DNA of 64,000 nucleotides. It comes from a virus. The notes beneath the pieces are model-generated. The model was not told the DNA's origin. It did not search any database and was given only the letters and a program-made list of their open reading frames with translations. The position numbers were made by a program, and so were the translations under genes. Numbering within the stretch: the stretch's first letter is position 1; each line of letters opens with the position of its first letter. The DNA is taken from the IMG/VR virus record IMGVR_UViG_3300009184_005291, positions 21,126 to 85,125 of that record; one strand, given 5' to 3'. This document shows, one piece after another, positions 1 to 64,000 of the stretch.

Positions 1-279
1 CGGTTCAGGTAATCCTGTTAATAAGGTTGATTCCTCTTCCTTAACTGGTTTTGGGTTTTCATCCGGTTTAACCTCGGTCAATCCAAATCTAATATGTTTG
101 TACCAAACTCGTTCATGTATGTAATATTGAATTGGTTTCCATACTAATTCAATTATACTAAAGGCGGCTCCTATTTCTATGGAGTCGGTTACTAACCACA
201 TAGTAATAAATCCAATACTCGTACTCAAAATACGATATGATATGGTTTTTGCTAAGTGTCTTTTTGGTGAAACGGTCAT
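1..279 (-). CDS. DUF2061-like small membrane protein (3' end outside window)
   Basis: The reading frame starts at the ATG on the minus strand at 279 and is open to the window edge, so it is cut off at its C-terminus (93 codons seen). The protein begins MTVSPKRHLAKTISYRI, then has hydrophobic stretches (STSIGFITMWLVT and IGAAFSIIELVWKPIQYY) and ends with ERVWYKHIRFG followed by a charged Pro/Glu-rich tail. The order of basic start, two membrane segments and a WKP..YY..HERVW motif is that of the DUF2061 family of small bacterial membrane proteins, whose function is unknown. The family call is from motif memory and was not searched. Confidence 0.75.
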   Translation of the reverse strand, partial: MTVSPKRHLAKTISYRILSTSIGFITMWLVTDSIEIGAAFSIIELVWKPIQYYIHERVWYKHIRFGLTEVKPDENPKPVKEEESTLLTGLPEP

Positions 280-320
280 GGAATTTGTATTAAAATTTAT
301 TATAAAATAATAGTATATTA

Positions 321-515
321 TTAACTATTATCAAAGTTAGTTTTGTTTAATTCTTTTATAGTAATTTCATTATGTTTCCACATTTTCCATGTGTTAAATT
401 CTTTGAGAGATTCTAAAGTTTTTTCATGAACCAAAACAAAACCTTCGGGAGCAACTCCACCAAACTTACGAACTTCACCTTCTTCTTCCAATATTTTTTT
501 TATGTTAACTAGCAT
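321..515 (-). CDS. Hypothetical 64-aa protein
   Basis: A short ORF starting MLVNIKKILEEEGE with a GFVLVHEKTLESLKEF stretch. It overlaps the stop of the HAD gene upstream by a few bases (stop of that gene at 509), which is typical of translationally coupled phage genes. No domain recognised. Not secreted and no membrane segment is visible. Gene call rests on coding-like composition and tight packing only. Confidence 0.6.
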   Translation of the reverse strand: MLVNIKKILEEEGEVRKFGGVAPEGFVLVHEKTLESLKEFNTWKMWKHNEITIKELNKTNFDNS

Positions 516-1114
516 GATAAATATTTTATTATTTTTTCTTTTATTCCACTTTGTTTGATTCCTTCATCACATTGAGGAGTCCAAACAAAGTTCTCCAATC
601 CCCAATCTCTGTCGTATGGCCCATAATAACTCGCATCAACATGAGTACCCATATGAAGGTCATCAACTGCAACCCAATGTGTAACTTCGGGATGTGATTT
701 TAACCATTCTTTAATCTCAAAGTGTCTTTCTTGTTCTTGACCATCGGTCCTATTCCAATCAAAATCAGACGGAACACGACCTTCATCTAACCAATTTGTG
801 TAATGAAACACTTCGGTGAATCCGATTGGTTTTTTGATGATACCTTGAGATGTGTAGTATTCTCCCAACTCTTCCAATGTACCATGTAATCTCCAATCGG
901 AACTTACCACGATTTCAGCACCAGTGGTTTCCAATATTTGATTTAGGATTTTAACCGCCTTTACGTCAAAGTTATCGAAACGATACTCAACTGGTAATTG
1001 GTTATTATGGTCAAAGACTGGATTTTCACCTAATTTTTTTTGTTTTTTATGTCGGGAACCCCAGTTATTACTGAGACAAATTACCCCATCATTATCTAAG
1101 AATATTACTTTCAT
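509..1114 (-). CDS. HAD-superfamily hydrolase-like protein
   Basis: The protein begins MKVIFLDNDGVICLSNNWG; the DNDGV is the HAD motif I (Asp nucleophile, then Asp two residues on). VVSSDWR looks like motif II (Ser after a strand) and HWVAVDDLHMG like motif IV (paired Asp). This pattern matches the HAD domain seen in phage and Swiss-army-knife RNA repair proteins, so a phosphatase acting on nucleotide or nucleic acid ends is plausible. I chose the ATG at 1114 rather than the upstream ATG at 1144 because motif I normally lies at the extreme N-terminus, a GGAAA lies 5 nt before it, and it avoids overlapping the upstream gene, which ends at 1116. Confidence 0.75.
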   Translation of the reverse strand: MKVIFLDNDGVICLSNNWGSRHKKQKKLGENPVFDHNNQLPVEYRFDNFDVKAVKILNQILETTGAEIVVSSDWRLHGTLEELGEYYTSQGIIKKPIGFTEVFHYTNWLDEGRVPSDFDWNRTDGQEQERHFEIKEWLKSHPEVTHWVAVDDLHMGTHVDASYYGPYDRDWGLENFVWTPQCDEGIKQSGIKEKIIKYLSC

Positions 1115-1115
1115 T

Positions 1116-1463
1116 TTATTTCCAAAATACTTGTACTGAAACAATTATGAATGCTAAAATTAAACAGATTATTGTCTTCGGAGTCATATTTTCTTGAAAC
1201 AAGGTAGATGACAAAATTGTGAATATGACAACACCTAAAGCAAATCCAATCAATCTGCTAGGCCAAATCTGACCTCCAAATCCTTGTACATAAAGATTAA
1301 CGGATTTGATGTAAAGGTAACTGATTGGAATACCTGATAGTAAGAGTAACCAAAGGTATTTCTCTGACCAACCATATTTGATTGACCCTTGTAGCTGTAT
1401 AAATGATCCTATTTGACCTAAAATCATTAACAGTGTCGCTAGTATTATTTTTGTGATATCCAT
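1116..1463 (-). CDS. Small integral membrane protein, about four TM segments
   Basis: 115 aa, strongly hydrophobic, with helices near residues 4-25, 37-54, 70-90 and 94-113. The first helix and the layout (four TMs, about 110 aa) resemble small DMT/SMR-type or EamA half-transporters, but no diagnostic SMR Glu is visible in TM1, so a transport function is not claimed. It ends one base before the start of the HAD gene and was probably co-transcribed with it. It lies downstream of a hairpin terminator at 1474-1506. Confidence 0.65.
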   Translation of the reverse strand: MDITKIILATLLMILGQIGSFIQLQGSIKYGWSEKYLWLLLLSGIPISYLYIKSVNLYVQGFGGQIWPSRLIGFALGVVIFTILSSTLFQENMTPKTIICLILAFIIVSVQVFWK

Positions 1464-1473
1464 TTTGTAAAGA

Positions 1474-1506
1474 TAAAAAAAATCCCTTGAATATTCGAGG
1501 GATTTT
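1474..1506 (-). terminator. Rho-independent terminator after the 1506-1952 gene
   Basis: The inverted repeat AATCCCT..(loop GAATATTC region)..AGGGATT is flanked on the minus-strand 3' side by a run of eight T. It overlaps the stop codon of the minus-strand gene at 1506 and would end that transcript. Confidence 0.75.
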
Positions 1507-1952
1507 TAATTTTTGATAAGGTTTATGATTTTTTTTATTTTCGTTTTATTTTCTCTGACACCTGCTTTGAGAGAAAGAATTTTTTCTACTTCGAATCGTA
1601 AAAGTTCTTTGGAATTTGTTGAGGACACTCCATGTTTGAGAACCTCTTCCACCCCATGGGATCTGTGATACGCATCCAAGTGAGTTGAGGACACTCCATG
1701 TTTGAGAACCTCTTCCACCCATTCCTCTATAACAGGTTCATATTCTTTCCGTTCCATGCCAAACAACGGAAAAAAATCATTGAAGAATGAGTATCTCCAC
1801 CATAGAACTCCCACACTTTTTAGTTCCAAATACCAATACTTATTTGCACGATCGATGAACCAAATCGAGTTATTATCATCCACAATGATTTCAGCCTGAC
1901 CTAAATCTTGGTCTAACTTTTTGAAAATGATTTTTTTAAGCCTTTCGTGCAT
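1506..1952 (-). CDS. Hypothetical protein with duplicated C-terminal 22-aa unit
   Basis: 148 aa. The first about 75 residues (MHERLKKIIFKKL..., IWFIDRANKYWYLELKS, WWRYSFFNDFFPLFGM) look like a compact alpha/beta domain of unknown function. Residues about 78-112 hold two copies of VEEVLKHGVSST separated by a 10-residue spacer, encoded by a 37-bp exact direct repeat with 66-bp period. The C-terminus is lysine-rich. A Bacteroidota-type -7 element (TATTTTTG on the minus strand, 1975-1982) lies 22 nt upstream of the ATG, so the gene may be early-expressed. Function unknown. Confidence 0.65.
   Translation of the reverse strand: MHERLKKIIFKKLDQDLGQAEIIVDDNNSIWFIDRANKYWYLELKSVGVLWWRYSFFNDFFPLFGMERKEYEPVIEEWVEEVLKHGVSSTHLDAYHRSHGVEEVLKHGVSSTNSKELLRFEVEKILSLKAGVRENKTKIKKIINLIKN
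1618..1720. repeat. 37-bp direct repeat, two copies, 66-bp period
   Basis: Copies at 1618-1654 and 1684-1720 are identical by eye (both begin GTTGAGGACACTCC and end CTCTTCCACCC). They lie in frame inside the 1506-1952 gene and double a 22-residue unit, which points to a recent in-frame tandem duplication. Confidence 0.9.
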
Positions 1953-1974
1953 ATTGGTTGATGTCTATGTGATA

Positions 1975-2004
1975 CAAAAATACTAATATTTTACGTAATT
2001 CAAA
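1975..2004 (-). promoter_or_regulatory. Possible Bacteroidota-type promoter of the 1506-1952 gene
   Basis: On the minus strand TTTG (2001-2004), 18 nt, then TATTTTTG (1975-1982), matching the Bacteroidota pattern TTTG / TAnnTTTG with slightly short spacing. It lies 22 nt upstream of the ATG. Confidence 0.4.
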
Positions 2005-2029
2005 AATTAAGGTTTCCTTCGAAAGGGAA

Positions 2030-2062
2030 TTAAAAAAAAAAGGGAGTCATTGACTCCCTTTT
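2030..2062 (-). terminator. Terminator of the tmRNA gene
   Basis: A perfect hairpin, AGGGAGTCA/TGACTCCCT at 2041-2059, is followed on the minus strand by nine T. It lies about 15 nt past the mature 3' end of the tmRNA. The T-run on the other side would also allow it to act on the plus strand. Confidence 0.85.
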
Positions 2063-2072
2063 TTATTGATTG

Positions 2073-2485
2073 TGGAGGTGCAGGTTACCGCCACCTGGTC
2101 TTACCCGCCATATCAAAAATGGACTACACGTTTAGGTCAAGGTTTGTGATACCTTCCGAAATAGATGGTTCCTATTTTGACATCGTTACCAACAACTGTG
2201 TCGAGTTCACTTGTAATAAGGTAGCCCTCTGAACGTGACCTTTGATACGCTTCGGGTGGTATCGCACCTTGGAGGGCTTCTGTTCCTAGGTTATATGCCC
2301 ATTCGACCTGACGTTGTATCTACTTATCAAGCAGTTACAACAGATGCTTCTCTAGTTAAACCTAAAGCAGACATCTTAGCAAGAGTATTGCCGTTTACTT
2401 TCTTCACCGTGGATTTAAGTCATAGATGAATTCTGACTACGTGCCCATTGATTATACAAACGTTAATCAATTCTATTTCACCCCC
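2073..2485 (-). ncRNA. ssrA: tmRNA (transfer-messenger RNA), about 413 nt
   Basis: tmRNA rescues stalled ribosomes by acting first as tRNA-Ala and then as an mRNA for a degradation tag. On the minus strand the 5' end GGGGGTG (2485-2479) pairs with CACCTCC (2080-2074), giving a 7-bp acceptor stem with a G-U at the third pair, the alanine identity signal. A T-stem CAGGT/ACCTG closes a 7-nt loop just before the 3' acceptor strand. The segment CCTAAACGTGTAG near 2130 matches the conserved tmRNA motif CUAAGCAUGUAG. P2 can form between ATCAATGG and CCATTTTTGAT. The P5 hairpin (GTTGTA, CTGCTT / AAGTAG, TACAAC) carries tandem stops TGA TAA at its tip, as in other tmRNAs. The tag frame, read from GGC at 2392 to TGA at 2329, is 21 codons, starts GNTLAKMS and ends REASVVTA. 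CCA is not encoded. The T-loop (GGCGGTA) is not the usual TTCGA form. Confidence 0.88.
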
Positions 2486-2494
2486 ATTGTTGTA

Positions 2495-2525
2495 CAAATG
2501 TAAGTATAAATATCTCCAAATCCAA
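2495..2525 (-). promoter_or_regulatory. Host-type promoter of the tmRNA
   Basis: On the minus strand TTG (2525-2523), 20 nt, then TACATTTG (2502-2495), fitting the Bacteroidota sigma pattern TTTG / TAnnTTTG. It ends 9 nt before the mature tmRNA 5' end, so initiation would be at or close to the first G. Confidence 0.6.
2505..2512 (-). promoter_or_regulatory. TATTTATA motif upstream of the tmRNA
   Basis: TATTTATA read on the minus strand, 19 nt before the mature tmRNA 5' end and overlapping the spacer of the host-type promoter. It is the same motif found before late genes and could give the tmRNA a second, late promoter. Confidence 0.4.
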
Positions 2526-2534
2526 CCGAATTGA

Positions 2535-2541
2535 TATTTAT
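2535..2541 (+). promoter_or_regulatory. TATTTAT late-type motif before the 2547 gene
   Basis: TATTTAT ends 5 nt before the ATG at 2547, so transcription from it would give an mRNA with almost no leader. It is arranged divergently from the tmRNA promoter. Confidence 0.5.
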
Positions 2542-2546
2542 TTCAT

Positions 2547-3593
2547 ATGATAAGTTTAGAAACATTTGTTGCTCTGAGAAATTACGTCAAAGGAAAAATT
2601 GACGCTCATCAACTTATGGATGCAGACAAATTGTTTGATTCGATTAAAGAGAATTATAGATATCCTGCTGAAAGTATTATTCGTATTGACTTCAGAAACA
2701 AAGAAGATCTTCTCAAAACCTTGGGATTAGCGGATGACGATATATATTTTTATTTTGATGTGACAAGTCCTTATAATAGTTATGAGTTCATAGATCATTA
2801 CTCCGCTATAGAAGAGTTCAAAGATGGGTATGGATTTTACAATTATTTAGATGAAGAAAATAAATATACCTTGTCTCAAATATCTCGTGCGATTTTACCA
2901 AAAAAAGTTGACTTTGGAGATGATGAATTTTTACAAGAATTATCCGCAGTTTTATTACAAAACTTCAAACAAGAAACTGAAGATATAATTGATGAATACG
3001 CGGCCGAGAAAAATTATCAAATGAACCGAGAGGCATATAAAGTTGTAGAAAAGGAATTACAGGATTACACTGATTCATTAGCATTTGAGGTCACCGATTC
3101 GGGATTAAGAATTAGTGTTGGTCAACTAATACAACTTTATTTGATGGAGAATGCAATTCATATACCATTAAAAAAATTGCTTGAAAAAGTTTTTGAATCT
3201 AACAAACAATATTTTGGATGGTCTGATGATATCTACGAATACGCCAATGATGACGATTTTGATTCGGTAAGTTTTAATAAATATGCTGGAAGAATATTAG
3301 ATAATATTTTAGACAGAATCGTAGACGCTGGAGAAGAATTGGGAGTAGACATAAATGACTTTACCTCCATGACGGCAAGAATCGAAAAAAAGTTCAAAGC
3401 TGGAGAATGGTATTTTTTACCAAAAGACAAGACCAAACAGACTAGATTCAAAGTGGAGGGATTTGAATTTCCTAATATGAAAATATCGGTATTATTACAA
3501 AAAGGATTGAAAGAAAAAAAAGTATCATTATCAGAACAAAATTTTTATAATTTATTATATCAACCATCATTATTCAGTTTGGATGAAATCTAA
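2547..3593 (+). CDS. Hypothetical 348-aa protein
   Basis: An acidic, Tyr/Asp-rich soluble protein without signal peptide or membrane segment. It has runs such as YFYFDVTSPYNSYEFIDHY and DEENKYTLSQISRAILPKK, and a helical C-terminal half (LIQLYLMENAIHIPLKKLLEKVFESNKQ and following). No family recognised. The ATG follows a TATTTATTTCAT sequence with only 5 nt between motif and start. The next gene begins about 20 nt downstream, so the two are probably co-transcribed. Confidence 0.75.
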   Translation: MISLETFVALRNYVKGKIDAHQLMDADKLFDSIKENYRYPAESIIRIDFRNKEDLLKTLGLADDDIYFYFDVTSPYNSYEFIDHYSAIEEFKDGYGFYNYLDEENKYTLSQISRAILPKKVDFGDDEFLQELSAVLLQNFKQETEDIIDEYAAEKNYQMNREAYKVVEKELQDYTDSLAFEVTDSGLRISVGQLIQLYLMENAIHIPLKKLLEKVFESNKQYFGWSDDIYEYANDDDFDSVSFNKYAGRILDNILDRIVDAGEELGVDINDFTSMTARIEKKFKAGEWYFLPKDKTKQTRFKVEGFEFPNMKISVLLQKGLKEKKVSLSEQNFYNLLYQPSLFSLDEI

Positions 3594-3613
3594 TTTATTT
3601 GTATCTTTATAAG

Positions 3614-4447
3614 ATGAACGATATAAATTTGCTCAAAGAAGTTTTGAGCGTACCTACAAAAACTAATCAAGAACATCGGATGGTTGAATTTTTGGTTAAT
3701 TGGTTAACTGAAAACAACATTGAACATTATGTCGATGACAAAATGAATGTCTATGCTACCAAGCAAGAGACATCTGATATTCCTGAAGATTTTTATTTTC
3801 CTTGTGTAATTTCACACACTGATACTGTCCACCACATAGATACAATTAACATCAGAGAAATGATGTTGGAAAATGCTCAAGGAGAACTTAAACCTTCTTT
3901 GAAAGCATTCAACGATATAGATTTGCCTACAGGTATTGGAGGAGATGATAAATGTGGTGTATTTGCTTGTTTAACTTTATTAAAGGAATTACCAAATCTT
4001 AAAGCAGCATTCTTTGTTTCAGAAGAAACTGGATGTCACGGATCTCGTGCTGCAGATTCTAAATTTTTCGAAAATGTTGGATATGGTATTCAGTTTGATG
4101 CTCCTGAAAATTGGATGATTACTGAAAAATGTTTTGGACAAGTATTATTCGACAGAGAAACAGAATTTTTTGAAAAAATTGATAAGGTTTTGACTGAGGG
4201 TATGGATAATGATAGAATGCAATATATGGTTCATCCGTACACAGATGTTTATGCTTTGAGAAGTAAATTTGACTTTTCTTGTATCAATTTTTCTATTGGT
4301 TATTATGATTACCATACTCCGAACGAATACGTAGTAATCGAAGATGTATTCAACGGAATAGAAATGGGTAGAAAAATGATTGAAGAATTAGGATATAAGT
4401 TACATTTCAAAAAATCAGTCCCTAAAGGACAGTGGCATCCATTTTAA
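3614..4447 (+). CDS. M20-family metallopeptidase-like protein
   Basis: Members of the M20 family hydrolyse dipeptides, tripeptides or acyl-amino acids with a two-zinc centre. Residues 67-70 (SHTD) supply the first His and Asp, 107-112 (GIGGDDKCG) the bridging Asp, and 136-142 (SEETGCHG) the catalytic Glu pair and following ligand region, in the right order and spacing for a tripeptidase-like enzyme. At about 277 aa it is shorter than typical 350-450-aa M20 enzymes and appears to lack all or most of the lid (dimerisation) domain. I use ATG 3614 rather than a TTG at 3599 that would add five residues. It sits next to a second peptidase-like gene and clpC, hinting at peptide turnover. Phage copies are uncommon to my knowledge. 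Confidence 0.8.
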   Translation: MNDINLLKEVLSVPTKTNQEHRMVEFLVNWLTENNIEHYVDDKMNVYATKQETSDIPEDFYFPCVISHTDTVHHIDTINIREMMLENAQGELKPSLKAFNDIDLPTGIGGDDKCGVFACLTLLKELPNLKAAFFVSEETGCHGSRAADSKFFENVGYGIQFDAPENWMITEKCFGQVLFDRETEFFEKIDKVLTEGMDNDRMQYMVHPYTDVYALRSKFDFSCINFSIGYYDYHTPNEYVVIEDVFNGIEMGRKMIEELGYKLHFKKSVPKGQWHPF

Positions 4448-5056
4448 TTAGATAAAATCCTCTAACTTATCTATGTGTCTTTTAACAATCGGGTGGTCTT
4501 GAATATCTTCATATTGACCTCCCGATTTTTTTATTTGTTTAATGTCGTTTATAATTTGTTGGATACCTCCACGAACCATTTTGGACATCGAAGGATATTG
4601 TTGTACGTAAGGAGAAAGAGAAAATAATTTTTTCGCGATTTCTATTGGTATATTTAACTCGATTACGATTTTTGCCACCATATTTTTAGCAAACGCATCC
4701 GCATCCAATTCCATTTCCCAATATTGTTTATATAGTGCCTCAAAATCTTCTAAGTCGAAATCAGTTAGTGGATTGAGCATTTTCAAATCTCTCATTTGTT
4801 CTTCGTGCCTGAGTTCGTGAAATATGGTATACAGGAAATCTCCGATAGTCTCCATTTGTATTGGAGAACATATAATTACTTGGTCACGAGTTCTCACTCC
4901 TTTGAATCCCGACGAACAAGAGTTCAAAAATTTTACGTTAATCTCATTATCTCGAATATAGTTTACGACAAAGTTTTCGATTGCATCAACTTTGGATTCT
5001 AATTCTGATGGGAAAGAATTTTTGAACTTTTCTAATAGTCTGGAAAAATTACTCAT
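4448..5056 (-). CDS. HExxH zinc-metallopeptidase-like protein
   Basis: 202 aa. FHELRHEEQ at residues 79-87 contains HExxH (H80, E81, H84), and WEMELDADAFA about 30 residues further on could supply the third zinc ligand, an arrangement seen in ImmA/IrrE-like and related single-domain metallopeptidases. The remainder is helical with no membrane segment, so it is probably cytoplasmic. It is convergent with the M20-like gene: the two stop codons abut at 4447/4448. It has its own TATTTATA motif 3 nt before the ATG. The substrate is unknown. Confidence 0.7.
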   Translation of the reverse strand: MSNFSRLLEKFKNSFPSELESKVDAIENFVVNYIRDNEINVKFLNSCSSGFKGVRTRDQVIICSPIQMETIGDFLYTIFHELRHEEQMRDLKMLNPLTDFDLEDFEALYKQYWEMELDADAFAKNMVAKIVIELNIPIEIAKKLFSLSPYVQQYPSMSKMVRGGIQQIINDIKQIKKSGGQYEDIQDHPIVKRHIDKLEDFI

Positions 5057-5059
5057 AAT

Positions 5060-5067
5060 TATAAATA
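5060..5067 (-). promoter_or_regulatory. TATTTATA late-type motif before the HExxH gene
   Basis: TATTTATA on the minus strand ends 3 nt before the ATG (5056), predicting a leaderless or nearly leaderless mRNA. It overlaps the edge of the clpC terminator. Confidence 0.55.
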
Positions 5068-5097
5068 TAAAAAAAGGGGGAATTATCCCCCTTTTTA
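5066..5097 (-). terminator. Terminator of the clpC-like gene
   Basis: The inverted repeat AAAAAGGGGG / CCCCCTTTTT with a 6-nt loop lies immediately after the clpC stop codon and ends in T on the minus strand. It can work in both directions. Confidence 0.8.
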
Positions 5098-5099
5098 AT

Positions 5100-7115
5100 T
5101 TACCGTCCTTTCTTGACTACTTTGACTACTTCATCTTCGACTTTAATCACATAGGTTTTACCTGGTATGATTTTGTCGGTCAGAACTTCTTCAGATAATA
5201 AGTCTTCAACCTTATCTTGAATCGCTCTCTTGAGTGGTCTAGCACCGTATACCTCATCATATCCGATTTTTGATAGGTAATTCAAAAGTGATTCATCGTA
5301 AGTAATCTTATACTTCATTTCTTCAAGACGCTTCATCAACTTTTTAAGTTCGATGTCGGTGATTTTCTTAATGTCATCTTGTGATAGAGAATTGAAAACG
5401 ATAGTATCATCGATACGATTGATGAATTCAGGAGAGAAGAAATTTTTCATTTCTTTCATCAAGATTTCCTTCTTCGCTTCTTCGTTACTATAGGTATTGT
5501 TGGAGAATCCAATACCAGTTCCAAAGTCTTGTAATTTCTTCACACCAAGATTTGAGGTCAAGATGATAAGGGTATTCTTGAAGTTAATCTTTCTACCCAA
5601 ACTATCTGTAACGTGACCATCGTCCAAGATTTGAAGTAATACTGTAAACACATCTTTGTGAGCTTTTTCAACCTCATCAAACAAGATGACAGAGTAAGGT
5701 TTATTCTTAACCTTTTCGGTCAACAATCCACCTTCTTCGTATCCAACATAGCCTGGAGGTGCCCCAACCAATTTGGATACGGTGTGTTTTTCTTGATATT
5801 CGGACATATCAACACGGATTAACGAATCTTCACTACCGAACATTTCTTTCGCTAGTTGTTTCGCTAAGTGAGTTTTACCAACACCTGTGGAACCCAAGAA
5901 TACGAACGAACCAATTGGACGATTTGGATCTTTGATACCAAGTCGATTTCTCTTGATGGATTTTGCGACCTTGATTACCGCAGCATCTTGACCAATTACG
6001 GTTCCAACAATATGTTTGTCCAAATTGATAAGTGCTTTAGTATCGTCAACCGACATTCTGCTCACAGGGATTTTAGTCATGTTTGATACCACATCATAAA
6101 CATCCTCCAAGGTAATCTTTTGTTTGTCTTTGGACATTTGTTCTTCAAACTTTTGTTTTTCTTGTTCCAATTTGTCCAACAACTTTTTCTCTTTGTCTCT
6201 TAGATGTGCCGCTTGTTCGTAATTCTGTTTCTTAACAACATCCATTTTCTGTTGTTTAAGTTCTGCAGCTTTACGTTTCAAGTCTTCAATCGCTTCAGGA
6301 ACTTTAAGTTCAGTCTGCATCTTAGCTCCAACTTCATCCAAAATGTCGAATGCTTTGTCAGGAAATTCACGGTCGGTAATATATCTGTCCGCCAACTTCA
6401 CACAAGTTTCGATTACTTCATTTGAATAAATTACCTTGTGGTATGTTTCGTATTTATCTCGAACGTTATTCAAAATTTGAATTGTTTCTGCTACGGTAGA
6501 AGGTTCCACAATCACTTTCTGAAATCTACGCTCCAACGCTCCATCTTTTTCAATGTGTTTTCTGAACTCATCCAAAGTTGTTGCACCGATTACTTGAATT
6601 TCACCACGAGATAATGCCGGTTTGAAGATGTTGGAACCATCCATAGTTCCTGATGAATTACCTGAACCAACTAAAGTATGAATTTCATCGATGAACACGA
6701 TAATGTTCGGGTTCGCCTGAAGTTCTTCAATGATTACTTTCATTCTTTCCTCGAATTGACCACGGTATTTTGTACCGGCAACAACTGAAGTCAAGTCCAA
6801 ATTCACAAGTCGTTTATCCAACAAATTACGTGGACATTCACCATTCACAATTTTCATTGCTAAACCTTCAGCAATAGCGGTCTTACCACAACCAGGTTCT
6901 CCGATAATGATTGGGTTATTCTTTTTTCTTCGTGAAAGAATCTGAGCAATTCTTAGGATTTCTCTATCCCTTCCGATTACGGGATCTAGCTTACCTTCTT
7001 CGGCAAGTTTATTCAAATCTCTACTGAAATTGTCTAGTACAGGAGTCGAGCTGTCCGCAGCGGACTTCTGTTTTTTACTCATCATTTTGTCTTCGTCGTC
7101 CATTAAGTCGTTCAT
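5100..7115 (-). CDS. clpC: ClpC-type AAA+ unfoldase lacking the N-terminal domain
   Basis: Clp/Hsp100 ATPases unfold proteins and thread them into ClpP. The 671-aa protein has two AAA+ modules: Walker A GEPGCGKT at 72-79 and Walker B VFIDE at 140-144; then Walker A GSTGVGKT at 408-415 and Walker B VILFDE at 476-481. A UVR-type segment (KKQNYEQAAHLRDKEKKLL, about 295-313) between them marks the ClpC rather than the ClpB subtype; the long ClpB M-domain is absent. FGTGIGF at 531-537 sits where ClpP-binding unfoldases carry their IGF/VGF loop, so docking to host ClpP is likely. The usual 140-residue N-terminal adaptor-binding domain is missing; the protein starts with a short acidic leader. It is divergent from a two-UVR protein with palindromic operators between. 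Codons look richer in C-ending forms than in many neighbours. Confidence 0.93.
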   Translation of the reverse strand: MNDLMDDEDKMMSKKQKSAADSSTPVLDNFSRDLNKLAEEGKLDPVIGRDREILRIAQILSRRKKNNPIIIGEPGCGKTAIAEGLAMKIVNGECPRNLLDKRLVNLDLTSVVAGTKYRGQFEERMKVIIEELQANPNIIVFIDEIHTLVGSGNSSGTMDGSNIFKPALSRGEIQVIGATTLDEFRKHIEKDGALERRFQKVIVEPSTVAETIQILNNVRDKYETYHKVIYSNEVIETCVKLADRYITDREFPDKAFDILDEVGAKMQTELKVPEAIEDLKRKAAELKQQKMDVVKKQNYEQAAHLRDKEKKLLDKLEQEKQKFEEQMSKDKQKITLEDVYDVVSNMTKIPVSRMSVDDTKALINLDKHIVGTVIGQDAAVIKVAKSIKRNRLGIKDPNRPIGSFVFLGSTGVGKTHLAKQLAKEMFGSEDSLIRVDMSEYQEKHTVSKLVGAPPGYVGYEEGGLLTEKVKNKPYSVILFDEVEKAHKDVFTVLLQILDDGHVTDSLGRKINFKNTLIILTSNLGVKKLQDFGTGIGFSNNTYSNEEAKKEILMKEMKNFFSPEFINRIDDTIVFNSLSQDDIKKITDIELKKLMKRLEEMKYKITYDESLLNYLSKIGYDEVYGARPLKRAIQDKVEDLLSEEVLTDKIIPGKTYVIKVEDEVVKVVKKGR

Positions 7116-7144
7116 AATGTTTTTTAGTTTTTACAAAGTAATAA

Positions 7145-7177
7145 CAAATTTAGTTCTTATCCAAATGATTTGACAAA
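7145..7177 (-). promoter_or_regulatory. Bacteroidota-type promoter of clpC
   Basis: On the minus strand TTTG (7177-7174), 21 nt, then TAAATTTG (7152-7145), an exact TAnnTTTG. The predicted start lies about 25 nt before the ATG at 7115. The TTTG element falls inside the palindrome at 7171-7183, so a bound regulator would block it. Confidence 0.6.
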
Positions 7178-7183
7178 TTGTCA
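7171..7183. promoter_or_regulatory. Palindromic operator-like site 1
   Basis: TGACAAATTGTCA is a 13-bp inverted repeat covering the -33 element of the clpC promoter. It shares the form TGACA-nnn-TGTCA with site 2. Confidence 0.55.
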
Positions 7184-7212
7184 GAAATATTTATTTTTAT
7201 TAAATCTTTTTC

Positions 7213-7225
7213 TGACATAATGTCA
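7213..7225. promoter_or_regulatory. Palindromic operator-like site 2
   Basis: TGACATAATGTCA is a 13-bp inverted repeat starting exactly 42 bp from site 1, about four helical turns, so two regulator dimers would sit on the same face of the DNA. It lies on the side of the divergent UVR gene. Confidence 0.55.
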
Positions 7226-7293
7226 TATAAAAACCATCGGCATAAATCTTGAAACAAAGATAACAAATAAACTTAAAATAAAAAACTAAAATT

Positions 7294-7665
7294 ATGTTTG
7301 GTAACAGAAGATCGTATAACGACATTTTTAGAGCATTCGATGAAATGTTCACACAATTAACCCCAAATAACGGTGAGTGGAAAACTCAAAGTAAAGTTTC
7401 AGAAGATGGAACAATGAAAATAACTACGTATTACTACGACAACGCTAAAACAAACCCAACTTCAAAAAATCTGAAACAACAACTTGAAATCGCAATTGAA
7501 AATGAAGATTTTGAAAAAGCGGTTGAACTAAGAGACCAAATCAAGAAATTGGATATCAATCAAAAGGAAATCAACAAACTTGAAGAGGAACTCAAAAAAT
7601 CAATCGAACAACAAAACTTTGAAAAATCAATTGAGATTCGAGACCAACTCAAAAAACTAAAGTAA
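7294..7665 (+). CDS. Two-UVR-motif protein, McsA/ClpC-partner-like
   Basis: 123 aa. After an N-terminal region beginning MFGNRRSYNDIFRAFDEMF come two UVR motifs: residues 59-86 (LKQQLEIAIENEDFEKAVEL...) and 96-123 (LEEELKKSIEQQNFEKSIEI...). UVR motifs are helical-hairpin interaction modules of UvrB, McsA and ClpC. The protein lacks the zinc-finger Cys pairs of McsA. Its position divergent to a phage ClpC that itself carries a UVR segment makes an adaptor or assembly factor for that unfoldase the natural guess (inference). A strong terminator follows. Confidence 0.75.
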   Translation: MFGNRRSYNDIFRAFDEMFTQLTPNNGEWKTQSKVSEDGTMKITTYYYDNAKTNPTSKNLKQQLEIAIENEDFEKAVELRDQIKKLDINQKEINKLEEELKKSIEQQNFEKSIEIRDQLKKLK

Positions 7666-7668
7666 AAT

Positions 7669-7700
7669 AATCCCCACTCAAAAGGTGGGGATTTTTATTT
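7669..7700 (+). terminator. Terminator after the UVR gene
   Basis: The stem TCCCCAC / GTGGGGA with a 7-nt loop is followed by a T-rich run on the plus strand. Confidence 0.85.
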
Positions 7701-7733
7701 TATATTGATTATCATACATAAAAAGTTTTATAA

Positions 7734-7741
7734 TATTTATA
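7734..7741 (+). promoter_or_regulatory. TATTTATA late-type motif before the 7745 gene
   Basis: TATTTATA ends 3 nt before the ATG at 7745 and lies just past the preceding terminator, as expected for the promoter of a new transcript. Confidence 0.6.
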
Positions 7742-7744
7742 TTT

Positions 7745-8077
7745 ATGAAACCATTCGAAAGATATCTAACTCACTTAACCGACTTAAGAAAATTTTTGGA
7801 CACATATTTGGAAATGAGACAATATTTCCAAGAATTAGATTTTTCTGAAAAGGACATGGAAAGTCCTCCAATGTATACTGAAAAAATGTTTTTATATCAT
7901 GAGAGATTAAATCGGCTCCATACTGACGTATTAAAACAAGTTAATGATTTTGGGTTTGATGTTTCTGAAGAAGAATTTGATGATTTTATAGTACCACGAC
8001 TGAAAAAGATAAACGAACTAATACCCCTTAAAGATGGCAATAGTAAAAGAACAGATATTGGGAACGAAGATTATTAA
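7745..8077 (+). CDS. Hypothetical 110-aa protein
   Basis: A helical, acidic soluble protein (MKPFERYLTHLTDLRKFLDTYLEMRQYFQEL...). No family recognised. Its C-terminal 44 bases overlap, in another frame, the start of the KTSC gene. It has a late-type motif 3 nt before the start. Confidence 0.65.
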   Translation: MKPFERYLTHLTDLRKFLDTYLEMRQYFQELDFSEKDMESPPMYTEKMFLYHERLNRLHTDVLKQVNDFGFDVSEEEFDDFIVPRLKKINELIPLKDGNSKRTDIGNEDY

Positions 8078-8276
8078 TGAAATTAAATCTTCCAATATAA
8101 AAAAAACTGAATACGACACCGAAACCAAAAAACTCGTTATAGAATTTAATAATGGATTCAAATATGAGTACGATGATGTTCCACATCAGATTTACACTAA
8201 ATTTAGAATGTCAGAGTCTCAAGGGAAGTTTTTTACCACTGACATATCCAAGGCCTACAAGTACAAGAAGTTGTAG
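8034..8276 (+). CDS. KTSC-domain protein
   Basis: 80 aa. Residues about 18-80 (SSNIKKTEYDTETKKLVIEF, then FKYEYDDVP, then SESQGKFFTTDI and a final YKYKKL) follow the KTSC domain pattern, a small beta-rich domain common in phages and in lysyl-tRNA-synthetase-linked proteins; its role is unclear and nucleic-acid binding has been suggested. The only usable ATG is at 8034, giving an unusually long 44-nt out-of-frame overlap with the gene before. Confidence 0.8.
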   Translation: MAIVKEQILGTKIINEIKSSNIKKTEYDTETKKLVIEFNNGFKYEYDDVPHQIYTKFRMSESQGKFFTTDISKAYKYKKL

Positions 8277-8284
8277 TATTTATA
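8277..8284 (+). promoter_or_regulatory. TATTTATA late-type motif before the 8288 gene
   Basis: TATTTATA ends 3 nt before the ATG at 8288 and begins directly after the stop of the KTSC gene. Confidence 0.6.
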
Positions 8285-8287
8285 TAA

Positions 8288-9031
8288 ATGAATAACTTCC
8301 AAAAAATTCTTAATAGTTTTTCAGTACAGGAAACTCTCAACCCAAAAATTTGGCAGAATCCTGATGACCCTCAGAAATCAAAAATGATTCCTAAGGTGAA
8401 AAACGCATTGATGAGAATTGCGGAAGAATTTATTGAATATCTTGGAGAAGAAGTCTTTGTTGAAGATATTGTTTTGACTGGTTCATTAGCAAATTTTAAT
8501 TGGTCTGAGTATTCAGATTTTGATTTACACATTATTGTTGATTTTCAACAATTCGAAGATGAGTCACCATTATATAAAGAACTATATAATCTAAAGAAAC
8601 AAGTATTCAACGACAAACACGATATCAAAATATTTGGATATGATGTTGAACTCTATGCTCAAGATAACGAGGAACCACATTTTGCAACAGGTGTCTATTC
8701 TGTGATGAACGATGAATGGGTGACAAAACCTAAAAAGTTAGAAAATGAAATCGACAAAGCAGTTTTGGAGAAGAAAATCAAAAACTGGACAGAAAAAATA
8801 GACAAAGTAATTGAGACCGATGAACCTGAAGATGATAAAAAGTTAATCGATTCAATTAAAGATAAATTGAAAGATTATAGAAAATCTGGATTAGAAAAGG
8901 AGGGGGAGCTCTCATATGAAAACTTGGTTTTTAAGTTTTTAAGAAGGTCAGGGCATATTCAAAAATTATTTGATATTTCGAATAAAGCTCTCGATAAAGA
9001 GCTTTCTATCGAGAGAAAAATAGAAGACTGA
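8288..9031 (+). CDS. Pol-beta-fold nucleotidyltransferase-like protein
   Basis: 247 aa. GSLANFNWSEYSDFDLHI at residues 65-82 has the nucleotidyltransferase signature GS...DxD (G65 S66, D77 and D79); a third acidic residue may be in YDVELYAQD. Proteins of this fold add nucleotides to RNA, proteins or antibiotics. The C-terminal half is charged and helical. The target cannot be predicted. The gene stands alone between a late-type motif and the fibre-like gene. Confidence 0.75.
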   Translation: MNNFQKILNSFSVQETLNPKIWQNPDDPQKSKMIPKVKNALMRIAEEFIEYLGEEVFVEDIVLTGSLANFNWSEYSDFDLHIIVDFQQFEDESPLYKELYNLKKQVFNDKHDIKIFGYDVELYAQDNEEPHFATGVYSVMNDEWVTKPKKLENEIDKAVLEKKIKNWTEKIDKVIETDEPEDDKKLIDSIKDKLKDYRKSGLEKEGELSYENLVFKFLRRSGHIQKLFDISNKALDKELSIERKIED

Positions 9032-9063
9032 TACTTAGAACTTAATAATTGTGAATAATCATA

Positions 9064-9071
9064 TATTTATA
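9064..9071 (+). promoter_or_regulatory. TATTTATA late-type motif before the 9085 gene
   Basis: TATTTATA ends 13 nt before the ATG at 9085, giving room for a short A-rich leader. Confidence 0.6.
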
Positions 9072-9084
9072 AAGAAAAACTTAA

Positions 9085-10494
9085 ATGGCTTTTAATTATT
9101 ATATTGCGTCTTCTTGTAACTCTTCCACAAATTTATATGTAAAGTCGGAGGAAAATCTTATTGTGGGTAAAATCTACGACTTAATCATCGAAGGTGGTGG
9201 GAACGGATGTTATTCAATTGATCCTGGTGTTGAAACACCATTGGCATTGACCGCAACAATTTTTAATGGACCATGGAATAATTGTCCTGAATGTTTGGGA
9301 GATATAACCCCAACCCCAACGGCATCAAATACTCCAACACCAACTGTTACTACAACTAATACTCAAACTCCAACTAACACTGCAACAAAAACTCCAACAC
9401 CTACGCCAACTAATACACAAACTGCGACACAAACTTCTACTCCTACAGTAACTCCAACTAATACTACAACTCCGACTGTAACTCCAACAAAAACAACAAC
9501 TCCAACTAATACTACAACTCCGACTGTAACTCCAACAAAAACAACAACTCCGACTGTTACTACAACTAATACTCAAACTCCAACTAACACTGCAACAAAA
9601 ACTCCAACACCTACGCCAACTAATACTACAACTCCGACTGTAACTCCAACAAAAACAACAACTCCGACTGTAACACCAACTAATACCTCTACTCCAACAG
9701 TTACTCCAACAAATACTGTCACACCAACAAAATCTCCTTTACCTTTCACTTATTATATTATAACTCCGTGTGCGGGTGGAGAAGCGTTCTATGCCAAATT
9801 TATAGGTAACCTCATAAATAATAAAATTTATGATTTATCATTCGAAGACGCAAGTCATCAATGTTATACTGTTGTTGATGGATTTGAAACTCCATTAGCC
9901 CTAACAGTGACAATTTTTAACGGTCCTTGGAATACTTGTGTCGAGTGTCTTGATGATATAACTCCAACACCAACGGCATCAAATACTCCAACACCAACTC
10001 TTACTCCAACTAATACTCAAACACCAACTAACACTGCTACAAAAACTCCAACACCTACGCCAACTAACACACAAACGCCAACTAATACTTCAACACAAAC
10101 TCAAACACCAACTAACACATCGTCGGCAACAAGAACACCGACACCAAGTGTAACGTCAACTCAAACACAGACACCAACAAATACCGCAACAAGAACTCCG
10201 ACTCCGAGCATCACTTCATCACCTACAGGAACAGCTGGACTGACACCTACACCAACAGGAACACCGGCATCGACTCCAACATCGACTCCAACACCAAGTG
10301 TAACTCCGTATCTTGTTATTGAAGTGAACCAACAATATGAATATACTCTTGGTATGTTGGGTTCATTTAGCGGAGGAACTGCACCGTCAGGTTCAACAGT
10401 TCCATATCAAGTCATGACTAGTGAAGATGGGGATGAAGTAATTGTACAACTAAACGCAATTTCTTTAGGAGGATTTCAAGGATTAAATAATTAA
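9085..10494 (+). CDS. Thr/Pro-repeat virion appendage protein with duplicated module
   Basis: 469 aa. A globular module of about 70 residues (YYIASSCNSS... ending FNGPWNNCPECLGDITPTPT) is followed by about 145 residues of Thr/Pro/Asn repeats, then a second copy of the module (YYIITPCAGG... ending FNGPWNTCVECLDDITPTPT), a second repeat tract of about 110 residues, and a C-terminal domain of about 60 residues. The modules keep two CPEC/CVEC-type Cys pairs. The Thr/Pro tracts resemble mucin or stalk linkers and would be extended. The gene is near the head module and shares its repeat style with the fibre genes at 59-64 kb, so a virion surface fibre or decoration is likely; no receptor-binding domain is recognised. 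Confidence 0.75.
   Translation: MAFNYYIASSCNSSTNLYVKSEENLIVGKIYDLIIEGGGNGCYSIDPGVETPLALTATIFNGPWNNCPECLGDITPTPTASNTPTPTVTTTNTQTPTNTATKTPTPTPTNTQTATQTSTPTVTPTNTTTPTVTPTKTTTPTNTTTPTVTPTKTTTPTVTTTNTQTPTNTATKTPTPTPTNTTTPTVTPTKTTTPTVTPTNTSTPTVTPTNTVTPTKSPLPFTYYIITPCAGGEAFYAKFIGNLINNKIYDLSFEDASHQCYTVVDGFETPLALTVTIFNGPWNTCVECLDDITPTPTASNTPTPTLTPTNTQTPTNTATKTPTPTPTNTQTPTNTSTQTQTPTNTSSATRTPTPSVTSTQTQTPTNTATRTPTPSITSSPTGTAGLTPTPTGTPASTPTSTPTPSVTPYLVIEVNQQYEYTLGMLGSFSGGTAPSGSTVPYQVMTSEDGDEVIVQLNAISLGGFQGLNN
9305..9735 (+). repeat. Thr/Pro-coding tandem repeat tract 1
   Basis: Imperfect repeats of codons for Thr-Pro-Thr and Thr-Asn-Thr. Blocks of 60-100 bp recur almost exactly (for example the segment from about 9340 recurs from about 9550), which suggests slippage or recombination. 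Confidence 0.9.
9958..10300 (+). repeat. Thr/Pro-coding tandem repeat tract 2
   Basis: The same codon repeats as tract 1, beginning with a near copy of its first 60 bases (both start with ACTCCAACACCAACGGCATC or a close variant). Confidence 0.9.
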
Positions 10495-10524
10495 AAAAAA
10501 CAAAAAATATAAATAAATCATAAT

Positions 10525-11754
10525 ATGGGAGATTTGAAACCACTTGGCAGTGAAAAATTGACTGGACAAGACAAAATAAAAAGAATCATGGAAATTGCTC
10601 GTTTCAATGAAGTGATACCAACAAATATTAATGAAACCGCAAGATCTGAATATTCAATTTCTTTAGCCGATGGTAATCGGTATGAAATCGTTAAGGAAAG
10701 ACAGGGTTATATTATTAAAAAAACCATTTCGGAATCTGAGACTGATTATATTGAGCCAATGAAAAATAGAAAATACTATTCTTCATATTCTCAAGCATTC
10801 AAAAGATTAAATTTAGTTGCCGGAGAGTTGAACAGAATAAACGAAAACGAAGAAGGAGTTTCTTTATACGGAGAACAAAAAAAGTTCACGTTAAAAACTC
10901 CTAAACCTGCTGAAGCTCCAGCGCCAGCGGCTGAAGTACCTGCAACTCCACCACCAGTTCCCGCTCCAGCATTACCTCCATCCCCAAGTGCAGAAATGCC
11001 TGCAGGTGATGATATGGGTATGGGAGATATGGGTATGGAAGATATGGGTATGGCCCCTGAAGCGGAAGTTGAGGTTGACGCAACTATGGATGTTGAATCT
11101 CCTGAAACTGGTGAAGAAGAGACAGTAAGTTTCAGAACTATCCAAAAACTTACAGGTAAATTGACACAGAAAATCAGAACTTTGGATACACAAGAAGGAA
11201 TGACTTCTGAAGATATTAAGTATGTAATCAACATGGTATTATCATCATTAGACCTTAAATCATTGTCTGAAGAGGATAAAGAAGACATCATGGGTAAGTT
11301 CGATGAAGAATCTGAAGACTTAAGTGGTGATGATATGGGTGGATTGGATATGACTGACGATAGTGAAGTTGAAGATATCCAAGCTGACATGGACGTTCCA
11401 GTGGAATCCGAAATGGAAGAAGGTGGATATGGAAATGGAGCTATCATCGATAGTATTTTCGGAGAATCTACGGTTGACAAAGTAATCTCTAAGTATTTCG
11501 AAATATCTAAAAAAGAAATTCTTGAAAGTAAGGAAAAAAATTTACAAAAGAAAAAAAGTGTAATTTCTCAATCAAAAAAACAGATGGAAGAAGTTATTAG
11601 ACTGAGTGAAACTATTGAACAAGAATTAACGGCTAAAAAATTCTTAAATGAAAACTCCAACGCAAAAATTGTTGGACTTACAAATAAGAAAAATTTAGTG
11701 TTTGAGAATAAAGGAAAACAGATTAAAATATCACCTGAAGGATTATTAGTATGA
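10525..11754 (+). CDS. Acidic, Pro/Met-Gly-rich putative virion or scaffold-associated protein
   Basis: 409 aa. The N-terminal about 110 residues form a domain (RYEIVKERQGYIIKK, then YIEPMKNRKYYSSYSQAFKRL), followed by a Pro/Ala linker, MGMGDMGMEDMGM repeats and long acidic stretches, then a helical coiled-coil-like C-terminal segment (EISKKEILESKEKNLQKKKSVISQSKKQMEEV). This composition is typical of head-region proteins of large phages, but no family is recognised. Its stop overlaps the next start by 4 nt. A TATAAATA lies at 10508-10515, in the T4 rather than the local orientation. Confidence 0.65.
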   Translation: MGDLKPLGSEKLTGQDKIKRIMEIARFNEVIPTNINETARSEYSISLADGNRYEIVKERQGYIIKKTISESETDYIEPMKNRKYYSSYSQAFKRLNLVAGELNRINENEEGVSLYGEQKKFTLKTPKPAEAPAPAAEVPATPPPVPAPALPPSPSAEMPAGDDMGMGDMGMEDMGMAPEAEVEVDATMDVESPETGEEETVSFRTIQKLTGKLTQKIRTLDTQEGMTSEDIKYVINMVLSSLDLKSLSEEDKEDIMGKFDEESEDLSGDDMGGLDMTDDSEVEDIQADMDVPVESEMEEGGYGNGAIIDSIFGESTVDKVISKYFEISKKEILESKEKNLQKKKSVISQSKKQMEEVIRLSETIEQELTAKKFLNENSNAKIVGLTNKKNLVFENKGKQIKISPEGLLV

Positions 11755-12146
11755 GCAATTTGATATACGTAAATGGTTTAGGACCCAACTATAAGGGAGA
11801 CAATCTTTACGAATTCATTTTCTCTGATAGTCTTGATGTTTGGGGAGATTCTTGGGAAAGTAGACCGGCTAACGGTTATCCAAGTCCTCCCGAATTACAT
11901 CATATTAAAAAAGTAGGAGTTCTGAGAAATACTGATGTAAAATTGGAATTGATTCAGAACTCCGATTTTTTTTCTATGGAAGATGCAATTGACGATGTGG
12001 TCGCATTAGCCTGGGAAACAGACGAAGATGGAAATCATAAAAGAATGGTTTTTAGATTTGGAATGTCCGAACAACAAATAAAAGACAAACTCTACGAAAG
12101 AGATTTGATATTAGAATTCGAAAAAAAAGTAGTTTATGAAAGTTAA
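11751..12146 (+). CDS. Hypothetical 131-aa protein of the pre-terminase operon
   Basis: It starts MSNLIYVNGLGPNYKGDNLYEFIFSDS and is rich in aromatic and acidic residues, with FRFGMSEQQIKDKLYERDLILEFE near the end. No family recognised. The start overlaps the previous stop by 4 nt (ATGA) and its end overlaps the next gene by 11 nt, so all are translated from one mRNA. Conserved position before the terminase suggests a head or neck component. Confidence 0.7.
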   Translation: MSNLIYVNGLGPNYKGDNLYEFIFSDSLDVWGDSWESRPANGYPSPPELHHIKKVGVLRNTDVKLELIQNSDFFSMEDAIDDVVALAWETDEDGNHKRMVFRFGMSEQQIKDKLYERDLILEFEKKVVYES

Positions 12147-12978
12147 TAAAAAAGCACTTGAATTAATCGATAAAGGATTATCCGCAAATACTGTTAAAAA
12201 ATTAACAGAATCTCAAATTAACATTCTTCATTCCAAACTATTCAATGAAGCAGTTACAACTACCACAACTACATCATATAACATATCGACTGATGATGTA
12301 AAAAAAGGTGTAACATTACCAGAGGTACCTGGGAAAAAAATGACAATTCAACAAACTCAAACAGGAATAAAGGCTACTCCAACTGAAGAAGTAAAAGAAA
12401 CTGATGAGGTTGAAGTAACCTCCGACCCAAACAAGGAAACTGAAACTCAAGACCCAAAACAAGTGGGACCATCATCAGATGATGGATTTGGTGATGAAAC
12501 TGATGGAATGGGTATGTTTGAAAGTGAAGCAGACCTTAAGCCAGGACAACCAAATCCATGGGCAATATGTCATGCTCAGGTTGGGCCTAAAAAAACAAGA
12601 AAATTTGAAAGATGCGTAAAATCAGTAAAAAAACAGTTGGAAGAAGGAAAAAATCCTGTATCTTTGTTTATAGAATCTGAAATTACTAAAATCGTGGAAA
12701 GAAACATACTACCGAGAATTACGAAAGGTGACTTATTGAAATATCTTTCAGAGGCATCTCATACCAAAATGAAGAAGGATACTGTAGAAGCAGCGGAACC
12801 AACTATTGCTCCGTCTAAACCAATTACTAAACCTGACACAAAACCAAGAACGAGACCATCTCACCCAGGCAAAAATCCATTCCCTGGTGAAAAAGAAGCT
12901 CCGAGAGCTGGTAAAGTTTCGCCTGATGAAGCTAAGGACAAATTAATTGATGTGATATTAAATTTACTAAAAAAATAA
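12136..12978 (+). CDS. Hypothetical 280-aa protein with a Cys pair segment
   Basis: A disordered-looking protein rich in Thr, Lys, Glu and Pro. One ordered island, PWAICHAQVGPKKTRKFERC, is similar in style to small Cys/Lys motifs in two other proteins of this window (25925 and 27085 genes). The C-terminal region is Pro/Lys-rich. It lies in the operon leading to the terminase. No function can be assigned. Confidence 0.65.
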   Translation: MKVNKKALELIDKGLSANTVKKLTESQINILHSKLFNEAVTTTTTTSYNISTDDVKKGVTLPEVPGKKMTIQQTQTGIKATPTEEVKETDEVEVTSDPNKETETQDPKQVGPSSDDGFGDETDGMGMFESEADLKPGQPNPWAICHAQVGPKKTRKFERCVKSVKKQLEEGKNPVSLFIESEITKIVERNILPRITKGDLLKYLSEASHTKMKKDTVEAAEPTIAPSKPITKPDTKPRTRPSHPGKNPFPGEKEAPRAGKVSPDEAKDKLIDVILNLLKK

Positions 12979-12980
12979 TC

Positions 12981-14312
12981 ATGGCTAAGAAATTAAAAGA
13001 ACAAATAGATTACGGAAATACTCCTGAAAGAATGGACCCTAATCTTGAAAGAAAATTAGGAGATCCTGAAAGTCTATATGCTCAGAACCCTGCAATGAAA
13101 AAAGGAGCTGAAGATGTTCAGAGGTTAGTTAGCCAAAGATTTCAGAAAGTTGCGGACAAACTGAGACAAGTTACCGGAATTGGAAATCTTAACTCCAAAC
13201 AAGTTCAAGGAATGATTTATCAGGAAATGATGAGTAAACTTCCAAGAATTATGTCAATCGAAGCCCGCCATAAAGATGAATTAATTCAATTAGCAATTGA
13301 CGCTAGTTTGGAGGAGGGTGAGGTTCCTGAAAACACCTATCAGATTGAAGGATTTTTAGGTGAAAGTATTGACGCTTCGAATTTTAGATATCAACCTGAC
13401 GAAGAAGAGGACGAAGAAGAAGAGGATGACGAAGATGAAAAAATGAGTATCCCTTCTTTTGATGTCGAAGATTTAACCGATGAAGAAGAATTAGAATTAG
13501 AAAAACACAAAAGAAATATAATTAACGCTATCATTCAAGGAGCGGCAAAAAAAGGACATTACCTTTTTCAGAAGCCCAATGTGAAGGCAAGATTAGATGC
13601 AATTGACCCATCACTATATCCAAGTTATTTGGGTATAATGGCAATAAACGACTTTATGTACTTCACCATGGAACAGATGATTGAAATGATGAGTCAGACC
13701 GGTCAAGGTGTCGCAGGTAAAATGTCATTAGAAGATGCTGATGATGAAGGTGGAGAAGGTGATGATGATGCCCCCGACACAAAAATTGTTGCAGAAGGAA
13801 TGATTTTTCCAATTTTGTGCCATGAGATTATCAAAGGATTAGAGGCGGTTAAAGGTAGATACGGACAATCACAAAATCCAAGTATCAGACAAAAAGTGAA
13901 AGGTGCCGTGGATTTGTTATCAAACGAACCAATGCAACTTAGAATCGGTCCTGAAATTGTAGAAAAAATTAGACTTGCATTACCTGATGAGATGTTCTCT
14001 GAGTCAAATAAGGGATTAATCAATTGGTTTCATATTTCATTATATCAGTTAGCCGCTCAAGAATTTTTACAACTTATGGGAGATGTTATCTCTGCAGATG
14101 GATCTAAAGTCAAAAGAGCGACTTCAAGATTTAGGGAAATTATGAAAGAAGCGATGCAACTTAAGGCGGAATATGACGAGTATGTTGCCAGCAAAGAAGA
14201 GGAAGAAATGGGAGATTTCTTAGGAAGTTTAGGGCCTAATGAACCTGATGATGACGATGACGATTTTCTCGATGATTTCTTAGGTAGTATGAACATATCA
14301 AGACCTAAATAA
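12981..14312 (+). CDS. Putative head/neck structural protein, 443 aa
   Basis: A largely helical protein with two strongly acidic spacer regions (residues about 136-155 Glu/Asp run and the final DDDDDDFLDDFLGS segment). The core (FRYQPD, HYLFQKPNVKARLDAIDPSLYPSYLGIM, QLAAQEFLQLMGDV) has no recognised match. Placed 2 nt after the preceding gene and 8 nt before the terminase, where T4-like phages keep neck and small-terminase genes. It is far larger than a small terminase (gp16), so this is not called as such. Confidence 0.65.
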   Translation: MAKKLKEQIDYGNTPERMDPNLERKLGDPESLYAQNPAMKKGAEDVQRLVSQRFQKVADKLRQVTGIGNLNSKQVQGMIYQEMMSKLPRIMSIEARHKDELIQLAIDASLEEGEVPENTYQIEGFLGESIDASNFRYQPDEEEDEEEEDDEDEKMSIPSFDVEDLTDEEELELEKHKRNIINAIIQGAAKKGHYLFQKPNVKARLDAIDPSLYPSYLGIMAINDFMYFTMEQMIEMMSQTGQGVAGKMSLEDADDEGGEGDDDAPDTKIVAEGMIFPILCHEIIKGLEAVKGRYGQSQNPSIRQKVKGAVDLLSNEPMQLRIGPEIVEKIRLALPDEMFSESNKGLINWFHISLYQLAAQEFLQLMGDVISADGSKVKRATSRFREIMKEAMQLKAEYDEYVASKEEEEMGDFLGSLGPNEPDDDDDDFLDDFLGSMNISRPK

Positions 14313-14320
14313 TTCAGTGT

Positions 14321-16081
14321 GTGAACAAAGAACAATTAATTATAGAATATACGAAGTGTATGAGGAGTACTCCTTATGCACTTCGTTCTTATTTACAGAC
14401 ATACGATAATACAGTATCAAAGTATGTCCCATTAGAACTTTTTCCTGACCAAGTTTCACTACTTGAAGATTACGAAAGCTACAACGAAAACATTGCATTA
14501 AAATACAGACAAGCGGGGGTTTCAACTGTAACCGCGGCTTGGGCGTCAAAAAAACTTGCGTTTGCAAGAAAGGAAAAACCTGAAAAAGTTCTAATCATCG
14601 CCAACAAGTTGGATACTTCTGTGGAAATGGCCAACAAAATAAGGGCATTTATTGAACAATGGCCTGATTGGGTTGATATAAGATTCTCTGTGGAAAAAAA
14701 CTCCCAAAGACATTTCAAACTAAATAATGGATGTGAAGTTAAAGCGGTGGCAACATCCAAAGATGCTCTTAGAGGTTATACACCAACAATTCTTATTTTT
14801 GACGAAGCCGCCTTTATCGAGGCAGATGGAGACTTTTGGTCTGCTTGTATGGCTTCACTATCCACGGGTGGTAAAGTTATTGTAGTTTCCACACCAAACG
14901 GTTACGACCCAATCTATTATGAAATATATGACCAAGCATTAAGAGGAATGAATGATTTCAAAATCTCTGAAATGTTTTGGTATCGAGACCCTCGTTATAC
15001 CAAAGATTTGTACATGGTAAAGACAAATGATTTGGTTCATTATCTTTTGAATCGAGAAGATTATCCAATAGATACCGTAATTAACTTATCCAATAATAAT
15101 CCTTATGATAGAGACCATACTATTGTAACAGATTATATTTCCCAAGGATATAAACCTTGTTCTGCATGGTTTGAGGGAATGGTAAAAAAGCTCAAGTACG
15201 ATAGACGTAAAGTTGCTCAAGAACTTGAATGTAACTTCTTAGGATCGGGTGATAACGTATTCGATTCAGATCTAATGCAGAACATTTCCAAAAACCAATT
15301 AAGACCTCCACAAGCTAAACTTATGGGTAACGCTCTGTGGATTTTTAAGGAACCTGTAAATGGACATAAATATGTTATGGGGGTTGACGTTTCTCGTGGT
15401 GACTCTGAGGATTTTTCATCAATCCAAATTATTGATTTTGATGAACGGGAACAAGTATTAGAATATGTTGGTAAAATCCCTCCCGATGTTTTAGCAGAAA
15501 TTGCTTATAAGTGGGGGACAATGTACAATGCATTCTGTGTAATTGATATTACAGGAGGTATGGGAGTTTCAACCGCCAGAAAAATGCAAGAATTACAATA
15601 TCAACCCGGATTGTATGTTGATGGAGTCGATACTTCTAACAAATGGAAGTGGGACCCGAAAATAAATGAAAAAATTCCTGGTATCAACTTCAACACAAAA
15701 AGAGTTCAAATTATAGCCGCATTTGAAGAGGGGGTTAGACACGGATTTAAGATATATTCACATAGAACGTATAATGAGATGAATACCTTTGTATATATTC
15801 ATGGAAGACCTGATCACCAAAAAGGACAACATGATGATTGTATCATGGGTCTTTCCATGGCAATTTATGTTGCAGAGAAGTCATTTCAGTCATTAACAAA
15901 AGTTGTTAACCACACAAAAGCCATGTTGAATTCGTGGTCTACTGTGATGAATGAAAATAAAAATACTTCAGATTTTTTTAATCCATTGGTACCTCAGATG
16001 GGAAGAGACTCCAACTTGAGTAATAATGGGGCATCCAAAGCGGATTACCAAAAATATGGTTGGTTATTTGGTGCTAAATAA
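14321..16081 (+). CDS. Terminase large subunit (gp17-like)
   Basis: This motor cuts concatemeric DNA and pumps it through the portal into the prohead. ATPase: the Walker A variant RQAGVST at 63-69 (T4 gp17 has a similar SRQLGKTT), Walker B ILIFDEAAFIE at 157-167, and the coupling motif VVSTPNG at 188-194. Nuclease: the RNase-H-like acidic residues in VMGVDVSRGDSEDF (D355, D361), VIDITGG (D409) and a late HDD (QHDDCIMG). 586 aa is close to T4 gp17 (610 aa). The start is a GTG 8 nt after the previous stop; no earlier in-frame ATG fits. Just 36 nt separate it from the portal, with no sheath or tube genes between as in T4. Confidence 0.95.
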   Translation: MNKEQLIIEYTKCMRSTPYALRSYLQTYDNTVSKYVPLELFPDQVSLLEDYESYNENIALKYRQAGVSTVTAAWASKKLAFARKEKPEKVLIIANKLDTSVEMANKIRAFIEQWPDWVDIRFSVEKNSQRHFKLNNGCEVKAVATSKDALRGYTPTILIFDEAAFIEADGDFWSACMASLSTGGKVIVVSTPNGYDPIYYEIYDQALRGMNDFKISEMFWYRDPRYTKDLYMVKTNDLVHYLLNREDYPIDTVINLSNNNPYDRDHTIVTDYISQGYKPCSAWFEGMVKKLKYDRRKVAQELECNFLGSGDNVFDSDLMQNISKNQLRPPQAKLMGNALWIFKEPVNGHKYVMGVDVSRGDSEDFSSIQIIDFDEREQVLEYVGKIPPDVLAEIAYKWGTMYNAFCVIDITGGMGVSTARKMQELQYQPGLYVDGVDTSNKWKWDPKINEKIPGINFNTKRVQIIAAFEEGVRHGFKIYSHRTYNEMNTFVYIHGRPDHQKGQHDDCIMGLSMAIYVAEKSFQSLTKVVNHTKAMLNSWSTVMNENKNTSDFFNPLVPQMGRDSNLSNNGASKADYQKYGWLFGAK

Positions 16082-16082
16082 C

Positions 16083-16090
16083 TATTTATA
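16083..16090 (+). promoter_or_regulatory. TATTTATA late-type motif before the portal gene
   Basis: TATTTATA ends 27 nt before the ATG at 16118. A GAGGT at 16096-16100 lies in the leader, 17 nt from the start, too distant for a good Shine-Dalgarno. Confidence 0.55.
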
Positions 16091-16117
16091 TTACTGAGGT
16101 AAAGAGTAAATTAGATT

Positions 16118-17962
16118 ATGGCAGAACAAAATATGACGGTTTGGCAAAGACTGTCACAAACATTTGGACCTAACTCATTATTAAATCAAGACTATCCAAC
16201 ATTCAAGTTTGATAAAAAGGAACTCCTACGCACAAAAAGTAGAGAGGAGTATGAGAAAGAAAAACTTCAAGCACAACAAACATATTATCTTACCAATCAG
16301 TGGTCTAAGGTTGAAAATAACCTTTATTCTCAGGCGATTTATTATGAACCTACAAGGTTATCTGCTCAGTATGACTACGAATCAATGGAATACACTCCTG
16401 AGATTTCCGCAGCATTAGACATTTATGCCGAAGAGTCAACTACAACAAATGAGGACGGTTTCATATTACAAATTTATTCAGAATCTAAAAGAATTAAGGG
16501 AGTTCTTGCCGATTTATTTAACAATGCTTTAGACATCAACACCAATTTACCTATGTGGACAAGAAACACATGTAAATATGGTGATAACTTTGTATATCTG
16601 AAATTAGACCCTGAAAAAGGAATTGTTGGGGTACAACAATTACCGACTATTGAAATTGAAAGACATGAGGTTGGAGCAAGTGGTAAAATATCTGTCGATG
16701 TAAAAAATGAAGTAGATAAAGATAAAAAGGCGTTACACTTCACATGGAAAAATAAAAATATGGAATTCCAATCTTGGGAAATTGCTCACTTCAGATTATT
16801 AGGTGATGACAGAAAACTTCCATATGGAACTTCCATGTTAGAAAAAGCAAGACGTATTTGGAAACAACTTTTACTATCAGAAGATGCGATGTTAATTTAT
16901 CGTACATCAAGAGCCCCTGAGAGAAGAATGTTCAAAGTATTCGTTGGAAACATGAATGATGACGATGTTGAGGCTTATGTACAACGTGTTGCCAACAAGT
17001 TCAAAAGAGAACAAATTGTTGATAGTAAAACAGGTAACGTAGATATGAGATTCAATCAAATGGCGGTTGACCAAGATTATTTTATTCCTGTAAGAGACCC
17101 CGCAGCGCCAGACCCAATCTCAACATTACCTGGAGCAACTAACTTATCTGAAATTGCCGATATTGAATATATCCAAAAGAAATTGTTAACCGCCCTCCGA
17201 GTACCAAAGGCTTTCTTAGGATTTGAAGAAGTTGTTGGTGATGGTAAAAATTTGGCGTTACAAGATATACGATTTGCTCGTACCATCAACAGAATTCAAA
17301 AGAGTATGATTGCCGAATTGAATAAAATTGCAATTGTACATTTATTTTTATTAGGATTTGAAGACGAACTTTCAAATTTCACAATTGGATTAACAAATCC
17401 ATCTACTCAAGCGGATTTACTTAAAATTGATGTTTGGAAAGAGAAAGTATTATTGTATAAAGATTTGGTTTCTGATCCAGGAAATGGAATTCAGGCAACT
17501 TCATCTACATGGGCTAAGAAGCATATTTTTGGATGGTCAGATGACGAAGTTCGTTTGGACTTACAACAACAAAGAATTGAAAGAGCCGTTGGAGAAGAAT
17601 TAAAAGCGACTCCAACTGTTATAACAAAAACTGGATTGTTTGATAATATTGACAAATTATATGGTAGCCAAACAGGGTCAACACCAACGGCAGGAGCTTC
17701 TACGACAATGGACGGAGGAGAGGAATTAGGATCTCCACCATCATTTGGAGGAGGTGGTGGTGAGATACCTGGAGGAGAACCCGAGTTACCTCCAGCAGGT
17801 GAAGCTCCTCCCGCCGAAATAACACCAGAATCAAGGAAAAAAGATCTAAATATTTTAGTGGAAAATAATTTAATTGAAGGGTCTCGAATAATAAATTTGG
17901 GTCAGGGACAAGATTCTTTAGGAGAAATTTCAAAACACTTAGATAAGTTATTAAATTCATAA
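16118..17962 (+). CDS. Portal vertex protein (gp20-like)
   Basis: The portal forms the dodecameric ring at the head vertex and docks the terminase. The protein (614 aa; T4 gp20 is 524) shows family landmarks: the N-terminal YEPTRLSAQYDYESMEYTPEIS type segment, the DIYAEES stretch, EKARRIWKQLLLSEDAMLIYRTSRAPERRMFKVFVGN and the DIEYIQKKLLTALRVPKAFLGFE region, all typical of T4-like portals. The C-terminal about 70 residues are Gly/Pro-rich and extend past the T4 protein. It follows the terminase directly. Confidence 0.93.
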   Translation: MAEQNMTVWQRLSQTFGPNSLLNQDYPTFKFDKKELLRTKSREEYEKEKLQAQQTYYLTNQWSKVENNLYSQAIYYEPTRLSAQYDYESMEYTPEISAALDIYAEESTTTNEDGFILQIYSESKRIKGVLADLFNNALDINTNLPMWTRNTCKYGDNFVYLKLDPEKGIVGVQQLPTIEIERHEVGASGKISVDVKNEVDKDKKALHFTWKNKNMEFQSWEIAHFRLLGDDRKLPYGTSMLEKARRIWKQLLLSEDAMLIYRTSRAPERRMFKVFVGNMNDDDVEAYVQRVANKFKREQIVDSKTGNVDMRFNQMAVDQDYFIPVRDPAAPDPISTLPGATNLSEIADIEYIQKKLLTALRVPKAFLGFEEVVGDGKNLALQDIRFARTINRIQKSMIAELNKIAIVHLFLLGFEDELSNFTIGLTNPSTQADLLKIDVWKEKVLLYKDLVSDPGNGIQATSSTWAKKHIFGWSDDEVRLDLQQQRIERAVGEELKATPTVITKTGLFDNIDKLYGSQTGSTPTAGASTTMDGGEELGSPPSFGGGGGEIPGGEPELPPAGEAPPAEITPESRKKDLNILVENNLIEGSRIINLGQGQDSLGEISKHLDKLLNS

Positions 17963-17969
17963 TATTTAT
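17963..17969 (+). promoter_or_regulatory. TATTTAT late-type motif before the 17984 gene
   Basis: TATTTAT(T) directly after the portal stop codon; it ends 14 nt before the ATG at 17984. Confidence 0.5.
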
Positions 17970-17983
17970 TTGAAAAAGACACA

Positions 17984-18682
17984 ATGACCTTCGGAATAGT
18001 AAAATCCCTAATAGAAAAAAATCTCTTGGAATCATACAAAAATGAAATGGAATTCAAGAAGACTTTACGAGAATTCAAACACAACGTTTTGAATAATAAA
18101 GCTATGTCTAAAGCGTACGACATTTATAGTCAACTGAGTTCACCTCAAGGTTTAGGTGAACAAGATGCAAAAGATTTTATTGAAGAAGGGATTTCTTTAT
18201 TAAACAAAATTTTACCAAGTATTAAACTTCCAATTACTCTTTCCGAAAAAACTGAAAACAATTATACCGAAATTGATACATTAGTTTATAACCAAGGTGT
18301 TAATTTACTTGAAAGATTAAATGCGAAGAAAAATATTTTGAAGGTGGTTACATCAACTAAAGAAACAATTAAAGAAAATATTAATATTCCGATTAGTTCT
18401 ATGGTTACCATAGCAAACCAAACAGTTAATAACTACATACTTAGTTTAGATGAAAATTCTAAAAAAGAATTTTTTCAAATAGTTTCTGAAGATGTCAAAA
18501 CTTTGGAAGCAAAATTTGAAACAATTAAGGAAAGTGCAATATCTAAATTGACGGAACTCCAAAATAGTGAAGATTCGCAAGATATTAAAACAAAAATTTC
18601 AGAAACAATCGATAAAGTTAAGTCTGAAAAGTTTGACCAATTGAATTTTTTGAAATTAAAAAATTTGGAAGAATCAATTTGA
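17984..18682 (+). CDS. Hypothetical head-module protein between portal and protease
   Basis: 232 aa, Lys/Glu/Ile-rich and almost wholly helical, with coiled-coil character in the second half (EAKFETIKESAISKLTELQNSE). It occupies the place of T4 gp67/gp68 (small prohead core proteins) between portal and protease, but no sequence similarity can be claimed. It converges with the bS21 gene, overlapping it by 9 nt at the 3' end. Confidence 0.7.
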   Translation: MTFGIVKSLIEKNLLESYKNEMEFKKTLREFKHNVLNNKAMSKAYDIYSQLSSPQGLGEQDAKDFIEEGISLLNKILPSIKLPITLSEKTENNYTEIDTLVYNQGVNLLERLNAKKNILKVVTSTKETIKENINIPISSMVTIANQTVNNYILSLDENSKKEFFQIVSEDVKTLEAKFETIKESAISKLTELQNSEDSQDIKTKISETIDKVKSEKFDQLNFLKLKNLEESI

Positions 18683-18865
18683 TTGGTCTTTAATACTTTG
18701 AATATATTTCGCTTTTAGAATCTGTGCTCTTCTAAGTACAGATTTTTTTGTATATTCTCTTTTCTCGAATAAAATCTGATTTTGCTTTGTTTTGATTACT
18801 TTTGACTTTAGGGTTTTGAGGGCTTTCTCAATATTGTTACCCTGATTAATTTTAATTATTATCAT
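18674..18865 (-). CDS. rpsU: Ribosomal protein bS21 homologue
   Basis: 63 aa. bS21 sits on the 30S subunit next to the 3' end of 16S rRNA and affects initiation. The sequence IKINQGNNIEKALKTLKSKV, then KREYTKKSVLRR, then ILKAKYIQSIKD follows bS21 along its whole length and resembles the Bacteroidota version, which shares the GENIERALKR...FTKKSVxRRxxIQKAxYIQxLRD pattern. It is inserted on the minus strand inside the plus-strand head module. No strong Shine-Dalgarno precedes the start, unlike host Bacteroidota rpsU, which is reported to have one. A TATTTTTG element lies about 70 nt upstream on the minus strand. Phage bS21 proteins are thought to exchange into host ribosomes. Confidence 0.87.
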   Translation of the reverse strand: MIIIKINQGNNIEKALKTLKSKVIKTKQNQILFEKREYTKKSVLRRAQILKAKYIQSIKDQSN

Positions 18866-18964
18866 ATATTAGAAATATCTTCAAGTATAAAAAAATTTTG
18901 ACATTTATGTATATATTGTATATTTTTTCATTAACAAAAATAAACATACGTAATATCATTATTA

Positions 18965-19402
18965 ATGAAAAAAGGAAAAAGTGTTAAACTTAACCTATTC
19001 AATCCTATTAAGTCCCAATACGGGACAGTAGATTCCAAAAACTTAAAATCGGTTTATATAAATATTCAATCATGGGTTACACCAAAAGATGAGTTAGATA
19101 ATTGGAACCGAATTGTATCTGGTTTAGGAAGAGAAATAAAAAATTCAGTTTTTGAATCAATTGATTCAAAAATTTTTCAAGAAAAAAATATTGTTGATTT
19201 GGACCTAAGAACAAGTGGAATTTCTAAAGGGAAAAAATCATTTTTCAACTTAGAAATTAATCTATACACTCTCCGAGAGATGGATTTCAAATCTGATGAA
19301 ATAAAAGAATCCATAAAAAACATTGTCAAATCAATCTATAAAAATAACGTAGTTCAGAACAAATACTTCGAATTTTCAATTTCTAAAAAAGACGAAATTT
19401 AG
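18965..19402 (+). CDS. Hypothetical 145-aa head-module protein
   Basis: It starts MKKGKSVKLNLFNPIKSQYG and shows an alpha/beta pattern (SVYINIQSWVTPKDELDNWNRIVSGLGREI, then FFNLEINLYTLREMDF). No family recognised. Position between portal and protease suggests a role in head assembly. The start ATG follows an AT-rich spacer of 99 nt shared with the divergent bS21 promoter region. Confidence 0.65.
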   Translation: MKKGKSVKLNLFNPIKSQYGTVDSKNLKSVYINIQSWVTPKDELDNWNRIVSGLGREIKNSVFESIDSKIFQEKNIVDLDLRTSGISKGKKSFFNLEINLYTLREMDFKSDEIKESIKNIVKSIYKNNVVQNKYFEFSISKKDEI

Positions 19403-19421
19403 CAAACTATCTGAATCCGTA

Positions 19422-19428
19422 TATTTAT
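19422..19428 (+). promoter_or_regulatory. TATTTAT late-type motif before the prohead protease
   Basis: TATTTAT ends 13 nt before the ATG at 19442. Confidence 0.55.
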
Positions 19429-19441
19429 CTTAAAAGATTAG

Positions 19442-20158
19442 ATGAAAAATTTAAGAATTTTAGAAGCGAGCGAGCTTGGCCACGGTATATTAATTGAAAT
19501 GGACGCTGGTTGGGTTTCTCCGAAAGATGCTCAGAATATTGACATTATAAAAGAAGCATCCAATTTAGATTATAGAAATCCATTTGAATTTTACGCAGTA
19601 CTTCAAAAATATGATACTCCAAATAGAAATGGTAGAACATATCCTGAGAGGATTCTAAAAAGAGAGGCAGATAGATATAAACAATCTATTTCTAAGGGGT
19701 TGTCAACATCTGAATTAAATCACCCTGAATCATCATTAATTGACTTGGACAGAGTATCTCACATCATTACCGATATATGGTGGGATAAAAATATACTCAT
19801 GGGAAAACTCAAATTATTGACATCTCCAGGGTTTCACGAAAGAGGGATTGTTTCGACTAAAGGAGACCAAGCCGCCAACCTAATGAGACAAGGGGTAACT
19901 TTAGGTATTTCTTCAAGAGGTGTTGGGTCGTTGAAGAAAGTAGGAGAAAGAAATGAAGTACAAGATGACTTTGAACTAATCTGTTTTGATTTGGTATCTT
20001 CACCTTCAACTCCAGGAGCATATCTTTTTACTAATCCTGATGAACGAAGTAAATATGAAGAAAATTTAGAGGAGGAAATAAAATCTAAACAAAATAATGA
20101 GTACGCTGAAAAGTCAGTTGACTTAATGAAAAAATTAGACGATTTTTTAAGAAAATAA
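19442..20158 (+). CDS. Prohead core protease (gp21-like)
   Basis: This serine protease cleaves the scaffold and capsid proteins during head maturation. ELNHPE around H94 and GISSRGVGSL with S157/S158 give the His and Ser of the herpesvirus-assemblin-like fold shared by T4 gp21, and the segment CFDLVSSPSTPGAYL is another hallmark of the family. The protein is 238 aa, close to T4 gp21 (212 aa). It precedes the scaffold and capsid genes as in T4. Confidence 0.92.
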   Translation: MKNLRILEASELGHGILIEMDAGWVSPKDAQNIDIIKEASNLDYRNPFEFYAVLQKYDTPNRNGRTYPERILKREADRYKQSISKGLSTSELNHPESSLIDLDRVSHIITDIWWDKNILMGKLKLLTSPGFHERGIVSTKGDQAANLMRQGVTLGISSRGVGSLKKVGERNEVQDDFELICFDLVSSPSTPGAYLFTNPDERSKYEENLEEEIKSKQNNEYAEKSVDLMKKLDDFLRK

Positions 20159-20162
20159 AATT

Positions 20163-20372
20163 ATGGAAGAAAAATATTTTGTAGCAAAAATTCAGTACGA
20201 TTTTCCTGATGAAAACACAGGTAAGATTAAAAAAGTTAGAGAAGAGAAACTAGTAAAAGGTTACTCTGTCACAGACGTTGAAGCAAAAGTAACCAAGAAA
20301 TATGAGGGGTTCACTCATGATTGGAGAATCACTGCTGTGTCTGAAAGTAAAATCGACGAGGTAATTGAGTAA
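20163..20372 (+). CDS. DUF4494-like small protein
   Basis: 69 aa. YFVAKIQYDFPDENTGKIKK, then EEKLVKGYSVTDVEAKVTKKYEG follows the pattern of DUF4494 (a beta strand, KKV.E.YLV.A.S.TEAEA.), a small family common in Bacteroidota and their phages. Function unknown. Begins 5 nt after the protease stop and is followed by a terminator. Confidence 0.65.
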   Translation: MEEKYFVAKIQYDFPDENTGKIKKVREEKLVKGYSVTDVEAKVTKKYEGFTHDWRITAVSESKIDEVIE

Positions 20373-20398
20373 TCAACATTATTAAACTGAAACAAATG

Positions 20399-20424
20399 AA
20401 GTGGTCTATTGACCACTTTTTTTA
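20399..20424 (+). terminator. Terminator after the protease operon
   Basis: The stem GTGGTC / GACCAC with loop TATT is followed by seven T. Confidence 0.85.
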
Positions 20425-20465
20425 TTTTAGGGATATCGTGAAATGACTTTTTTTCATTTTGGTAC

Positions 20466-20473
20466 TATTTATA
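20466..20473 (+). promoter_or_regulatory. TATTTATA late-type motif before scaffold and capsid genes
   Basis: TATTTATA ends 24 nt before the ATG at 20498 and lies just beyond a terminator. As the capsid gene at 22079 has no such motif, this element probably drives both. Confidence 0.6.
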
Positions 20474-20497
20474 TGATAAATTAAACAATTTTTTTCT

Positions 20498-22036
20498 ATG
20501 CAAGAAAATAAAAACTTAGTACAGGAGGCGTTAATTCAAATGAAAAATGTTGAAGAAGCTATCGCCCAGAACGCAAAAGGAATACTTGCTTCTACTATGA
20601 AGGAAGAAATCAACCAATTAGTAAAAGAATCTCTATCAGAACAAGACATGGAAGATGAGGTTGAATTAGATACAGACATCGAAATGGATGAACCTGTTGA
20701 TAATGAAGATGATATGGAAATGGACATGGAATTTGACATGGACATGGATATGGATTCAGAAGAAAGTCCAATAGATTTGACTGACGCTTCTGACGAAGAA
20801 ATTCTGAAGGTGTTCAAGGCCATGGGTGAAGAAGATGGCATCATCGTAAAAAAAGATGGTGAAGATATTCACTTAACCGATAATGACACCGATTCTGAAT
20901 ACTTAGTTAAGCTTGGTGAGTCTGAAGAAGACGAAGAAGAATTAGACGAAACAATGCACATGGATGAAATGGATGACATGGATCTTGACACAGAAGATGT
21001 TATCAATGCAATTTTCTCTAAAGATGGCGATGTTGAAGACATCGACATGGAGGATGAAGAAGTTATGTACGAAATTGAATTTAACGAAGAAGATGATGAC
21101 ATGATGGAACAAGAAGATGATGACATGATGGAAGAAGAAGATGACGACATGATGGAAGAAGAAGATTTGGACGAATCTTACAACCACAGAAGATCTGTTA
21201 GAGAAGGTAAATCGACAGTAAAACCTAAGGGTGTTGGAATTGGGTCTGGACCAAAATTCACTTACAAAGATAAAGCTAAAGGCGGATTCGATGAAAAGAA
21301 GAAAGAAGGACCAAAATCAGTTGGTACTGGTAAACCAAAATTCGAATACAAGAAAGGTGAAAATATGGAACAAAAATCCAAAGTTGTTAAGGCAGAAACA
21401 AAAGAAGGTCAAGGATACAAAGACAAAGAGGATGAAAGATTGGCAATGAAACATGGTAAAATTGCTTCAAAAGATCTTAAAACTACTAAGGCTCGTAGAG
21501 ATGACGCAGGTTTTGAAAAAAGAGAAACCAAAGAGGCGGCTAGAACTTATGGAATGGGTTCAAAAGAAGGACGAGGACTAAGAAAAGGTATTACTAATAA
21601 CAGAAATTATGTTTATGGTAAAAACGGAGTAAAAGTTGAATCCACAGAATCAGAAGTTAATGTGTTGAGAGAAAAGAATGAAGAGTACAGAAAAGCATTA
21701 AATATTTTCAGAGAAAAACTTAATGAAGTTGCTATCTTCAACTCAAACTTGGCATATGCTACAAGATTGTTCACTGAACATTCGACCACTAAAAAAGAGA
21801 AAATTAATATTCTTAGAAGATTCGATAATGTAGATACTTTGAAAGAATCTAAAAATCTTTATAGGTCAATTAAAGATGAATTGTCTAAAACTGAAAGTAC
21901 ACCAATTAACGAATCAGTAGAAGCTAAATTAAACAAGAATGTTTCTACAGGTTCATCAACTACCCTAATTGAATCAAAAACTTATGAGAATCCTCAATTC
22001 TTAAGAATGAAAGATTTGATGAGTAAAATTGGGTAA
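20498..22036 (+). CDS. Prohead scaffold/core protein (gp22-like)
   Basis: 512 aa. Its place between protease and capsid, together with very acidic Met/Asp/Glu repeats (residues about 48-90 and 145-225, including three copies of a DDDMMEEE-type unit), a basic middle (GSGPKFTYKDKAKGG...) and a helical C-terminal end (EEYRKALNIFREKLNEVAIFNSNLAYATRLFTEHSTTKKEKI), points to the major core protein around which the head assembles. The C-terminal helix NSNLAYATRL...TKKEKI is the part most like T4-like gp22. At 512 aa it is nearly double T4 gp22 (269 aa) owing to the acidic inserts. It is expected to be degraded by the protease. Confidence 0.8.
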   Translation: MQENKNLVQEALIQMKNVEEAIAQNAKGILASTMKEEINQLVKESLSEQDMEDEVELDTDIEMDEPVDNEDDMEMDMEFDMDMDMDSEESPIDLTDASDEEILKVFKAMGEEDGIIVKKDGEDIHLTDNDTDSEYLVKLGESEEDEEELDETMHMDEMDDMDLDTEDVINAIFSKDGDVEDIDMEDEEVMYEIEFNEEDDDMMEQEDDDMMEEEDDDMMEEEDLDESYNHRRSVREGKSTVKPKGVGIGSGPKFTYKDKAKGGFDEKKKEGPKSVGTGKPKFEYKKGENMEQKSKVVKAETKEGQGYKDKEDERLAMKHGKIASKDLKTTKARRDDAGFEKRETKEAARTYGMGSKEGRGLRKGITNNRNYVYGKNGVKVESTESEVNVLREKNEEYRKALNIFREKLNEVAIFNSNLAYATRLFTEHSTTKKEKINILRRFDNVDTLKESKNLYRSIKDELSKTESTPINESVEAKLNKNVSTGSSTTLIESKTYENPQFLRMKDLMSKIG

Positions 22037-22078
22037 TCAAAATTAAATAAACAAATAAAACAAAACAAAATACTAAAA

Positions 22079-23872
22079 ATGGGAGCATTATTAGAATCAG
22101 GTCTTGTAGGTAACATCGGTCTTAAGCACCTTAAAGTTATCAAAGAAGACACAATCAACAAATGGGACAAATTAGGATTCTTAGAGGGTCTTAAGGGTCA
22201 CATGAGAGAGAACGTAGCTCAACTTTATGAAAACCAAGCTTCTCACTTAATCAACGAAGCATCATCTACATCTGATACAGGTGCATTTGAGACAGTGGTT
22301 TTCCCTATCGTTAGAAGAGTTTTCTCTAAATTATTAGCAAACGATATCGTTTCAGTACAAGCAATGAACTTACCAATCGGTAAATTATTCTACTTCGTAC
22401 CTAACATCCAATCTTATGAGAATGGACAGAATCAACACTGGGCTCCTTACGGATCACCAAACGCTGCGGCTGACCAAACTCCTAATTCAGGATATGATTA
22501 CAACTTAACTAAAGACCTTTACGATAGATTCTACGAAGGTAACGAACCAGCGTTGGATCCACCAGGTTTATTCGACTATTCAAAAGGACAGTTTTCAGCG
22601 ATTACTGCTGACGTTACAACTGTAGCATGGGCTGGAAGCAACTTGATTCCTTCAGCGTATACTCTTTCTGATTACAGAAAAGTATTGATAGTTATGTCAG
22701 GTTTTGCTTCTGATGGAGCAGGTAAGTTAATTGGTCCTGATGGTCAACCAATGGATAACGAAGCATTCTTATCTGATTTGACTGTTTATGGTTCAGCTGG
22801 TAACGTTTACACTTCAGCTAACACATCAAACCCTTACTTATTCAGAGTTGTAACTCAGAGATATGGTAAAGGTATTGTAGAATATGGTAATAACAACCAA
22901 ACGTTGGTATTCCCTAACAGTAAGACAGATGGTGGTCAGTTTGACAACGTTTGTGACGCTGAAGGTAAAATCTACTTAGAAGTTGATTTACAAGTACCAG
23001 TATGTATCACTTGCGGTGGTTCATTAGATGGTTACACTGGTTCAACATTCGCGTCAACAATCGCAACTAACTCTCAAGCATTCTCAGCAACTTATAGAAT
23101 CTATAAGAACTTGGAATTCGAAGACAGAATTGGTGAAGTTTCTTTTGACCTTATGTCAGTAACAGTTTCTGTAACTGAAAGAAAATTAAGAGCTCAGTGG
23201 TCTCCAGAAATGGCTCAGGACGTTGCGGCATTCCACAACATCGACGCTGAAGCTGAATTAACAGCATTGTTATCTGAGCAAGTTGCTGCTGAAATCGATA
23301 GAGAAATCTTGAGAGACCTTAGAAAAGCTGCAGCTTGGAACTTAAGATGGGATTACAATGGATGGAAGAGATTAGGTTCTTCTGCAGTACCTTATACTCA
23401 GAAAGACTGGAACCAAACTCTTATCACAGCAATCAACCAAATTTCTGCACAAATCCACAAGTCAACATTGAGAGGTGGAGCTAACTGGATCGTTGTTTCT
23501 TCTGAAATCAGTGCTATCTTTGATGACTTGGAATACTTCCACGTATCAAACGCAGCTCCTGAGCAGGATCAGTACAACATGGGTATTGAAAGAGTTGGTA
23601 CATTAGCAGGTCGTTACCAAGTGTATAGAGACCCTTACTTCCCACCTAACCAAGTGTTGATGGGTCACAAAGGAACTTCTCTATTGGACACAGGTTACAT
23701 CTACGCACCGTATGTACCTCTACAATTAACTCCTACAATGTACAATCCGTTTAACTTTACTCCGATTAAGGGTATTATGACGAGATACGCTAAGAAAGTT
23801 GTCAACAATCGCTTTTACGGACGAATTACAGTTGATGGTGTTAGAACATTTGACTTGAGAGAATTGAGATAA
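22079..23872 (+). CDS. Major capsid protein (gp23-like)
   Basis: 597 aa (T4 gp23 521 aa). The segment TGAFETVVFPIVRRVFSKLLANDIVSVQAMNLP, the glycine-rich loop after IGKLFYFVP and the C-terminal PYVPLQLTPTMYNPFNFTPIKGIMTRYAKKVVNNRFYGRI are characteristic of T4-like HK97-fold capsid proteins. A likely prohead-protease site is LINE|A after residue 60, matching the (L/I)xE consensus and close to T4's cut after 65. The gene uses more C-ending codons (aac, ttc, tac) than its neighbours, as expected for the most abundant protein. It lies 42 nt after the scaffold gene and ends before a terminator. Confidence 0.95.
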   Translation: MGALLESGLVGNIGLKHLKVIKEDTINKWDKLGFLEGLKGHMRENVAQLYENQASHLINEASSTSDTGAFETVVFPIVRRVFSKLLANDIVSVQAMNLPIGKLFYFVPNIQSYENGQNQHWAPYGSPNAAADQTPNSGYDYNLTKDLYDRFYEGNEPALDPPGLFDYSKGQFSAITADVTTVAWAGSNLIPSAYTLSDYRKVLIVMSGFASDGAGKLIGPDGQPMDNEAFLSDLTVYGSAGNVYTSANTSNPYLFRVVTQRYGKGIVEYGNNNQTLVFPNSKTDGGQFDNVCDAEGKIYLEVDLQVPVCITCGGSLDGYTGSTFASTIATNSQAFSATYRIYKNLEFEDRIGEVSFDLMSVTVSVTERKLRAQWSPEMAQDVAAFHNIDAEAELTALLSEQVAAEIDREILRDLRKAAAWNLRWDYNGWKRLGSSAVPYTQKDWNQTLITAINQISAQIHKSTLRGGANWIVVSSEISAIFDDLEYFHVSNAAPEQDQYNMGIERVGTLAGRYQVYRDPYFPPNQVLMGHKGTSLLDTGYIYAPYVPLQLTPTMYNPFNFTPIKGIMTRYAKKVVNNRFYGRITVDGVRTFDLRELR

Positions 23873-23890
23873 TCGAAATTTCGATATGGT

Positions 23891-23920
23891 AAAAAGGGAC
23901 AAGAAATTGTCCCTTTTTTT
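23891..23920 (+). terminator. Terminator after the major capsid gene
   Basis: The stem AAAAAGGGAC / GTCCCTTTTT closes a short loop and continues into T. Confidence 0.85.
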
Positions 23921-23929
23921 ATGTTCTGA

Positions 23930-23937
23930 TATTTATA
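23930..23937 (+). promoter_or_regulatory. TATTTATA late-type motif before the 23952 gene
   Basis: TATTTATA ends 14 nt before the ATG at 23952, just after the capsid terminator. Confidence 0.6.
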
Positions 23938-23951
23938 ATAAATTGTATATT

Positions 23952-25130
23952 ATGATTAAGCAAACTTGGGAAATATCACAAGAAGAACGAAATAGAATTA
24001 TTTCACTTCACGAATCCGCAACAAAGAATCTTTATTTAGTGTCTGAACAAAATACTGCCGAACCTGAAAAAGATTCAATTAGTTTGACCAAACGGGTTGA
24101 ATTTCCAAGTGGATTTCATAGTTCATCTGCAGTAAATCTTGAAACCCTCATAGATTTGTCCAAAATTGAAGAATTCTTAAAAAAATATAAAGATAAAAAG
24201 ATAGTTATTAAACTAAAGTCAAGTGAATCACAGGTTCCAAATAATGATAACGAGGTTACTCCAAAGAAAAGACTTAACCCTGGAGACCTTAGTAAAATGA
24301 GATATCAAACTATTCAAACTTTTATGACTGAATGGTTAAATGGTCTTGTTTCTAAAGGTATTATTTCTCAAGTTCCTAAATTTATAAACACTGAACCTCA
24401 TATTGACACAACTACGCCTTGGGATCCAAAATCATCTCCTAAAGATCCAAAATATACTAAACATCAGTTTGTTGAGATTGAGGTAAACGCGGAAGGTCAG
24501 ATAGAGCCGAAAAAAACTTTAACACCTGAGTTTCAGAAGGTCGAAACTTCGAGAACAGAATATTCAACGACAAACAATTATAATACTGCTTTATTTTATA
24601 ACTATAGTTATGCACCAGGTGCTGTCCTTGGTATGAGTCAGTCGGAAGCTGAGTCTTTGCCTGGAGCTTTATTAACTATGAATAGGGAATTTGTACTTGA
24701 TACTCCAGCACCAAAATTAAATCTACCATCATTCCCAATAAAAATAACCCCAAATGGTGGACAAACTGTACCCGTAATAGTTTTGAAACAAAAGAAAGGT
24801 AATGAAGTACCCGATTCACCAAATTATTGGATAAAATGGAACGCATATGTTTCAGACTCATATACCCTTGAAATTCCATTTCCGAAAGATAGTAAAGAAT
24901 TTCAATCTGCTTGGCTATTCATGTATTTTTATATTAATTCACCAAATTCATTCCCTCAAGATTGGAAATTTATTGCAAACAAACCTGAAAATGTAGATTG
25001 GAATTTAGTTGATGTTGAATTACAAAGTGGCGGGGAACAAAAATACAGTAAGACTATCGCAACCCAAAAAGATGTATGGAGTAAATATCCTATGGATTGG
25101 TATGCTAATATGGTAAAGAAAGTTTATTGA
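23952..25130 (+). CDS. Hypothetical 392-aa protein
   Basis: The start ATG at 23952 (MIKQTWEISQEERNRIISLHES) is preferred to an in-frame ATG at 23886, which would lie inside the capsid terminator and upstream of the promoter motif. The N-terminal ISLHESATKNLYLVSEQ segment recurs in proteins of related phages in my memory. The rest is Pro/Ser/Lys-rich with several beta-type stretches (WIKWNAYVSDSYTLEIPF, AWLFMYFYINSP). One region near residue 40-130 (KIVIKLKSSESQVPNNDNEV) faintly resembles OmpA-like or peptidoglycan-binding segments, but this is too weak to call. Convergent with the CAP gene. Confidence 0.65.
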   Translation: MIKQTWEISQEERNRIISLHESATKNLYLVSEQNTAEPEKDSISLTKRVEFPSGFHSSSAVNLETLIDLSKIEEFLKKYKDKKIVIKLKSSESQVPNNDNEVTPKKRLNPGDLSKMRYQTIQTFMTEWLNGLVSKGIISQVPKFINTEPHIDTTTPWDPKSSPKDPKYTKHQFVEIEVNAEGQIEPKKTLTPEFQKVETSRTEYSTTNNYNTALFYNYSYAPGAVLGMSQSEAESLPGALLTMNREFVLDTPAPKLNLPSFPIKITPNGGQTVPVIVLKQKKGNEVPDSPNYWIKWNAYVSDSYTLEIPFPKDSKEFQSAWLFMYFYINSPNSFPQDWKFIANKPENVDWNLVDVELQSGGEQKYSKTIATQKDVWSKYPMDWYANMVKKVY

Positions 25131-25135
25131 ATTCA

Positions 25136-25657
25136 TCAATTCAACGCAATAAAAGAGAAATAATAATGATTTTCAGTTTTTTGATAAGAAAGGTAAAATC
25201 TTTTTGTTTTCTCATCGAGAAGAAGTTCGTTGTGTGATTCGGAATGTTTCCATTTTAAGAAACAATATTTTACAACATCGTATTCTGTCGAAGTTTCCAT
25301 TGACATCTTGTTCAAGATTTCTTCGATTTCTTTTACGTTTGAAAACCAATTTCCTATTCCGTCTTTTTTAGGGATATTTATTTTCATAATATTTTCCCCC
25401 CCGTATGTAAAATCAGAAATATACGAATGTATATTTTCATTAAATCCATTGTGACTGTAATCTTCCACTATACTTTTACTACGTAAATCGGCAAATTCTT
25501 TCATAGAGTAATCGATTTTAACTGGATTCAATCCATTTGAACATCTATACTCATTTAAGATTTGTTCAAAATTAATAATAATGGGAGTACTGTCATTATT
25601 TGGATTCTTGAACCCAAATAATAAAAATGAAAGCAATAGAATAACAATTTTTTTCAC
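25136..25657 (-). CDS. Secreted CAP/SCP-domain protein
   Basis: 173 aa with an N-terminal signal peptide (MKKIVILLLSFLLFGF). The mature part has the CAP (SCP/PR1) landmarks: ILNEYRCSNGLNPVKID, then SHNGF, then YGGENI, then CFLKWKHSESHNELLLD, which includes the conserved His residues and the W..S..H motif. In bacteria CAP proteins are exported and of unclear role; in a phage it may act in the periplasm or at the cell surface during infection or lysis. It forms a minus-strand pair with the next gene. Confidence 0.82.
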   Translation of the reverse strand: MKKIVILLLSFLLFGFKNPNNDSTPIIINFEQILNEYRCSNGLNPVKIDYSMKEFADLRSKSIVEDYSHNGFNENIHSYISDFTYGGENIMKINIPKKDGIGNWFSNVKEIEEILNKMSMETSTEYDVVKYCFLKWKHSESHNELLLDEKTKRFYLSYQKTENHYYFSFIALN

Positions 25658-25662
25658 AAAGA

Positions 25663-25887
25663 TTATTTTTTTTCAGTAAAGTGGTTATTCATTATTCTTA
25701 ATGATTTAGAAACAATTTCAGATTCTTGTAATGAGAAAATTCTTGAATTGTGAGAGTATTCTAATGCTTTGATAATCATGTAATATGCCTGTTCCAAGTT
25801 CATGTCATCACACAGGGTGTTTACATCGTTTGGAGTGTAATACGCGATACTATCGAATAGTAATCCTATTGGTTGTTTTTGTTCCAT
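25663..25887 (-). CDS. Hypothetical 74-aa protein
   Basis: MEQKQPIGLLFDSIAYYTPNDVNTL is the start of a short helical protein with no recognised domain. It lies 5 nt upstream of the CAP gene on the same strand, so the two are likely co-transcribed. Confidence 0.6.
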   Translation of the reverse strand: MEQKQPIGLLFDSIAYYTPNDVNTLCDDMNLEQAYYMIIKALEYSHNSRIFSLQESEIVSKSLRIMNNHFTEKK

Positions 25888-25905
25888 TATTTTGAATTGA
25901 CGGTA

Positions 25906-25912
25906 TATTTAT
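25906..25912 (+). promoter_or_regulatory. TATTTAT late-type motif before the 25925 gene
   Basis: TATTTAT ends 12 nt before the ATG at 25925, in the gap between divergent genes. Confidence 0.55.
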
Positions 25913-25924
25913 TGTTACAAAGTT

Positions 25925-26611
25925 ATGAAAAAAAATTCAATAAAAGAAGCGACAGGTTCTGGTAGTTCCGGAAAATTTAAGGTACCTATTGTTCTTGCCC
26001 CACAGCCATGGGAAAAGAATCAATTAGCACCATTCACAGACCCTTTATATTCGTATACAAATGCCGAATTAGCCTACGAAGAAGCGGACGGAGACTTCAT
26101 AGAATCTCCTGAAAAAAGGGCTCAAATTGAAAAAAGAACTAAAAAATTATCTAAAATGACTGATTATTTGAAACAATTTTATACTGGACAAAATGACGAA
26201 GAGGGATCGGCACTTAATCCAACTATGAGTGGTGACCCATTAAAAGAATCATTATTGAAAGAAGATTTGGCGGTTTGGTTCGGTACTAAGAAAAAACCTA
26301 AAGGATCGAAACAGCCTTCAGGACCATGGGTTAATATTTGTAGAAAAAAGGAAGGAGGAGGGCATCCTCCTTGTGGTAGACCTGAAGCAGATAGTAAGGG
26401 ATATCCTAAATGTCGTGCTAAAGGAGTCGCCGCAAACATGACCGACGCCCAAAAGAAATCAGCATGTTCACAGAAAAGACGTGCCGAGAAAAAAGACCCC
26501 AAAGTTGGAACTGGAAACAAACCAACTATGACATCTTATAAACCAAAAAAATCCCAAAATGAATCATTAAGGGATTTAATTCTTAAAATTTTGAAAGAAA
26601 ACATTAGATAA
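25925..26611 (+). CDS. DUF5872-like Cys/Lys-motif protein
   Basis: 228 aa. The C-terminal half has PWVNICRKKEGGGHPPCGR, then GYPKCRAKGVAANM, then SACSQKRRAEKK, a Cys- and Lys-rich motif found in small proteins of phages and giant viruses (I recall the DUF5872 family). The four Cys residues could bind zinc. The final residues NESLRDLILKILKENIR form a helix. It overlaps the convergent gene by 8 nt. Function unknown. Confidence 0.65.
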   Translation: MKKNSIKEATGSGSSGKFKVPIVLAPQPWEKNQLAPFTDPLYSYTNAELAYEEADGDFIESPEKRAQIEKRTKKLSKMTDYLKQFYTGQNDEEGSALNPTMSGDPLKESLLKEDLAVWFGTKKKPKGSKQPSGPWVNICRKKEGGGHPPCGRPEADSKGYPKCRAKGVAANMTDAQKKSACSQKRRAEKKDPKVGTGNKPTMTSYKPKKSQNESLRDLILKILKENIR

Positions 26612-26999
26612 GCTTTTCTAAAATTTTCTTCAGTGAGTGTTGTACTTGGCTATGCATTTCCTTTTCAAATTTCATTCTTGCTTCTTCTACTTTGTTATCA
26701 AACATTCTGTTTAATTTCTCAGACATCAAATCAGAAACTACAATGTCGTAGTTATACACGTGATTTGTTATATTTATCCTGTTTTCGTGAAGAACCACAA
26801 ACATTTGTAGAAACTCATTTTTGATATATCTTTTTTGTGAGAGAGGGGCAATTAAAAATTTAGAACTTTCATGATTGATTAACTTACGGCAAATTGAAGA
26901 TGCAGTTTTTTCATTCTCATCAAGTTCTACTTGTGGTACAAGTTTTCTTTTGAATCTAATAAAAAATCTAGTCCAAATTTTTTTGAAGAATTTTTTCAT
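26604..26999 (-). CDS. Hypothetical 131-aa protein
   Basis: It starts MKKFFKKIWTRFFIRFKRK, a basic amphipathic stretch, and continues as a charged helical protein (NEKTASSICRKLINHESSKF, EARMKFEKEMHSQVQHSLKKIL). No domain recognised. The basic N-terminus might touch membrane or nucleic acid. Confidence 0.6.
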   Translation of the reverse strand: MKKFFKKIWTRFFIRFKRKLVPQVELDENEKTASSICRKLINHESSKFLIAPLSQKRYIKNEFLQMFVVLHENRINITNHVYNYDIVVSDLMSEKLNRMFDNKVEEARMKFEKEMHSQVQHSLKKILEKLI

Positions 27000-27053
27000 G
27001 ATGATGGGTATGATTTGATAGTCTTACAAAAGTAATAAAATTCTTCGACAAAA

Positions 27054-27080
27054 AAAAGAAGAACCTAAATTCTTCTTTTT
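27054..27080 (-). terminator. Terminator of the 27085-33296 structural operon
   Basis: The stem AAAAAGAAGAA / TTCTTCTTTTT closes a CCTAAA loop and continues into T on the minus strand, directly after the stop at 27085. Confidence 0.7.
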
Positions 27081-27084
27081 ATTT

Positions 27085-27552
27085 TTAACAATAAGCCCCT
27101 GAGCAATGTTTTTTACCGTCTAAACCCGGCATCTTACCTTTACATACTTGGACTCCATAACCGTTCGAATAAGCGGAAGGAAAAACTTTGAATTTCCCTT
27201 TCGCAGCCGCGAGTCCTCTAGCACAAAGTTTGGTTCCAGTTTTCTTTCTACCTTCAGTCATTTCTTCATAATCAACATATTGGTCCATTTTTCTTTTCTC
27301 ATTCATTATGAAATCAAAAACTTGGTCCATGTTTGTCTTTGCTTCTGAAACGTGGTCGTCAGCCCAATCATGTCCATCTTGTATAATTTGGTCAATCATT
27401 TCTTCATCCATTTCTAATAACATTTTACACTGTCTGGCAATTTGTTTTAGGTTACTGAAGAACATATAATTTTCAGTTTCTTGTTGTTCACTCAAAACTC
27501 GTTTAACTAAATGTGATAAATCCTTTTCTGTTAATTTCACTATTTTACTCAT
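27085..27552 (-). CDS. Hypothetical protein with KLCARG...CKGK motif
   Basis: 155 aa. An N-terminal helical region (LTEKDLSHLVKRVLSEQQE, then MLLEMDEEMIDQIIQDGHDW) is followed by TKLCARGLAAAKGKFKVFPS, then SNGYGVQVCKGK and a final HCSGAYC. This Cys/Lys motif is frequent as an add-on to phage structural proteins and is related in style to the one in the 25925 gene. Starts 4 nt inside the stop of the structural gene upstream. Function unknown. Confidence 0.65.
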   Translation of the reverse strand: MSKIVKLTEKDLSHLVKRVLSEQQETENYMFFSNLKQIARQCKMLLEMDEEMIDQIIQDGHDWADDHVSEAKTNMDQVFDFIMNEKRKMDQYVDYEEMTEGRKKTGTKLCARGLAAAKGKFKVFPSAYSNGYGVQVCKGKMPGLDGKKHCSGAYC

Positions 27553-29057
27553 GATTGTTTTGTATTTACGATTGAAAATGTTAATTGTCTCTTATAAGTA
27601 TCTTTTTCTCCTGAAGTGTTCACTTGAATATCAACAAAATATTGATTTGGAATTTTGTCTCTCATATCAAATATGAAGTAATATTCATTTGGTGTTCTGT
27701 TCAATGGAGTCCAATCTTGTACTAATACTTCAGTTGTTCCTTCCATTACATAAACTCTGTAGAACCCTGAAACATCCAATAGAAGTACCTGTCCTGTGTA
27801 TGCCTTTTTGATTGTTACTCCAACTTTTCTGATATCAGTATTAAGTATCTTTTCGTTTTGTAAGATACCATAGAAATCAAATCCAAATATTTCAGGTTCT
27901 TTAGACACTGAACCGATTTGGATACCTGAGGTATATGGTTGTAATGTAAATTGATTAGTCACATTAGGGATAGATTGTCCATTGATTGTAAGACCTGACC
28001 ATACATCATAAAAAATACATGGTGTTGGATAGTTGGAAAACCCATTTGGAACGGTTACTTCATAAACACCTTTGGTTTTTAGACAGGTGGTTAAGGAACC
28101 CATACCCGCCACTGCGGTACCATTTCTATCTTCAATTCTTACAAAAGGGTCTGAATCAAGATTCGCGAAATCCCCATTTTGATAAACGTATAAGAATAAC
28201 TTATTTTCCTGATTTTTTAAGAATAGATTTCTATCATCCGTAATTAAGTCATTGTAATTTGTTAATAGATATGGTTGATAAAATGTTTGAGTGTGTCTTG
28301 AAAAGAACGCCACACTATAACTTTCTGTTAGGCCTGTAATATTTTCTATTTGAGGGAGATATGATATACCCCAACCTGTGACTCCAGTTATTGACCCATT
28401 TAATATACCGTTGATTTCATTGGTCATATCCATATTCAAATCTTCGTTTCCGAGTTCGAAATGTTGTCTTGCGACGATGGTCAAACCTGAATAGTTTACA
28501 GCCCCTTCATTCTTATTGTTGTAGATACCATTTTGAGACCATCCAGAGAGAGTTGTCGTTTGATACCAGTTAGATGGTCGTGTAGAATATGCTCGACTGT
28601 CAACGTACGTTAAAGGGGAAATTCCACCGTTCGCACTATTTTGTGCAATATTGAAATCATTGTAATCATACCCTACACCTTCATCCCACAATTGTGGATT
28701 ACCTGTTGCTCCTGAAAATTTGGGGATTCTCCATAATATTAAGTCGAACGAGGTCGATCTTCTTCTTTCGTTTGACATGAATGAATTTAATAATTCATTA
28801 TCAAATGATGACGTGTTTGTCATTTGGAGAGTGTGTGTCATTGCTGAAGTACACCCTGTAGATATAACACCTGAACTTATGTTTTCTTCTAATAAAGATA
28901 AATCTAAATCAAAGATAAATCTTGTGTAACCAAAGTTTGGGACAATTAAATCCGAAGCACCAAAATTCAACTCAATTACAGGGTTTCTACCCGTATTTAC
29001 GTATGAGTTTGAAATGATGGTATTGTTTTTATTTATATAAGACCTTAAGATTGACAT
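27549..29057 (-). CDS. Putative tail/baseplate structural protein, 502 aa
   Basis: Beta-rich, Asn/Thr/Gly-rich protein without signal peptide, starting MSILRSYINKNNTIISNSYVNTGRNPVIELNFGASD. It is flanked by the gp5-like hub on the upstream side in the same operon, so a baseplate, wedge or fibre-network role is likely. The C-terminal part (VYVMEGTTEVLVQDWTPLNRTPNEYYFIFDMRD) looks like an Ig- or jelly-roll-type domain. No homologue is recognised with confidence. Confidence 0.65.
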   Translation of the reverse strand: MSILRSYINKNNTIISNSYVNTGRNPVIELNFGASDLIVPNFGYTRFIFDLDLSLLEENISSGVISTGCTSAMTHTLQMTNTSSFDNELLNSFMSNERRRSTSFDLILWRIPKFSGATGNPQLWDEGVGYDYNDFNIAQNSANGGISPLTYVDSRAYSTRPSNWYQTTTLSGWSQNGIYNNKNEGAVNYSGLTIVARQHFELGNEDLNMDMTNEINGILNGSITGVTGWGISYLPQIENITGLTESYSVAFFSRHTQTFYQPYLLTNYNDLITDDRNLFLKNQENKLFLYVYQNGDFANLDSDPFVRIEDRNGTAVAGMGSLTTCLKTKGVYEVTVPNGFSNYPTPCIFYDVWSGLTINGQSIPNVTNQFTLQPYTSGIQIGSVSKEPEIFGFDFYGILQNEKILNTDIRKVGVTIKKAYTGQVLLLDVSGFYRVYVMEGTTEVLVQDWTPLNRTPNEYYFIFDMRDKIPNQYFVDIQVNTSGEKDTYKRQLTFSIVNTKQS

Positions 29058-29070
29058 TTATCTTTTAACT

Positions 29071-29078
29071 AATAAATA
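29071..29078 (-). promoter_or_regulatory. TATTTATT late-type motif before the 27549-29057 gene
   Basis: TATTTATT on the minus strand ends 13 nt before the ATG at 29057, overlapping the end of the hub gene upstream. Confidence 0.5.
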
Positions 29079-30614
29079 TCAATTAAGTCTAATATTTTTA
29101 CTTAGAATTTTGTTAACCGCATTATTGAGTTCGGTTAGAATTGTTTGTGTGTTTGTTCCTTCTTGAGTTACGGGTACTGGCGGAAGACCTGGATATGCGT
29201 GAGTGTGAGTTACCAAGAATTTTACAATCAAATTAATTAATTCCAAAAGTTCCTCCCCCCTAACCATACTTGAAGTTTTTGGTAATAATTCTTTTGTAAA
29301 TTTTTCAGGACTTATACCATATAAAGTATCATCAAAGTTTATCTTACCCTTACCCGGAATTTGCGAGTTGTGAGATACCAAGAATAAAACATCACTTCCC
29401 AAAGCACCATATGAAGATTCTTGATTAACATACTTTTGTTGGGGGACTACAAATTTTTTCGGAGTTCTTGGAGTTCCAACTTTTCCTTTTGCATAAATTA
29501 AACCATAACCACCTTTCAGAGCGGGATCCAATTTAATCCCTTTGTAAATGTCACTAATGTTACTAACTTCTATTGGTGTTGCAGATGAACCTAACGGTGT
29601 TGATGGGTTCAACTTTGAATACATAAGTGGACTTGGTCTGTAATAAATCGGAAATTTATTACTTGCGTTATTATCGTTGAATAACCTCACACCACTTTTA
29701 GTTACGTCTGTTTCATTACAAGTTTTTATAAAGTTATTAATAAATTTGATAGTTTCTGATTTGGACAACATTGCGAACGATTCAATTGCGACCAATTTTT
29801 TAAGGTTTTCAGAAATTTCGCTGTCCACTGAAATAAATTTGGAATTGATTAAAGGGTTTGGTTTTAATTGATATAAATAAACCGAACCTGAAAATTTGTC
29901 CTGAGTGTTCTCTGGGTTTGTAACTACCCATTCAATTAAATATTTGGTTAATAAAACATCTTCTTGTAATTCAAAATAAACTTTCGGATCTAAATTTTGT
30001 AAGGTACTTTGAAACTTTGAAAGTTGTAAAAACCCTCTTTGTTGATTTGCAACAGGTATTACATTTGGTTGTAATTGTTCCCCTTTGAATTTACCGGCTC
30101 TGATTAAAATTTCATCTTGTTTAACAATTACGTCAGCACTTCCCCGTCCCAAAAGAGCGTTGTCCCCTGGTTGTGGAAACACACCTTTATGGACTGACTG
30201 ATCAGTAAATGTTCCATCTTGATTTTTTAATGGCTTAGGGTTTTTGATTTGCATACCTGTACCTGTGAATTTATTTCCTCCGAAATAATATTCGTTGAAG
30301 GTCGCGGTTGGGCTTGAAAACGTATTTTGAACGTAATACTGATTTTGGTACTGGAAATCTTTGTTTACATAAATTACTTGGACTAATTCGTTAACTTTTG
30401 GAACTGAATATACAAAGTATGGTAGTAGAGCGTTAAATACTAAAGGGTCTCTTGAGGTCCATATATCTTTTTCTTCGTTCCATGGTGGATCAGAAATGCC
30501 TTTCAATATGTCATCATAGTTGTCAATAAGTCTAATACCTCTGATACGACCCAACATCATAGGGTCTTCAGTATTTAATACTCTACATTGAAAAAATATT
30601 GAGTTATCTTTCAT
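29079..30614 (-). CDS. Baseplate hub protein with gp5-like OB fold
   Basis: 511 aa. The N-terminus (FFQCRVLNTEDPMMLGRIRG, then DPLVFNALLPYFVYSVPKVNELVQVIYV) follows the OB-fold domain of T4 gp5/VgrG-type hub proteins: a strand pair around an LGRIR turn, then a LLPYF...PKVNELV strand. The end segment (LVTHTHAYPGLPPVP) is a phage baseplate motif with a His-Thr-His that often precedes the beta-helix or marks a puncturing-device attachment. No lysozyme (T4L-like Glu-Asp-Thr) domain is visible, so unlike T4 gp5 it does not appear to carry a muramidase. It is 4-11 nt from its neighbours. Confidence 0.72.
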   Translation of the reverse strand: MKDNSIFFQCRVLNTEDPMMLGRIRGIRLIDNYDDILKGISDPPWNEEKDIWTSRDPLVFNALLPYFVYSVPKVNELVQVIYVNKDFQYQNQYYVQNTFSSPTATFNEYYFGGNKFTGTGMQIKNPKPLKNQDGTFTDQSVHKGVFPQPGDNALLGRGSADVIVKQDEILIRAGKFKGEQLQPNVIPVANQQRGFLQLSKFQSTLQNLDPKVYFELQEDVLLTKYLIEWVVTNPENTQDKFSGSVYLYQLKPNPLINSKFISVDSEISENLKKLVAIESFAMLSKSETIKFINNFIKTCNETDVTKSGVRLFNDNNASNKFPIYYRPSPLMYSKLNPSTPLGSSATPIEVSNISDIYKGIKLDPALKGGYGLIYAKGKVGTPRTPKKFVVPQQKYVNQESSYGALGSDVLFLVSHNSQIPGKGKINFDDTLYGISPEKFTKELLPKTSSMVRGEELLELINLIVKFLVTHTHAYPGLPPVPVTQEGTNTQTILTELNNAVNKILSKNIRLN

Positions 30615-30813
30615 TTCTATCTTGATAAACTTTTAATACTTTATTATACAATTCTTCAACACTATCTAAATAGAAAGTACTTTTAATTATAGATTCTTTT
30701 GTAGAATCAAAATCTGAAGATAACAAATCTAAATATTCCACCAATTTTGTGTTTGGTAAATCTTTTAGGCTTGATTGGCTATCCAATATTTCCTTAAATT
30801 TTTCGTCTTTCAT
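30604..30813 (-). CDS. Hypothetical 69-aa protein in the baseplate operon
   Basis: A helical, charged short protein (MKDEKFKEILDSQSSLKDLPNTKLVEYLDLLSSD...). It overlaps the hub gene by 11 nt and starts 2 nt after the 702-aa gene, so translation is probably coupled. Function unknown. Confidence 0.65.
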   Translation of the reverse strand: MKDEKFKEILDSQSSLKDLPNTKLVEYLDLLSSDFDSTKESIIKSTFYLDSVEELYNKVLKVYQDRNER

Positions 30814-30815
30814 AT

Positions 30816-32924
30816 TTATAATTTTTTTCCAAAACCGAGTAAACCTACATTAGCAATTTCAATTTTTCCATTTTCAGATTCCTCTTGGTCAACAGCTTTA
30901 TTTGTCGCTAAATTGTATAGTAACATTAAATTAGGTGAACCATCTGGTAAAGTTCCGGTTGGAACACCTAGTCCTTGTAAAAGTTGAATAGCATTTATTG
31001 TTGCCCTTTCAGGTGAATAACCTGGTAATACACTAGATAATAATAAGAGTGGTAGTGGGATTTCATTTCGTAGAGGAGTATTTGCATTCAAACCTTGACC
31101 CACTAAGTTCAATAGAAGTAATATATTATCCAAAAGACTTTTACATTTTCTATAATCATTTACTAATTGTGATACTATCAAAGCAAGTTGTGCCAATCTT
31201 AAAATTATTGCGTATTTTTTCAATAATTTAGATCTCGAAATATCAGATATTATTATGGAAACTAAATTAACAATATCTTTTTTTAATATTTCATAAAGAA
31301 CTTGTAAAAACTCAGCGTTTATTTGAGAAATGACCTGAATAGAAAACGCTTTATATTTTTTCAAAAAATCCTCCCCACTGTTAACAATATTACTACCTTG
31401 TTTTCCAACATCCGATCCATCGTTTCCTATTGTTGATAAGGATTCATTAGCATCAGTTGTAGTTTCATTAACTTCAGTCACCGCTTGATTATACGTAAAG
31501 GTTGCACCTGATTGTATTACGGATAATAAAGTATAAAGTGGTAGTAAATTTTTTGGAGTTAATACTGCCGAAGCAACTGCTAAAGGTATTTTCTTGATGA
31601 CATTTTTATCTATCGATACTTTCACATTCAAGTTTGCTGGCGCGGTAATGGACCAATCAGGATTATCTGAAATAGAATCAATAATTTGACCAAGAATTTC
31701 AACTTGTTGTTCTACGGTATTTCCACTTTCAGTATTTCTAAAATTAATTAATTCATCAATCAAAACTTCAGAATTCACAGGAAGTTTTATGTTATCACAA
31801 TCCTCAAATTCAATAATACCATTTTGAACATTTGAAATTTCGATGTCGATATTTCTTAAATCAATTTCATTAAGTTCAAAAAATGAATCATCAACACCAT
31901 CTAATTCGGCGACTTTGGCAACTCCACTAACATCTATTTCCCTTCTGTCATCAAAACATAACCCTAAAATTCTCTGTACTATTAGAGAAAATCTGGATTG
32001 GTTATTTATTTCTCCAAATCCAACTTGGGCGTTATAATTAATTGCCCCCGAAATAATATTGACAATTTGAGCACCAATATCAACCGAATCCACCAATTTA
32101 ATTGTACTGTAATAATCGGAAATAAACTCTCCAACATTATTTGTTATATTACCAGAATTATCTTCTCTATCAATTAAAAATACTCTGTAATAATCACCAG
32201 TTACACCAAAACTATTGGTGTTAGTATATTGTAAATCAAAAAGGTCTTGTCCTGATTTCCCTAAATAATTTTTCCCATTTATTTGATTAAACGACCTTCC
32301 AGCATTATCGGAAGTCATCATATTGAATAATTGTTTATTCATTGGGAATGGTTCAGGCCCACCATACGGTCGAAATATTGGATCGGCAGACGGGTCTGGT
32401 TTTTCATAATATATTTTACCAAAATTAGTTTCTGGAGACTGCTTTAGATTTGAAAAAAAATCTAAAGAATTGACTGGTATATATATTCCTTCTTGTTGTG
32501 GTCTTAAAGGGATTGGTTGTAATGATAAACTTTCCGAAGATACTCCGTTATAAGTTTGTTCAATAGAGCATCCAAGAGCTTTGATTGTTTCTGTTTTAAG
32601 AATACCTGAAACTTTTGGTTCTATTTTAGCTGCGGCCTCTAATATTTTTGTTCTAAGATATCTTAGTGTGGCATTTCCATTCCCTTGAGTTTGCCCTAAA
32701 AATCCCAATAGTTGATCCATAGAATTTGGTGGGTTTCTTTGGAATCGTTTTTGGAATTCACTTACTTTGTCGAGTTGACTCGAAATTTGAGAAGTTGCAT
32801 CAGACGCAGAATTTCCCAATTTACCTAATAAACCTTTTTCAGAAGTAGATACCTCTCTATAGGTTTTATAGGCATCAATTTTACTTTGAATTGATTGTTG
32901 AGTTGAATTTATATCTAATGGCAT
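30816..32924 (-). CDS. Large putative baseplate/tail structural protein, 702 aa
   Basis: It starts MPLDINSTQQSIQSKIDAYKTY. The first 150 residues are helical; the middle is rich in Asn/Ile (ISNVQNGIIEFEDCDNIKLPVNS) and the C-terminal third has long amphipathic or hydrophobic helices (KKYAIILRLAQLALIVSQLV; LLDNILLLLNLVGQGL; LPLLLLSSVLPGY) that could be membrane-interacting or a coiled bundle. This is consistent with a large baseplate or tail protein, but no family is recognised. It sits between a small acidic gene and the hub operon. Confidence 0.65.
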   Translation of the reverse strand: MPLDINSTQQSIQSKIDAYKTYREVSTSEKGLLGKLGNSASDATSQISSQLDKVSEFQKRFQRNPPNSMDQLLGFLGQTQGNGNATLRYLRTKILEAAAKIEPKVSGILKTETIKALGCSIEQTYNGVSSESLSLQPIPLRPQQEGIYIPVNSLDFFSNLKQSPETNFGKIYYEKPDPSADPIFRPYGGPEPFPMNKQLFNMMTSDNAGRSFNQINGKNYLGKSGQDLFDLQYTNTNSFGVTGDYYRVFLIDREDNSGNITNNVGEFISDYYSTIKLVDSVDIGAQIVNIISGAINYNAQVGFGEINNQSRFSLIVQRILGLCFDDRREIDVSGVAKVAELDGVDDSFFELNEIDLRNIDIEISNVQNGIIEFEDCDNIKLPVNSEVLIDELINFRNTESGNTVEQQVEILGQIIDSISDNPDWSITAPANLNVKVSIDKNVIKKIPLAVASAVLTPKNLLPLYTLLSVIQSGATFTYNQAVTEVNETTTDANESLSTIGNDGSDVGKQGSNIVNSGEDFLKKYKAFSIQVISQINAEFLQVLYEILKKDIVNLVSIIISDISRSKLLKKYAIILRLAQLALIVSQLVNDYRKCKSLLDNILLLLNLVGQGLNANTPLRNEIPLPLLLLSSVLPGYSPERATINAIQLLQGLGVPTGTLPDGSPNLMLLYNLATNKAVDQEESENGKIEIANVGLLGFGKKL

Positions 32925-32927
32925 AGT

Positions 32928-33296
32928 TTATCTCATTTTGTATGATTCCTCATCTTTGGAAACATCTTTTTCAATGAGATTCTGTATTAAATCATCGTCT
33001 AAGTCTGCAAGAGAGAATGATTCCTCTTTGTTGTTATTTGATTTCTCCCAAATACTTGACTGTAGTTTTGATAAACTAATTTTTTTCTCTACACAATCGT
33101 TTACAATTTTTTGTTGTTTTTCGATTACAGGACCAATAGTAGTCATGTCGGAAGGTTCTTTCAATAACGCCAACATTTTATTTTGAATTCTAATGGCAGT
33201 CTGTCTTTGCTCAACAAGTTCATTATAGATTTCTTGCATGAGTGATAATATAGAATCTTTAGTGAAATTGATTTCTTTTCTTTGAGGTCTCGGCAT
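32928..33296 (-). CDS. Hypothetical 122-aa protein heading the structural operon
   Basis: It starts MPRPQRKEINFTKDSILSLMQEIYNEL and is a helical coiled-coil-like protein with an acidic end (ADLDDDLIQNLIEKDVSKDEE). It could be a small tail chaperone or wedge part by location, but nothing in the sequence proves it. The promoter motif TATTTATA lies 3 nt before the ATG. Confidence 0.65.
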   Translation of the reverse strand: MPRPQRKEINFTKDSILSLMQEIYNELVEQRQTAIRIQNKMLALLKEPSDMTTIGPVIEKQQKIVNDCVEKKISLSKLQSSIWEKSNNNKEESFSLADLDDDLIQNLIEKDVSKDEESYKMR

Positions 33297-33299
33297 ATC

Positions 33300-33307
33300 T
33301 ATAAATA
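33300..33307 (-). promoter_or_regulatory. TATTTATA late-type motif heading the baseplate operon
   Basis: TATTTATA on the minus strand ends 3 nt before the ATG at 33296 and would drive the operon down to 27085. Confidence 0.6.
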
Positions 33308-33315
33308 CTTTTTTA

Positions 33316-34062
33316 TCAGTTTTTAATTTTTGACTGAATTACTATATATAATTTTTTGAATCTTTTAATAGAACTACGTATTTCTTTGGTGCTCAAATTA
33401 GTCATTTCTCTTAAGGATAAAAGAATAACATTTTTGTTGAATTTATTATTATCCGCACCTGAGAATATTGATTCGTAATTATCAAACAAATCAATTAGAG
33501 CATATCCTAATTTCTTTTCATTATCGTTTAGTTGTTCTGATTCGATATAATCTTTTAGCTCCTCCAAATATTTATTGATAACATAATCAGTTTCAATAAT
33601 ATCATCATCTATTCGATAAGACATATCAGGTCTTTCTTCAAGACTTGATGAAATATCTTCATATGATATTTTTCTATTAGTTTCTTTTTGGTCTTTTATA
33701 ATCTGTCCCATCAGATAATTTTTACAGATAGTACCAAAATAAGAATAAGCCTTTTTGTTTTTATCAGGCTTAAACTTGTCGACTTTAGTCATCAGAAATG
33801 AATGAGTATCTGTATGAATTTCCTCAAAATCCATATCTTTACGATATAACTTGTATCGTCGTATGATTGAGGAAATCATTTTATCTAAAGGTAACCTTAA
33901 AAATTGATTATATATTTTATTCTTTTCGTATGAAGTTTCGGCGATTAGAAAGTTTCTAACCGCCTCTTCTTCTCTTACATCAAAATAATTTTCTTTAACC
34001 GCCTTTCTACCTCTTTTTTTTGATAAAACATCCTCTGTGGTAGCAGAGAGTGAATTTAGCAT
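33316..34062 (-). CDS. Sigma-like factor for late transcription (gp55-like)
   Basis: 248 aa. The segment FLRLPLDKMISSIIRRYKLY, then DTHSFLMTKVDKFKPDKNKKAYSYFGTICKNYLMGQIIKDQK matches the region-2 core of gp55-type late sigma factors, including the F.P.K..KAYSYFGTI..NYL stretch seen in T4-like phages. The C-terminal part (REMTNLSTKEIRSSIKRFKKLY) is a helix-turn-helix-like segment. Such a factor replaces the host sigma on core polymerase and reads a simple -10-type late motif; the TATTTATA elements here are its likely targets. It lies between the baseplate operon and the glycan operon; its stop is about 20 nt from the next promoter motif. Confidence 0.85.
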   Translation of the reverse strand: MLNSLSATTEDVLSKKRGRKAVKENYFDVREEEAVRNFLIAETSYEKNKIYNQFLRLPLDKMISSIIRRYKLYRKDMDFEEIHTDTHSFLMTKVDKFKPDKNKKAYSYFGTICKNYLMGQIIKDQKETNRKISYEDISSSLEERPDMSYRIDDDIIETDYVINKYLEELKDYIESEQLNDNEKKLGYALIDLFDNYESIFSGADNNKFNKNVILLSLREMTNLSTKEIRSSIKRFKKLYIVIQSKIKN

Positions 34063-34868
34063 TAAATATTATCAGATTGATATTTTATGGATCTGTCGTC
34101 CGTGAAAAAATATTCTCTTTTGGCGGTTTGAATCCAAAACTTAACCTCGTCCTCAACCATTTTATTATCACCAAACTTATAGTTCCAGAAAACAGAACCT
34201 TCTCTTAGATTTACGTGTTTGTACCCTAGTCTTGGAATTGTCATTATTGATACTGAGTTATAAGTTAATCTTAAAAGAAATTCATAAATAAAAGTTAATT
34301 TTATAGATGGTTTGAAGCCACCAAAATCTTCTACGATTGTTTTTTTGAATACAGAACCAGCAGTTTGAAAATTTTGATATTCTTGTAATGTATCATTAGT
34401 CAAAATTCCCATTTCTTGTGAGAAATTGGCTGCGAATGTTGCTTCATTTGTAAAACCTGCGAATAATCCCTTTTCATCTGTCTCAACGACTACGGGTAAA
34501 AACATCTGAACATCAGGAAATGATTCAACATATTGTTTTACATTTTTGAACCAAATGGAGGAATATTCGTCGTCGAATTCAAAAAGAGATACCCATGTTC
34601 CTTTAGCGTTTTTTATTCCGAAGTTTACTTGGTTAGCATAACTAGGGTCTTTATCCCACAATAATTTTGTGACATTCAAATCACCAAAATCATAAGAATT
34701 CAAATGGTCGATTAGAGATTGCTCTTGTGTATGTACTATTACTAATTCTTCAAAACTAACTGTTTGATTTTTTAGAGAAGTTATTGCTTTTTCAAAGTAT
34801 TCATCAAAATCTTTCGCTTTGGAAGATTTGATAGGAAGTATTACTGATAGTGATAATGTATTGTTCAT
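34062..34868 (-). CDS. GT2-type glycosyltransferase
   Basis: It begins MNNTLSLSVILPIKSSKAKD, a strand-helix start typical of the GT-A fold, with SYANQVNFGIKNAKGTWVSLFEFDDEYS as the substrate-binding and DxD-like (EFDDE) region. About 268 aa. I chose ATG 34868, one base before the stop of the upstream gene, over an ATG at 34934 that would overlap it by 65 nt. Probably transfers a sugar from a nucleotide donor onto a glycan. It is the last sugar gene before the late sigma factor, overlapping it by one base. Confidence 0.75.
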   Translation of the reverse strand: MNNTLSLSVILPIKSSKAKDFDEYFEKAITSLKNQTVSFEELVIVHTQEQSLIDHLNSYDFGDLNVTKLLWDKDPSYANQVNFGIKNAKGTWVSLFEFDDEYSSIWFKNVKQYVESFPDVQMFLPVVVETDEKGLFAGFTNEATFAANFSQEMGILTNDTLQEYQNFQTAGSVFKKTIVEDFGGFKPSIKLTFIYEFLLRLTYNSVSIMTIPRLGYKHVNLREGSVFWNYKFGDNKMVEDEVKFWIQTAKREYFFTDDRSIKYQSDNI

Positions 34869-34869
34869 G

Positions 34870-35922
34870 TTATTCTTCTGTTTTGGAAATTTGATTTTCA
34901 AAGGCGTCCGCTCTATTTGACAAATAACCGTCAAATAATGAAACTATAGATGATTCAAACTTTTGTTTATCCGTATATCTCTCAACGGTCTCCTTCATTT
35001 TTTCAAATATTTGTGGGTCAATATTATCTTCTAACCAATTTTGTGCGTAATCTGCTACCAAATCAGGTAATAAAGTTTGGTCTGTAACCCAAATACCATT
35101 TTCTTCACTCATCCAATCAGGAGACAAATTTGGAACTTTACCTATAACTGGAACGTTTGATTTCATAGATTCTAATGGGAAGGTTCCAAATGCACTGTGG
35201 TCATCTATCCAAACACTTAGAAAACAGTCTCTCAAAGAATTAGCAAATTCTTTTTCTGACAATCCTCTCAAATCTCTGAAAGTAAACCATCTGTATTGAG
35301 GAAATTTTAGATAAAATGTTTTGATTAGGTTAATAGCATCACTTTGGTCTTTAGAATGAACCCCAATTATTGGCATTGCCGGTGTTGACTTAGGTGTAAA
35401 TTCTTCACCGATTAATGGGTCAATAATATCAAATGAAATTTGTCTCATAACTCTCTCAATGTATTCTTTTTGCTTACTTGAAGTTGTGATACATTTCAAG
35501 AATCCAAATTGATTCCATGTTTGACCAGGTTGTAAAGTTTCTAACATATGAGAGTATTGTTGAGTAAGAACAATTTTAGCACATGGAAGTTGTTTTACTT
35601 GTTCCATAATGAATCCGAACACTTCAGGAATAACTAAGAAATCTTCTGGAGATATTTCTAAATTTTGACCTTCAATTGCTTTATGAGGTAATGACATGTA
35701 TTCTTCGTCTAACCACGCCACAACACCCGCATAATCAGATTTTTCGTGAAGTATGATTGGGTTGAACCCATTATCTTTTAATGTTTTTGCCATTTGATAT
35801 ATGAGTCTCACTGATGCCTTAGCGTTACCTTTAGTGTCTTGAACTAAAAAATAAATTCTGGCTTGTTTTCCTCTTAATATCTCAATGGACTGTTTTACTT
35901 TTTCTTGAAGTTGGTTTTCCAT
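34870..35922 (-). CDS. GT-B-type glycosyltransferase-like protein
   Basis: 350 aa. RIYFLVQDTKGNAKASVRLIYQMAKTLKDNG is a Rossmann-like start with a glycine loop as in GT4/GT-B enzymes; the C-terminal half (SLRDCFLSVWIDDHSAFGTFPLESMKSNVPVIGKVPNLSP) has the pattern of the E-x7-E donor-site region (here FPLESMKSNVPVIG) used by GT4 members. The acceptor is unknown. Adjacent genes on either side are co-directional with 1-2 nt gaps. Confidence 0.72.
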   Translation of the reverse strand: MENQLQEKVKQSIEILRGKQARIYFLVQDTKGNAKASVRLIYQMAKTLKDNGFNPIILHEKSDYAGVVAWLDEEYMSLPHKAIEGQNLEISPEDFLVIPEVFGFIMEQVKQLPCAKIVLTQQYSHMLETLQPGQTWNQFGFLKCITTSSKQKEYIERVMRQISFDIIDPLIGEEFTPKSTPAMPIIGVHSKDQSDAINLIKTFYLKFPQYRWFTFRDLRGLSEKEFANSLRDCFLSVWIDDHSAFGTFPLESMKSNVPVIGKVPNLSPDWMSEENGIWVTDQTLLPDLVADYAQNWLEDNIDPQIFEKMKETVERYTDKQKFESSIVSLFDGYLSNRADAFENQISKTEE

Positions 35923-35923
35923 A

Positions 35924-36208
35924 TTAATAATGATTGATAAGTTTTTTATTTAATAAACTATTAAATGCGATTCTGAATGGAATACTAACGTTCGAAGTTC
36001 CCTTCATTCCTAGTTTTTCATCCACTATTTCTTGCTCAGTGAGAACTGTATCTAACAACATTTTCACCATCTCGTATTTAATAATGTTAATTTTTGTTTC
36101 CGTAAATCCTGATTCTGAGTCATCTGAGTCATCATTCTGGCTCATATCAAGATAAGTTTCAATTTCATCTAAGTCGATAAAATAATTTTCACCTAATACT
36201 TGTATCAT
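35924..36208 (-). CDS. Hypothetical 94-aa acidic protein
   Basis: MIQVLGENYFIDLDEIETYLDMSQNDDSDD... is a small acidic protein, with a helical end (VSIPFRIAFNSLLNKKLINHY). It overlaps the upstream gene by 4 nt. No family recognised. Confidence 0.6.
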   Translation of the reverse strand: MIQVLGENYFIDLDEIETYLDMSQNDDSDDSESGFTETKINIIKYEMVKMLLDTVLTEQEIVDEKLGMKGTSNVSIPFRIAFNSLLNKKLINHY

Positions 36209-36804
36209 GTTATTTCTTGTATTTTTAGTTTTAACTCCTTAAGACTTGAAATATGAAAATCAGATTCAACATTTTGATTATATAATGTGTTGAATTTAAT
36301 TACAATTTTGTTTTTTGGATGATTCAATAATAGTTTAGGATTAGCAGTAAGTAAAATGTCTACAGAATCCCACAATGAATTAATCGTGCTTTCACTATAA
36401 AATTTTACGGATTCTACTAAACATCCAAACTTAGAAATAAAAAATAATGATGCTGGTTTAGATTTACCAATTTCATCAGATACAACAATAATGTCGTGTA
36501 ATTCTCTCATATCTAAATAAAATTCATTCAATTCCAAAAGACCTGAGGGTTCTACAGATCCGGCATGTCCAAAAATTTCCATAGTATGCTCCTTATAAAG
36601 AAAATCGTACAATTCATCTTCATTCTTGAACTTCAGATGTTTACTAATGTCTAAAGAAGTTAAATCGGATATAACTTCATATTCGAAATCTTCTTCTCCG
36701 GTTTCTTCTTTGAATGGATTATTTAGATACCACTTTTCATACTCTTGTTGTATTTTTTTTAGAGTATCCCTTAGAACCCCATTCAATTCTACACCTATTC
36801 TCAT
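36205..36804 (-). CDS. HAD-like protein with degenerate motif I
   Basis: 199 aa. The N-terminus MRIGVELNGVLRDTLKKIQQEY is laid out like a HAD phosphatase (hDxDGVL.DT), but both Asp are replaced (ELNG). Later, HDIIVVSDEIGKSKP would be the motif II/III region and VDILLTANPKLL the motif IV region. If HAD-derived, it has lost the nucleophile and would be catalytically dead, perhaps binding a phosphorylated ligand. The fold assignment is uncertain. It overlaps phoH by 4 nt. Confidence 0.6.
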   Translation of the reverse strand: MRIGVELNGVLRDTLKKIQQEYEKWYLNNPFKEETGEEDFEYEVISDLTSLDISKHLKFKNEDELYDFLYKEHTMEIFGHAGSVEPSGLLELNEFYLDMRELHDIIVVSDEIGKSKPASLFFISKFGCLVESVKFYSESTINSLWDSVDILLTANPKLLLNHPKNKIVIKFNTLYNQNVESDFHISSLKELKLKIQEIT

Positions 36805-37535
36805 TCTTCGTATTTTTCTAATATTTTAGATATTAAAGGATTTCTTACAATATCTGTGGATTTGAATTCAAAAACTCCAATATCATTCATATTTTGAAAT
36901 TTTTTGAGAGCATCCCATAATCCAGTTTGTGTTTTATCTTTGTGTCTATCAAATTGTTCCAAATCACCTGATATGAAAAATTTGGAATTAAATCCAATTC
37001 TTGTTAATAATAATTTCATTTGACTCGGAGTTGAATTTTGAGCCTCTTCGAAAATTAAGATAGAGTTGTCAATATTCATTCCCCTCATATAAGCCAAGGC
37101 GAAAACTTCTATTGCTTCAATCTCTTTTAATTTTTCTCTTACATCTTTACCAATTATTTTATTCAAAAGGTAATATGATGGGAAAATGTATGGGTCAAGT
37201 TTTTCTTCAACACCACCCGGTAAACTACCCAACTTTTCTTCAGCTTCAACTGCGGGTCTAACAATTATGATTTTCTCATAAGGAGTATTAGGGTCAGACA
37301 ACAAATCAACAGCACATTTCATTGCGATATAACTTTTACCAACACCCGCTGGTCCTGAGCATATACATATTTGATTATTTACCAGTTTTTCATAATATTC
37401 TTTTTGACTTTCAGATAAAAATTTTTCTTTTGTTTTTCGTTTGATTATTGAACAAATTTGTTGTTTTTTATTTTTAATCGGAGCATCTTCACTTGGTAAA
37501 GTTGCAGTTGGTTTTGGTTTTGTTAGTCTACCCAT
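36801..37535 (-). CDS. phoH: PhoH-like ATPase
   Basis: 244 aa. Walker A GPAGVGKS at 61-68, then the family segment IIIVRPAVEAEEKLGSLPGGVEEKLDPY, Walker B ILIFEEAQN near 158 and FFISGDLEQFDRHK (sensor). PhoH-like proteins are P-loop ATPases common in phages; the precise role is unsettled, with RNA metabolism and phosphate stress proposed. The gene interrupts the sugar genes and overlaps the one after. Confidence 0.9.
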   Translation of the reverse strand: MGRLTKPKPTATLPSEDAPIKNKKQQICSIIKRKTKEKFLSESQKEYYEKLVNNQICICSGPAGVGKSYIAMKCAVDLLSDPNTPYEKIIIVRPAVEAEEKLGSLPGGVEEKLDPYIFPSYYLLNKIIGKDVREKLKEIEAIEVFALAYMRGMNIDNSILIFEEAQNSTPSQMKLLLTRIGFNSKFFISGDLEQFDRHKDKTQTGLWDALKKFQNMNDIGVFEFKSTDIVRNPLISKILEKYEE

Positions 37536-37540
37536 TTTTT

Positions 37541-38635
37541 TTATTTAACTTTATGTCTTTTAGAATTCATAATTTCTCTTTTGTAAATTGTTTCTCCCCC
37601 ATCAGGACTTTCATAAATCCATTTAGTTTCTAGTTTTTTTTTATCAACTTGAGATTTAATCCATTGATAAGTTTTTTTCAATCCAACTGATAGTGGTTCA
37701 CTTACTTCCCATCCGATTTTTTCTCTGTAAAGTTTGTTATCGGAATTTCTTCCTTTAACTCCTAATGGACACTTGAATCCATATTTTTGAATAAACTCTT
37801 CTCCTTCGATATTTGTAATTTTAATATCTTTTTCTGATATTGAAATTGCCATACTTGCTAACTGATTGATTGTTACCATTTCTTCACTACCAATATTAAC
37901 AGGACCTTCGAAATCTGAATCCATTAATCTAAGAACCGCTTCAACACATTCATCCACATATAAGAATGAACGGGTTTGAAGTCCATTTCCCCAAACTTCA
38001 ATTTCTCCACCATTTTCTGTTTCAGCAGCTTTTCTACACATTGCTGCTGGTGATTTTTCTCTACCACCTATCCATGTACCTTGCGGCCCAAAAATATTGT
38101 GAAACCTTGCCACTCTTACGTTCAATCCATAGTTTCTACTGAATGCCAAAAACAATCTTTCAGAGAACAATTTTTCCCATCCATACTCCGAGTCTGGATT
38201 TGCAGGATATGCGGAAGATTCTTCACAGTTTGGATTTTCAGGATCTAACTGATTGTGTTCGGGATACATACAAGCTGATGATGAATAGAATAGTTTTCCA
38301 ACTTTTTTCTTAACTGCCTCATGAGCAACGTTAAGGTTGATAGTCGCGGAATTGTACATAACGTCAGCATCATGTTCACCAGTAAAGATGTACAATGCTC
38401 CACCCATATCTGCCGCAAGTTGATAAACCTCATCAACACCTTCTTCTATTACTAGTTCAACTACTTTTGGGTCAGTCAAGTCACCTAGAATGAACTCATG
38501 ACAAATTTCATCATGGAAGAAATATTCATGTTTTTTTATATCACATATTCTGACGTGATTACCTTCTTCTTTTAATCTTTTGGCGAGATGTCCACCTATG
38601 AACCCTCCTCCACCTAATACTACGATTTTTTTCAT
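37541..38635 (-). CDS. NAD-dependent sugar epimerase/dehydratase (extended SDR)
   Basis: 364 aa. KIVVLGGGGFIGGHLAKRL is the NAD-binding GxxGxxG; LFYSSSACMYPEH gives the catalytic Ser/Thr and SEYGWEKLFSERL the Tyr-x3-Lys (YGWEK). The overall pattern, including the SSACMYPE and NIFGPQGTWIGGREKSPAAMCRKA segments, is closest to GDP-mannose 3,5-epimerase-type enzymes, which would make GDP-L-galactose-like sugars. Reaction is inferred by motif resemblance. It is the first of the run of sugar-precursor genes counted from the PhoH side. Confidence 0.85.
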   Translation of the reverse strand: MKKIVVLGGGGFIGGHLAKRLKEEGNHVRICDIKKHEYFFHDEICHEFILGDLTDPKVVELVIEEGVDEVYQLAADMGGALYIFTGEHDADVMYNSATINLNVAHEAVKKKVGKLFYSSSACMYPEHNQLDPENPNCEESSAYPANPDSEYGWEKLFSERLFLAFSRNYGLNVRVARFHNIFGPQGTWIGGREKSPAAMCRKAAETENGGEIEVWGNGLQTRSFLYVDECVEAVLRLMDSDFEGPVNIGSEEMVTINQLASMAISISEKDIKITNIEGEEFIQKYGFKCPLGVKGRNSDNKLYREKIGWEVSEPLSVGLKKTYQWIKSQVDKKKLETKWIYESPDGGETIYKREIMNSKRHKVK

Positions 38636-38648
38636 TTTATTAATTAAT

Positions 38649-39551
38649 TTAATTCATTTGATATTGTAAGTATAAATTCTTTCCCTGAAAAATAACCTTT
38701 TTATCTACACATTCTACATTAGATTTGGCGTACCAGTTTGTATTTTTTGGTATATCAAGGTCATTAGAAAAAACAATTTTTTTACCACAACATATTTTAA
38801 GTTTGATTGGTAATATGTTATCAGTAACATTAATGAAATCAACTCTGTCTTCAGATATATCCAAAATCTTCAACTTAGTTTCATTGTAATTATTAAATCT
38901 AACATATTGAAGATTTATTGGGATTTTTTTCACTGAGACATTATTATTATCTAAGTGATTTTTTAGATTAGTTTCATTGTGAGTTGTAAAATTATTATCA
39001 TCACTTTTTGATAACCAATAATTTAATCTTGTCATGTATATCTCCATCAAATGTCTTGGACCAACGGCAAACCTATCATTGTATCCTCCGAAAGAGTCTT
39101 CTGATGGTAATAGAATTTCATTTCCTAATAACTCCCAATTGAAATGAGACTTTATTTCTAAATCAGGTCTCAATCTCATTATATAGTCAAAAACCATATT
39201 ATTATTCACTTCATATTCTTTAACTAAATTGTAAACCGAAGAAATTTGATTTAACTGATAATAGATTAATTTAGGGTCGATTTCACTATTAAGAATGAAA
39301 CTTTCGTGAACATATTTTTTTTTCTGAAAACTTAAGTCAGGCAAAATTGGGTCTTCCTCAATCTTTATTGTGGAAGACATCTCAAAAAATTCTACAGGGA
39401 TAGTAATAGGGGTTTTATCTTCTTTTACAAAAGATGTAAAAAATTTTAATTCAAATTTTGTATTTGTGAGAATTAAATTATCGAATATGGAAGGTAAACA
39501 CCTATCAAAAGTTCTAAATTGACCTGATATACAAACCGCGACTTTTTTCAT
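38649..39551 (-). CDS. Glycan-cassette protein of unknown family (ISGQFRTFD type)
   Basis: 300 aa. MKKVAVCISGQFRTFDRCLPSIFDNLIL is a characteristic start shared by a poorly described group of glycosyltransferase-like proteins in phages and algal viruses; IMRLRPDLEIKSHFNW has the MRLRPDL metal-site-like motif of that group. Probably a glycosyltransferase. It shares its start/stop base with the next gene. Confidence 0.62.
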   Translation of the reverse strand: MKKVAVCISGQFRTFDRCLPSIFDNLILTNTKFELKFFTSFVKEDKTPITIPVEFFEMSSTIKIEEDPILPDLSFQKKKYVHESFILNSEIDPKLIYYQLNQISSVYNLVKEYEVNNNMVFDYIMRLRPDLEIKSHFNWELLGNEILLPSEDSFGGYNDRFAVGPRHLMEIYMTRLNYWLSKSDDNNFTTHNETNLKNHLDNNNVSVKKIPINLQYVRFNNYNETKLKILDISEDRVDFINVTDNILPIKLKICCGKKIVFSNDLDIPKNTNWYAKSNVECVDKKVIFQGKNLYLQYQMN

Positions 39552-40486
39552 TAATCAAAGTATTTTTGATATATGTCAAAATATTCGACAGTTTTTGATG
39601 GAAGCAAATCCCTAAAATCTTTTATGTTATCTATTAGATTCAACGTACCTCTATATCCGATTACTTCATTTTCTAAATTCCTAACTAGGTCTTGTGGATT
39701 TCTTGCTTGATAAACAGATGCTTTTGCGAAAATTACTGAATTAGGAAAGTAATGTTGCATCACATACGCTCCCCAAATATCATCCATTCTTCCTGTATAT
39801 GGAAATACCGAGTAATATTTCAGAATACTTCTGTGTAAAAATGTATTTTGTGAGTTGAATGGAGTTAGTTGTTTTGTGGTGAATGGTTCAAATGGTTTGA
39901 ATTTTACTATTGGTTTTTTACTTAATCTACAGATGGCATCGATGTCTGGATCACCATCCCAAAATTCAGCTTGAACTAAAGGTGTTATTTTAATTTTACC
40001 TTTGTATTCAATATTGTTTTTAACTTGTAGATATTCAATTGGGAATCCTCTATGCCACAAATCATTGTGTTCGGTTGTAGAAATTGCATCAAAATAAGGA
40101 CATGATAAGTTTTCGAATTCGTCAACTTCAATTTCTTGATTCAATAAAATATTATCTCCCCATGATTCATATGGAATATTATCATCATCAACAGTTGCCA
40201 CAATGTCCGCACCATTTTGGTAAGCATATACAAATCCGATGTTACGTCTTTGAATTGTTTTCCATCCGATTATTTCTGATAATTCAGGATATAACTCCGT
40301 TTGATATTCAGGAGTTAGATATACAACATTTTGAAAATCGGATACTAATTGTTGATACATTTCATGAGGAGTTTTAGTATCTCCGACAATTACGAAAGTA
40401 AAATCTTTTTTATCTGCTATTGTTGCGAACTTAAGAGTTGCCTCAGTTGGTTCATTGATTGTTGTTGTAATTATAAATTTTTTCAT
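39551..40486 (-). CDS. STELLO-type (DUF288) glycosyltransferase
   Basis: 311 aa. FIITTTINEPTEATLKFATI, then FTFVIVGDTKTP, IIGWKTIQRRNIGFVYAYQNGADIVATVDDDN (a DDD metal motif) and WDGDPDIDAICRL follow the STELLO/DUF288 pattern, described in plants as Golgi GT-A proteins that modulate cellulose synthase and common in phages and microbes. The YQNGADIVATVDDDN stretch is the strongest part. Donor and acceptor are unknown. Confidence 0.8.
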   Translation of the reverse strand: MKKFIITTTINEPTEATLKFATIADKKDFTFVIVGDTKTPHEMYQQLVSDFQNVVYLTPEYQTELYPELSEIIGWKTIQRRNIGFVYAYQNGADIVATVDDDNIPYESWGDNILLNQEIEVDEFENLSCPYFDAISTTEHNDLWHRGFPIEYLQVKNNIEYKGKIKITPLVQAEFWDGDPDIDAICRLSKKPIVKFKPFEPFTTKQLTPFNSQNTFLHRSILKYYSVFPYTGRMDDIWGAYVMQHYFPNSVIFAKASVYQARNPQDLVRNLENEVIGYRGTLNLIDNIKDFRDLLPSKTVEYFDIYQKYFD

Positions 40487-40487
40487 G

Positions 40488-41096
40488 TTAATAGATTAAG
40501 TAAATATGGTTACCTTCTTTTGTGTTTATGATATTATAGTTTGGATTTATATCTCGAAGTAATGTTTCAAATTCAGATAAGGTAGGGAAATTACCTTGTC
40601 CAAGGTCTCTACAATCGTCAATTAACATCACGTGGTCGTTACGGTTACTTGCAGATTTGATGGACTTTAATTCTTCAGTCAAAGGACCGTCTAACATGCT
40701 ATGGGCATCTAAGAGAATAAAAAATCTTTCGTCAGGTAATTCTTCTAATGCAGATTTCAAAGTATCTTCTGAGGTTCCAAAAAGGAAGGTTAAGTTTTCA
40801 TATTTTTGCCCGAGTTCTTGATAAAGTTCTCGATAACTTCTACCATCATATGGGTTTCTATCCGGAAATAATTCAACCGTGAAAGCAACATCAAAATGTT
40901 CGGCAAGAAAAATTGATGTTCTAGCATCGTGTGTACCAGTTTCAATCGCAAAATTTATATCACTTAGGTTTGGTATTTCATTTTGATATTGATATAATAA
41001 TGAAATAAATAAGTTTGGGATTGGTAGACTTTTTTTATGTGTTTCTGACATCTGTTCCCATCTCGGGTCACCAGAATAATCTAAATTAAGTTTCAT
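40488..41096 (-). CDS. Class I methyltransferase-like protein
   Basis: 202 aa. INFAIETGTHDARTSIFLAEHF is a SAM-binding loop-like motif (E.GTxxG variant with GTHDA), followed by VAFTVELFPD (strand 2 acid) and FFILLDAHSM and VMLIDDCRDL. This resembles small phage methyltransferases or hydroxylase-like sugar-modifying proteins. Methyl transfer to a sugar is an inference. It is placed between the STELLO and dehydrogenase genes. Confidence 0.65.
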   Translation of the reverse strand: MKLNLDYSGDPRWEQMSETHKKSLPIPNLFISLLYQYQNEIPNLSDINFAIETGTHDARTSIFLAEHFDVAFTVELFPDRNPYDGRSYRELYQELGQKYENLTFLFGTSEDTLKSALEELPDERFFILLDAHSMLDGPLTEELKSIKSASNRNDHVMLIDDCRDLGQGNFPTLSEFETLLRDINPNYNIINTKEGNHIYLIY

Positions 41097-41097
41097 A

Positions 41098-42126
41098 TTA
41101 GTTATTTTTTATAATACATTTTAATATTTCATCTTTGTAGTCTGCTACGGTGTCAAAAGCTTTTTGAATGTTTTCAAAATCAAATTCGTGAGATATAATT
41201 TTTTCAATTTCTTCATCTCCTGTGTAATTCAAAACACAATCGTCTAATGTTTGATTAGACCTACGTACATTCTTAATAGTTAATTCTTTAGTCCTCATTC
41301 TGTGAGGATTGTAAGAAACAAAATCTGCCTCAGGAATTCCTATCAATGCCACCCTACCATTTACTGCCGCAACATTTATACATCCATCAATAGATTCTGT
41401 TGACCCACCGGTATCGATAGTCAAAGTCGCCCCCATACCGTGAGTTAATTCTTTAATTTTTTTAGAGTAATCCTCGGCCAATAAAAATGATTCTTTAGCA
41501 CCGAATTTTTTAGCGAAATCCACTCTATAGGGTAGTTTATCAATCATGTATATATCTTTAAGACCCATTTTTTTTAGAATGGAAAACATACATAAACCAA
41601 TTGGACCTGCTCCAAATATTGCAGCCGATTCAGTGAATTTTGGTTCAATTAAATTCGCGGTATGAAGACAAACCCCGAGTGGTTCGAGTAAACTTGCCAA
41701 ATTAAAAGACATTGAGTCTGGAATTTTTACTAACTGTAATTCTTCAACAACAACATAGTCAGAAAACGCACCTTGGGAATTCGCCCCCATGAAAGTTCCT
41801 TTTTCACATAGATTGTGTTTACCTTTCAATGACCAGTAAGAAGTTATACAAGGCATACCTGGTTCAACCGCAACTCTATCTCCGTCTTTGAACTTACTTG
41901 ATCCGTTGGCATCTACAACAACACCTGAGGGTTCATGTCCAATATACATCGGTAATGGATTTTTGAAAGAACCAAGTCCTCCCTCTTTGAAGTAGTGCAT
42001 ATCGGACCCACAAATTCCAACGGATTTCATGGCAACTAATAATTGTCCTTCTTTTAATTTTGGAATTTCTTCCTCGAAAATTTCAATTTTTCGAATTTGA
42101 GTTAGTTTTGCGACTCTGTTCTTCAT
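41098..42126 (-). CDS. Zinc-type medium-chain dehydrogenase (sorbitol/threonine DH-like)
   Basis: About 342 aa. GICGSDMHYF (Cys zinc ligand) and IGHEPSGVVVDANG (His-Glu) form the catalytic zinc site, and AAIFGAGPIGLCMFSILKKMG is the NAD(P)-binding GxGxxG. The lobe that holds the structural zinc is reduced: only two of the usual four Cys remain (PCITSYWSLKGKHNLC). It likely oxidises or reduces a sugar hydroxyl, supplying a keto-sugar. Start is ATG 42126 because the one 6 nt upstream is TTG; it overlaps the aminotransferase gene by about 44 nt. Confidence 0.85.
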   Translation of the reverse strand: MKNRVAKLTQIRKIEIFEEEIPKLKEGQLLVAMKSVGICGSDMHYFKEGGLGSFKNPLPMYIGHEPSGVVVDANGSSKFKDGDRVAVEPGMPCITSYWSLKGKHNLCEKGTFMGANSQGAFSDYVVVEELQLVKIPDSMSFNLASLLEPLGVCLHTANLIEPKFTESAAIFGAGPIGLCMFSILKKMGLKDIYMIDKLPYRVDFAKKFGAKESFLLAEDYSKKIKELTHGMGATLTIDTGGSTESIDGCINVAAVNGRVALIGIPEADFVSYNPHRMRTKELTIKNVRRSNQTLDDCVLNYTGDEEIEKIISHEFDFENIQKAFDTVADYKDEILKCIIKNN

Positions 42127-43246
42127 AATCAATATATGCTTTTTTTAAGACATCACATATGTAATTAACTTCATCTAATCTTAATTCAGGATAAAGTGGT
42201 GGGCATATGTGATGTTTACAATAGTAATCAGTATTTGGTAAATTTACAGAGGTAAATTGTTTTTTGTATAAAGGTTGGTGGTGAACAGGTATTTTATATA
42301 CTTCACCAGTCAGAGTTATGTTCCTCTCTTTACAATACTTTTTCAACCAATCCCCTTCTATTGGAGTTATAACAATTGCTTTATAGTTGGCACAAACTCC
42401 TTCACCATCTTGTCTAATTACCTTGTAATTTGTGTTTTCCAAATTTTTTTGGTATCTCTCAAGTAGTAGGGTTCTCCTTTCTATTCTACTGATGACTCTA
42501 TCCAATTCGATACATCCTAAGAGTGAAGTGAATTCATTAATCTTAAAATTATTTCCTTCGGGATTAGCGATTATTCCGCCATCATTAATATCTCTTCCGA
42601 AATTTTTTAATGACTTCATTTTTTCATAATATTTTTTGTTGTTGGTAGTAATCATACCACCTTCACCAGTAGTCATAACTTTGGTTGGAAAAAAAGAAAA
42701 GGTTCCAATATCTCCAATAGTTCCTGCTTTCAAATTTCCTTTAGATGAAAAATGTGCGTGAGCCGCGTCTTCTATCAATGGAACTCGGTTTTTCTTACAA
42801 ACATTTAATATTTTTTTTATGTCGTGACTTATAATACCTCCGATATGAACAATAATTACTGCTCCGACTTCAGGTGTTAATTTGTCTTGTAAATCTTTCA
42901 AATCGATAGAAAAAGAATTAGGTTCCATATCCAGTAATTCTATTATCCCTCCAGCGTTTGAAACCGCAACACTAGTTGCAAAAAAAGTATTTGATGGAAT
43001 TAAAACTTTTTTTCCTTTTACATCTATAGCTTTGAGAGCGAGTTCGATTGCGGTAGTACCATTAGAACATGCCAAAGCAAATTTCGAATCACTCATTTTG
43101 GCGAATCTATCTTCGAACTCTTTGGTATATTTCGATTCACCTAAAGGTCTATCAGAAGATAAAATATCCCAAGAACCTTTCAAAAATTTTAATTTTGATT
43201 TGATTCCGAATTTCAATCTAAAAATTGGAATATTGAATTTTTTCAT
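42083..43246 (-). CDS. DegT/DnrJ/EryC1/StrS sugar aminotransferase
   Basis: PLP enzymes of this family convert keto-sugars to amino-sugars. Seen: FALACSNGTTAIELALKA (PLP phosphate loop), LIEDAAHAHFSS (Asp that holds the pyridine nitrogen), and TFSFFPTKVMTTGEGGMITT (the Lys, here K in FFPTKVMT, that binds PLP). About 387 aa. The better start is ATG 43246, just after the stop of the acyltransferase gene (43248), not the ATG at 43285. Together with the dehydrogenase and the NeuD-like gene it makes a plausible oxidation, amination and acylation route to an N-acyl-amino sugar. Confidence 0.9.
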   Translation of the reverse strand: MKKFNIPIFRLKFGIKSKLKFLKGSWDILSSDRPLGESKYTKEFEDRFAKMSDSKFALACSNGTTAIELALKAIDVKGKKVLIPSNTFFATSVAVSNAGGIIELLDMEPNSFSIDLKDLQDKLTPEVGAVIIVHIGGIISHDIKKILNVCKKNRVPLIEDAAHAHFSSKGNLKAGTIGDIGTFSFFPTKVMTTGEGGMITTNNKKYYEKMKSLKNFGRDINDGGIIANPEGNNFKINEFTSLLGCIELDRVISRIERRTLLLERYQKNLENTNYKVIRQDGEGVCANYKAIVITPIEGDWLKKYCKERNITLTGEVYKIPVHHQPLYKKQFTSVNLPNTDYYCKHHICPPLYPELRLDEVNYICDVLKKAYIDYEEQSRKTNSNSKN

Positions 43247-43247
43247 A

Positions 43248-43880
43248 TTAAATAGTTTTTTTAATTTTTGATGGTACACCGGCAACCATTACATTCGGTG
43301 GTACATTGTCAATTACTACTGAACCAGCGGCGACAACAGAATTATCACCAACTTCAATTTTAGGAATAATGGTACTGCCAGCACTTATAAAACAATTTTC
43401 ACCAATTTTAACATAGCCACATATTGTGGTATTTGGTGAAATCTGAGAAAAATCCCCAACATAACAATCGTGTTCTATAATTGAAGAAGTATTAATTATA
43501 GTACAATTCCCTATAACAGCATCGATGTGAACAACGGCTTTGGGACATATTAAATTTCCATGCCCAATTCTTTTTGTTTCAACAACTGCGGTCGGGTGAA
43601 TACAATTAAGAGGTTCTTTCTTTGTATAATCTTTAATCAATCTATAATGTTCTTTTCTCATTTCATTATCTCCAGTCGCAATGAAATAATCCACATTTGG
43701 AATATTGATGTGGTCTAAAGATTTTTCAACTGTGGTGTATAATCTATTAGTTTGAATTTCATCCGCATAACATTCTACATAATACAAATTATGATGAGGG
43801 TGAGTCATCTTGAATATGTTGGTAGCGATTTTTGCACCTGCCGACCCTCCAATTATTAATATTGATTTAGAAACACTCAT
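43248..43880 (-). CDS. NeuD/PglD-like sugar O/N-acyltransferase
   Basis: 210 aa. N-terminal ILIIGGSAGAKIATNIF is a Rossmann-like nucleotide-sugar site as in PglD/NeuD; the C-terminal half is left-handed beta-helix hexapeptide repeats (IGHGNLICPKAVVHIDAVIG, then VGDFSQISPNTTICGYVKIG, then IPKIEVGDNSVVAAGSVVID) that bind acyl-CoA. It would acylate the amine made by the neighbouring aminotransferase. It overlaps the upstream gene by 4 nt. Confidence 0.88.
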   Translation of the reverse strand: MSVSKSILIIGGSAGAKIATNIFKMTHPHHNLYYVECYADEIQTNRLYTTVEKSLDHINIPNVDYFIATGDNEMRKEHYRLIKDYTKKEPLNCIHPTAVVETKRIGHGNLICPKAVVHIDAVIGNCTIINTSSIIEHDCYVGDFSQISPNTTICGYVKIGENCFISAGSTIIPKIEVGDNSVVAAGSVVIDNVPPNVMVAGVPSKIKKTI

Positions 43881-44710
43881 ATGATTTCGATAGGTAAATC
43901 TTCATGAAACATTCCCCAATTATCGGGGTTTGTACTTTCAGTGAAATTTTTAATTATGGATTTTTGATCTGACATTGGAGGTACTGATTCGTCTTCATCT
44001 CTCTCGGCATTTTTACCGTGGTTAAGATGAAAAATGTAATGATCCAAAACTTTTATTTCGGAATAAAAAGATGCCTTTTTCATAACATTCGTATCTATAC
44101 CGCATCCAAATAATACTGATTCCTCAAACCCTTTCATTTTGAACCAAGTATCTTTATGACCGATTTGATAGTCCCCACAACAATTAATAAGTGACCACTC
44201 ATCATCACTACTACTTATTCGTTCTTTTGCTGTAAACGAATCTTTATTTGATATTAAATGTGAATAGAGGGATTCATAATCGTTGAAGGATAAATGAAAA
44301 GATTCTTCAACATCTCTTCGAGGTACTGTATAAAATGAACCAATATCCAATTTACTAAAATCTAATGGAGTTGATATAATATCAATATTTGTGGAAATTA
44401 TGATTTCGTTTTCGGTTCTTCTAATTCCAACATTTCTCCCAATAGATTCTATCATAGAATAATCTGCGATGGAAGGATAATTGGATTTTAATAAATTTTT
44501 TGGAACCTGTATCCATTTCAATTTTTTTGAATGAGGTAAGTTTTTTTTAATGTTTGAAATAACTCCTTCACCATTAATAGTTTTCCAATCCACAAAGACA
44601 ACTTCATCATGATGTTCAATTAATGATGTTAATGCCATTGTGGTTCTTTTATGAAGGTTACCTCCATAATTGTCGTTTCTAGATGATAGTATGACAGAGG
44701 TTTTCATCAA
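43877..44710 (-). CDS. GT-A-type glycosyltransferase-like protein
   Basis: 277 aa. KTSVILSSRNDNYGG is a typical GT2 start with SSRNDNYGG as the nucleotide loop, and ESIGRNVGIRRTENEIIISTNIDIISTP matches the GRNxGI...N.D region of GT-A proteins, where the metal-binding DxD is replaced by NID. Acceptor unknown. It overlaps both neighbours by 4 nt. Confidence 0.72.
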   Translation of the reverse strand: MMKTSVILSSRNDNYGGNLHKRTTMALTSLIEHHDEVVFVDWKTINGEGVISNIKKNLPHSKKLKWIQVPKNLLKSNYPSIADYSMIESIGRNVGIRRTENEIIISTNIDIISTPLDFSKLDIGSFYTVPRRDVEESFHLSFNDYESLYSHLISNKDSFTAKERISSSDDEWSLINCCGDYQIGHKDTWFKMKGFEESVLFGCGIDTNVMKKASFYSEIKVLDHYIFHLNHGKNAERDEDESVPPMSDQKSIIKNFTESTNPDNWGMFHEDLPIEII

Positions 44711-45360
44711 TTTTTTTTATATAACTTATCACAAAAGATTTTACCGTTTACCGAACTTCTATGATGTTCACTATCTCTGACATGCGTAAACCCTTTTGAT
44801 ATAATTGCGTCATTTACTTTTTTATCGAATTCAGAACCTAAATCTGTTACTTCGATGATAATATATTCGAAACTTTTGAGGTTATCCCCAATTCCCTCTA
44901 ATACTTGTAATTCAGCACCTTCGGTATCAATATTCAATAAATCATAATCAGAGAAGTTCAAACTTTCTCTTTCGAACAAAGTATTAATAGTAATTGTTTT
45001 GGTTTTCAACACATCACCAGATTGCTCAATCAAGGAACTTGAATCTTGATTTGATGAGGGACAATAAAGATTCATTTCTAAATCATCTTCATTCCACGCA
45101 GCAAGGTTGAAAATCTTTTGACCAAATTGTTCGATTTCATTTTTGAATCTCTCATATGAATTAGGATTCGCCTCTAAAAATACAGAATTATTACCACAAT
45201 AATGTGCGTATTGTTTCGCCTCCCAAGCATCCCAAGCTCCTATGTGTAAAACCCCTTTAGGATACCAATTTAGATTAAAAAATAATCCTTTATTGTTTCC
45301 AAATTGACCCTGTCCAACTGGATTAGGGTCTTTGTCCCAAAATGCTCCGAACAAACTCAT
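44707..45360 (-). CDS. FkbM-family methyltransferase
   Basis: 217 aa. GVLHIGAWDAWEAKQYA is the SAM-binding loop (hIGAxxG variant), FLEANPNSYERF the ribose-binding acid, and YDLLNIDTEGAELQVLEGIG the family hallmark (hD.EGAE..VL.G). FkbM enzymes O-methylate sugars in glycans and antibiotics. Flanked by sugar genes, so a sugar O-methyltransferase is the natural call. Confidence 0.87.
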   Translation of the reverse strand: MSLFGAFWDKDPNPVGQGQFGNNKGLFFNLNWYPKGVLHIGAWDAWEAKQYAHYCGNNSVFLEANPNSYERFKNEIEQFGQKIFNLAAWNEDDLEMNLYCPSSNQDSSSLIEQSGDVLKTKTITINTLFERESLNFSDYDLLNIDTEGAELQVLEGIGDNLKSFEYIIIEVTDLGSEFDKKVNDAIISKGFTHVRDSEHHRSSVNGKIFCDKLYKKN

Positions 45361-45361
45361 T

Positions 45362-46036
45362 TTATTTTCTTTTTAATATTATTTCTTCAGTATAATGCCC
45401 AACGTTGGTTATTGAAATTAATTCCCACTCAACTAAATTGTCTAATAACCATTCTTTACTAAAAAAAGTTACTTTTATGATAGACTTAGGATCCCAATGG
45501 TCGAAATCTGTGTCAATATAATTGTCGTGATTTGTATCATTTATACTTTGATTTATCATCCCATCGTACATTGTAAAAATACAACCACTATTGGCAATTT
45601 GTGCCAAATTTGAAAATACTGCTGACTTGAATTGCGCTGGGATATGAGGTAAAACCGCATTGGTAAACATATAGTCAAATTTGATTGGAAACTTATCTTC
45701 AAAACTTTCAGTCAAATCTGACTGAATAAATCTTAAGTTGTCTGTTTCATGTTTCTTAGCGTAATTGATTCTATTGTCAGATAAATCTATTCCATAAGTG
45801 TTTTTGAATTCACCTGATAATATCCGAGTAAAATATCCAAACGCACATCCCACATCTAAACAATTTTTTTCCTTCAAATTTGTGACGTTATTTTTAATTC
45901 TTGGTATTAAATTTTCCGTCATCCAATTAACATCTCTTTCAGGATATCCGGTTTCATGACCTGGAGTTCCCTGAGGATTAATTAAGCTTTCGTTTTCGAA
46001 ATATTCTTTCAAATGGGATTTAATATTTTCTATCAT
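45362..46036 (-). CDS. Class I SAM-dependent methyltransferase
   Basis: 224 aa. NCLDVGCAFGYFTRIL is motif I (hDVGCxxG), TYGIDLSDNRINYA motif II, and FDYMFTNAVLPHIP motif IV with NAVLPH. The fold is that of small-molecule or sugar methyltransferases. It sits beside FkbM, so a second O-methylation step in the same glycan is likely. Confidence 0.85.
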   Translation of the reverse strand: MIENIKSHLKEYFENESLINPQGTPGHETGYPERDVNWMTENLIPRIKNNVTNLKEKNCLDVGCAFGYFTRILSGEFKNTYGIDLSDNRINYAKKHETDNLRFIQSDLTESFEDKFPIKFDYMFTNAVLPHIPAQFKSAVFSNLAQIANSGCIFTMYDGMINQSINDTNHDNYIDTDFDHWDPKSIIKVTFFSKEWLLDNLVEWELISITNVGHYTEEIILKRK

Positions 46037-46037
46037 T

Positions 46038-46421
46038 TTAATTGTATTTTACATATTCTTTTACCTCTCGTATTTCAGAATCGGTAATTAGGTTTATTTT
46101 ATTTTTTAGTCTGAATCTTTCATCGTTAGTGAAATATACTTTCCTTGCGAGTTCTATGAAATCAGATTCAAATGATTTTTTAGTTTCTAATATTCTTAAT
46201 TCATCTTCAACATCCCAAAGTTTTTGATTCACTTCACATAGTTGATGATATAAGGTTTCGATTTCATTCGAATCCAAATATACTGAGGATAAATTATATA
46301 ATAGTTCGAATTCTTTATTAACTAATGTTAATTTTTCTTCATTACTTATTTTATTTTTTTTCACTTGTAGGATTGATAATTTATCAATTAATTCTCCGAC
46401 ACTAACTGGTATGTAAATCAT
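46038..46421 (-). CDS. DUF6165-like small helical protein
   Basis: 127 aa. IYIPVSVGELIDKLSILQVKKNKI at the start and a helical remainder ending FRLKNKINLITDSEIREVKEY fits the DUF6165 family, small proteins with the pattern I.VPVSxGELiDKlTIL.iK, typically encoded among surface-glycan genes. Function unknown; an accessory role in glycan assembly is inferred from context. It overlaps the upstream gene by 4 nt. Confidence 0.7.
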   Translation of the reverse strand: MIYIPVSVGELIDKLSILQVKKNKISNEEKLTLVNKEFELLYNLSSVYLDSNEIETLYHQLCEVNQKLWDVEDELRILETKKSFESDFIELARKVYFTNDERFRLKNKINLITDSEIREVKEYVKYN

Positions 46422-47128
46422 TTTATGTATGTTAAATCTTTATCGAACATGTGTTCTACCTGATGGAAACTGGGTGGATTATGTCTGGAATATACTGTCA
46501 CATTTTTCAAACCTAATTTATTGATAATATATAATATTGAGGTTTCGACAGTGTAGATATGTTTAGCCTTTAATAACAAACCAATCCAATCAAAAAGGTT
46601 ATCCCATCCAAGATAAGTCATCTCAATTGAATTTTCATATTGCCCCATATGTGGACATGGTTTTGAATATGGTGGAGAACCGAACATTCTATTTACTAAT
46701 ACAAATTCTCTATTATTTGCGTCAAAATGGTCAATTAACTTTTGTTCTCTCTCTAAGTTTCTTTCAAAGGAAAAGTGTTCTATCCAATCTTCAAAATCCA
46801 ATTCCAATAATTTGTACTTGGCATGCATAATAGGACCATTGTAATGTCTATCAAAATGTTGAATTGGTAGATAAACATCATCTAAGTTAATAAGAATTGG
46901 TTTAGAATATCCCTCCCTATATATGTTTTTATGTTGGAAATCTTCGTTTTCATTAACAAAGATTAAATTATCAACTTTGATATAATCCTTTATGAATTCA
47001 AATTGTGGGATTACCGGCCATATAACAGTATAACCTTTAGATATGTAATATTTGGCAATTTTTTGAGTAAAAAAAATATCACCAATTCCTGCCGGTTGTC
47101 GTATTAAACAAATTTTAGACATATTCAA
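46418..47128 (-). CDS. GT9-like glycosyltransferase
   Basis: 236 aa. ICLIRQPAGIGDIFFTQKIA is the Gly-rich start of the GT-B, heptosyltransferase-like (GT9) fold, and HIYTVETSILYIINKLGL near the C-terminus resembles the donor-binding turn where GT9 enzymes have a (T/S)xxxH...G motif. Unusually short; the N-terminal lobe may be abbreviated. Acceptor unknown. Confidence 0.66.
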   Translation of the reverse strand: MNMSKICLIRQPAGIGDIFFTQKIAKYYISKGYTVIWPVIPQFEFIKDYIKVDNLIFVNENEDFQHKNIYREGYSKPILINLDDVYLPIQHFDRHYNGPIMHAKYKLLELDFEDWIEHFSFERNLEREQKLIDHFDANNREFVLVNRMFGSPPYSKPCPHMGQYENSIEMTYLGWDNLFDWIGLLLKAKHIYTVETSILYIINKLGLKNVTVYSRHNPPSFHQVEHMFDKDLTYIK

Positions 47129-47933
47129 TTAAATAGTTTTCAAAAATCCAATCGTCCAAAACACTATACTTCTGAACTCTTTCATAATTGTCTTTAATAG
47201 CGTCCATTTTTGATTGATATAATTCTTCTGTGAGTAATGATAAGTCAAAATTACCATCAAAGAATATTATTCCATCTGGGTTGAAATACTCAACAACCTT
47301 TTTAGTACCCATATAAACTGGTATAGTTCCTGTTGCAAAACAATCTAATATTTTTTCTGTGAAATAAGTATCATATGTGTCATTCTCGACTGCGAATGAA
47401 AACATATAATCTTTCAATCCTATTTCTTTGTTTGGTATTTCTTGGATACCCCTACCAAATACATCAATCTTATCAATGTTATTCATGGCAAAGTCATGTC
47501 TTATTTCATGTTGACGAGTCCATCTCTTATTGGATGTAATCATTGACGCCATCTTTGTTTTTGGATGTATACCAAATTCTTTAATATAACTTCCATACGC
47601 TGGTGTCCACTTAAATTTTGGATGTAACGCAAGTAAATCATCGTTGTGAGTCCAAATTTGTTCAAATGTATTAAGAACATCATCCAAGTTCGATTTTATG
47701 TTATCGATTGCCCCACCATCAAACTTTCTCGATTCAATAACCCAAAGAAATTTTTTCTTGGTACCATTATCTACTTTGTGGTCTTCGATACCTTTGAATA
47801 AGTCATTATCCAAATAAACTGAGATTGGGTTATCATAACTATTGAAAGACCATTCAATTAATTGTGGAGCTTTGTTTGCGGTAGATCCTTTGTCATGGGC
47901 AAAGTTTCTTGATAACATATTTAATTTAACCAT
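47115..47933 (-). CDS. GT10-type alpha-1,3-fucosyltransferase-like protein
   Basis: 272 aa. The C-terminal SFAVENDTYDTYFTEKILDCFATGTIPVYMG is the GT10 signature (FENS...DYVTEK...A...G.VPVY.G), which binds GDP-fucose. The N-terminal lobe (FAHDKGSTANKAPQLIEWSFNS, WVIESRKFDGG) is divergent. It adds fucose or a similar sugar in alpha-1,3 linkage. It overlaps the next gene by 13 nt on each side. Confidence 0.82.
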   Translation of the reverse strand: MVKLNMLSRNFAHDKGSTANKAPQLIEWSFNSYDNPISVYLDNDLFKGIEDHKVDNGTKKKFLWVIESRKFDGGAIDNIKSNLDDVLNTFEQIWTHNDDLLALHPKFKWTPAYGSYIKEFGIHPKTKMASMITSNKRWTRQHEIRHDFAMNNIDKIDVFGRGIQEIPNKEIGLKDYMFSFAVENDTYDTYFTEKILDCFATGTIPVYMGTKKVVEYFNPDGIIFFDGNFDLSLLTEELYQSKMDAIKDNYERVQKYSVLDDWIFENYLIEYV

Positions 47934-48730
47934 CCGTCTTCGTATTTTACTTCAATTACTGTCCAATATGATTCATAAATATCTTTATAATTTCTAGGTC
48001 CTCTCGGACCGAACCAAATTGATGGAGCAACTATTTTTTTATTTGGATTTTTATTCAAGAAGCTACCCCACCAAGAAAAAGTGGAATTTACAATAATGTT
48101 ATTTTTACATAAAGACATCAACCACATTTCTCTGTAATCCTCATCTTCAACATAAGTCACATTTTCAAATTTAAGATTTTCTTTCACCCAATCCTTATCA
48201 TCACTAAATACAAAAACATGAGAATATTCACCAATTTCTTTCAACGCATTCTCAATATATTTTTCAGTTGCGATAGGGTGGATGTCAGGGTTCATAAAGC
48301 AATCACCTCTTCGGATGTGAACCGACAAGGTGTTTTCTTGTTTTAATTCTGGATGTTTTTCCAACATTTCAGTTACAAATTCTTCAGTTGGAGAGAAAAT
48401 ATTTCTAATTCGGTCATCGTGTCCAAAAAAGTTTTTAGAACTTTGAAAGTATCCATCAAATACTGTGTCATGATTTTTAACGAACACTTCACTAAACTCC
48501 CAAGGTCCTTCCATTACTTTTTCGAATCCATCTATATTGTCAACGAATTTCAAATTACGAAAAATATTATTAAGGTAGTTTTCGGTTTGTCTACCTTGCA
48601 TCGGAGTCCAAGATCTAGGTACAAAAACTACTTCTCGATTATGTGTAATTCCTTGGGCGATAGCATGTGCCGCTTGGAAAATTTGATTTCCCAATCCACC
48701 CATCAAATTACATGATATTAAATTACTCAT
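47921..48730 (-). CDS. GT11-type alpha-1,2-fucosyltransferase-like protein
   Basis: 269 aa. MGGLGNQIFQAAHAIAQG at 10-27 is the GT11 start, HIRRGD at 138-143 the GDP-fucose-binding motif, then FVFSDDKDWV and NSTFSWWGSFLN complete the four family blocks. Members of GT11 transfer fucose in alpha-1,2 linkage. Its pairing with a GT10-type gene indicates fucosylated glycans, though no GDP-fucose synthase is recognised in the window, so the donor would come from the host or a gene outside it. Confidence 0.9.
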   Translation of the reverse strand: MSNLISCNLMGGLGNQIFQAAHAIAQGITHNREVVFVPRSWTPMQGRQTENYLNNIFRNLKFVDNIDGFEKVMEGPWEFSEVFVKNHDTVFDGYFQSSKNFFGHDDRIRNIFSPTEEFVTEMLEKHPELKQENTLSVHIRRGDCFMNPDIHPIATEKYIENALKEIGEYSHVFVFSDDKDWVKENLKFENVTYVEDEDYREMWLMSLCKNNIIVNSTFSWWGSFLNKNPNKKIVAPSIWFGPRGPRNYKDIYESYWTVIEVKYEDGWLN

Positions 48731-49455
48731 CTAATTAATTTATTTAATTTTGGTTTATTACGTATTATGTTTGAACATCTTTCTTGTTCTCGATGCCCCC
48801 CTCCAGTTGCACTTCCTGGTTTGTGGTCATTATATGGAGATTGTTCATTATAAACGTAATATAGTTTAGGCAAAAATCTATAATTTTCTTCTCCTGCCAA
48901 TTCTAAAAGTGAAAAGGTATATGCGACATCAGCTGCTGACTTGAAATATTCTCCATTATCATCTTTAAGATAATTTTTTGGAATTGACTTCCATAAAAAA
49001 GTTTTCCAAGTCCTCAAATGAGAAAATAAAAAAACGTCTTTACGAACTGTATCCGGATTACATTTACTTGAAAAACCTGGATTACCATTGGAATACATAA
49101 AAGACCCATTAGTCAACCAAACTTTACCATCTGAATAAATGTTACGAATGTCAGAAACGACATCGGAGTCCAATAAAAAATCATCACCATCTAATTCAAT
49201 CACAATATCATCATCGTCAAATGTTGTAATTAAATCATCTAAGTTTTTTAGTTTGAATTTTTTCTCTGAATTAATCATTAAATTGAATCTATTATCATTA
49301 TCAATTAATGTTTTGGTTATTTCAACAGTATTATCTGTAGACACATCATCAATAATATATACTTTGAAATCAACATCTTTTTGGGATTTCAAAGTTCTAA
49401 TACAATTTTTTATATATTTTTCTGCATTCCAAACGCAAACTACGAATTTTATCAT
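48727..49455 (-). CDS. GT2 family glycosyltransferase
   Basis: 242 aa. MIKFVVCVWNAEKYIKNCIRTLKSQKDVDFKVYIIDDVSTDNT is a classic GT2 start (NAEKYI...L.SQ), and DDDDIVIELDGDDFLLD carries the DxD motif. The C-terminal part contains an acceptor lobe (LFSHLRTWKTFLWKSIPKNYL). It is very likely an inverting transferase using UDP- or GDP-sugar. Confidence 0.88.
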   Translation of the reverse strand: MIKFVVCVWNAEKYIKNCIRTLKSQKDVDFKVYIIDDVSTDNTVEITKTLIDNDNRFNLMINSEKKFKLKNLDDLITTFDDDDIVIELDGDDFLLDSDVVSDIRNIYSDGKVWLTNGSFMYSNGNPGFSSKCNPDTVRKDVFLFSHLRTWKTFLWKSIPKNYLKDDNGEYFKSAADVAYTFSLLELAGEENYRFLPKLYYVYNEQSPYNDHKPGSATGGGHREQERCSNIIRNKPKLNKLIR

Positions 49456-50612
49456 TGTAGATTAATTACGAACCCTTCTGGGGTTGTTCCTGGTTTATAA
49501 AATTTCAATCTATTATTATATTGTCCACTTAAATCTGACAATTGTTTAATAACTGGATCAATTTCGATTACGTTTACATAATACCCTTCTTCCAATAAGT
49601 CCAAACATAATTTGAATTGTTGTGACTCTTCTAATATATCAGTTCCTCTTTTATATGTTACGTAATTCATAACAAATGGTATCGTTTTGTCAGGATTTTG
49701 TTTGATGAAAAAATTCTTGATAAACTCAGCGTGTTCTTTATTAAACTCATCCACTGTAAGTGGTAGATTCAACTTCAATCCAAGTTCGTTGGCATAATGA
49801 CCCAAAGCTCTATTATCTCTTGGTAAACATGGTCCTCCAAATCCAAATCCATATTTCATGTATTTTTTCCCCACACGGGTATCACCACCTATAGCATTCA
49901 AAACAACATCGATTTCACTACCTAAATTTGATTTTGTTAAAATATCTCCCATCATGTTAGCATAACTAATTTTGGTAGTCAAAAAACAATTTATACCGAT
50001 TTTAGTAATTTCCGCAGCTTTAGGGGACATTATGTGGGCATGTACCGGAGTGGTTTGTATTTTATTGTATATCTGAACTAATTCATTCGCCAATTCCTGA
50101 TACTCAGTTCCAATCAAAACTATATCTGATTGTTCAAGACCTTTAACAATTTCTCCTTGAGCGATGAATTCAGGGTTATATGCCACTTGAATACTAAACA
50201 TTGAAAGTTTATTTTGGAGTTGTTCAACGTCACCAGGATTTGTGGTACAACCAACAATAAATTTTTTGTTAAAAATAGAAATTTCCATCTTTGATGCCGT
50301 GAAAAAATCATTTGCCACTTCGAAAACCGCAGAGGTGTCATAACTTCCGTCAGTTGTGGATGGAGTTGCCACAAAGGTAAATATAATATCTGTGTTTTCA
50401 ATTATTTCGATGTTACTTGTTGTAGCACTGAAATTGTTAACTTCAAATAACATTTTTTGAATCAATGGTTCGTTTGTATCACAAATCCCATGATTCAAGT
50501 TATAGACATAATCTTCACGTTTATCTGATACTATAACTTCATATCCCGCTTTTTCACATAGTAGAGCAAATGTAAGACCTAATCTTCCAGCTCCTATGAT
50601 ACCTATTTTCAT
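49452..50612 (-). CDS. UDP-glucose/GDP-mannose dehydrogenase family
   Basis: 386 aa. KIGIIGAGRLGLTFALLCEKAGY is the NAD-binding site, VATPSTTDGSYDTSAVF the family's substrate-helix region, and KYGFGFGGPCLPRDNRAL contains the catalytic Cys (FGGPCLPRD). These enzymes oxidise a nucleotide sugar twice to a uronic acid or make N-acetylmannosaminuronate. The product would be a uronate donor for the cassette. Starts 4 nt inside the NadE stop. Confidence 0.9.
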   Translation of the reverse strand: MKIGIIGAGRLGLTFALLCEKAGYEVIVSDKREDYVYNLNHGICDTNEPLIQKMLFEVNNFSATTSNIEIIENTDIIFTFVATPSTTDGSYDTSAVFEVANDFFTASKMEISIFNKKFIVGCTTNPGDVEQLQNKLSMFSIQVAYNPEFIAQGEIVKGLEQSDIVLIGTEYQELANELVQIYNKIQTTPVHAHIMSPKAAEITKIGINCFLTTKISYANMMGDILTKSNLGSEIDVVLNAIGGDTRVGKKYMKYGFGFGGPCLPRDNRALGHYANELGLKLNLPLTVDEFNKEHAEFIKNFFIKQNPDKTIPFVMNYVTYKRGTDILEESQQFKLCLDLLEEGYYVNVIEIDPVIKQLSDLSGQYNNRLKFYKPGTTPEGFVINLQ

Positions 50613-51400
50613 ATAATTTCGTTTTCTTTCAAATCAAAAATTGGTATGGAAACCATTTTATGTTTATTTTTTTTGTTAAAGTTTAGAAAAGTTTCAATAA
50701 TTTTGTATTCTTTCTCACTATAATTTTGTTTACTAATACCTTTTTCCATTGCCCATTCTAGTTCCTCATACGTAGCCCCAATTTGGTCTTCATCTATTCT
50801 ATTATCTTCCCACAATCCATCAGTAGGTTCTGCGTTAATAATTTCCTCAATTACACCCAAATGACGACCTAAATTTCTAACTTCTGTTTTATATAAATCT
50901 GCTATTGGTGAAATATCAACACCACCATCACCATACTTAGTGTAAAATCCAACTCCAAAATCTTCTACCTTATTTCCAGTTCCTACAACAATACCATTTC
51001 TTGACGATGCGATTTGATATAAAGTTATCATACGTAATCTTGACTTGGTATTTGCGAATCCCAATTCGGAGTTGAATTCTTTTTCAAAAAGTGTATTTGA
51101 TTTGAATTCCTGAAAAGTTTTGGACAAATCGATAGTATAACCATTTACGTTATTATATTTTGATTTCAAAAAGTCAATTTGTTTGTTCGACAATTCCGTG
51201 TTACACTCAGCCGAGTTTAATGGCATACCAATTACTAAAGTTGGTAATCCTGTTTCAGCACACAAAGTTGAAACAACCGCCGAATCGATACCACCTGAAA
51301 CCCCTACAACTAAAGTTGTAATTTTGTTTTTTACTGTGTAAGATAGAATCCATTCTTTGATTTTATCTGACAGATTTTCATAGTCAATAATTCTATTCAT
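50609..51400 (-). CDS. nadE: NH3-dependent NAD synthetase
   Basis: 263 aa. VVGVSGGIDSAVVSTLCAETG is the ATP-pyrophosphatase P-loop (SGGxDS), AECNTELSNKQI and KSRLRMITLYQIASSRNGIVVGTGNKVEDFGVGFYTKYGDGGVDISPIADLYKTEV follow the NadE sequence closely. It makes NAD from deamido-NAD; no glutaminase domain is attached. As a phage gene it may raise host NAD or counter NAD-depleting defence systems (inference). It sits between sugar genes. Confidence 0.92.
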   Translation of the reverse strand: MNRIIDYENLSDKIKEWILSYTVKNKITTLVVGVSGGIDSAVVSTLCAETGLPTLVIGMPLNSAECNTELSNKQIDFLKSKYNNVNGYTIDLSKTFQEFKSNTLFEKEFNSELGFANTKSRLRMITLYQIASSRNGIVVGTGNKVEDFGVGFYTKYGDGGVDISPIADLYKTEVRNLGRHLGVIEEIINAEPTDGLWEDNRIDEDQIGATYEELEWAMEKGISKQNYSEKEYKIIETFLNFNKKNKHKMVSIPIFDLKENEII

Positions 51401-53025
51401 TATAATATTTTTTTATACTCCTCTTTTATTTGTGACGTAACATTAGACGCATAATATTTTTCAATATCGGATGGAGGATTGAATTTTTCTTTAGACAAAA
51501 TAAATCCACCTGAATCTACTTTGTATATCCAACTTGGTTTTCCACACATCCATCCTTCGATTGTCGTACGCCCTAATTGAATACCCGCTGTTTCGGAACA
51601 TTTTTGAACATAAGGTTCAACATTCCATGTAGGAGAAAAATGTTTTACATGTGAATTTGTTAATATCGCAGGTAAGTAATTTGATTTGTCTTCTCCGACT
51701 ATCCAAAGTTCTTTTCCTATTTCCGCAGTATAGTCAATTAAATCCATTATTGCCTCTTTTCTTAGATAATCTATGGTTCCAACAAATAGTATATAGTTTT
51801 CTTCTTTAATTGATTTTGATTTGAACTTTTCATTATCTATAGGGTTATAGATAACTTCAATCAAATTTTCATCTATTTCGAATTTATTTATAATATAATC
51901 TTTTATCTCAGGTCTTATTGCAATATATTTTTTAATTGATTCGTGTTTTATTGGGTCTTCCAATTCAATTACTTCAGAATGGATTGAATATATTTTATCT
52001 ATTTCAGGATAAAACTGTATCATTCTTTCTGCAACTGGTTTATGTTGCATGTGTATTACATCAAAGTTTACTTCTCCAACACGATACATGACATTTGGTT
52101 GAGATGGTTGAAATCCATTTTCAGTAGTAAATCCCCACTTACCATCTCCTAATTTGAATCCTGGAGATTGTTCAAATGGTAAACATTTAATCCCTTGTTT
52201 TTTTGCCAAGTCGGTCAGTGGTCCTCCGATTTGCGATACAACTGTAACATCACAATTTTGTTTAATTAAGTTTTTTGCCAATTCATAAACATATAATTCC
52301 GAACCTGTGAATGTTCTGAAAAAAAGACAACTAATTAATACTTTGATTTTTTTGTTTGAATCGAAGGGTAATTTAATAGGAAGATGAGATTTGTATTTTT
52401 CAACGAATAATTTTCGGTTATCTTCCCATTGTTGATTAGTTTGACCAATCGATTTATGAGTCATTCTAATGTTTGTAATGACACCTACTTTAACCCCTTC
52501 CAAATGATTCTCTAAACAAAAAGGGATATCATAGAAATGGAACCCCTTAAAATCTTCATTAAATTGTTTTTTAATTCTATTCTTATGAACTGCGATAAAT
52601 AATCCATCTACAACTACAGTTTCATGTACAGTATTACCTACTGCGTCAGCATACTTTGATTCCCACTTTTTTCCATCTTTTTCATGGTTGACAATTCCAA
52701 CCATCTTTTTTCGATTTTCCCACCACATTCCAGTATCAGGCATAATTGTAGTACCCGCCATTCCGATAATACCAAAATCAGTTTTCTCGAAATGTTTAAG
52801 AAGTTTAGGATACCAAGCGGGTGTATCAAAATATATGTCATCATGGCAAAGTAAAACTATATCAGTTTTTGCCTCTGATAATATTTCATTATAAACTTGA
52901 GATAGGGATTTTCCACCGTTATTAACTTTTTCAATAACTTCAAGTTTTTTGAATCCTGAACTTTTTTTAAGATACTCAATAAACTCAGGTTTACTTTCTC
53001 TTGTTGAATAACCTACTGTAATCAT
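51400..53025 (-). CDS. Two-domain glycosyltransferase (GT2-type plus GT4-type)
   Basis: 541 aa. Residues about 1-215 (TVGYSTRESKPEFIEYL, then TDIVLLCHDDIYFDTPAWYP with CHDDIY as the DxD-like motif, then FYDIPFCLEN) form a GT-A-type domain like those of Glyco_tranf_2_5. From about 225 (KVLISCLFFRTFTGSELYVYELAKNLIKQNCDV) onward a GT4-like GT-B domain follows, with NPIDNEKF and FVGTIDYLRK and ending in a TTIEGWMCGKPSW E-x7-E-like site. A fusion of two transferases would let one polypeptide add two sugars in turn. Overlaps its neighbours. Confidence 0.82.
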   Translation of the reverse strand: MITVGYSTRESKPEFIEYLKKSSGFKKLEVIEKVNNGGKSLSQVYNEILSEAKTDIVLLCHDDIYFDTPAWYPKLLKHFEKTDFGIIGMAGTTIMPDTGMWWENRKKMVGIVNHEKDGKKWESKYADAVGNTVHETVVVDGLFIAVHKNRIKKQFNEDFKGFHFYDIPFCLENHLEGVKVGVITNIRMTHKSIGQTNQQWEDNRKLFVEKYKSHLPIKLPFDSNKKIKVLISCLFFRTFTGSELYVYELAKNLIKQNCDVTVVSQIGGPLTDLAKKQGIKCLPFEQSPGFKLGDGKWGFTTENGFQPSQPNVMYRVGEVNFDVIHMQHKPVAERMIQFYPEIDKIYSIHSEVIELEDPIKHESIKKYIAIRPEIKDYIINKFEIDENLIEVIYNPIDNEKFKSKSIKEENYILFVGTIDYLRKEAIMDLIDYTAEIGKELWIVGEDKSNYLPAILTNSHVKHFSPTWNVEPYVQKCSETAGIQLGRTTIEGWMCGKPSWIYKVDSGGFILSKEKFNPPSDIEKYYASNVTSQIKEEYKKIL

Positions 53026-53639
53026 AATCCTGTACTTCCAAAACCATTACTACCTCTATCTTTATCATCAACTTTATTAGTTAATTCGAATGAAACATAT
53101 CTTCCGCACATCACAGGACACAAAACCGCTTGAGCAATTTTCATTCCTTTTGAGATTGTAACAGTTTCATTATTAGTGTTAAACAAAATAACTTTAATCT
53201 CACCAACGTATCCTGAATCAACTGTGCCAGGAGTATTTAATACGGTTATCCCTTGATTGAGAGCTAATCCACTTTTAGGTCTTATTTGTATTTCATATTC
53301 TTCAGGAATAGACAATACTAAACCAGTTGGTACTAAAGCTCTTCCGAATGGGGGGATGTTAATTTCTATTGTTGAACGTAAATCAAATCCAGAATCTGAA
53401 GGATAAGCATATGATGGTATTTTTGCGTCATCATGAACTAGTTGGACACCAATCGATTTGGTCTTCAACATTTCCATATGACTTTTATTCATTTCATCAA
53501 CTGACATTCCCAATAAATCCTCCAATTCTTTAATATAATTTTCTTCAGGTTCAACTCCTGTATCTTCTTTTATTTGATTGAATGTTTCTTGAATTTGTTT
53601 CCAAATATCTTGGTCGAAATTATTATTTGATTTTTCCAT
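53022..53639 (-). CDS. dut: dUTPase with N-terminal extension
   Basis: 205 aa. dUTPase hydrolyses dUTP to dUMP, keeping uracil out of phage DNA and supplying dTMP. Five motifs are present: DSGFDLRS (I), RPKSGLAL (II), GTVDSGYVGEI (III), GMKIAQAVLCP (IV) and RGSNGFGSTG (V). It has an extra about 65-residue N-terminal helical stretch (WKQIQETFNQIKEDTG...) not usual for trimeric dUTPases. It interrupts the sugar genes together with the exonuclease. Confidence 0.93.
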   Translation of the reverse strand: MEKSNNNFDQDIWKQIQETFNQIKEDTGVEPEENYIKELEDLLGMSVDEMNKSHMEMLKTKSIGVQLVHDDAKIPSYAYPSDSGFDLRSTIEINIPPFGRALVPTGLVLSIPEEYEIQIRPKSGLALNQGITVLNTPGTVDSGYVGEIKVILFNTNNETVTISKGMKIAQAVLCPVMCGRYVSFELTNKVDDKDRGSNGFGSTGL

Positions 53640-54340
53640 TATACTAAACTTGTAATTTTTTTTATGACATCAATTAATACTAATACATCTTTTTCACAGT
53701 ATTCTACAATACCTTTGATGTCTTTATTTGTCCAATATGCTTCGTGTACTTTATTTCCAGTAACCTCCATATTTTTTGAAGATTCAACTCCCATAGAAAC
53801 ACACATCAATTCCAAAGACGCAATTGTTCCGTAGCCACCATATTGCCACAATTCTTTTGTATCTAACGCCTTAATCTCCCATGGTTTTGTTTCATGGCCA
53901 GGTAATATTTTTGGAGGTAACAAACCGTTGATAATCATTCGTTTTGCTAACATTGGAATATCAAATCCCTTGACGTTATGCCCACACAAGAAAAATCCTA
54001 ATTCACCAACTCTTCGTAATAGTTTTTGAACATCTTGTAACAAATCTTTTTCATTTTCGTTACTGAATGATTGTACCTTTGTTTCACCCTTATCGGTTAC
54101 AAAGGCAACACTCACACAAGCAATTCTAGCAAACTCAGGAACTAATGCCGCTCTATTAACAAACATTTGCCCAACTGGTTTATCAGCATCCTCAGGGAAT
54201 CTTTTTTGAAACCAATCAAAATAATTTTCGAATACAAAAGAAAGTTCAAGATTGGATTTTTCTAAAGATTCCCAATCAGGTTGTATTCCTACGGTTTCAA
54301 TATCAATAAAAAGTAATTTTTCTAATGGAATGTTAATCAT
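53639..54340 (-). CDS. DEDDy 3'-5' exonuclease-like protein (PolB exonuclease type)
   Basis: 233 aa. FIDIETVG (ExoI, Asp and Glu), GHNVKGFDIPML (ExoII, Asp) and YCEKDVLV (ExoIII, Tyr-x3-Asp) make the DEDDy set of the family-B-polymerase exonuclease domain, here standing alone (predicted 3'-5' exonuclease related to PolB). It may proofread or trim DNA or RNA ends. It starts at the last base of dut and overlaps the next gene by 4 nt. Confidence 0.88.
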   Translation of the reverse strand: MINIPLEKLLFIDIETVGIQPDWESLEKSNLELSFVFENYFDWFQKRFPEDADKPVGQMFVNRAALVPEFARIACVSVAFVTDKGETKVQSFSNENEKDLLQDVQKLLRRVGELGFFLCGHNVKGFDIPMLAKRMIINGLLPPKILPGHETKPWEIKALDTKELWQYGGYGTIASLELMCVSMGVESSKNMEVTGNKVHEAYWTNKDIKGIVEYCEKDVLVLIDVIKKITSLV

Positions 54341-55560
54341 GATTTATTAGCGATATCTATATAAAATTGTCTTCTATCATTTGTAACATTCTTCAAGTCA
54401 TACTTGTCTTTAACTGTTTCATATAACCTTTCACCCATATCTTTAATAAGATTTGGATTTTTAACTAATTTCTCGATGAACTTAGCCCAGTCTGCGTGGT
54501 TTCTTGATTCGTTAACTAAAATTGCATTTCCGTCAACAAAATTTCCATTGTCTAAACAATGTTTCAAATCGATAGTATAAGGACCAATGTTAGATGCGAT
54601 GATTGCCTTTTTATAGAAACCAGCCTCAATTACCTTCAACTGAGATTTCATTCTATTAAACATTGTGTTTTTAATTGGAGATAAAGAAATATCAAACTTG
54701 GAGTAATTTTTAGCATAACCTGTGACAGGTTTTGTCCATACTCTGAGATATGATTCATCTTTACCCTCAGTATACTCTTCTTGAGAGTATTTTAATAGAT
54801 GATTTTTGTAACCTTCAGAAACTATTTTATAGTTTTGGGTGAATATCTTTTCATATTGTGCCCATACGGTTTCTGCCGGTAGAATATTCCTTTTGGTTTG
54901 TTCACCTGTTTGAGCATTTATTTCAGTTACGGAACCTCTTGTATCAAATCCACACAATACATATTGTACTTTATCTTTGAGGGGTAAGATTTTTGAAAAT
55001 CCTGAATCAAGTAATTGAAGATCGTGTAGGTGGGATGAACCACCTAGCCAACCAACTCTTACTTTATCTGATTCTTCAGTTTTTTCTTTGAACTGAGACT
55101 CATTTGGATTGATTGCGTTAGGGAATACAATAACATTTTTATTGTACTTACGAATTTCATCCGCAAATATTTCGGTTGTTGTTGTAACAAATTTGGCAAC
55201 TTTAAGATTCTCAACAATCTTTTCATTGATTTTGTTAACCCGAATAATATCGTGAATTGGATGTTCTTTACCTGGCATCCAATAATCATCAATGTCGCAA
55301 ACGGTGACAACACCTAACGAATTTAACATTTGAATTAATCTGTGGGCCCTGTCAAAATCAGGTCCAATACTTCTGTGGAACGCAACTATTTGATATTGAG
55401 TCCAAAAATTAATATCATCATATGGGGGTTGATAGACAATATCGACGTGAAATTCATCAGAATATTGATTTTGAAGAAAAACGTGGGGGTCTACTGATCT
55501 AAATTTCCCGACTCCACTTGCGTCACTAGGGATTACAACAACATTAATTTTTTGTTTCAT
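54337..55560 (-). CDS. GT4-type glycosyltransferase
   Basis: 407 aa. NVVVIPSDASGVGKFRSVDPHVFLQ is a GT-B start (D.SGVGKFR), FPNAINPNESQF and KVRVGWLGGSSHLHDL the central donor-binding turn, and QLKVIEAGFYKKAIIASNIGPY the E-x7 donor motif region. It is a likely sugar transferase that starts the cassette operon. It begins inside the end of the homing endonuclease gene (17-nt overlap). Confidence 0.85.
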   Translation of the reverse strand: MKQKINVVVIPSDASGVGKFRSVDPHVFLQNQYSDEFHVDIVYQPPYDDINFWTQYQIVAFHRSIGPDFDRAHRLIQMLNSLGVVTVCDIDDYWMPGKEHPIHDIIRVNKINEKIVENLKVAKFVTTTTEIFADEIRKYNKNVIVFPNAINPNESQFKEKTEESDKVRVGWLGGSSHLHDLQLLDSGFSKILPLKDKVQYVLCGFDTRGSVTEINAQTGEQTKRNILPAETVWAQYEKIFTQNYKIVSEGYKNHLLKYSQEEYTEGKDESYLRVWTKPVTGYAKNYSKFDISLSPIKNTMFNRMKSQLKVIEAGFYKKAIIASNIGPYTIDLKHCLDNGNFVDGNAILVNESRNHADWAKFIEKLVKNPNLIKDMGERLYETVKDKYDLKNVTNDRRQFYIDIANKS

Positions 55561-56305
55561 ATTTTTTAATTATATTTTGAATTGTGGTTTTTTCGTCAAA
55601 ATTTGATTCCCATACCACTTCCAAATTATAATTATATTTTATAATGTTGTCAATTCTAATTTTATCCTCACTCCATATTTGAAATGATGTCTTTTTTTTA
55701 TGAGGATGTATATAATCGGGATTATATTTGTTTGGATTACAATGCCAATAGTCACCATTATATTCAATAATTAAATTAAATTTAGGTAAATAAATGTCAC
55801 AAACATATTCGTTGACTCTATAAGTCCGAATAACTTCAAGTCCAATACCTTTAATAATTTCTTCAATTCGTTTTTCAGGTTTTGAAGATGAACTATATTT
55901 TCTTGGGTTATCTGATAAGGTTTTACTTAATTTATTGAGAGTTTCTTTCGTATGTTTTTTTCCATAAAATGGGTTTCCTTCTCCTGATTGTAATTTTGAT
56001 GTGCATGGCTTACAAGGAGTATTATTATTAACTTTTCTGTAATGATTTCTACATGCAATTGCCTTATCGATAGATTTAGTTTCAATTTCCTTGTTACAAA
56101 TCGGGCACATCCGGTTGACAACAAAATAATTTTTAGATTTTATGATATTGAGGGATGTACATCTATTTCTTTTTCTAACAATATCTTCGTCGTTGAGAAT
56201 TTTTAATATTGTTCTTTTAGAAACCCCTATTTTTTTTTCAATTGTTGTCGATCCAAAACCTTTCAAGTATTGTTCTATTATTTTTTTTTTAGTTTTTTCA
56301 TCCAT
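55544..56305 (-). CDS. Homing endonuclease-like protein: HTH, NUMOD3, Vsr-like nuclease
   Basis: 253 aa. N-terminal helix-turn-helix (IIEQYLKGFGSTTIEKKIGV, SKRTILKIL), a zinc-like CPICNKE...C..C cluster, a NUMOD3-type DNA-binding motif (GEGNPFYGKKHTKETLNKLS) and a C-terminal nuclease of the Vsr/EDxHD class (VCDIYLPKFNLIIEYNGDYWHCNP, then EDKIRIDNIIKYNYNLEVVWES). This order is typical of mobile endonucleases related to I-Bth0305I. It overlaps the adjacent glycosyltransferase gene by 17 nt and has its own promoter motif, consistent with insertion as a free-standing mobile gene. No intron is evident. Confidence 0.85.
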   Translation of the reverse strand: MDEKTKKKIIEQYLKGFGSTTIEKKIGVSKRTILKILNDEDIVRKRNRCTSLNIIKSKNYFVVNRMCPICNKEIETKSIDKAIACRNHYRKVNNNTPCKPCTSKLQSGEGNPFYGKKHTKETLNKLSKTLSDNPRKYSSSSKPEKRIEEIIKGIGLEVIRTYRVNEYVCDIYLPKFNLIIEYNGDYWHCNPNKYNPDYIHPHKKKTSFQIWSEDKIRIDNIIKYNYNLEVVWESNFDEKTTIQNIIKKYETKN

Positions 56306-56308
56306 ATA

Positions 56309-56316
56309 AATAAATA
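56309..56316 (-). promoter_or_regulatory. TATTTATT late-type motif before the homing endonuclease
   Basis: TATTTATT on the minus strand ends 3 nt before the ATG at 56305 and lies after a terminator, so the endonuclease would head a new transcript that could run into the glycan operon. Confidence 0.55.
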
Positions 56317-56347
56317 TCCCGCTCTGTCAAATGGATACTTTTTCTCA

Positions 56348-56376
56348 TAAAAAAACCCACATTTTATTGTGGGTCT
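56348..56376 (-). terminator. Terminator after the 56383-58966 operon
   Basis: The stem ACCCAC / GTGGGT with an 8-nt loop is followed on the minus strand by seven T, ten bases past the stop at 56383. Confidence 0.8.
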
Positions 56377-56382
56377 AATTAG

Positions 56383-57012
56383 TTAAGATAACTTTTTAAT
56401 CTTTGTTACTTTACCTTCAAATATGTGTTTACCAACTTTGAAACTGAATAACTCATTCGTTTTGTCGGTCGATTCTACTAACAATCCATTTTCTTTTAAT
56501 GCGTCGTTAACTGCTTCATTAATCATTTTCTGTAAAACCTTGTAGTCAATGTTTCCTGTAGGTTGAGATGATTGTACCTGTGACTGTTGTTTCGGTTTTG
56601 CGGATTCAGGAATATATCCACTTGGATTTTCTTTCATTAATCTTGAAGCTCTTTCAATTAAATCATTAGAAAGTGTTGCGGTTTGTTGTTGTTGTGGTTG
56701 TGAAATTGGGTGTTCCATCATAAGTTTTTTAATCTCATCAGGAAGTCTTGAATTTTTGATAGCATCTATTGTAGGAACTCCAACCGGCTTTGTGTTTTCA
56801 ACAGGTAAAGATGATAAATAAGGTTGACTCATTTGTTGAGATGGTTGTTCCTGAAGGTATTCTTGAGGAATATTGTATTTTGCTTGTGGTATATTGAATG
56901 ACTCTACCATATTTGATGGAGAATTCATCTCTCTATTATCGATTCTTTTAATACCATCGGTCTTATCCATGATGGCTTTAGAAATCATAAGTTTTTGCAT
57001 TAATTGGTCCAT
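56383..57012 (-). CDS. Hypothetical Gln/Pro-rich virion-type protein
   Basis: 209 aa. Low-complexity Gln/Pro/Ser regions (QYNIPQEYLQEQPSQQMSQPYL-type composition, Q-runs in the middle) surround short helices (DEIKKLMMEHP, YKVLQKMINEAVNDALKENGLLV). The final SFKVGKHIFEGKVTKIKKLS is a basic beta stretch. No family recognised. Composition suggests a disordered structural or assembly protein. Confidence 0.6.
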   Translation of the reverse strand: MDQLMQKLMISKAIMDKTDGIKRIDNREMNSPSNMVESFNIPQAKYNIPQEYLQEQPSQQMSQPYLSSLPVENTKPVGVPTIDAIKNSRLPDEIKKLMMEHPISQPQQQQTATLSNDLIERASRLMKENPSGYIPESAKPKQQSQVQSSQPTGNIDYKVLQKMINEAVNDALKENGLLVESTDKTNELFSFKVGKHIFEGKVTKIKKLS

Positions 57013-57014
57013 AA

Positions 57015-57395
57015 TTAGAATTTTGCTATAATAATAATCGAAGTCATACTTTTGTCACCATTTGGATTGAAATTTGGTCTCATTTCTGCGAAATTTTCTC
57101 CACTTGGTTTCAGGGATAGTAATTTATCTAATCTAAAAAGTCTCCACCCTGGTAAAGGTTGTTCTCCTTTGTAGGCTGTGTGAGATGAACCTTCTTCATC
57201 CCACGCTCGTAATACTTTATTTCCTGCTTTACTTGTACCTAAACACACAGGTTCAATTTGTCTGAGTCCTCTACCACCTGGCTCATCACCATCATAATAG
57301 ATAATCACTTTCTGTTTGTTTTTAATGGCGTTAACAACGCTATCGACAGAAGCGATTTCACAAATTAAACCTTTAAGTGTTTCTTGTAATTTCAT
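57015..57395 (-). CDS. WYL-domain-like small protein
   Basis: 126 aa. AIKNKQKVIIYYDGDEPGGRGLRQIEPVCLGTSKAGNKVLRAWDEE, then PGWRLFRLDKLLSLKPSGE follows the small beta-barrel WYL pattern (strand, h.Y..., R.IEP, G....LRA., WR.FRLD.I). WYL domains bind ligands or nucleic acid in transcriptional regulators and CRISPR/defence regulators; a free-standing WYL in a phage is of unknown role. The start abuts the next gene with an overlap of one base. Confidence 0.68.
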   Translation of the reverse strand: MKLQETLKGLICEIASVDSVVNAIKNKQKVIIYYDGDEPGGRGLRQIEPVCLGTSKAGNKVLRAWDEEGSSHTAYKGEQPLPGWRLFRLDKLLSLKPSGENFAEMRPNFNPNGDKSMTSIIIIAKF

Positions 57396-57688
57396 TAAAA
57401 GTTAGGGTAAGTTTTTGATGAATTGAATTTATTTATTTTTATTTCATTTTTTCGTTCAACAACGTCAGTAATTGTTCCTGCATTTACGTTGTAGACATCC
57501 AAGAATGTGCCAGTACCTCTACCCATAGAATCACCATCAGCGATAGCATCTCTGTTAACGACAGAATATTCGTTACCAACTGCGTTAAAATCATTTTTAG
57601 GTATTAGTTTTGCTCTTTCTACATCACCAATTGCTGTCAATGCATTTGGGATATCTTGAGATAAATCGATTGCGAGTTCGTTTCCCAT
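57395..57688 (-). CDS. Hypothetical 97-aa protein
   Basis: It starts MGNELAIDLSQDIPNALTAI. A short, slightly acidic protein with a central GDSMGRGTGTFLDVYNV stretch; no domain recognised. Between two other small genes of the same operon, which might be a set of tail or head accessory proteins. Confidence 0.58.
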   Translation of the reverse strand: MGNELAIDLSQDIPNALTAIGDVERAKLIPKNDFNAVGNEYSVVNRDAIADGDSMGRGTGTFLDVYNVNAGTITDVVERKNEIKINKFNSSKTYPNF

Positions 57689-57690
57689 AA

Positions 57691-58164
57691 TTATAATTGT
57701 TTCATTATTTCGTTTATTCTTTTAAGACTTTCAGTTACTGCTGAGTCATGTTTGTTGAATGTGTTATCGTGTTTTTGTGAGGGTCTCACATTGGTAAAAT
57801 CTTTTTCGTGAGGTTTGATAAATTGATTCTGCATTCCAGCATCCATTTTATTTGTTTTGGTCATTTTGGTATAGTCCCTCATTTTCCTTAACTCATTGTT
57901 AACCCAATTTTTCATTTCAACACCACCATTCAAAATGAATGACGGTTCTTTATGATTTCCGATAAAATTGTCAAAAAAGTTTTTTATTCTTTTTAATTGT
58001 TTGTACTCTATAAAATTTTTATCTTGTAATTCTTGATTACGGTTATACCCTTCAGTATTTTCATCAGCATTTTTTACCATGTGGAAACATTTTTTCATAT
58101 GGTTCCTCATGGTTGATGGAAATTCAATTTCACCTTTGGACGAATTATATAAATCCTTATTCAC
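57691..58164 (-). CDS. Hypothetical 157-aa protein
   Basis: A basic, Asn/Lys-rich protein (NKDLYNSSKGEIEFPSTMRNHMKKCFHMVKNADEN...), with a helical C-terminal end (TESLKRINEIMKQL). No family recognised. Overlaps the upstream gene by 8 nt. Confidence 0.6.
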   Translation of the reverse strand: MNKDLYNSSKGEIEFPSTMRNHMKKCFHMVKNADENTEGYNRNQELQDKNFIEYKQLKRIKNFFDNFIGNHKEPSFILNGGVEMKNWVNNELRKMRDYTKMTKTNKMDAGMQNQFIKPHEKDFTNVRPSQKHDNTFNKHDSAVTESLKRINEIMKQL

Positions 58165-58966
58165 CTTGAATTATTTTTATTAAATCTTTTTTAGAAAACC
58201 CGTGTTTTTCTGCTTGTTTAATTAATGACTGAAGATTTTTTTTCAAAACTGGAGATAAAGTTTCAGTTTCTTTTTTTCCAACATCTGCTGAACCTGAATC
58301 TTTTTTCTTCGCCAACATATCTTCCACAACTTTGATTGCTTTTTGTTTTTGGATTTCGGAAAGAGTTGCTCTTGTTATAAAATTTGGATCGTCAGAATAT
58401 TCTGACTTTTCATCTTTTTTACACGTCCAATCTTTACCTTGTTGTGATACTCGTTCTTTGGCATCATCTTTTTCCATTCCTAATTCTTCTACAAAATATT
58501 TGTAAGTTTCACATCCATCCATATCTTTGGTTTCCTCATAACCAAATGCTCCTGACATATCGATTTCTTTTACTTCGCTTTCACCATAGTAAGTTCTATA
58601 ACCACGAGAGATTGGGTCATTAGTAATTCTAGATGCCGCTACTGTTTGGTCCATAGTTTTTCTTGGATGTAATCTTGGATCTAAAATTGGAATTTTAGAA
58701 TTTGACATACTTCCATCAGAATTAACCAATTCCTCTAAATCAGTTTTCAAAGTTTTTGTGTTTTTGATTTTTTTCTCTTTGGCAATTTTTTTCAAATGTT
58801 TTTTCACCTTTTCTCCCTTTTCTTTAGAGAAGTGAATGACCTCATCTTTTTTACGTGCTTCGGTCAAAGTATTCTCAACGGAGAAATATAAGGAATACTT
58901 ATCTCCCTTATCTCTCATAAGGAAATAATAAGGTGATGAAAAAAATTCAGTATCTACAGGAATCAT
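58157..58966 (-). CDS. Hypothetical 269-aa Lys/Asp-rich protein
   Basis: The start MIPVDTEFFSSPYYFLMRDK is followed by basic helical parts (KGEKVKKHLKKIAKEKKIKN), a central HPRKTMDQTVAASRITNDPISRGYRTYYGESE segment and a Lys-rich C-terminal end with AEKHGFSKKDLIKIIQGE. No family recognised. Possibly a scaffold or DNA-associated protein; it heads a small minus-strand operon. Confidence 0.6.
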   Translation of the reverse strand: MIPVDTEFFSSPYYFLMRDKGDKYSLYFSVENTLTEARKKDEVIHFSKEKGEKVKKHLKKIAKEKKIKNTKTLKTDLEELVNSDGSMSNSKIPILDPRLHPRKTMDQTVAASRITNDPISRGYRTYYGESEVKEIDMSGAFGYEETKDMDGCETYKYFVEELGMEKDDAKERVSQQGKDWTCKKDEKSEYSDDPNFITRATLSEIQKQKAIKVVEDMLAKKKDSGSADVGKKETETLSPVLKKNLQSLIKQAEKHGFSKKDLIKIIQGE

Positions 58967-58981
58967 ATCGCAGTTTTTATC

Positions 58982-58989
58982 TATAAATA
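58982..58989 (-). promoter_or_regulatory. TATTTATA late-type motif heading the 58966 operon
   Basis: TATTTATA on the minus strand ends 15 nt before the ATG at 58966. It is divergent, by 13 bp, from the motif for the fibre gene. Confidence 0.55.
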
Positions 58990-59002
58990 CTATGACATAA
59001 GG

Positions 59003-59009
59003 TATTTAT
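59003..59009 (+). promoter_or_regulatory. TATTTAT late-type motif before the fibre gene
   Basis: TATTTAT ends 9 nt before the ATG at 59019. Confidence 0.55.
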
Positions 59010-59018
59010 CATTAGTTT

Positions 59019-62000
59019 ATGGCATATCAAAATATTAATCAGTACAATTTTAGACGTTGGGGGATTAGACCTGTCAATGAAATTACCGATATCTGTTTGG
59101 CTTCAGACGAGAAGGACTATGACCAAGAGGTAATTTTTTCACCATTATTAATAGGTGAAGATGATGGAAATAGAATGCCATTCAAATTCGATTTCAATAG
59201 TACTGGCACTACGATATGTCAATCAGGTTCCTGTACTTTTGATAATGACGTAATTGTTTCTGAAAATTATTGGAACCCTGAAGACATTGACCCTAACTTT
59301 TGTCCAAAAGTAACTGACTTATGTGACGTAGGTTTGACTGGTATTGATAATGGTTTGGTTAAAAAAATGTCAGGAGAGACAATACAAATCACAAAAGGAC
59401 TTTACACAAACAATACAGACAAATATAGTAGATACAAATACGATAGGAGAATGAAACTTCATCCTATCACTGGATTTACAACAACACAAAATAGATTGTG
59501 GAATGATAACTCGTATAGTTACGATTTGAATTACGCAACTGATGGTGGTGCTGTTGGGTATTTTGCCCGATTAGATGGAGGATTTTTTCAAGGGTTCTAC
59601 AAAATCCCTGGTTATAACTATCAAATTTTTCCACAAAGAGTTCCATTAGGATGGACTGCCGAGTTCATGTTAAGATACCGATGGACAGGAGATACAAGTG
59701 TCGGACTTAACAATCGATATCCTAATAATAAAGGTACATTCTTTTATATGGGTTCTCGGGCGGAAAACAAATTCTATCATTATGCTGATGGAGAACCAAA
59801 ACAAGATTCAGGATATACAAGAGTAACTTCAGGGTTGACTTGTATGCATACTTGTGGATGTGCTAGTTCTGCGAATACCTCTTCTGATTGTCTTGAAGTG
59901 TATCAGATTTCAGGTGGGACATCAAAAAATTGTTCGTGTGGATGTAGTTGTGATTGCCAAGTCAACGCACAATATCCTGAAAAAGACCCATTATATGATG
60001 GTGTGTCAAATGGATTATCAATAAGGTTGAGTGGAGATACAGGTAACCCAAGAGTTTGTATCAAGACATATAGAATTACTGGCGGTTGTGAAACAAGTGG
60101 TACTTGTTTGACAGGACTAACATATGCCACAGGAACCTCTGTAACTGAATGGTGTTCAACAAGAGGTATTTTTGATGAATGTAAAAATACGACTTATATC
60201 AATGTAGAACATTGGGTTCAAATTGACGCAGTATTCCAAAGAAATCAGTGGTTGGACACATGTGACCTTTATGAGAAGGGAGGACTTGGTCTTCTTGTTG
60301 ATACAATTTATACCGCAACACCAGCAAACAACAGCGTTAGTTTAATTGAGCCTCCACTGACTCATGAATTACCTTACGATCCGGCAACAACTGAAATTGT
60401 AACTTTTAATGATAATTGGACTGAAGAGAAAAAATATAGATTAGGCACTCTAAAAATATTCGTAAACGGCAAGTTGTTTATGGTTGCCGAAAACTTTGAA
60501 GAAATTATTCCAAGATTATTAGATGTTCAAAAAGAAAAACAAATTGGTGTTGGATATAATATTTCAATTGGTGGAGGAACTCAGGGACTTAAAGATAATT
60601 TAACATTCTCTGGTGGATGCCCTGAAACAATAAGCGAAATAACTTACCAACAAGATCCCGAATGTTTAACTACTCATGATTTAGATAACACAATATATTC
60701 AGGATTAACCACACATATTAAGCTAGAAGAATATTTTGGGGGTAGTTTGATTGGAGATGTTAGTGCATTTAGGATGTATGTTGAACCACTGAATGCTTCT
60801 CAGGTCAAACATAATTTTAGAATTCTAAAAAATAGATATACATTATTAAATCCTGAATGTCCTGATTGTACGATTATTATTCCGAGTGACGATTTAGAAT
60901 ATCTTCCATTACCATGTAATGATTTGGAATTACTTCCATTGCCATGTGATGACTTGGAGTATGATTTGATTCCTTGTCCTACGGTTACGCCGACAACAAC
61001 ACCAACTAACACTCCTACACCTAGTGTAACCGTAACAGAGACAGGAACTCCAACTCCTACACCAACTAATACTGAAACACCAACAAATACACCTACAAAT
61101 ACACCAACGGAAACACCTACTAATACGCCAACAAACACTCAAACAATAACACCAACAAATACGGTGACACCTACAAACACACCAACACAAACAAATACGG
61201 AAACTCCTACTAATACTCCGTCTGAAACACCTACAAATACACCAACTCAAACCGTAACACCAAGTCCTACCTCTACTTTTGGGTTAACTCCAACAAATAC
61301 ACCAACTGTAACTCAAACTCCTACGTCAACATTACCAGATGGTAATTTCTTACTGCAGGAAGATTATTTCACGATTTTACAAGAGGATGGATTTGAAATT
61401 GTGATTGAGTTTCCATTACCAACTCCTACCCCTACAGTAACTCCAACTCCTACTAATACCGAAACACCAACTCCAACTCCGACTAATACCGAAACACCAA
61501 CACAAACCCCTACAACCACATTAACATCAACTCCGACTCAGACTCCAACAAACACAACAACCACTACTCCGACGCCAACCTCAACACCTGCAGTTCCCGT
61601 AACCACTAATCTTGTATTGTATTTTGACCCAAGTAATCCATCAAGTTACCCTGGTACTGGAACAACAATTAATGATTTATCAGGTAATGGATTAAATGGT
61701 TCAATGTCGGGTATTACATTTACATCACCTTACTTTACATATAATGGAACTTCATCACAAGTTCGTGTTGCGGACAATGCGTTATTAGAGCCGGGAAGTG
61801 GGAACTGGACTATGGAAGTATGGGTTAATCAAGCAGTTTTAGGTAATGATGTTGTTCTTGGAAAGTTTGACAATGGAGGTCTGACGATAGATGTAAGTTA
61901 TAGTATTAGAACAACTAATACAACTTATTACGCTCAATTAGGTTCTGGCAGTGGTACTGGCTCATCATTGTTTGTTAATAGTACAAACTACGTTGGAACG

Positions 62001-62276
62001 ATTGGTACATGGTATCAAATAGTTTATGTGTTTACAAATGTTGCATCTAATACACTTGAAACATTTGTAAATGGTGTAAGTATAGGAAGTGTGGGGCATA
62101 ATTTGTCAAGTATATTAAACACGGTTAACCCACTTTACATTGGTAGTTACAATGGTGGGGAGTTTGTTCAATGGTTTGATGGAAAAATTGGTATAACTCG
62201 TTTATACAACGCGTCACTTACCTCTACCCAAGTTTTACAAAACTTCAATGCTGATAAATCAAAATACGGACTATAA
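59019..62276 (+). CDS. Large fibre-type protein: beta-rich head, Thr/Pro stalks, LamG-like end
   Basis: 1085 aa. Residues 1-about 650 form a beta-rich globular region ([20 protein letters not shown]...) with a Cys-rich patch ([19 protein letters not shown]) and motifs repeated near residue 625 ([10 protein letters not shown], then [10 protein letters not shown]). Then come Thr/Pro/Asn repeats (about 655-770), a short insert ([20 protein letters not shown]), a second Thr/Pro tract (about 800-860), and from about 865 a LamG/concanavalin-like domain ([17 protein letters not shown], then TINDLSGNG, then WTMEVWVN, then [27 protein letters not shown]). LamG-like ends bind glycans, fitting a tail fibre or appendage that recognises a surface polysaccharide. 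No signal peptide. Confidence 0.8.
60979..61592 (+). repeat. Thr/Pro-coding tandem repeat tracts of the fibre gene
   Basis: Two tracts, about 60979-61341 and 61421-61592, of Thr-Pro-Thr/Thr-Asn-Thr codons (ACACCAAC- and ACTCCTAC-type units), separated by a non-repetitive 80-bp piece. Confidence 0.9.
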
Positions 62277-62279
62277 AAA
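62256..62279 (+). repeat. 24-bp direct repeat, copy 1
   Basis: This 24-bp sequence covers the last codons and stop of the fibre gene (ends KSKYGL, stop) plus five A. It is identical by eye to 63124-63147. The two copies flank an 844-bp segment carrying the collagen-like gene. Confidence 0.85.
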
Positions 62280-62281
62280 CA

Positions 62282-62289
62282 TATTTATA
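62282..62289 (+). promoter_or_regulatory. TATTTATA late-type motif before the collagen-like gene
   Basis: TATTTATA ends 13 nt before the ATG at 62303. Confidence 0.55.
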
Positions 62290-62302
62290 AAATAAAAATA
62301 AA

Positions 62303-63124
62303 ATGCCTAATTTACCAATATCCCAATTACCATTAGCAACATCAGGACAACCAGAATCTTGGATGGCTATTGTAAACTATGATGTAGCTCCATCAGGAAT
62401 AACTAATAAAATATATTTTTCATCATTAACTGAACAATTTTCAGGTTCAACGGGAACAAGTGGAACTTCAGGTTCATCAGGAACTAGCGGAACATCTGGT
62501 TCATCAGGAACATCTGGTTCATCAGGAACATCTGGTTCATCAGGAACTAGCGGAACATCTGGTTCATCAGGAACATCAGGCAGTTCTGGAACAAGTGGAA
62601 TTTCAGGTTCAAGTGGTTCTTCAGGAACATCAGGCAGTTCTGGAACAAGTGGTTCTTCAGGTTCAAGTGGTTCTTCAGGAACATCTGGTAGTTCTGGAAC
62701 AAGTGGTTCTTCAGGAACATCTGGTAGTTCTGGAACAAGTGGAATTTCAGGTTTATCTGGTACTACAGGTAGTTGGACGGTGACTCCAGGAACCAACAAC
62801 TACAGTTTTACAGTTGATAGTAGTAATACGTATAACTTATGGGTTCAGGGAAATATTCCAAATGGTATAATAGTTTATAATGCTACAGTAAGTGTAAGTA
62901 ATCTTAATGTACCCGTAATTGGTTATCAGTATGCATGGAATTATACTGGTGGGGGTAGTCCAATATTGTTTACAAGTATACCTGTACAGATTATAGGAAC
63001 CGCGGGTGCAATATCCACCGCTTCACCAGCAGTAGGTACATCAACAAATACATTTGTATTCGGTATTCAAAATAATACGGCATCAGGTATTACGGTTAAT
63101 TATGGATATTTGAAAATAAGTTAA
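62303..63124 (+). CDS. Collagen-like (Gly-Ser/Thr-Ser) repeat virion protein
   Basis: 273 aa. An N-terminal head (MPNLPISQLPLATSGQPESW, an ISQLP start frequent in phage fibre and appendage proteins) is followed by about 105 residues of Gly-Ser-Ser and Gly-Thr-Ser triplets (repeats of the form GTSGSSGTSG), then a C-terminal beta-rich tip (SWTVTPGTNNYSFTVDSSN ... GYLKIS). Gly at every third place suggests a triple-helix-like or flexible stalk, but the triplets lack proline. Such proteins typically form trimeric fibres with a C-terminal trimerisation tip. Confidence 0.8.
   Translation: MPNLPISQLPLATSGQPESWMAIVNYDVAPSGITNKIYFSSLTEQFSGSTGTSGTSGSSGTSGTSGSSGTSGSSGTSGSSGTSGTSGSSGTSGSSGTSGISGSSGSSGTSGSSGTSGSSGSSGSSGTSGSSGTSGSSGTSGSSGTSGISGLSGTTGSWTVTPGTNNYSFTVDSSNTYNLWVQGNIPNGIIVYNATVSVSNLNVPVIGYQYAWNYTGGGSPILFTSIPVQIIGTAGAISTASPAVGTSTNTFVFGIQNNTASGITVNYGYLKIS
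62445..62760 (+). repeat. Gly-Ser/Thr triplet-coding tandem repeat tract
   Basis: 9-bp and 18-bp units coding GTSGSS recur more than a dozen times with near identity, giving a strongly recombinogenic tract. Confidence 0.9.
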
Positions 63125-63147
63125 AATCAAAATACGGACTATAAAAA
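63124..63147 (+). repeat. 24-bp direct repeat, copy 2
   Basis: Identical by eye to 62256-62279 but here non-coding, ending directly before the ATG at 63148. In copy 1 the same bases code for the end of the fibre protein. Confidence 0.85.
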
Positions 63148-63714
63148 ATGAGTTTTTGTAATCAATATCGAATAACAAATTATAACAGTGTAGAAGACGG
63201 TTATTATAGATTTACAGGATGTACTGGTATTATCAGTGTTTCAAGTATATCTCCATTAGACACTCAATATGTTTGCGCCGACGATTTAGTTAAAGAAAGT
63301 TATAGTGGTCCATTAAGTATTGTGAATATGGGATTGTGTCCATCAAATACACCAACTCCAAGTATAACTCCAACAGTTACTCCAACGGTAAGTTTATCGG
63401 CAACACCAACAACGCAAACACCCACTCCAACCAACACGGCAACACCTTCAAATACTCCGTCACCAGTTTATGAAAGAAATTTAAGAACAGGTGGATGGTA
63501 TCAAAATGTTTGTCAATCAGTTAATTCATTCGCAAATCCTGCAAATGTAAAAATATTTACAACAAAACCATTTGATAATTTAGAAGTTGGAGACCATGTA
63601 TATGGAAACAAAGAATTAACAATTGCGCCAATCGGAGCCAATTTTACAATTTCAGACGGAGCAAAATTTGTTCAGTTAAGTGGTACTTTGGTAATAAACA
63701 CAGGTATTTGTTAA
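63148..63714 (+). CDS. Small appendage protein with Thr/Pro linker
   Basis: 188 aa. N-terminal module (MSFCNQYRITNYNSVEDGYYRFTG..., CADDLVKESYSG) ends with CPSNTPTPSITPTVTPTV, followed by about 40 residues of Thr/Pro-rich linker and a C-terminal domain (NLRTGGWYQNVCQSVNSFAN, KIFTTKPFDNLEVGDHVYG). The modular plan and Cys pattern resemble the 9085 gene's modules and the partial gene after it. Probably a virion surface protein. No promoter motif lies before it; instead the 24-bp repeat does. Confidence 0.68.
   Translation: MSFCNQYRITNYNSVEDGYYRFTGCTGIISVSSISPLDTQYVCADDLVKESYSGPLSIVNMGLCPSNTPTPSITPTVTPTVSLSATPTTQTPTPTNTATPSNTPSPVYERNLRTGGWYQNVCQSVNSFANPANVKIFTTKPFDNLEVGDHVYGNKELTIAPIGANFTISDGAKFVQLSGTLVINTGIC
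63343..63470 (+). repeat. Short Thr/Pro-coding repeat tract
   Basis: The same ACTCCA/ACACCA-type codon repeats as in the larger fibre genes, about 120 bp. Confidence 0.8.
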
Positions 63715-63736
63715 GATAAAATTCAAGAATTAAAAG

Positions 63737-63744
63737 TATTTATA
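63737..63744 (+). promoter_or_regulatory. TATTTATA late-type motif before the 63748 gene
   Basis: TATTTATA ends 3 nt before the ATG at 63748. Confidence 0.6.
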
Positions 63745-63747
63745 ATT

Positions 63748-64000
63748 ATGTCATTTTGCGGAGCGTCTATATCAAGTGTAAATTTAAGCGGATTAACCGC
63801 AAATGTTACCTTTTATTCTTGTACTGGTAGTACAATTAGTTTAGGTGAACAAACATTTCCATTTACTTATGTCACAGATTATTGGTATGGAACTTATGAT
63901 TGCTATGTTGCAATATATAATTATACTTATACAATTAATGTACCTTGTCCATCACCAACATACGAATTAATTCCTACAGGTGAATTATTATATGACATAA
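63748..64000 (+). CDS. Small appendage protein, C-terminus cut by window edge
   Basis: Open from ATG 63748 to the window end (84 codons seen). The protein starts MSFCGASISSVNLSGLTANVTFYSC and has CTGSTISLGEQTFPF and a Tyr-rich strand (YGTYDCYVAIYNYTYTINV), then CPSPTYELIPTGELL, close in style to the CPSNTPTP boundary of the previous gene. The start MSFC and Cys spacing indicate the same module family. Likely another virion surface protein. Confidence 0.7.
   Translation, partial: MSFCGASISSVNLSGLTANVTFYSCTGSTISLGEQTFPFTYVTDYWYGTYDCYVAIYNYTYTINVPCPSPTYELIPTGELLYDI

Follow-up and report, generated by a model that had tools for sequence, protein, structure and literature searches.

The 64-kb window (the whole stretch of viral DNA analyzed in this study) carries a gene for the small ribosomal protein bS21, on the opposite strand to the head genes that surround it. 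The explanation that we favor, with a probability of about 0.6 based on sequence, is that this gene encodes a functional Bacteroidota-type bS21 of a large T4-like phage, which enters host 30S subunits late in infection, keeps the anti-Shine-Dalgarno (ASD) end of 16S rRNA covered and escapes the Shine-Dalgarno (SD) feedback acting on host rpsU. Bacteroidota bS21 is a switch between SD-blind and SD-competent ribosomes, with host rpsU among the few genes so controlled, and an SD-less phage copy would alter ribosome composition outside that feedback. A reversed bS21 gene in the head block is already published for this phage group. The 47 genomes of Chen et al. (2022; PMC9723584), from freshwater myophages that infect Bacteroidetes, have bS21 reversed between two hypothetical genes in the TerL-portal-protease-MCP block. 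The new part, and that on which the weight of the case lies, is the SD contrast with the host gene and the anatomy of the boundary at which the gene sits.

The bS21 (rpsU homologue) open reading frame occupies 18674..18865 on the minus strand (start ATG 18865-18863, stop TGA 18676-18674) and encodes 63 aa, MIIIKINQGNNIEKALKTLKSKVIKTKQNQILFEKREYTKKSVLRRAQILKAKYIQSIKDQSN. That it is a genuine bS21-family gene is close to certain, judged by the reading frame, a Pfam match, a structural relative, a tree and pN/pS values. PF01165 (Ribosomal_S21) matched residues 4-54 at 33.3 bits (cut-off 27), and the nearest solved relative, Flavobacterium johnsoniae bS21 (7jil_z, E=4.2e-10), was colinear over residues 1-61, which bears out the sequence-only reading of the protein as colinear with Bacteroidota bS21. 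The match to PHROG 21469 (“ribosomal protein S21”) was weak, and the NCBIfam S21p equivalog scored 24 bits, under its cut-off of 28.95, indicating that the window protein is a divergent member of the family. The reading frame was intact across about 100 viral contigs, and pN/pS between the window gene and its relatives was 0.07-0.26 among the relatives listed, which shows purifying selection at the protein level. The window has a GC content of 33%, and no tRNA genes were found in its 64 kb.

In a tree of 153 rows and only 64 columns, all 40 distinct phage rows formed a single clade (support 100/97) nested within the Flavobacteriales-type bS21 group (94/92), so that the protein groups with the Bacteroidia type and the phylogenetic affinity with host bS21 expected from the sequence-only reading was recovered. 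The nearest relatives, adjoining the phage clade, were the Bacteroidota-type bS21 proteins of two megaphages, LR745206 and LR756501 (635-735 kb). Those genes differ in lying outside this head block, there being no matches to the window head proteins within 6 kb of them. An aromatic residue 54, which stacks on A1534, is one mark of the ASD-sequestering class of bS21. The window protein has Tyr54, and all 66 distinct phage bS21 proteins carry an aromatic residue at this ASD-contacting position (Y in 50, H in 15 and F in 1). The protein is 48% identical to F. johnsoniae bS21 (7jil; PMC9976891) over 61 residues and shares its Tyr54, the one position at which contacts to the 16S tail were compared. 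The C-terminal half is conserved between the two, whereas the N-terminal half has diverged and KKS replaces KPS at residues 40-42. A phage-specific block conserved in the clade, LKSKVIKTKQ, stands where hosts have a KRKFxKTG region.

The genes flanking bS21 form a recognizable T4-like head block on the plus strand. A terminase large subunit (14321..16081; Pfam Terminase_6N, PHROG 2) and a T4 gp20-like portal (16118..17962; Pfam Portal_T4, 254 bits) are followed by a 232-aa head-block protein that we call gpX (17984..18682), which is convergent with bS21, their 3' ends overlapping tail-to-tail by 9 bp (18674..18682). On the other side, and divergent from bS21, lies a conserved 145-aa protein, div (18965..19402), and then a T4 gp21-like prohead protease (19442..20158; Pfam Peptidase_S77, PHROG 207), an acidic protein placed as the putative scaffold by position and composition (20498..22036), and a T4 gp23-like major capsid protein (MCP; 22079..23872; Pfam Gp23, 242 bits). 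Neither gpX nor the acidic protein had a significant family match in Pfam or PHROG. Thus bS21 lies opposite in strand between portal and protease with one uncharacterized head-block gene on either side, gpX being syntenic in 101 loci and div in 99.

The sequence-only reading gave this position exactly, but what it called an odd location is a conserved and published slot. In the 102 IMG/VR viral contigs recovered by bS21, head-gene order was identical and every matched head gene was on the opposite strand to bS21. A survey free of bias toward bS21, in which loci were found by the neighboring protease, gave 67 loci with enough flank, and bS21 was in the slot at 61 of them. The remaining six (L296, L300, L304, L305, L307 and L329) retained gpX and div without bS21 between them, these being contig fragments in which absence refers to the slot. 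Four of the six could be assigned a position in an unrooted tree, where they formed one group. The lack of bS21 in the slot at these six loci indicates that the gene is dispensable somewhere among the relatives. A further scan found the slot with bS21 in more diverged phages also, along with a few bS21 genes elsewhere. One locus, L411, is an exception in orientation, with bS21 near portal, protease and MCP on their own strand and no match to div. The arrangement in the window resembles that of the phages of Chen et al. (clades a-e), which are large low-GC myoviruses with a reversed bS21 in the same block, closest to Flavobacteriia bS21 and with an aromatic residue 54. No decisive difference from them was seen in the present record, an 85-kb IMG/VR fragment with exactly one bS21.

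We considered gpX and div as homologues of T4 gp67 and gp68. Their position fits; hhalign runs with individual T4 sequences did not back the match, and the assignment was dropped. For div, a first structure model was poor (pLDDT 59) and a second, from AlphaFold2, was confident (pLDDT 91). Searched by structure, div matched nothing in the PDB at E<=0.001 and had a single relative, an uncharacterized myovirus protein. Its YGT, DLDxR and NLE motifs are invariant among relatives.

The contrast with host rpsU lies in the leader. McNutt et al. (2023; PMC9976891), who also discussed phage bS21, described autoregulation of F. johnsoniae rpsU through an extended SD recognized by bS21-lacking ribosomes. 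We scored each leader by the best duplex of its 25 nt (final 2 nt omitted) with the 16S tail UCACCUCCUUUCU. The window leader, TTATACTTGAAGATATTTCTAATAT, gave -1.7 kcal/mol, and the absence of an evident SD noted in the sequence-only reading proved to be clade-wide, the 80 distinct leaders of bS21 genes in the slot having a median of -0.5 kcal/mol and a best value of -7.2. Leaders of rpsU in host Flavobacteriaceae had a median of -17.6 kcal/mol (59 distinct), with 53 of the 59 at or below -7, such that the two distributions barely overlap (Mann-Whitney p=6e-19, a value that overstates the evidence because the leaders are related and non-independent). The extended SD of autoregulated rpsU corresponds to values below about -13 kcal/mol (McNutt 2023), and none of the 80 clade leaders fell below -7.2. 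The motif TGAGA, complementary to the Chryseobacterium-type ASD described in PMC9976891, was not present in the window leader.

The other genes of the phage are similarly poor in SDs (72 genes, median -1.45 kcal/mol, lowest -8.9). As SD-free leaders are the norm for this phage, the missing SD is not a special adaptation of bS21 and need not have been selected; its significance lies solely in the difference from host rpsU. The earlier claim that host rpsU is SD-regulated held for the contrast as a whole but not for every host, as 6 of the 59 distinct rpsU leaders lacked an SD. In Psychroflexus and Mesohalobacter the sole bS21 copy seen is SD-less (single copies at L130, L149, L169 and L170), and a second, SD-less bS21 was found beside an SD-bearing one in Hanstruepera (L194), Mesonia (L195/L161) and genome G096 (L260). 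The SD-less copy of Mesonia sits after an rpoD-like sigma factor gene. Loss of the SD is not general among phage bS21 genes, since the 735-kb megaphage LR756501 (L083) has an SD-like bS21 leader, AAAGGAGG, at -12.1 kcal/mol. An SD-like leader (-9.7 kcal/mol) was also seen at L354, a phage bS21 outside the slot.

The slot appears to be a boundary between two transcription units. A terminator-like hairpin of 11-12 bp with a T-run (18717..18753, plus strand) lies antisense within the bS21 coding sequence, where it is predicted to end the upstream terL-portal-gpX unit. One such hairpin was found versus 0.4 expected in shuffles, and synonymous recoding of bS21 reached its score in 1% of trials (p=0.01). 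It is present in most near relatives, is formed by different sequence in some groups (L064, L101/L105), and is absent in more diverged members that keep bS21. Its T-run is supplied by the phage-typical KKS codons, where hosts have KPS. Covariation was tried as proof of the antisense terminator and was modest only, with three pairs changed on both sides, a number reached by 32 of 500 shuffles; coding constraint and shared ancestry limit such variation.

A promoter-like TTGACA-N17-TATTTT (18898..18926, plus strand) precedes the downstream div-protease-scaffold-MCP unit. The arrangement is the same in bS21-less relatives, where an ordinary terminator-like hairpin comes after gpX and TTGACA-N17-TATATT then precedes div. 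A conserved TGTCAAAA in the bS21 leader was rejected as a bS21 promoter element, as TTTTGACA-N17-TATATT serves div in those relatives. With a hairpin antisense to it and a promoter-like site for div, bS21 would lie in the interval that separates two head units, facing the end of the upstream one and reading away from the start of the downstream one. Chen et al. (PMC9723584) do not treat promoters, terminators or leaders; the predicted boundary agrees with their remark that the region is not a single operon.

A candidate -10/-7 promoter element for bS21 itself is the GATATTTC box (18872..18879, minus strand), 14 to 7 nt ahead of the ATG. Its sequence is similar to TAnnTTTG, the -7 box of Bacteroidota promoters (cited in PMC7366714). 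Of the 80 distinct leaders, 64 have the GATATTT[C/G/T] box, counted as ATATTT, beginning 12-15 nt ahead of the ATG, versus 4% expected under a Markov null. With one variant base allowed, 31 of the 33 representatives of divergent leaders had the box (missing in L097 and L318). It was not found in the slot of the relatives without bS21. By either T4 late or Bacteroidota promoter spacing, bS21 transcription would start about 0-6 nt before the ATG. The conserved box thus suggests that the bS21 mRNA leader is very short, about 0-6 nt, or absent.

A second motif, TATTTATA, the reverse complement of the T4 late promoter TATAAATA, was found with at most one mismatch upstream of 14 of 24 non-operonic window genes versus 2 of 41 operon-internal ones, examples being those upstream of 16118, 20498, 8288 and 58157. 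In five genes it lies just 11-12 nt before the ATG, which suggests that several genes are near-leaderless. The bS21 box is related to this motif but was rejected as an instance of it, most copies being one base off and the score reaching only p~0.013 at fixed position.

In the explanation that we favor, phage bS21 is most likely made late, a timing taken from published relatives, in which Chen et al. (PMC9723584) reported high bS21 transcription alongside structural genes and proposed that the phage protein replaces host bS21 late in infection. It would then be inserted into host 30S subunits, replacing or adding to host bS21. Since it retains the C-terminal half, which in F. johnsoniae keeps the 16S 3' tail off mRNA, loaded ribosomes should stay SD-blind, a state that would suit the SD-free phage mRNAs. 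Ribosomes filled with phage bS21 would also keep host rpsU repressed, and the phage gene, lacking an SD, should escape the feedback by which bS21-lacking ribosomes favor rpsU. A stronger version would be a one-way takeover, in which the late mRNA for an ASD-occluding phage bS21 has little or no leader and lies beyond ASD control, host rpsU, dependent on a free ASD, is held off by the resulting ribosomes, and the host protein is progressively displaced. We offer it as a tentative extension that is less likely than not.

A simpler account would have the phage copy merely complete 30S subunits once host rpsU transcription is off, with specificity and regulation unchanged. bS21 is an exchangeable, late-joining protein (PMC6375957, PMC9976891), and conservation of the C-terminal half would lead one to expect the phage and host proteins to be functionally equivalent; the SD-free leader is neither needed by such an account nor contrary to it. 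However, the sustained phage-specific N-terminal block would go unexplained, and we consider simple supply possible but rather unlikely. That same block, in place of the host KRKFxKTG region, favors the published proposal of a specialized ribosome, in which the diverged N-terminal half near the mRNA path would confer a preference for phage mRNAs, as does the finding by Chen et al. (PMC9723584) that divergence from hosts lies mainly in the N-terminal helix. Yet that divergence could be drift, and the phage genes resemble ordinary SD-less Bacteroidota genes, with no phage-only mRNA feature shown, so specialization is also doubtful in our judgment. Least probable by far is that bS21 is no longer ribosomal, and is either packaged in the virion, as Chen et al. 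raised (PMC9723584), or kept mainly for its antisense terminator. The location of the gene within the head block and the hairpin inside its coding sequence would suit such a role, but purifying selection acts on the protein, residue 54 is always aromatic, diverged members keep bS21 without the hairpin, and bS21-less relatives have an ordinary terminator.

The entry into host 30S subunits that we infer has a precedent in Mizuno et al. (2019; PMC6375957), who found that phage bS21 enters E. coli ribosomes, although E. coli ribosomes bearing the pelagiphage protein translated at only ~5%. The bS21 of Pelagibacter phage HTVC008M, described in PMC6375957 as a protein that enters E. coli ribosomes, is like that of the window in being borne by a myovirus and probably host-derived; it differs in its alphaproteobacterial type and host. 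Whether virus-encoded ribosomal proteins specialize host ribosomes has been a question since 2019, and a phage bS21 that lacks the SD offers a concrete and cheap test of it.

Elsewhere in the window, a 469-aa protein with long Thr-Pro-rich repeats is encoded at 9085-10494 on the plus strand.
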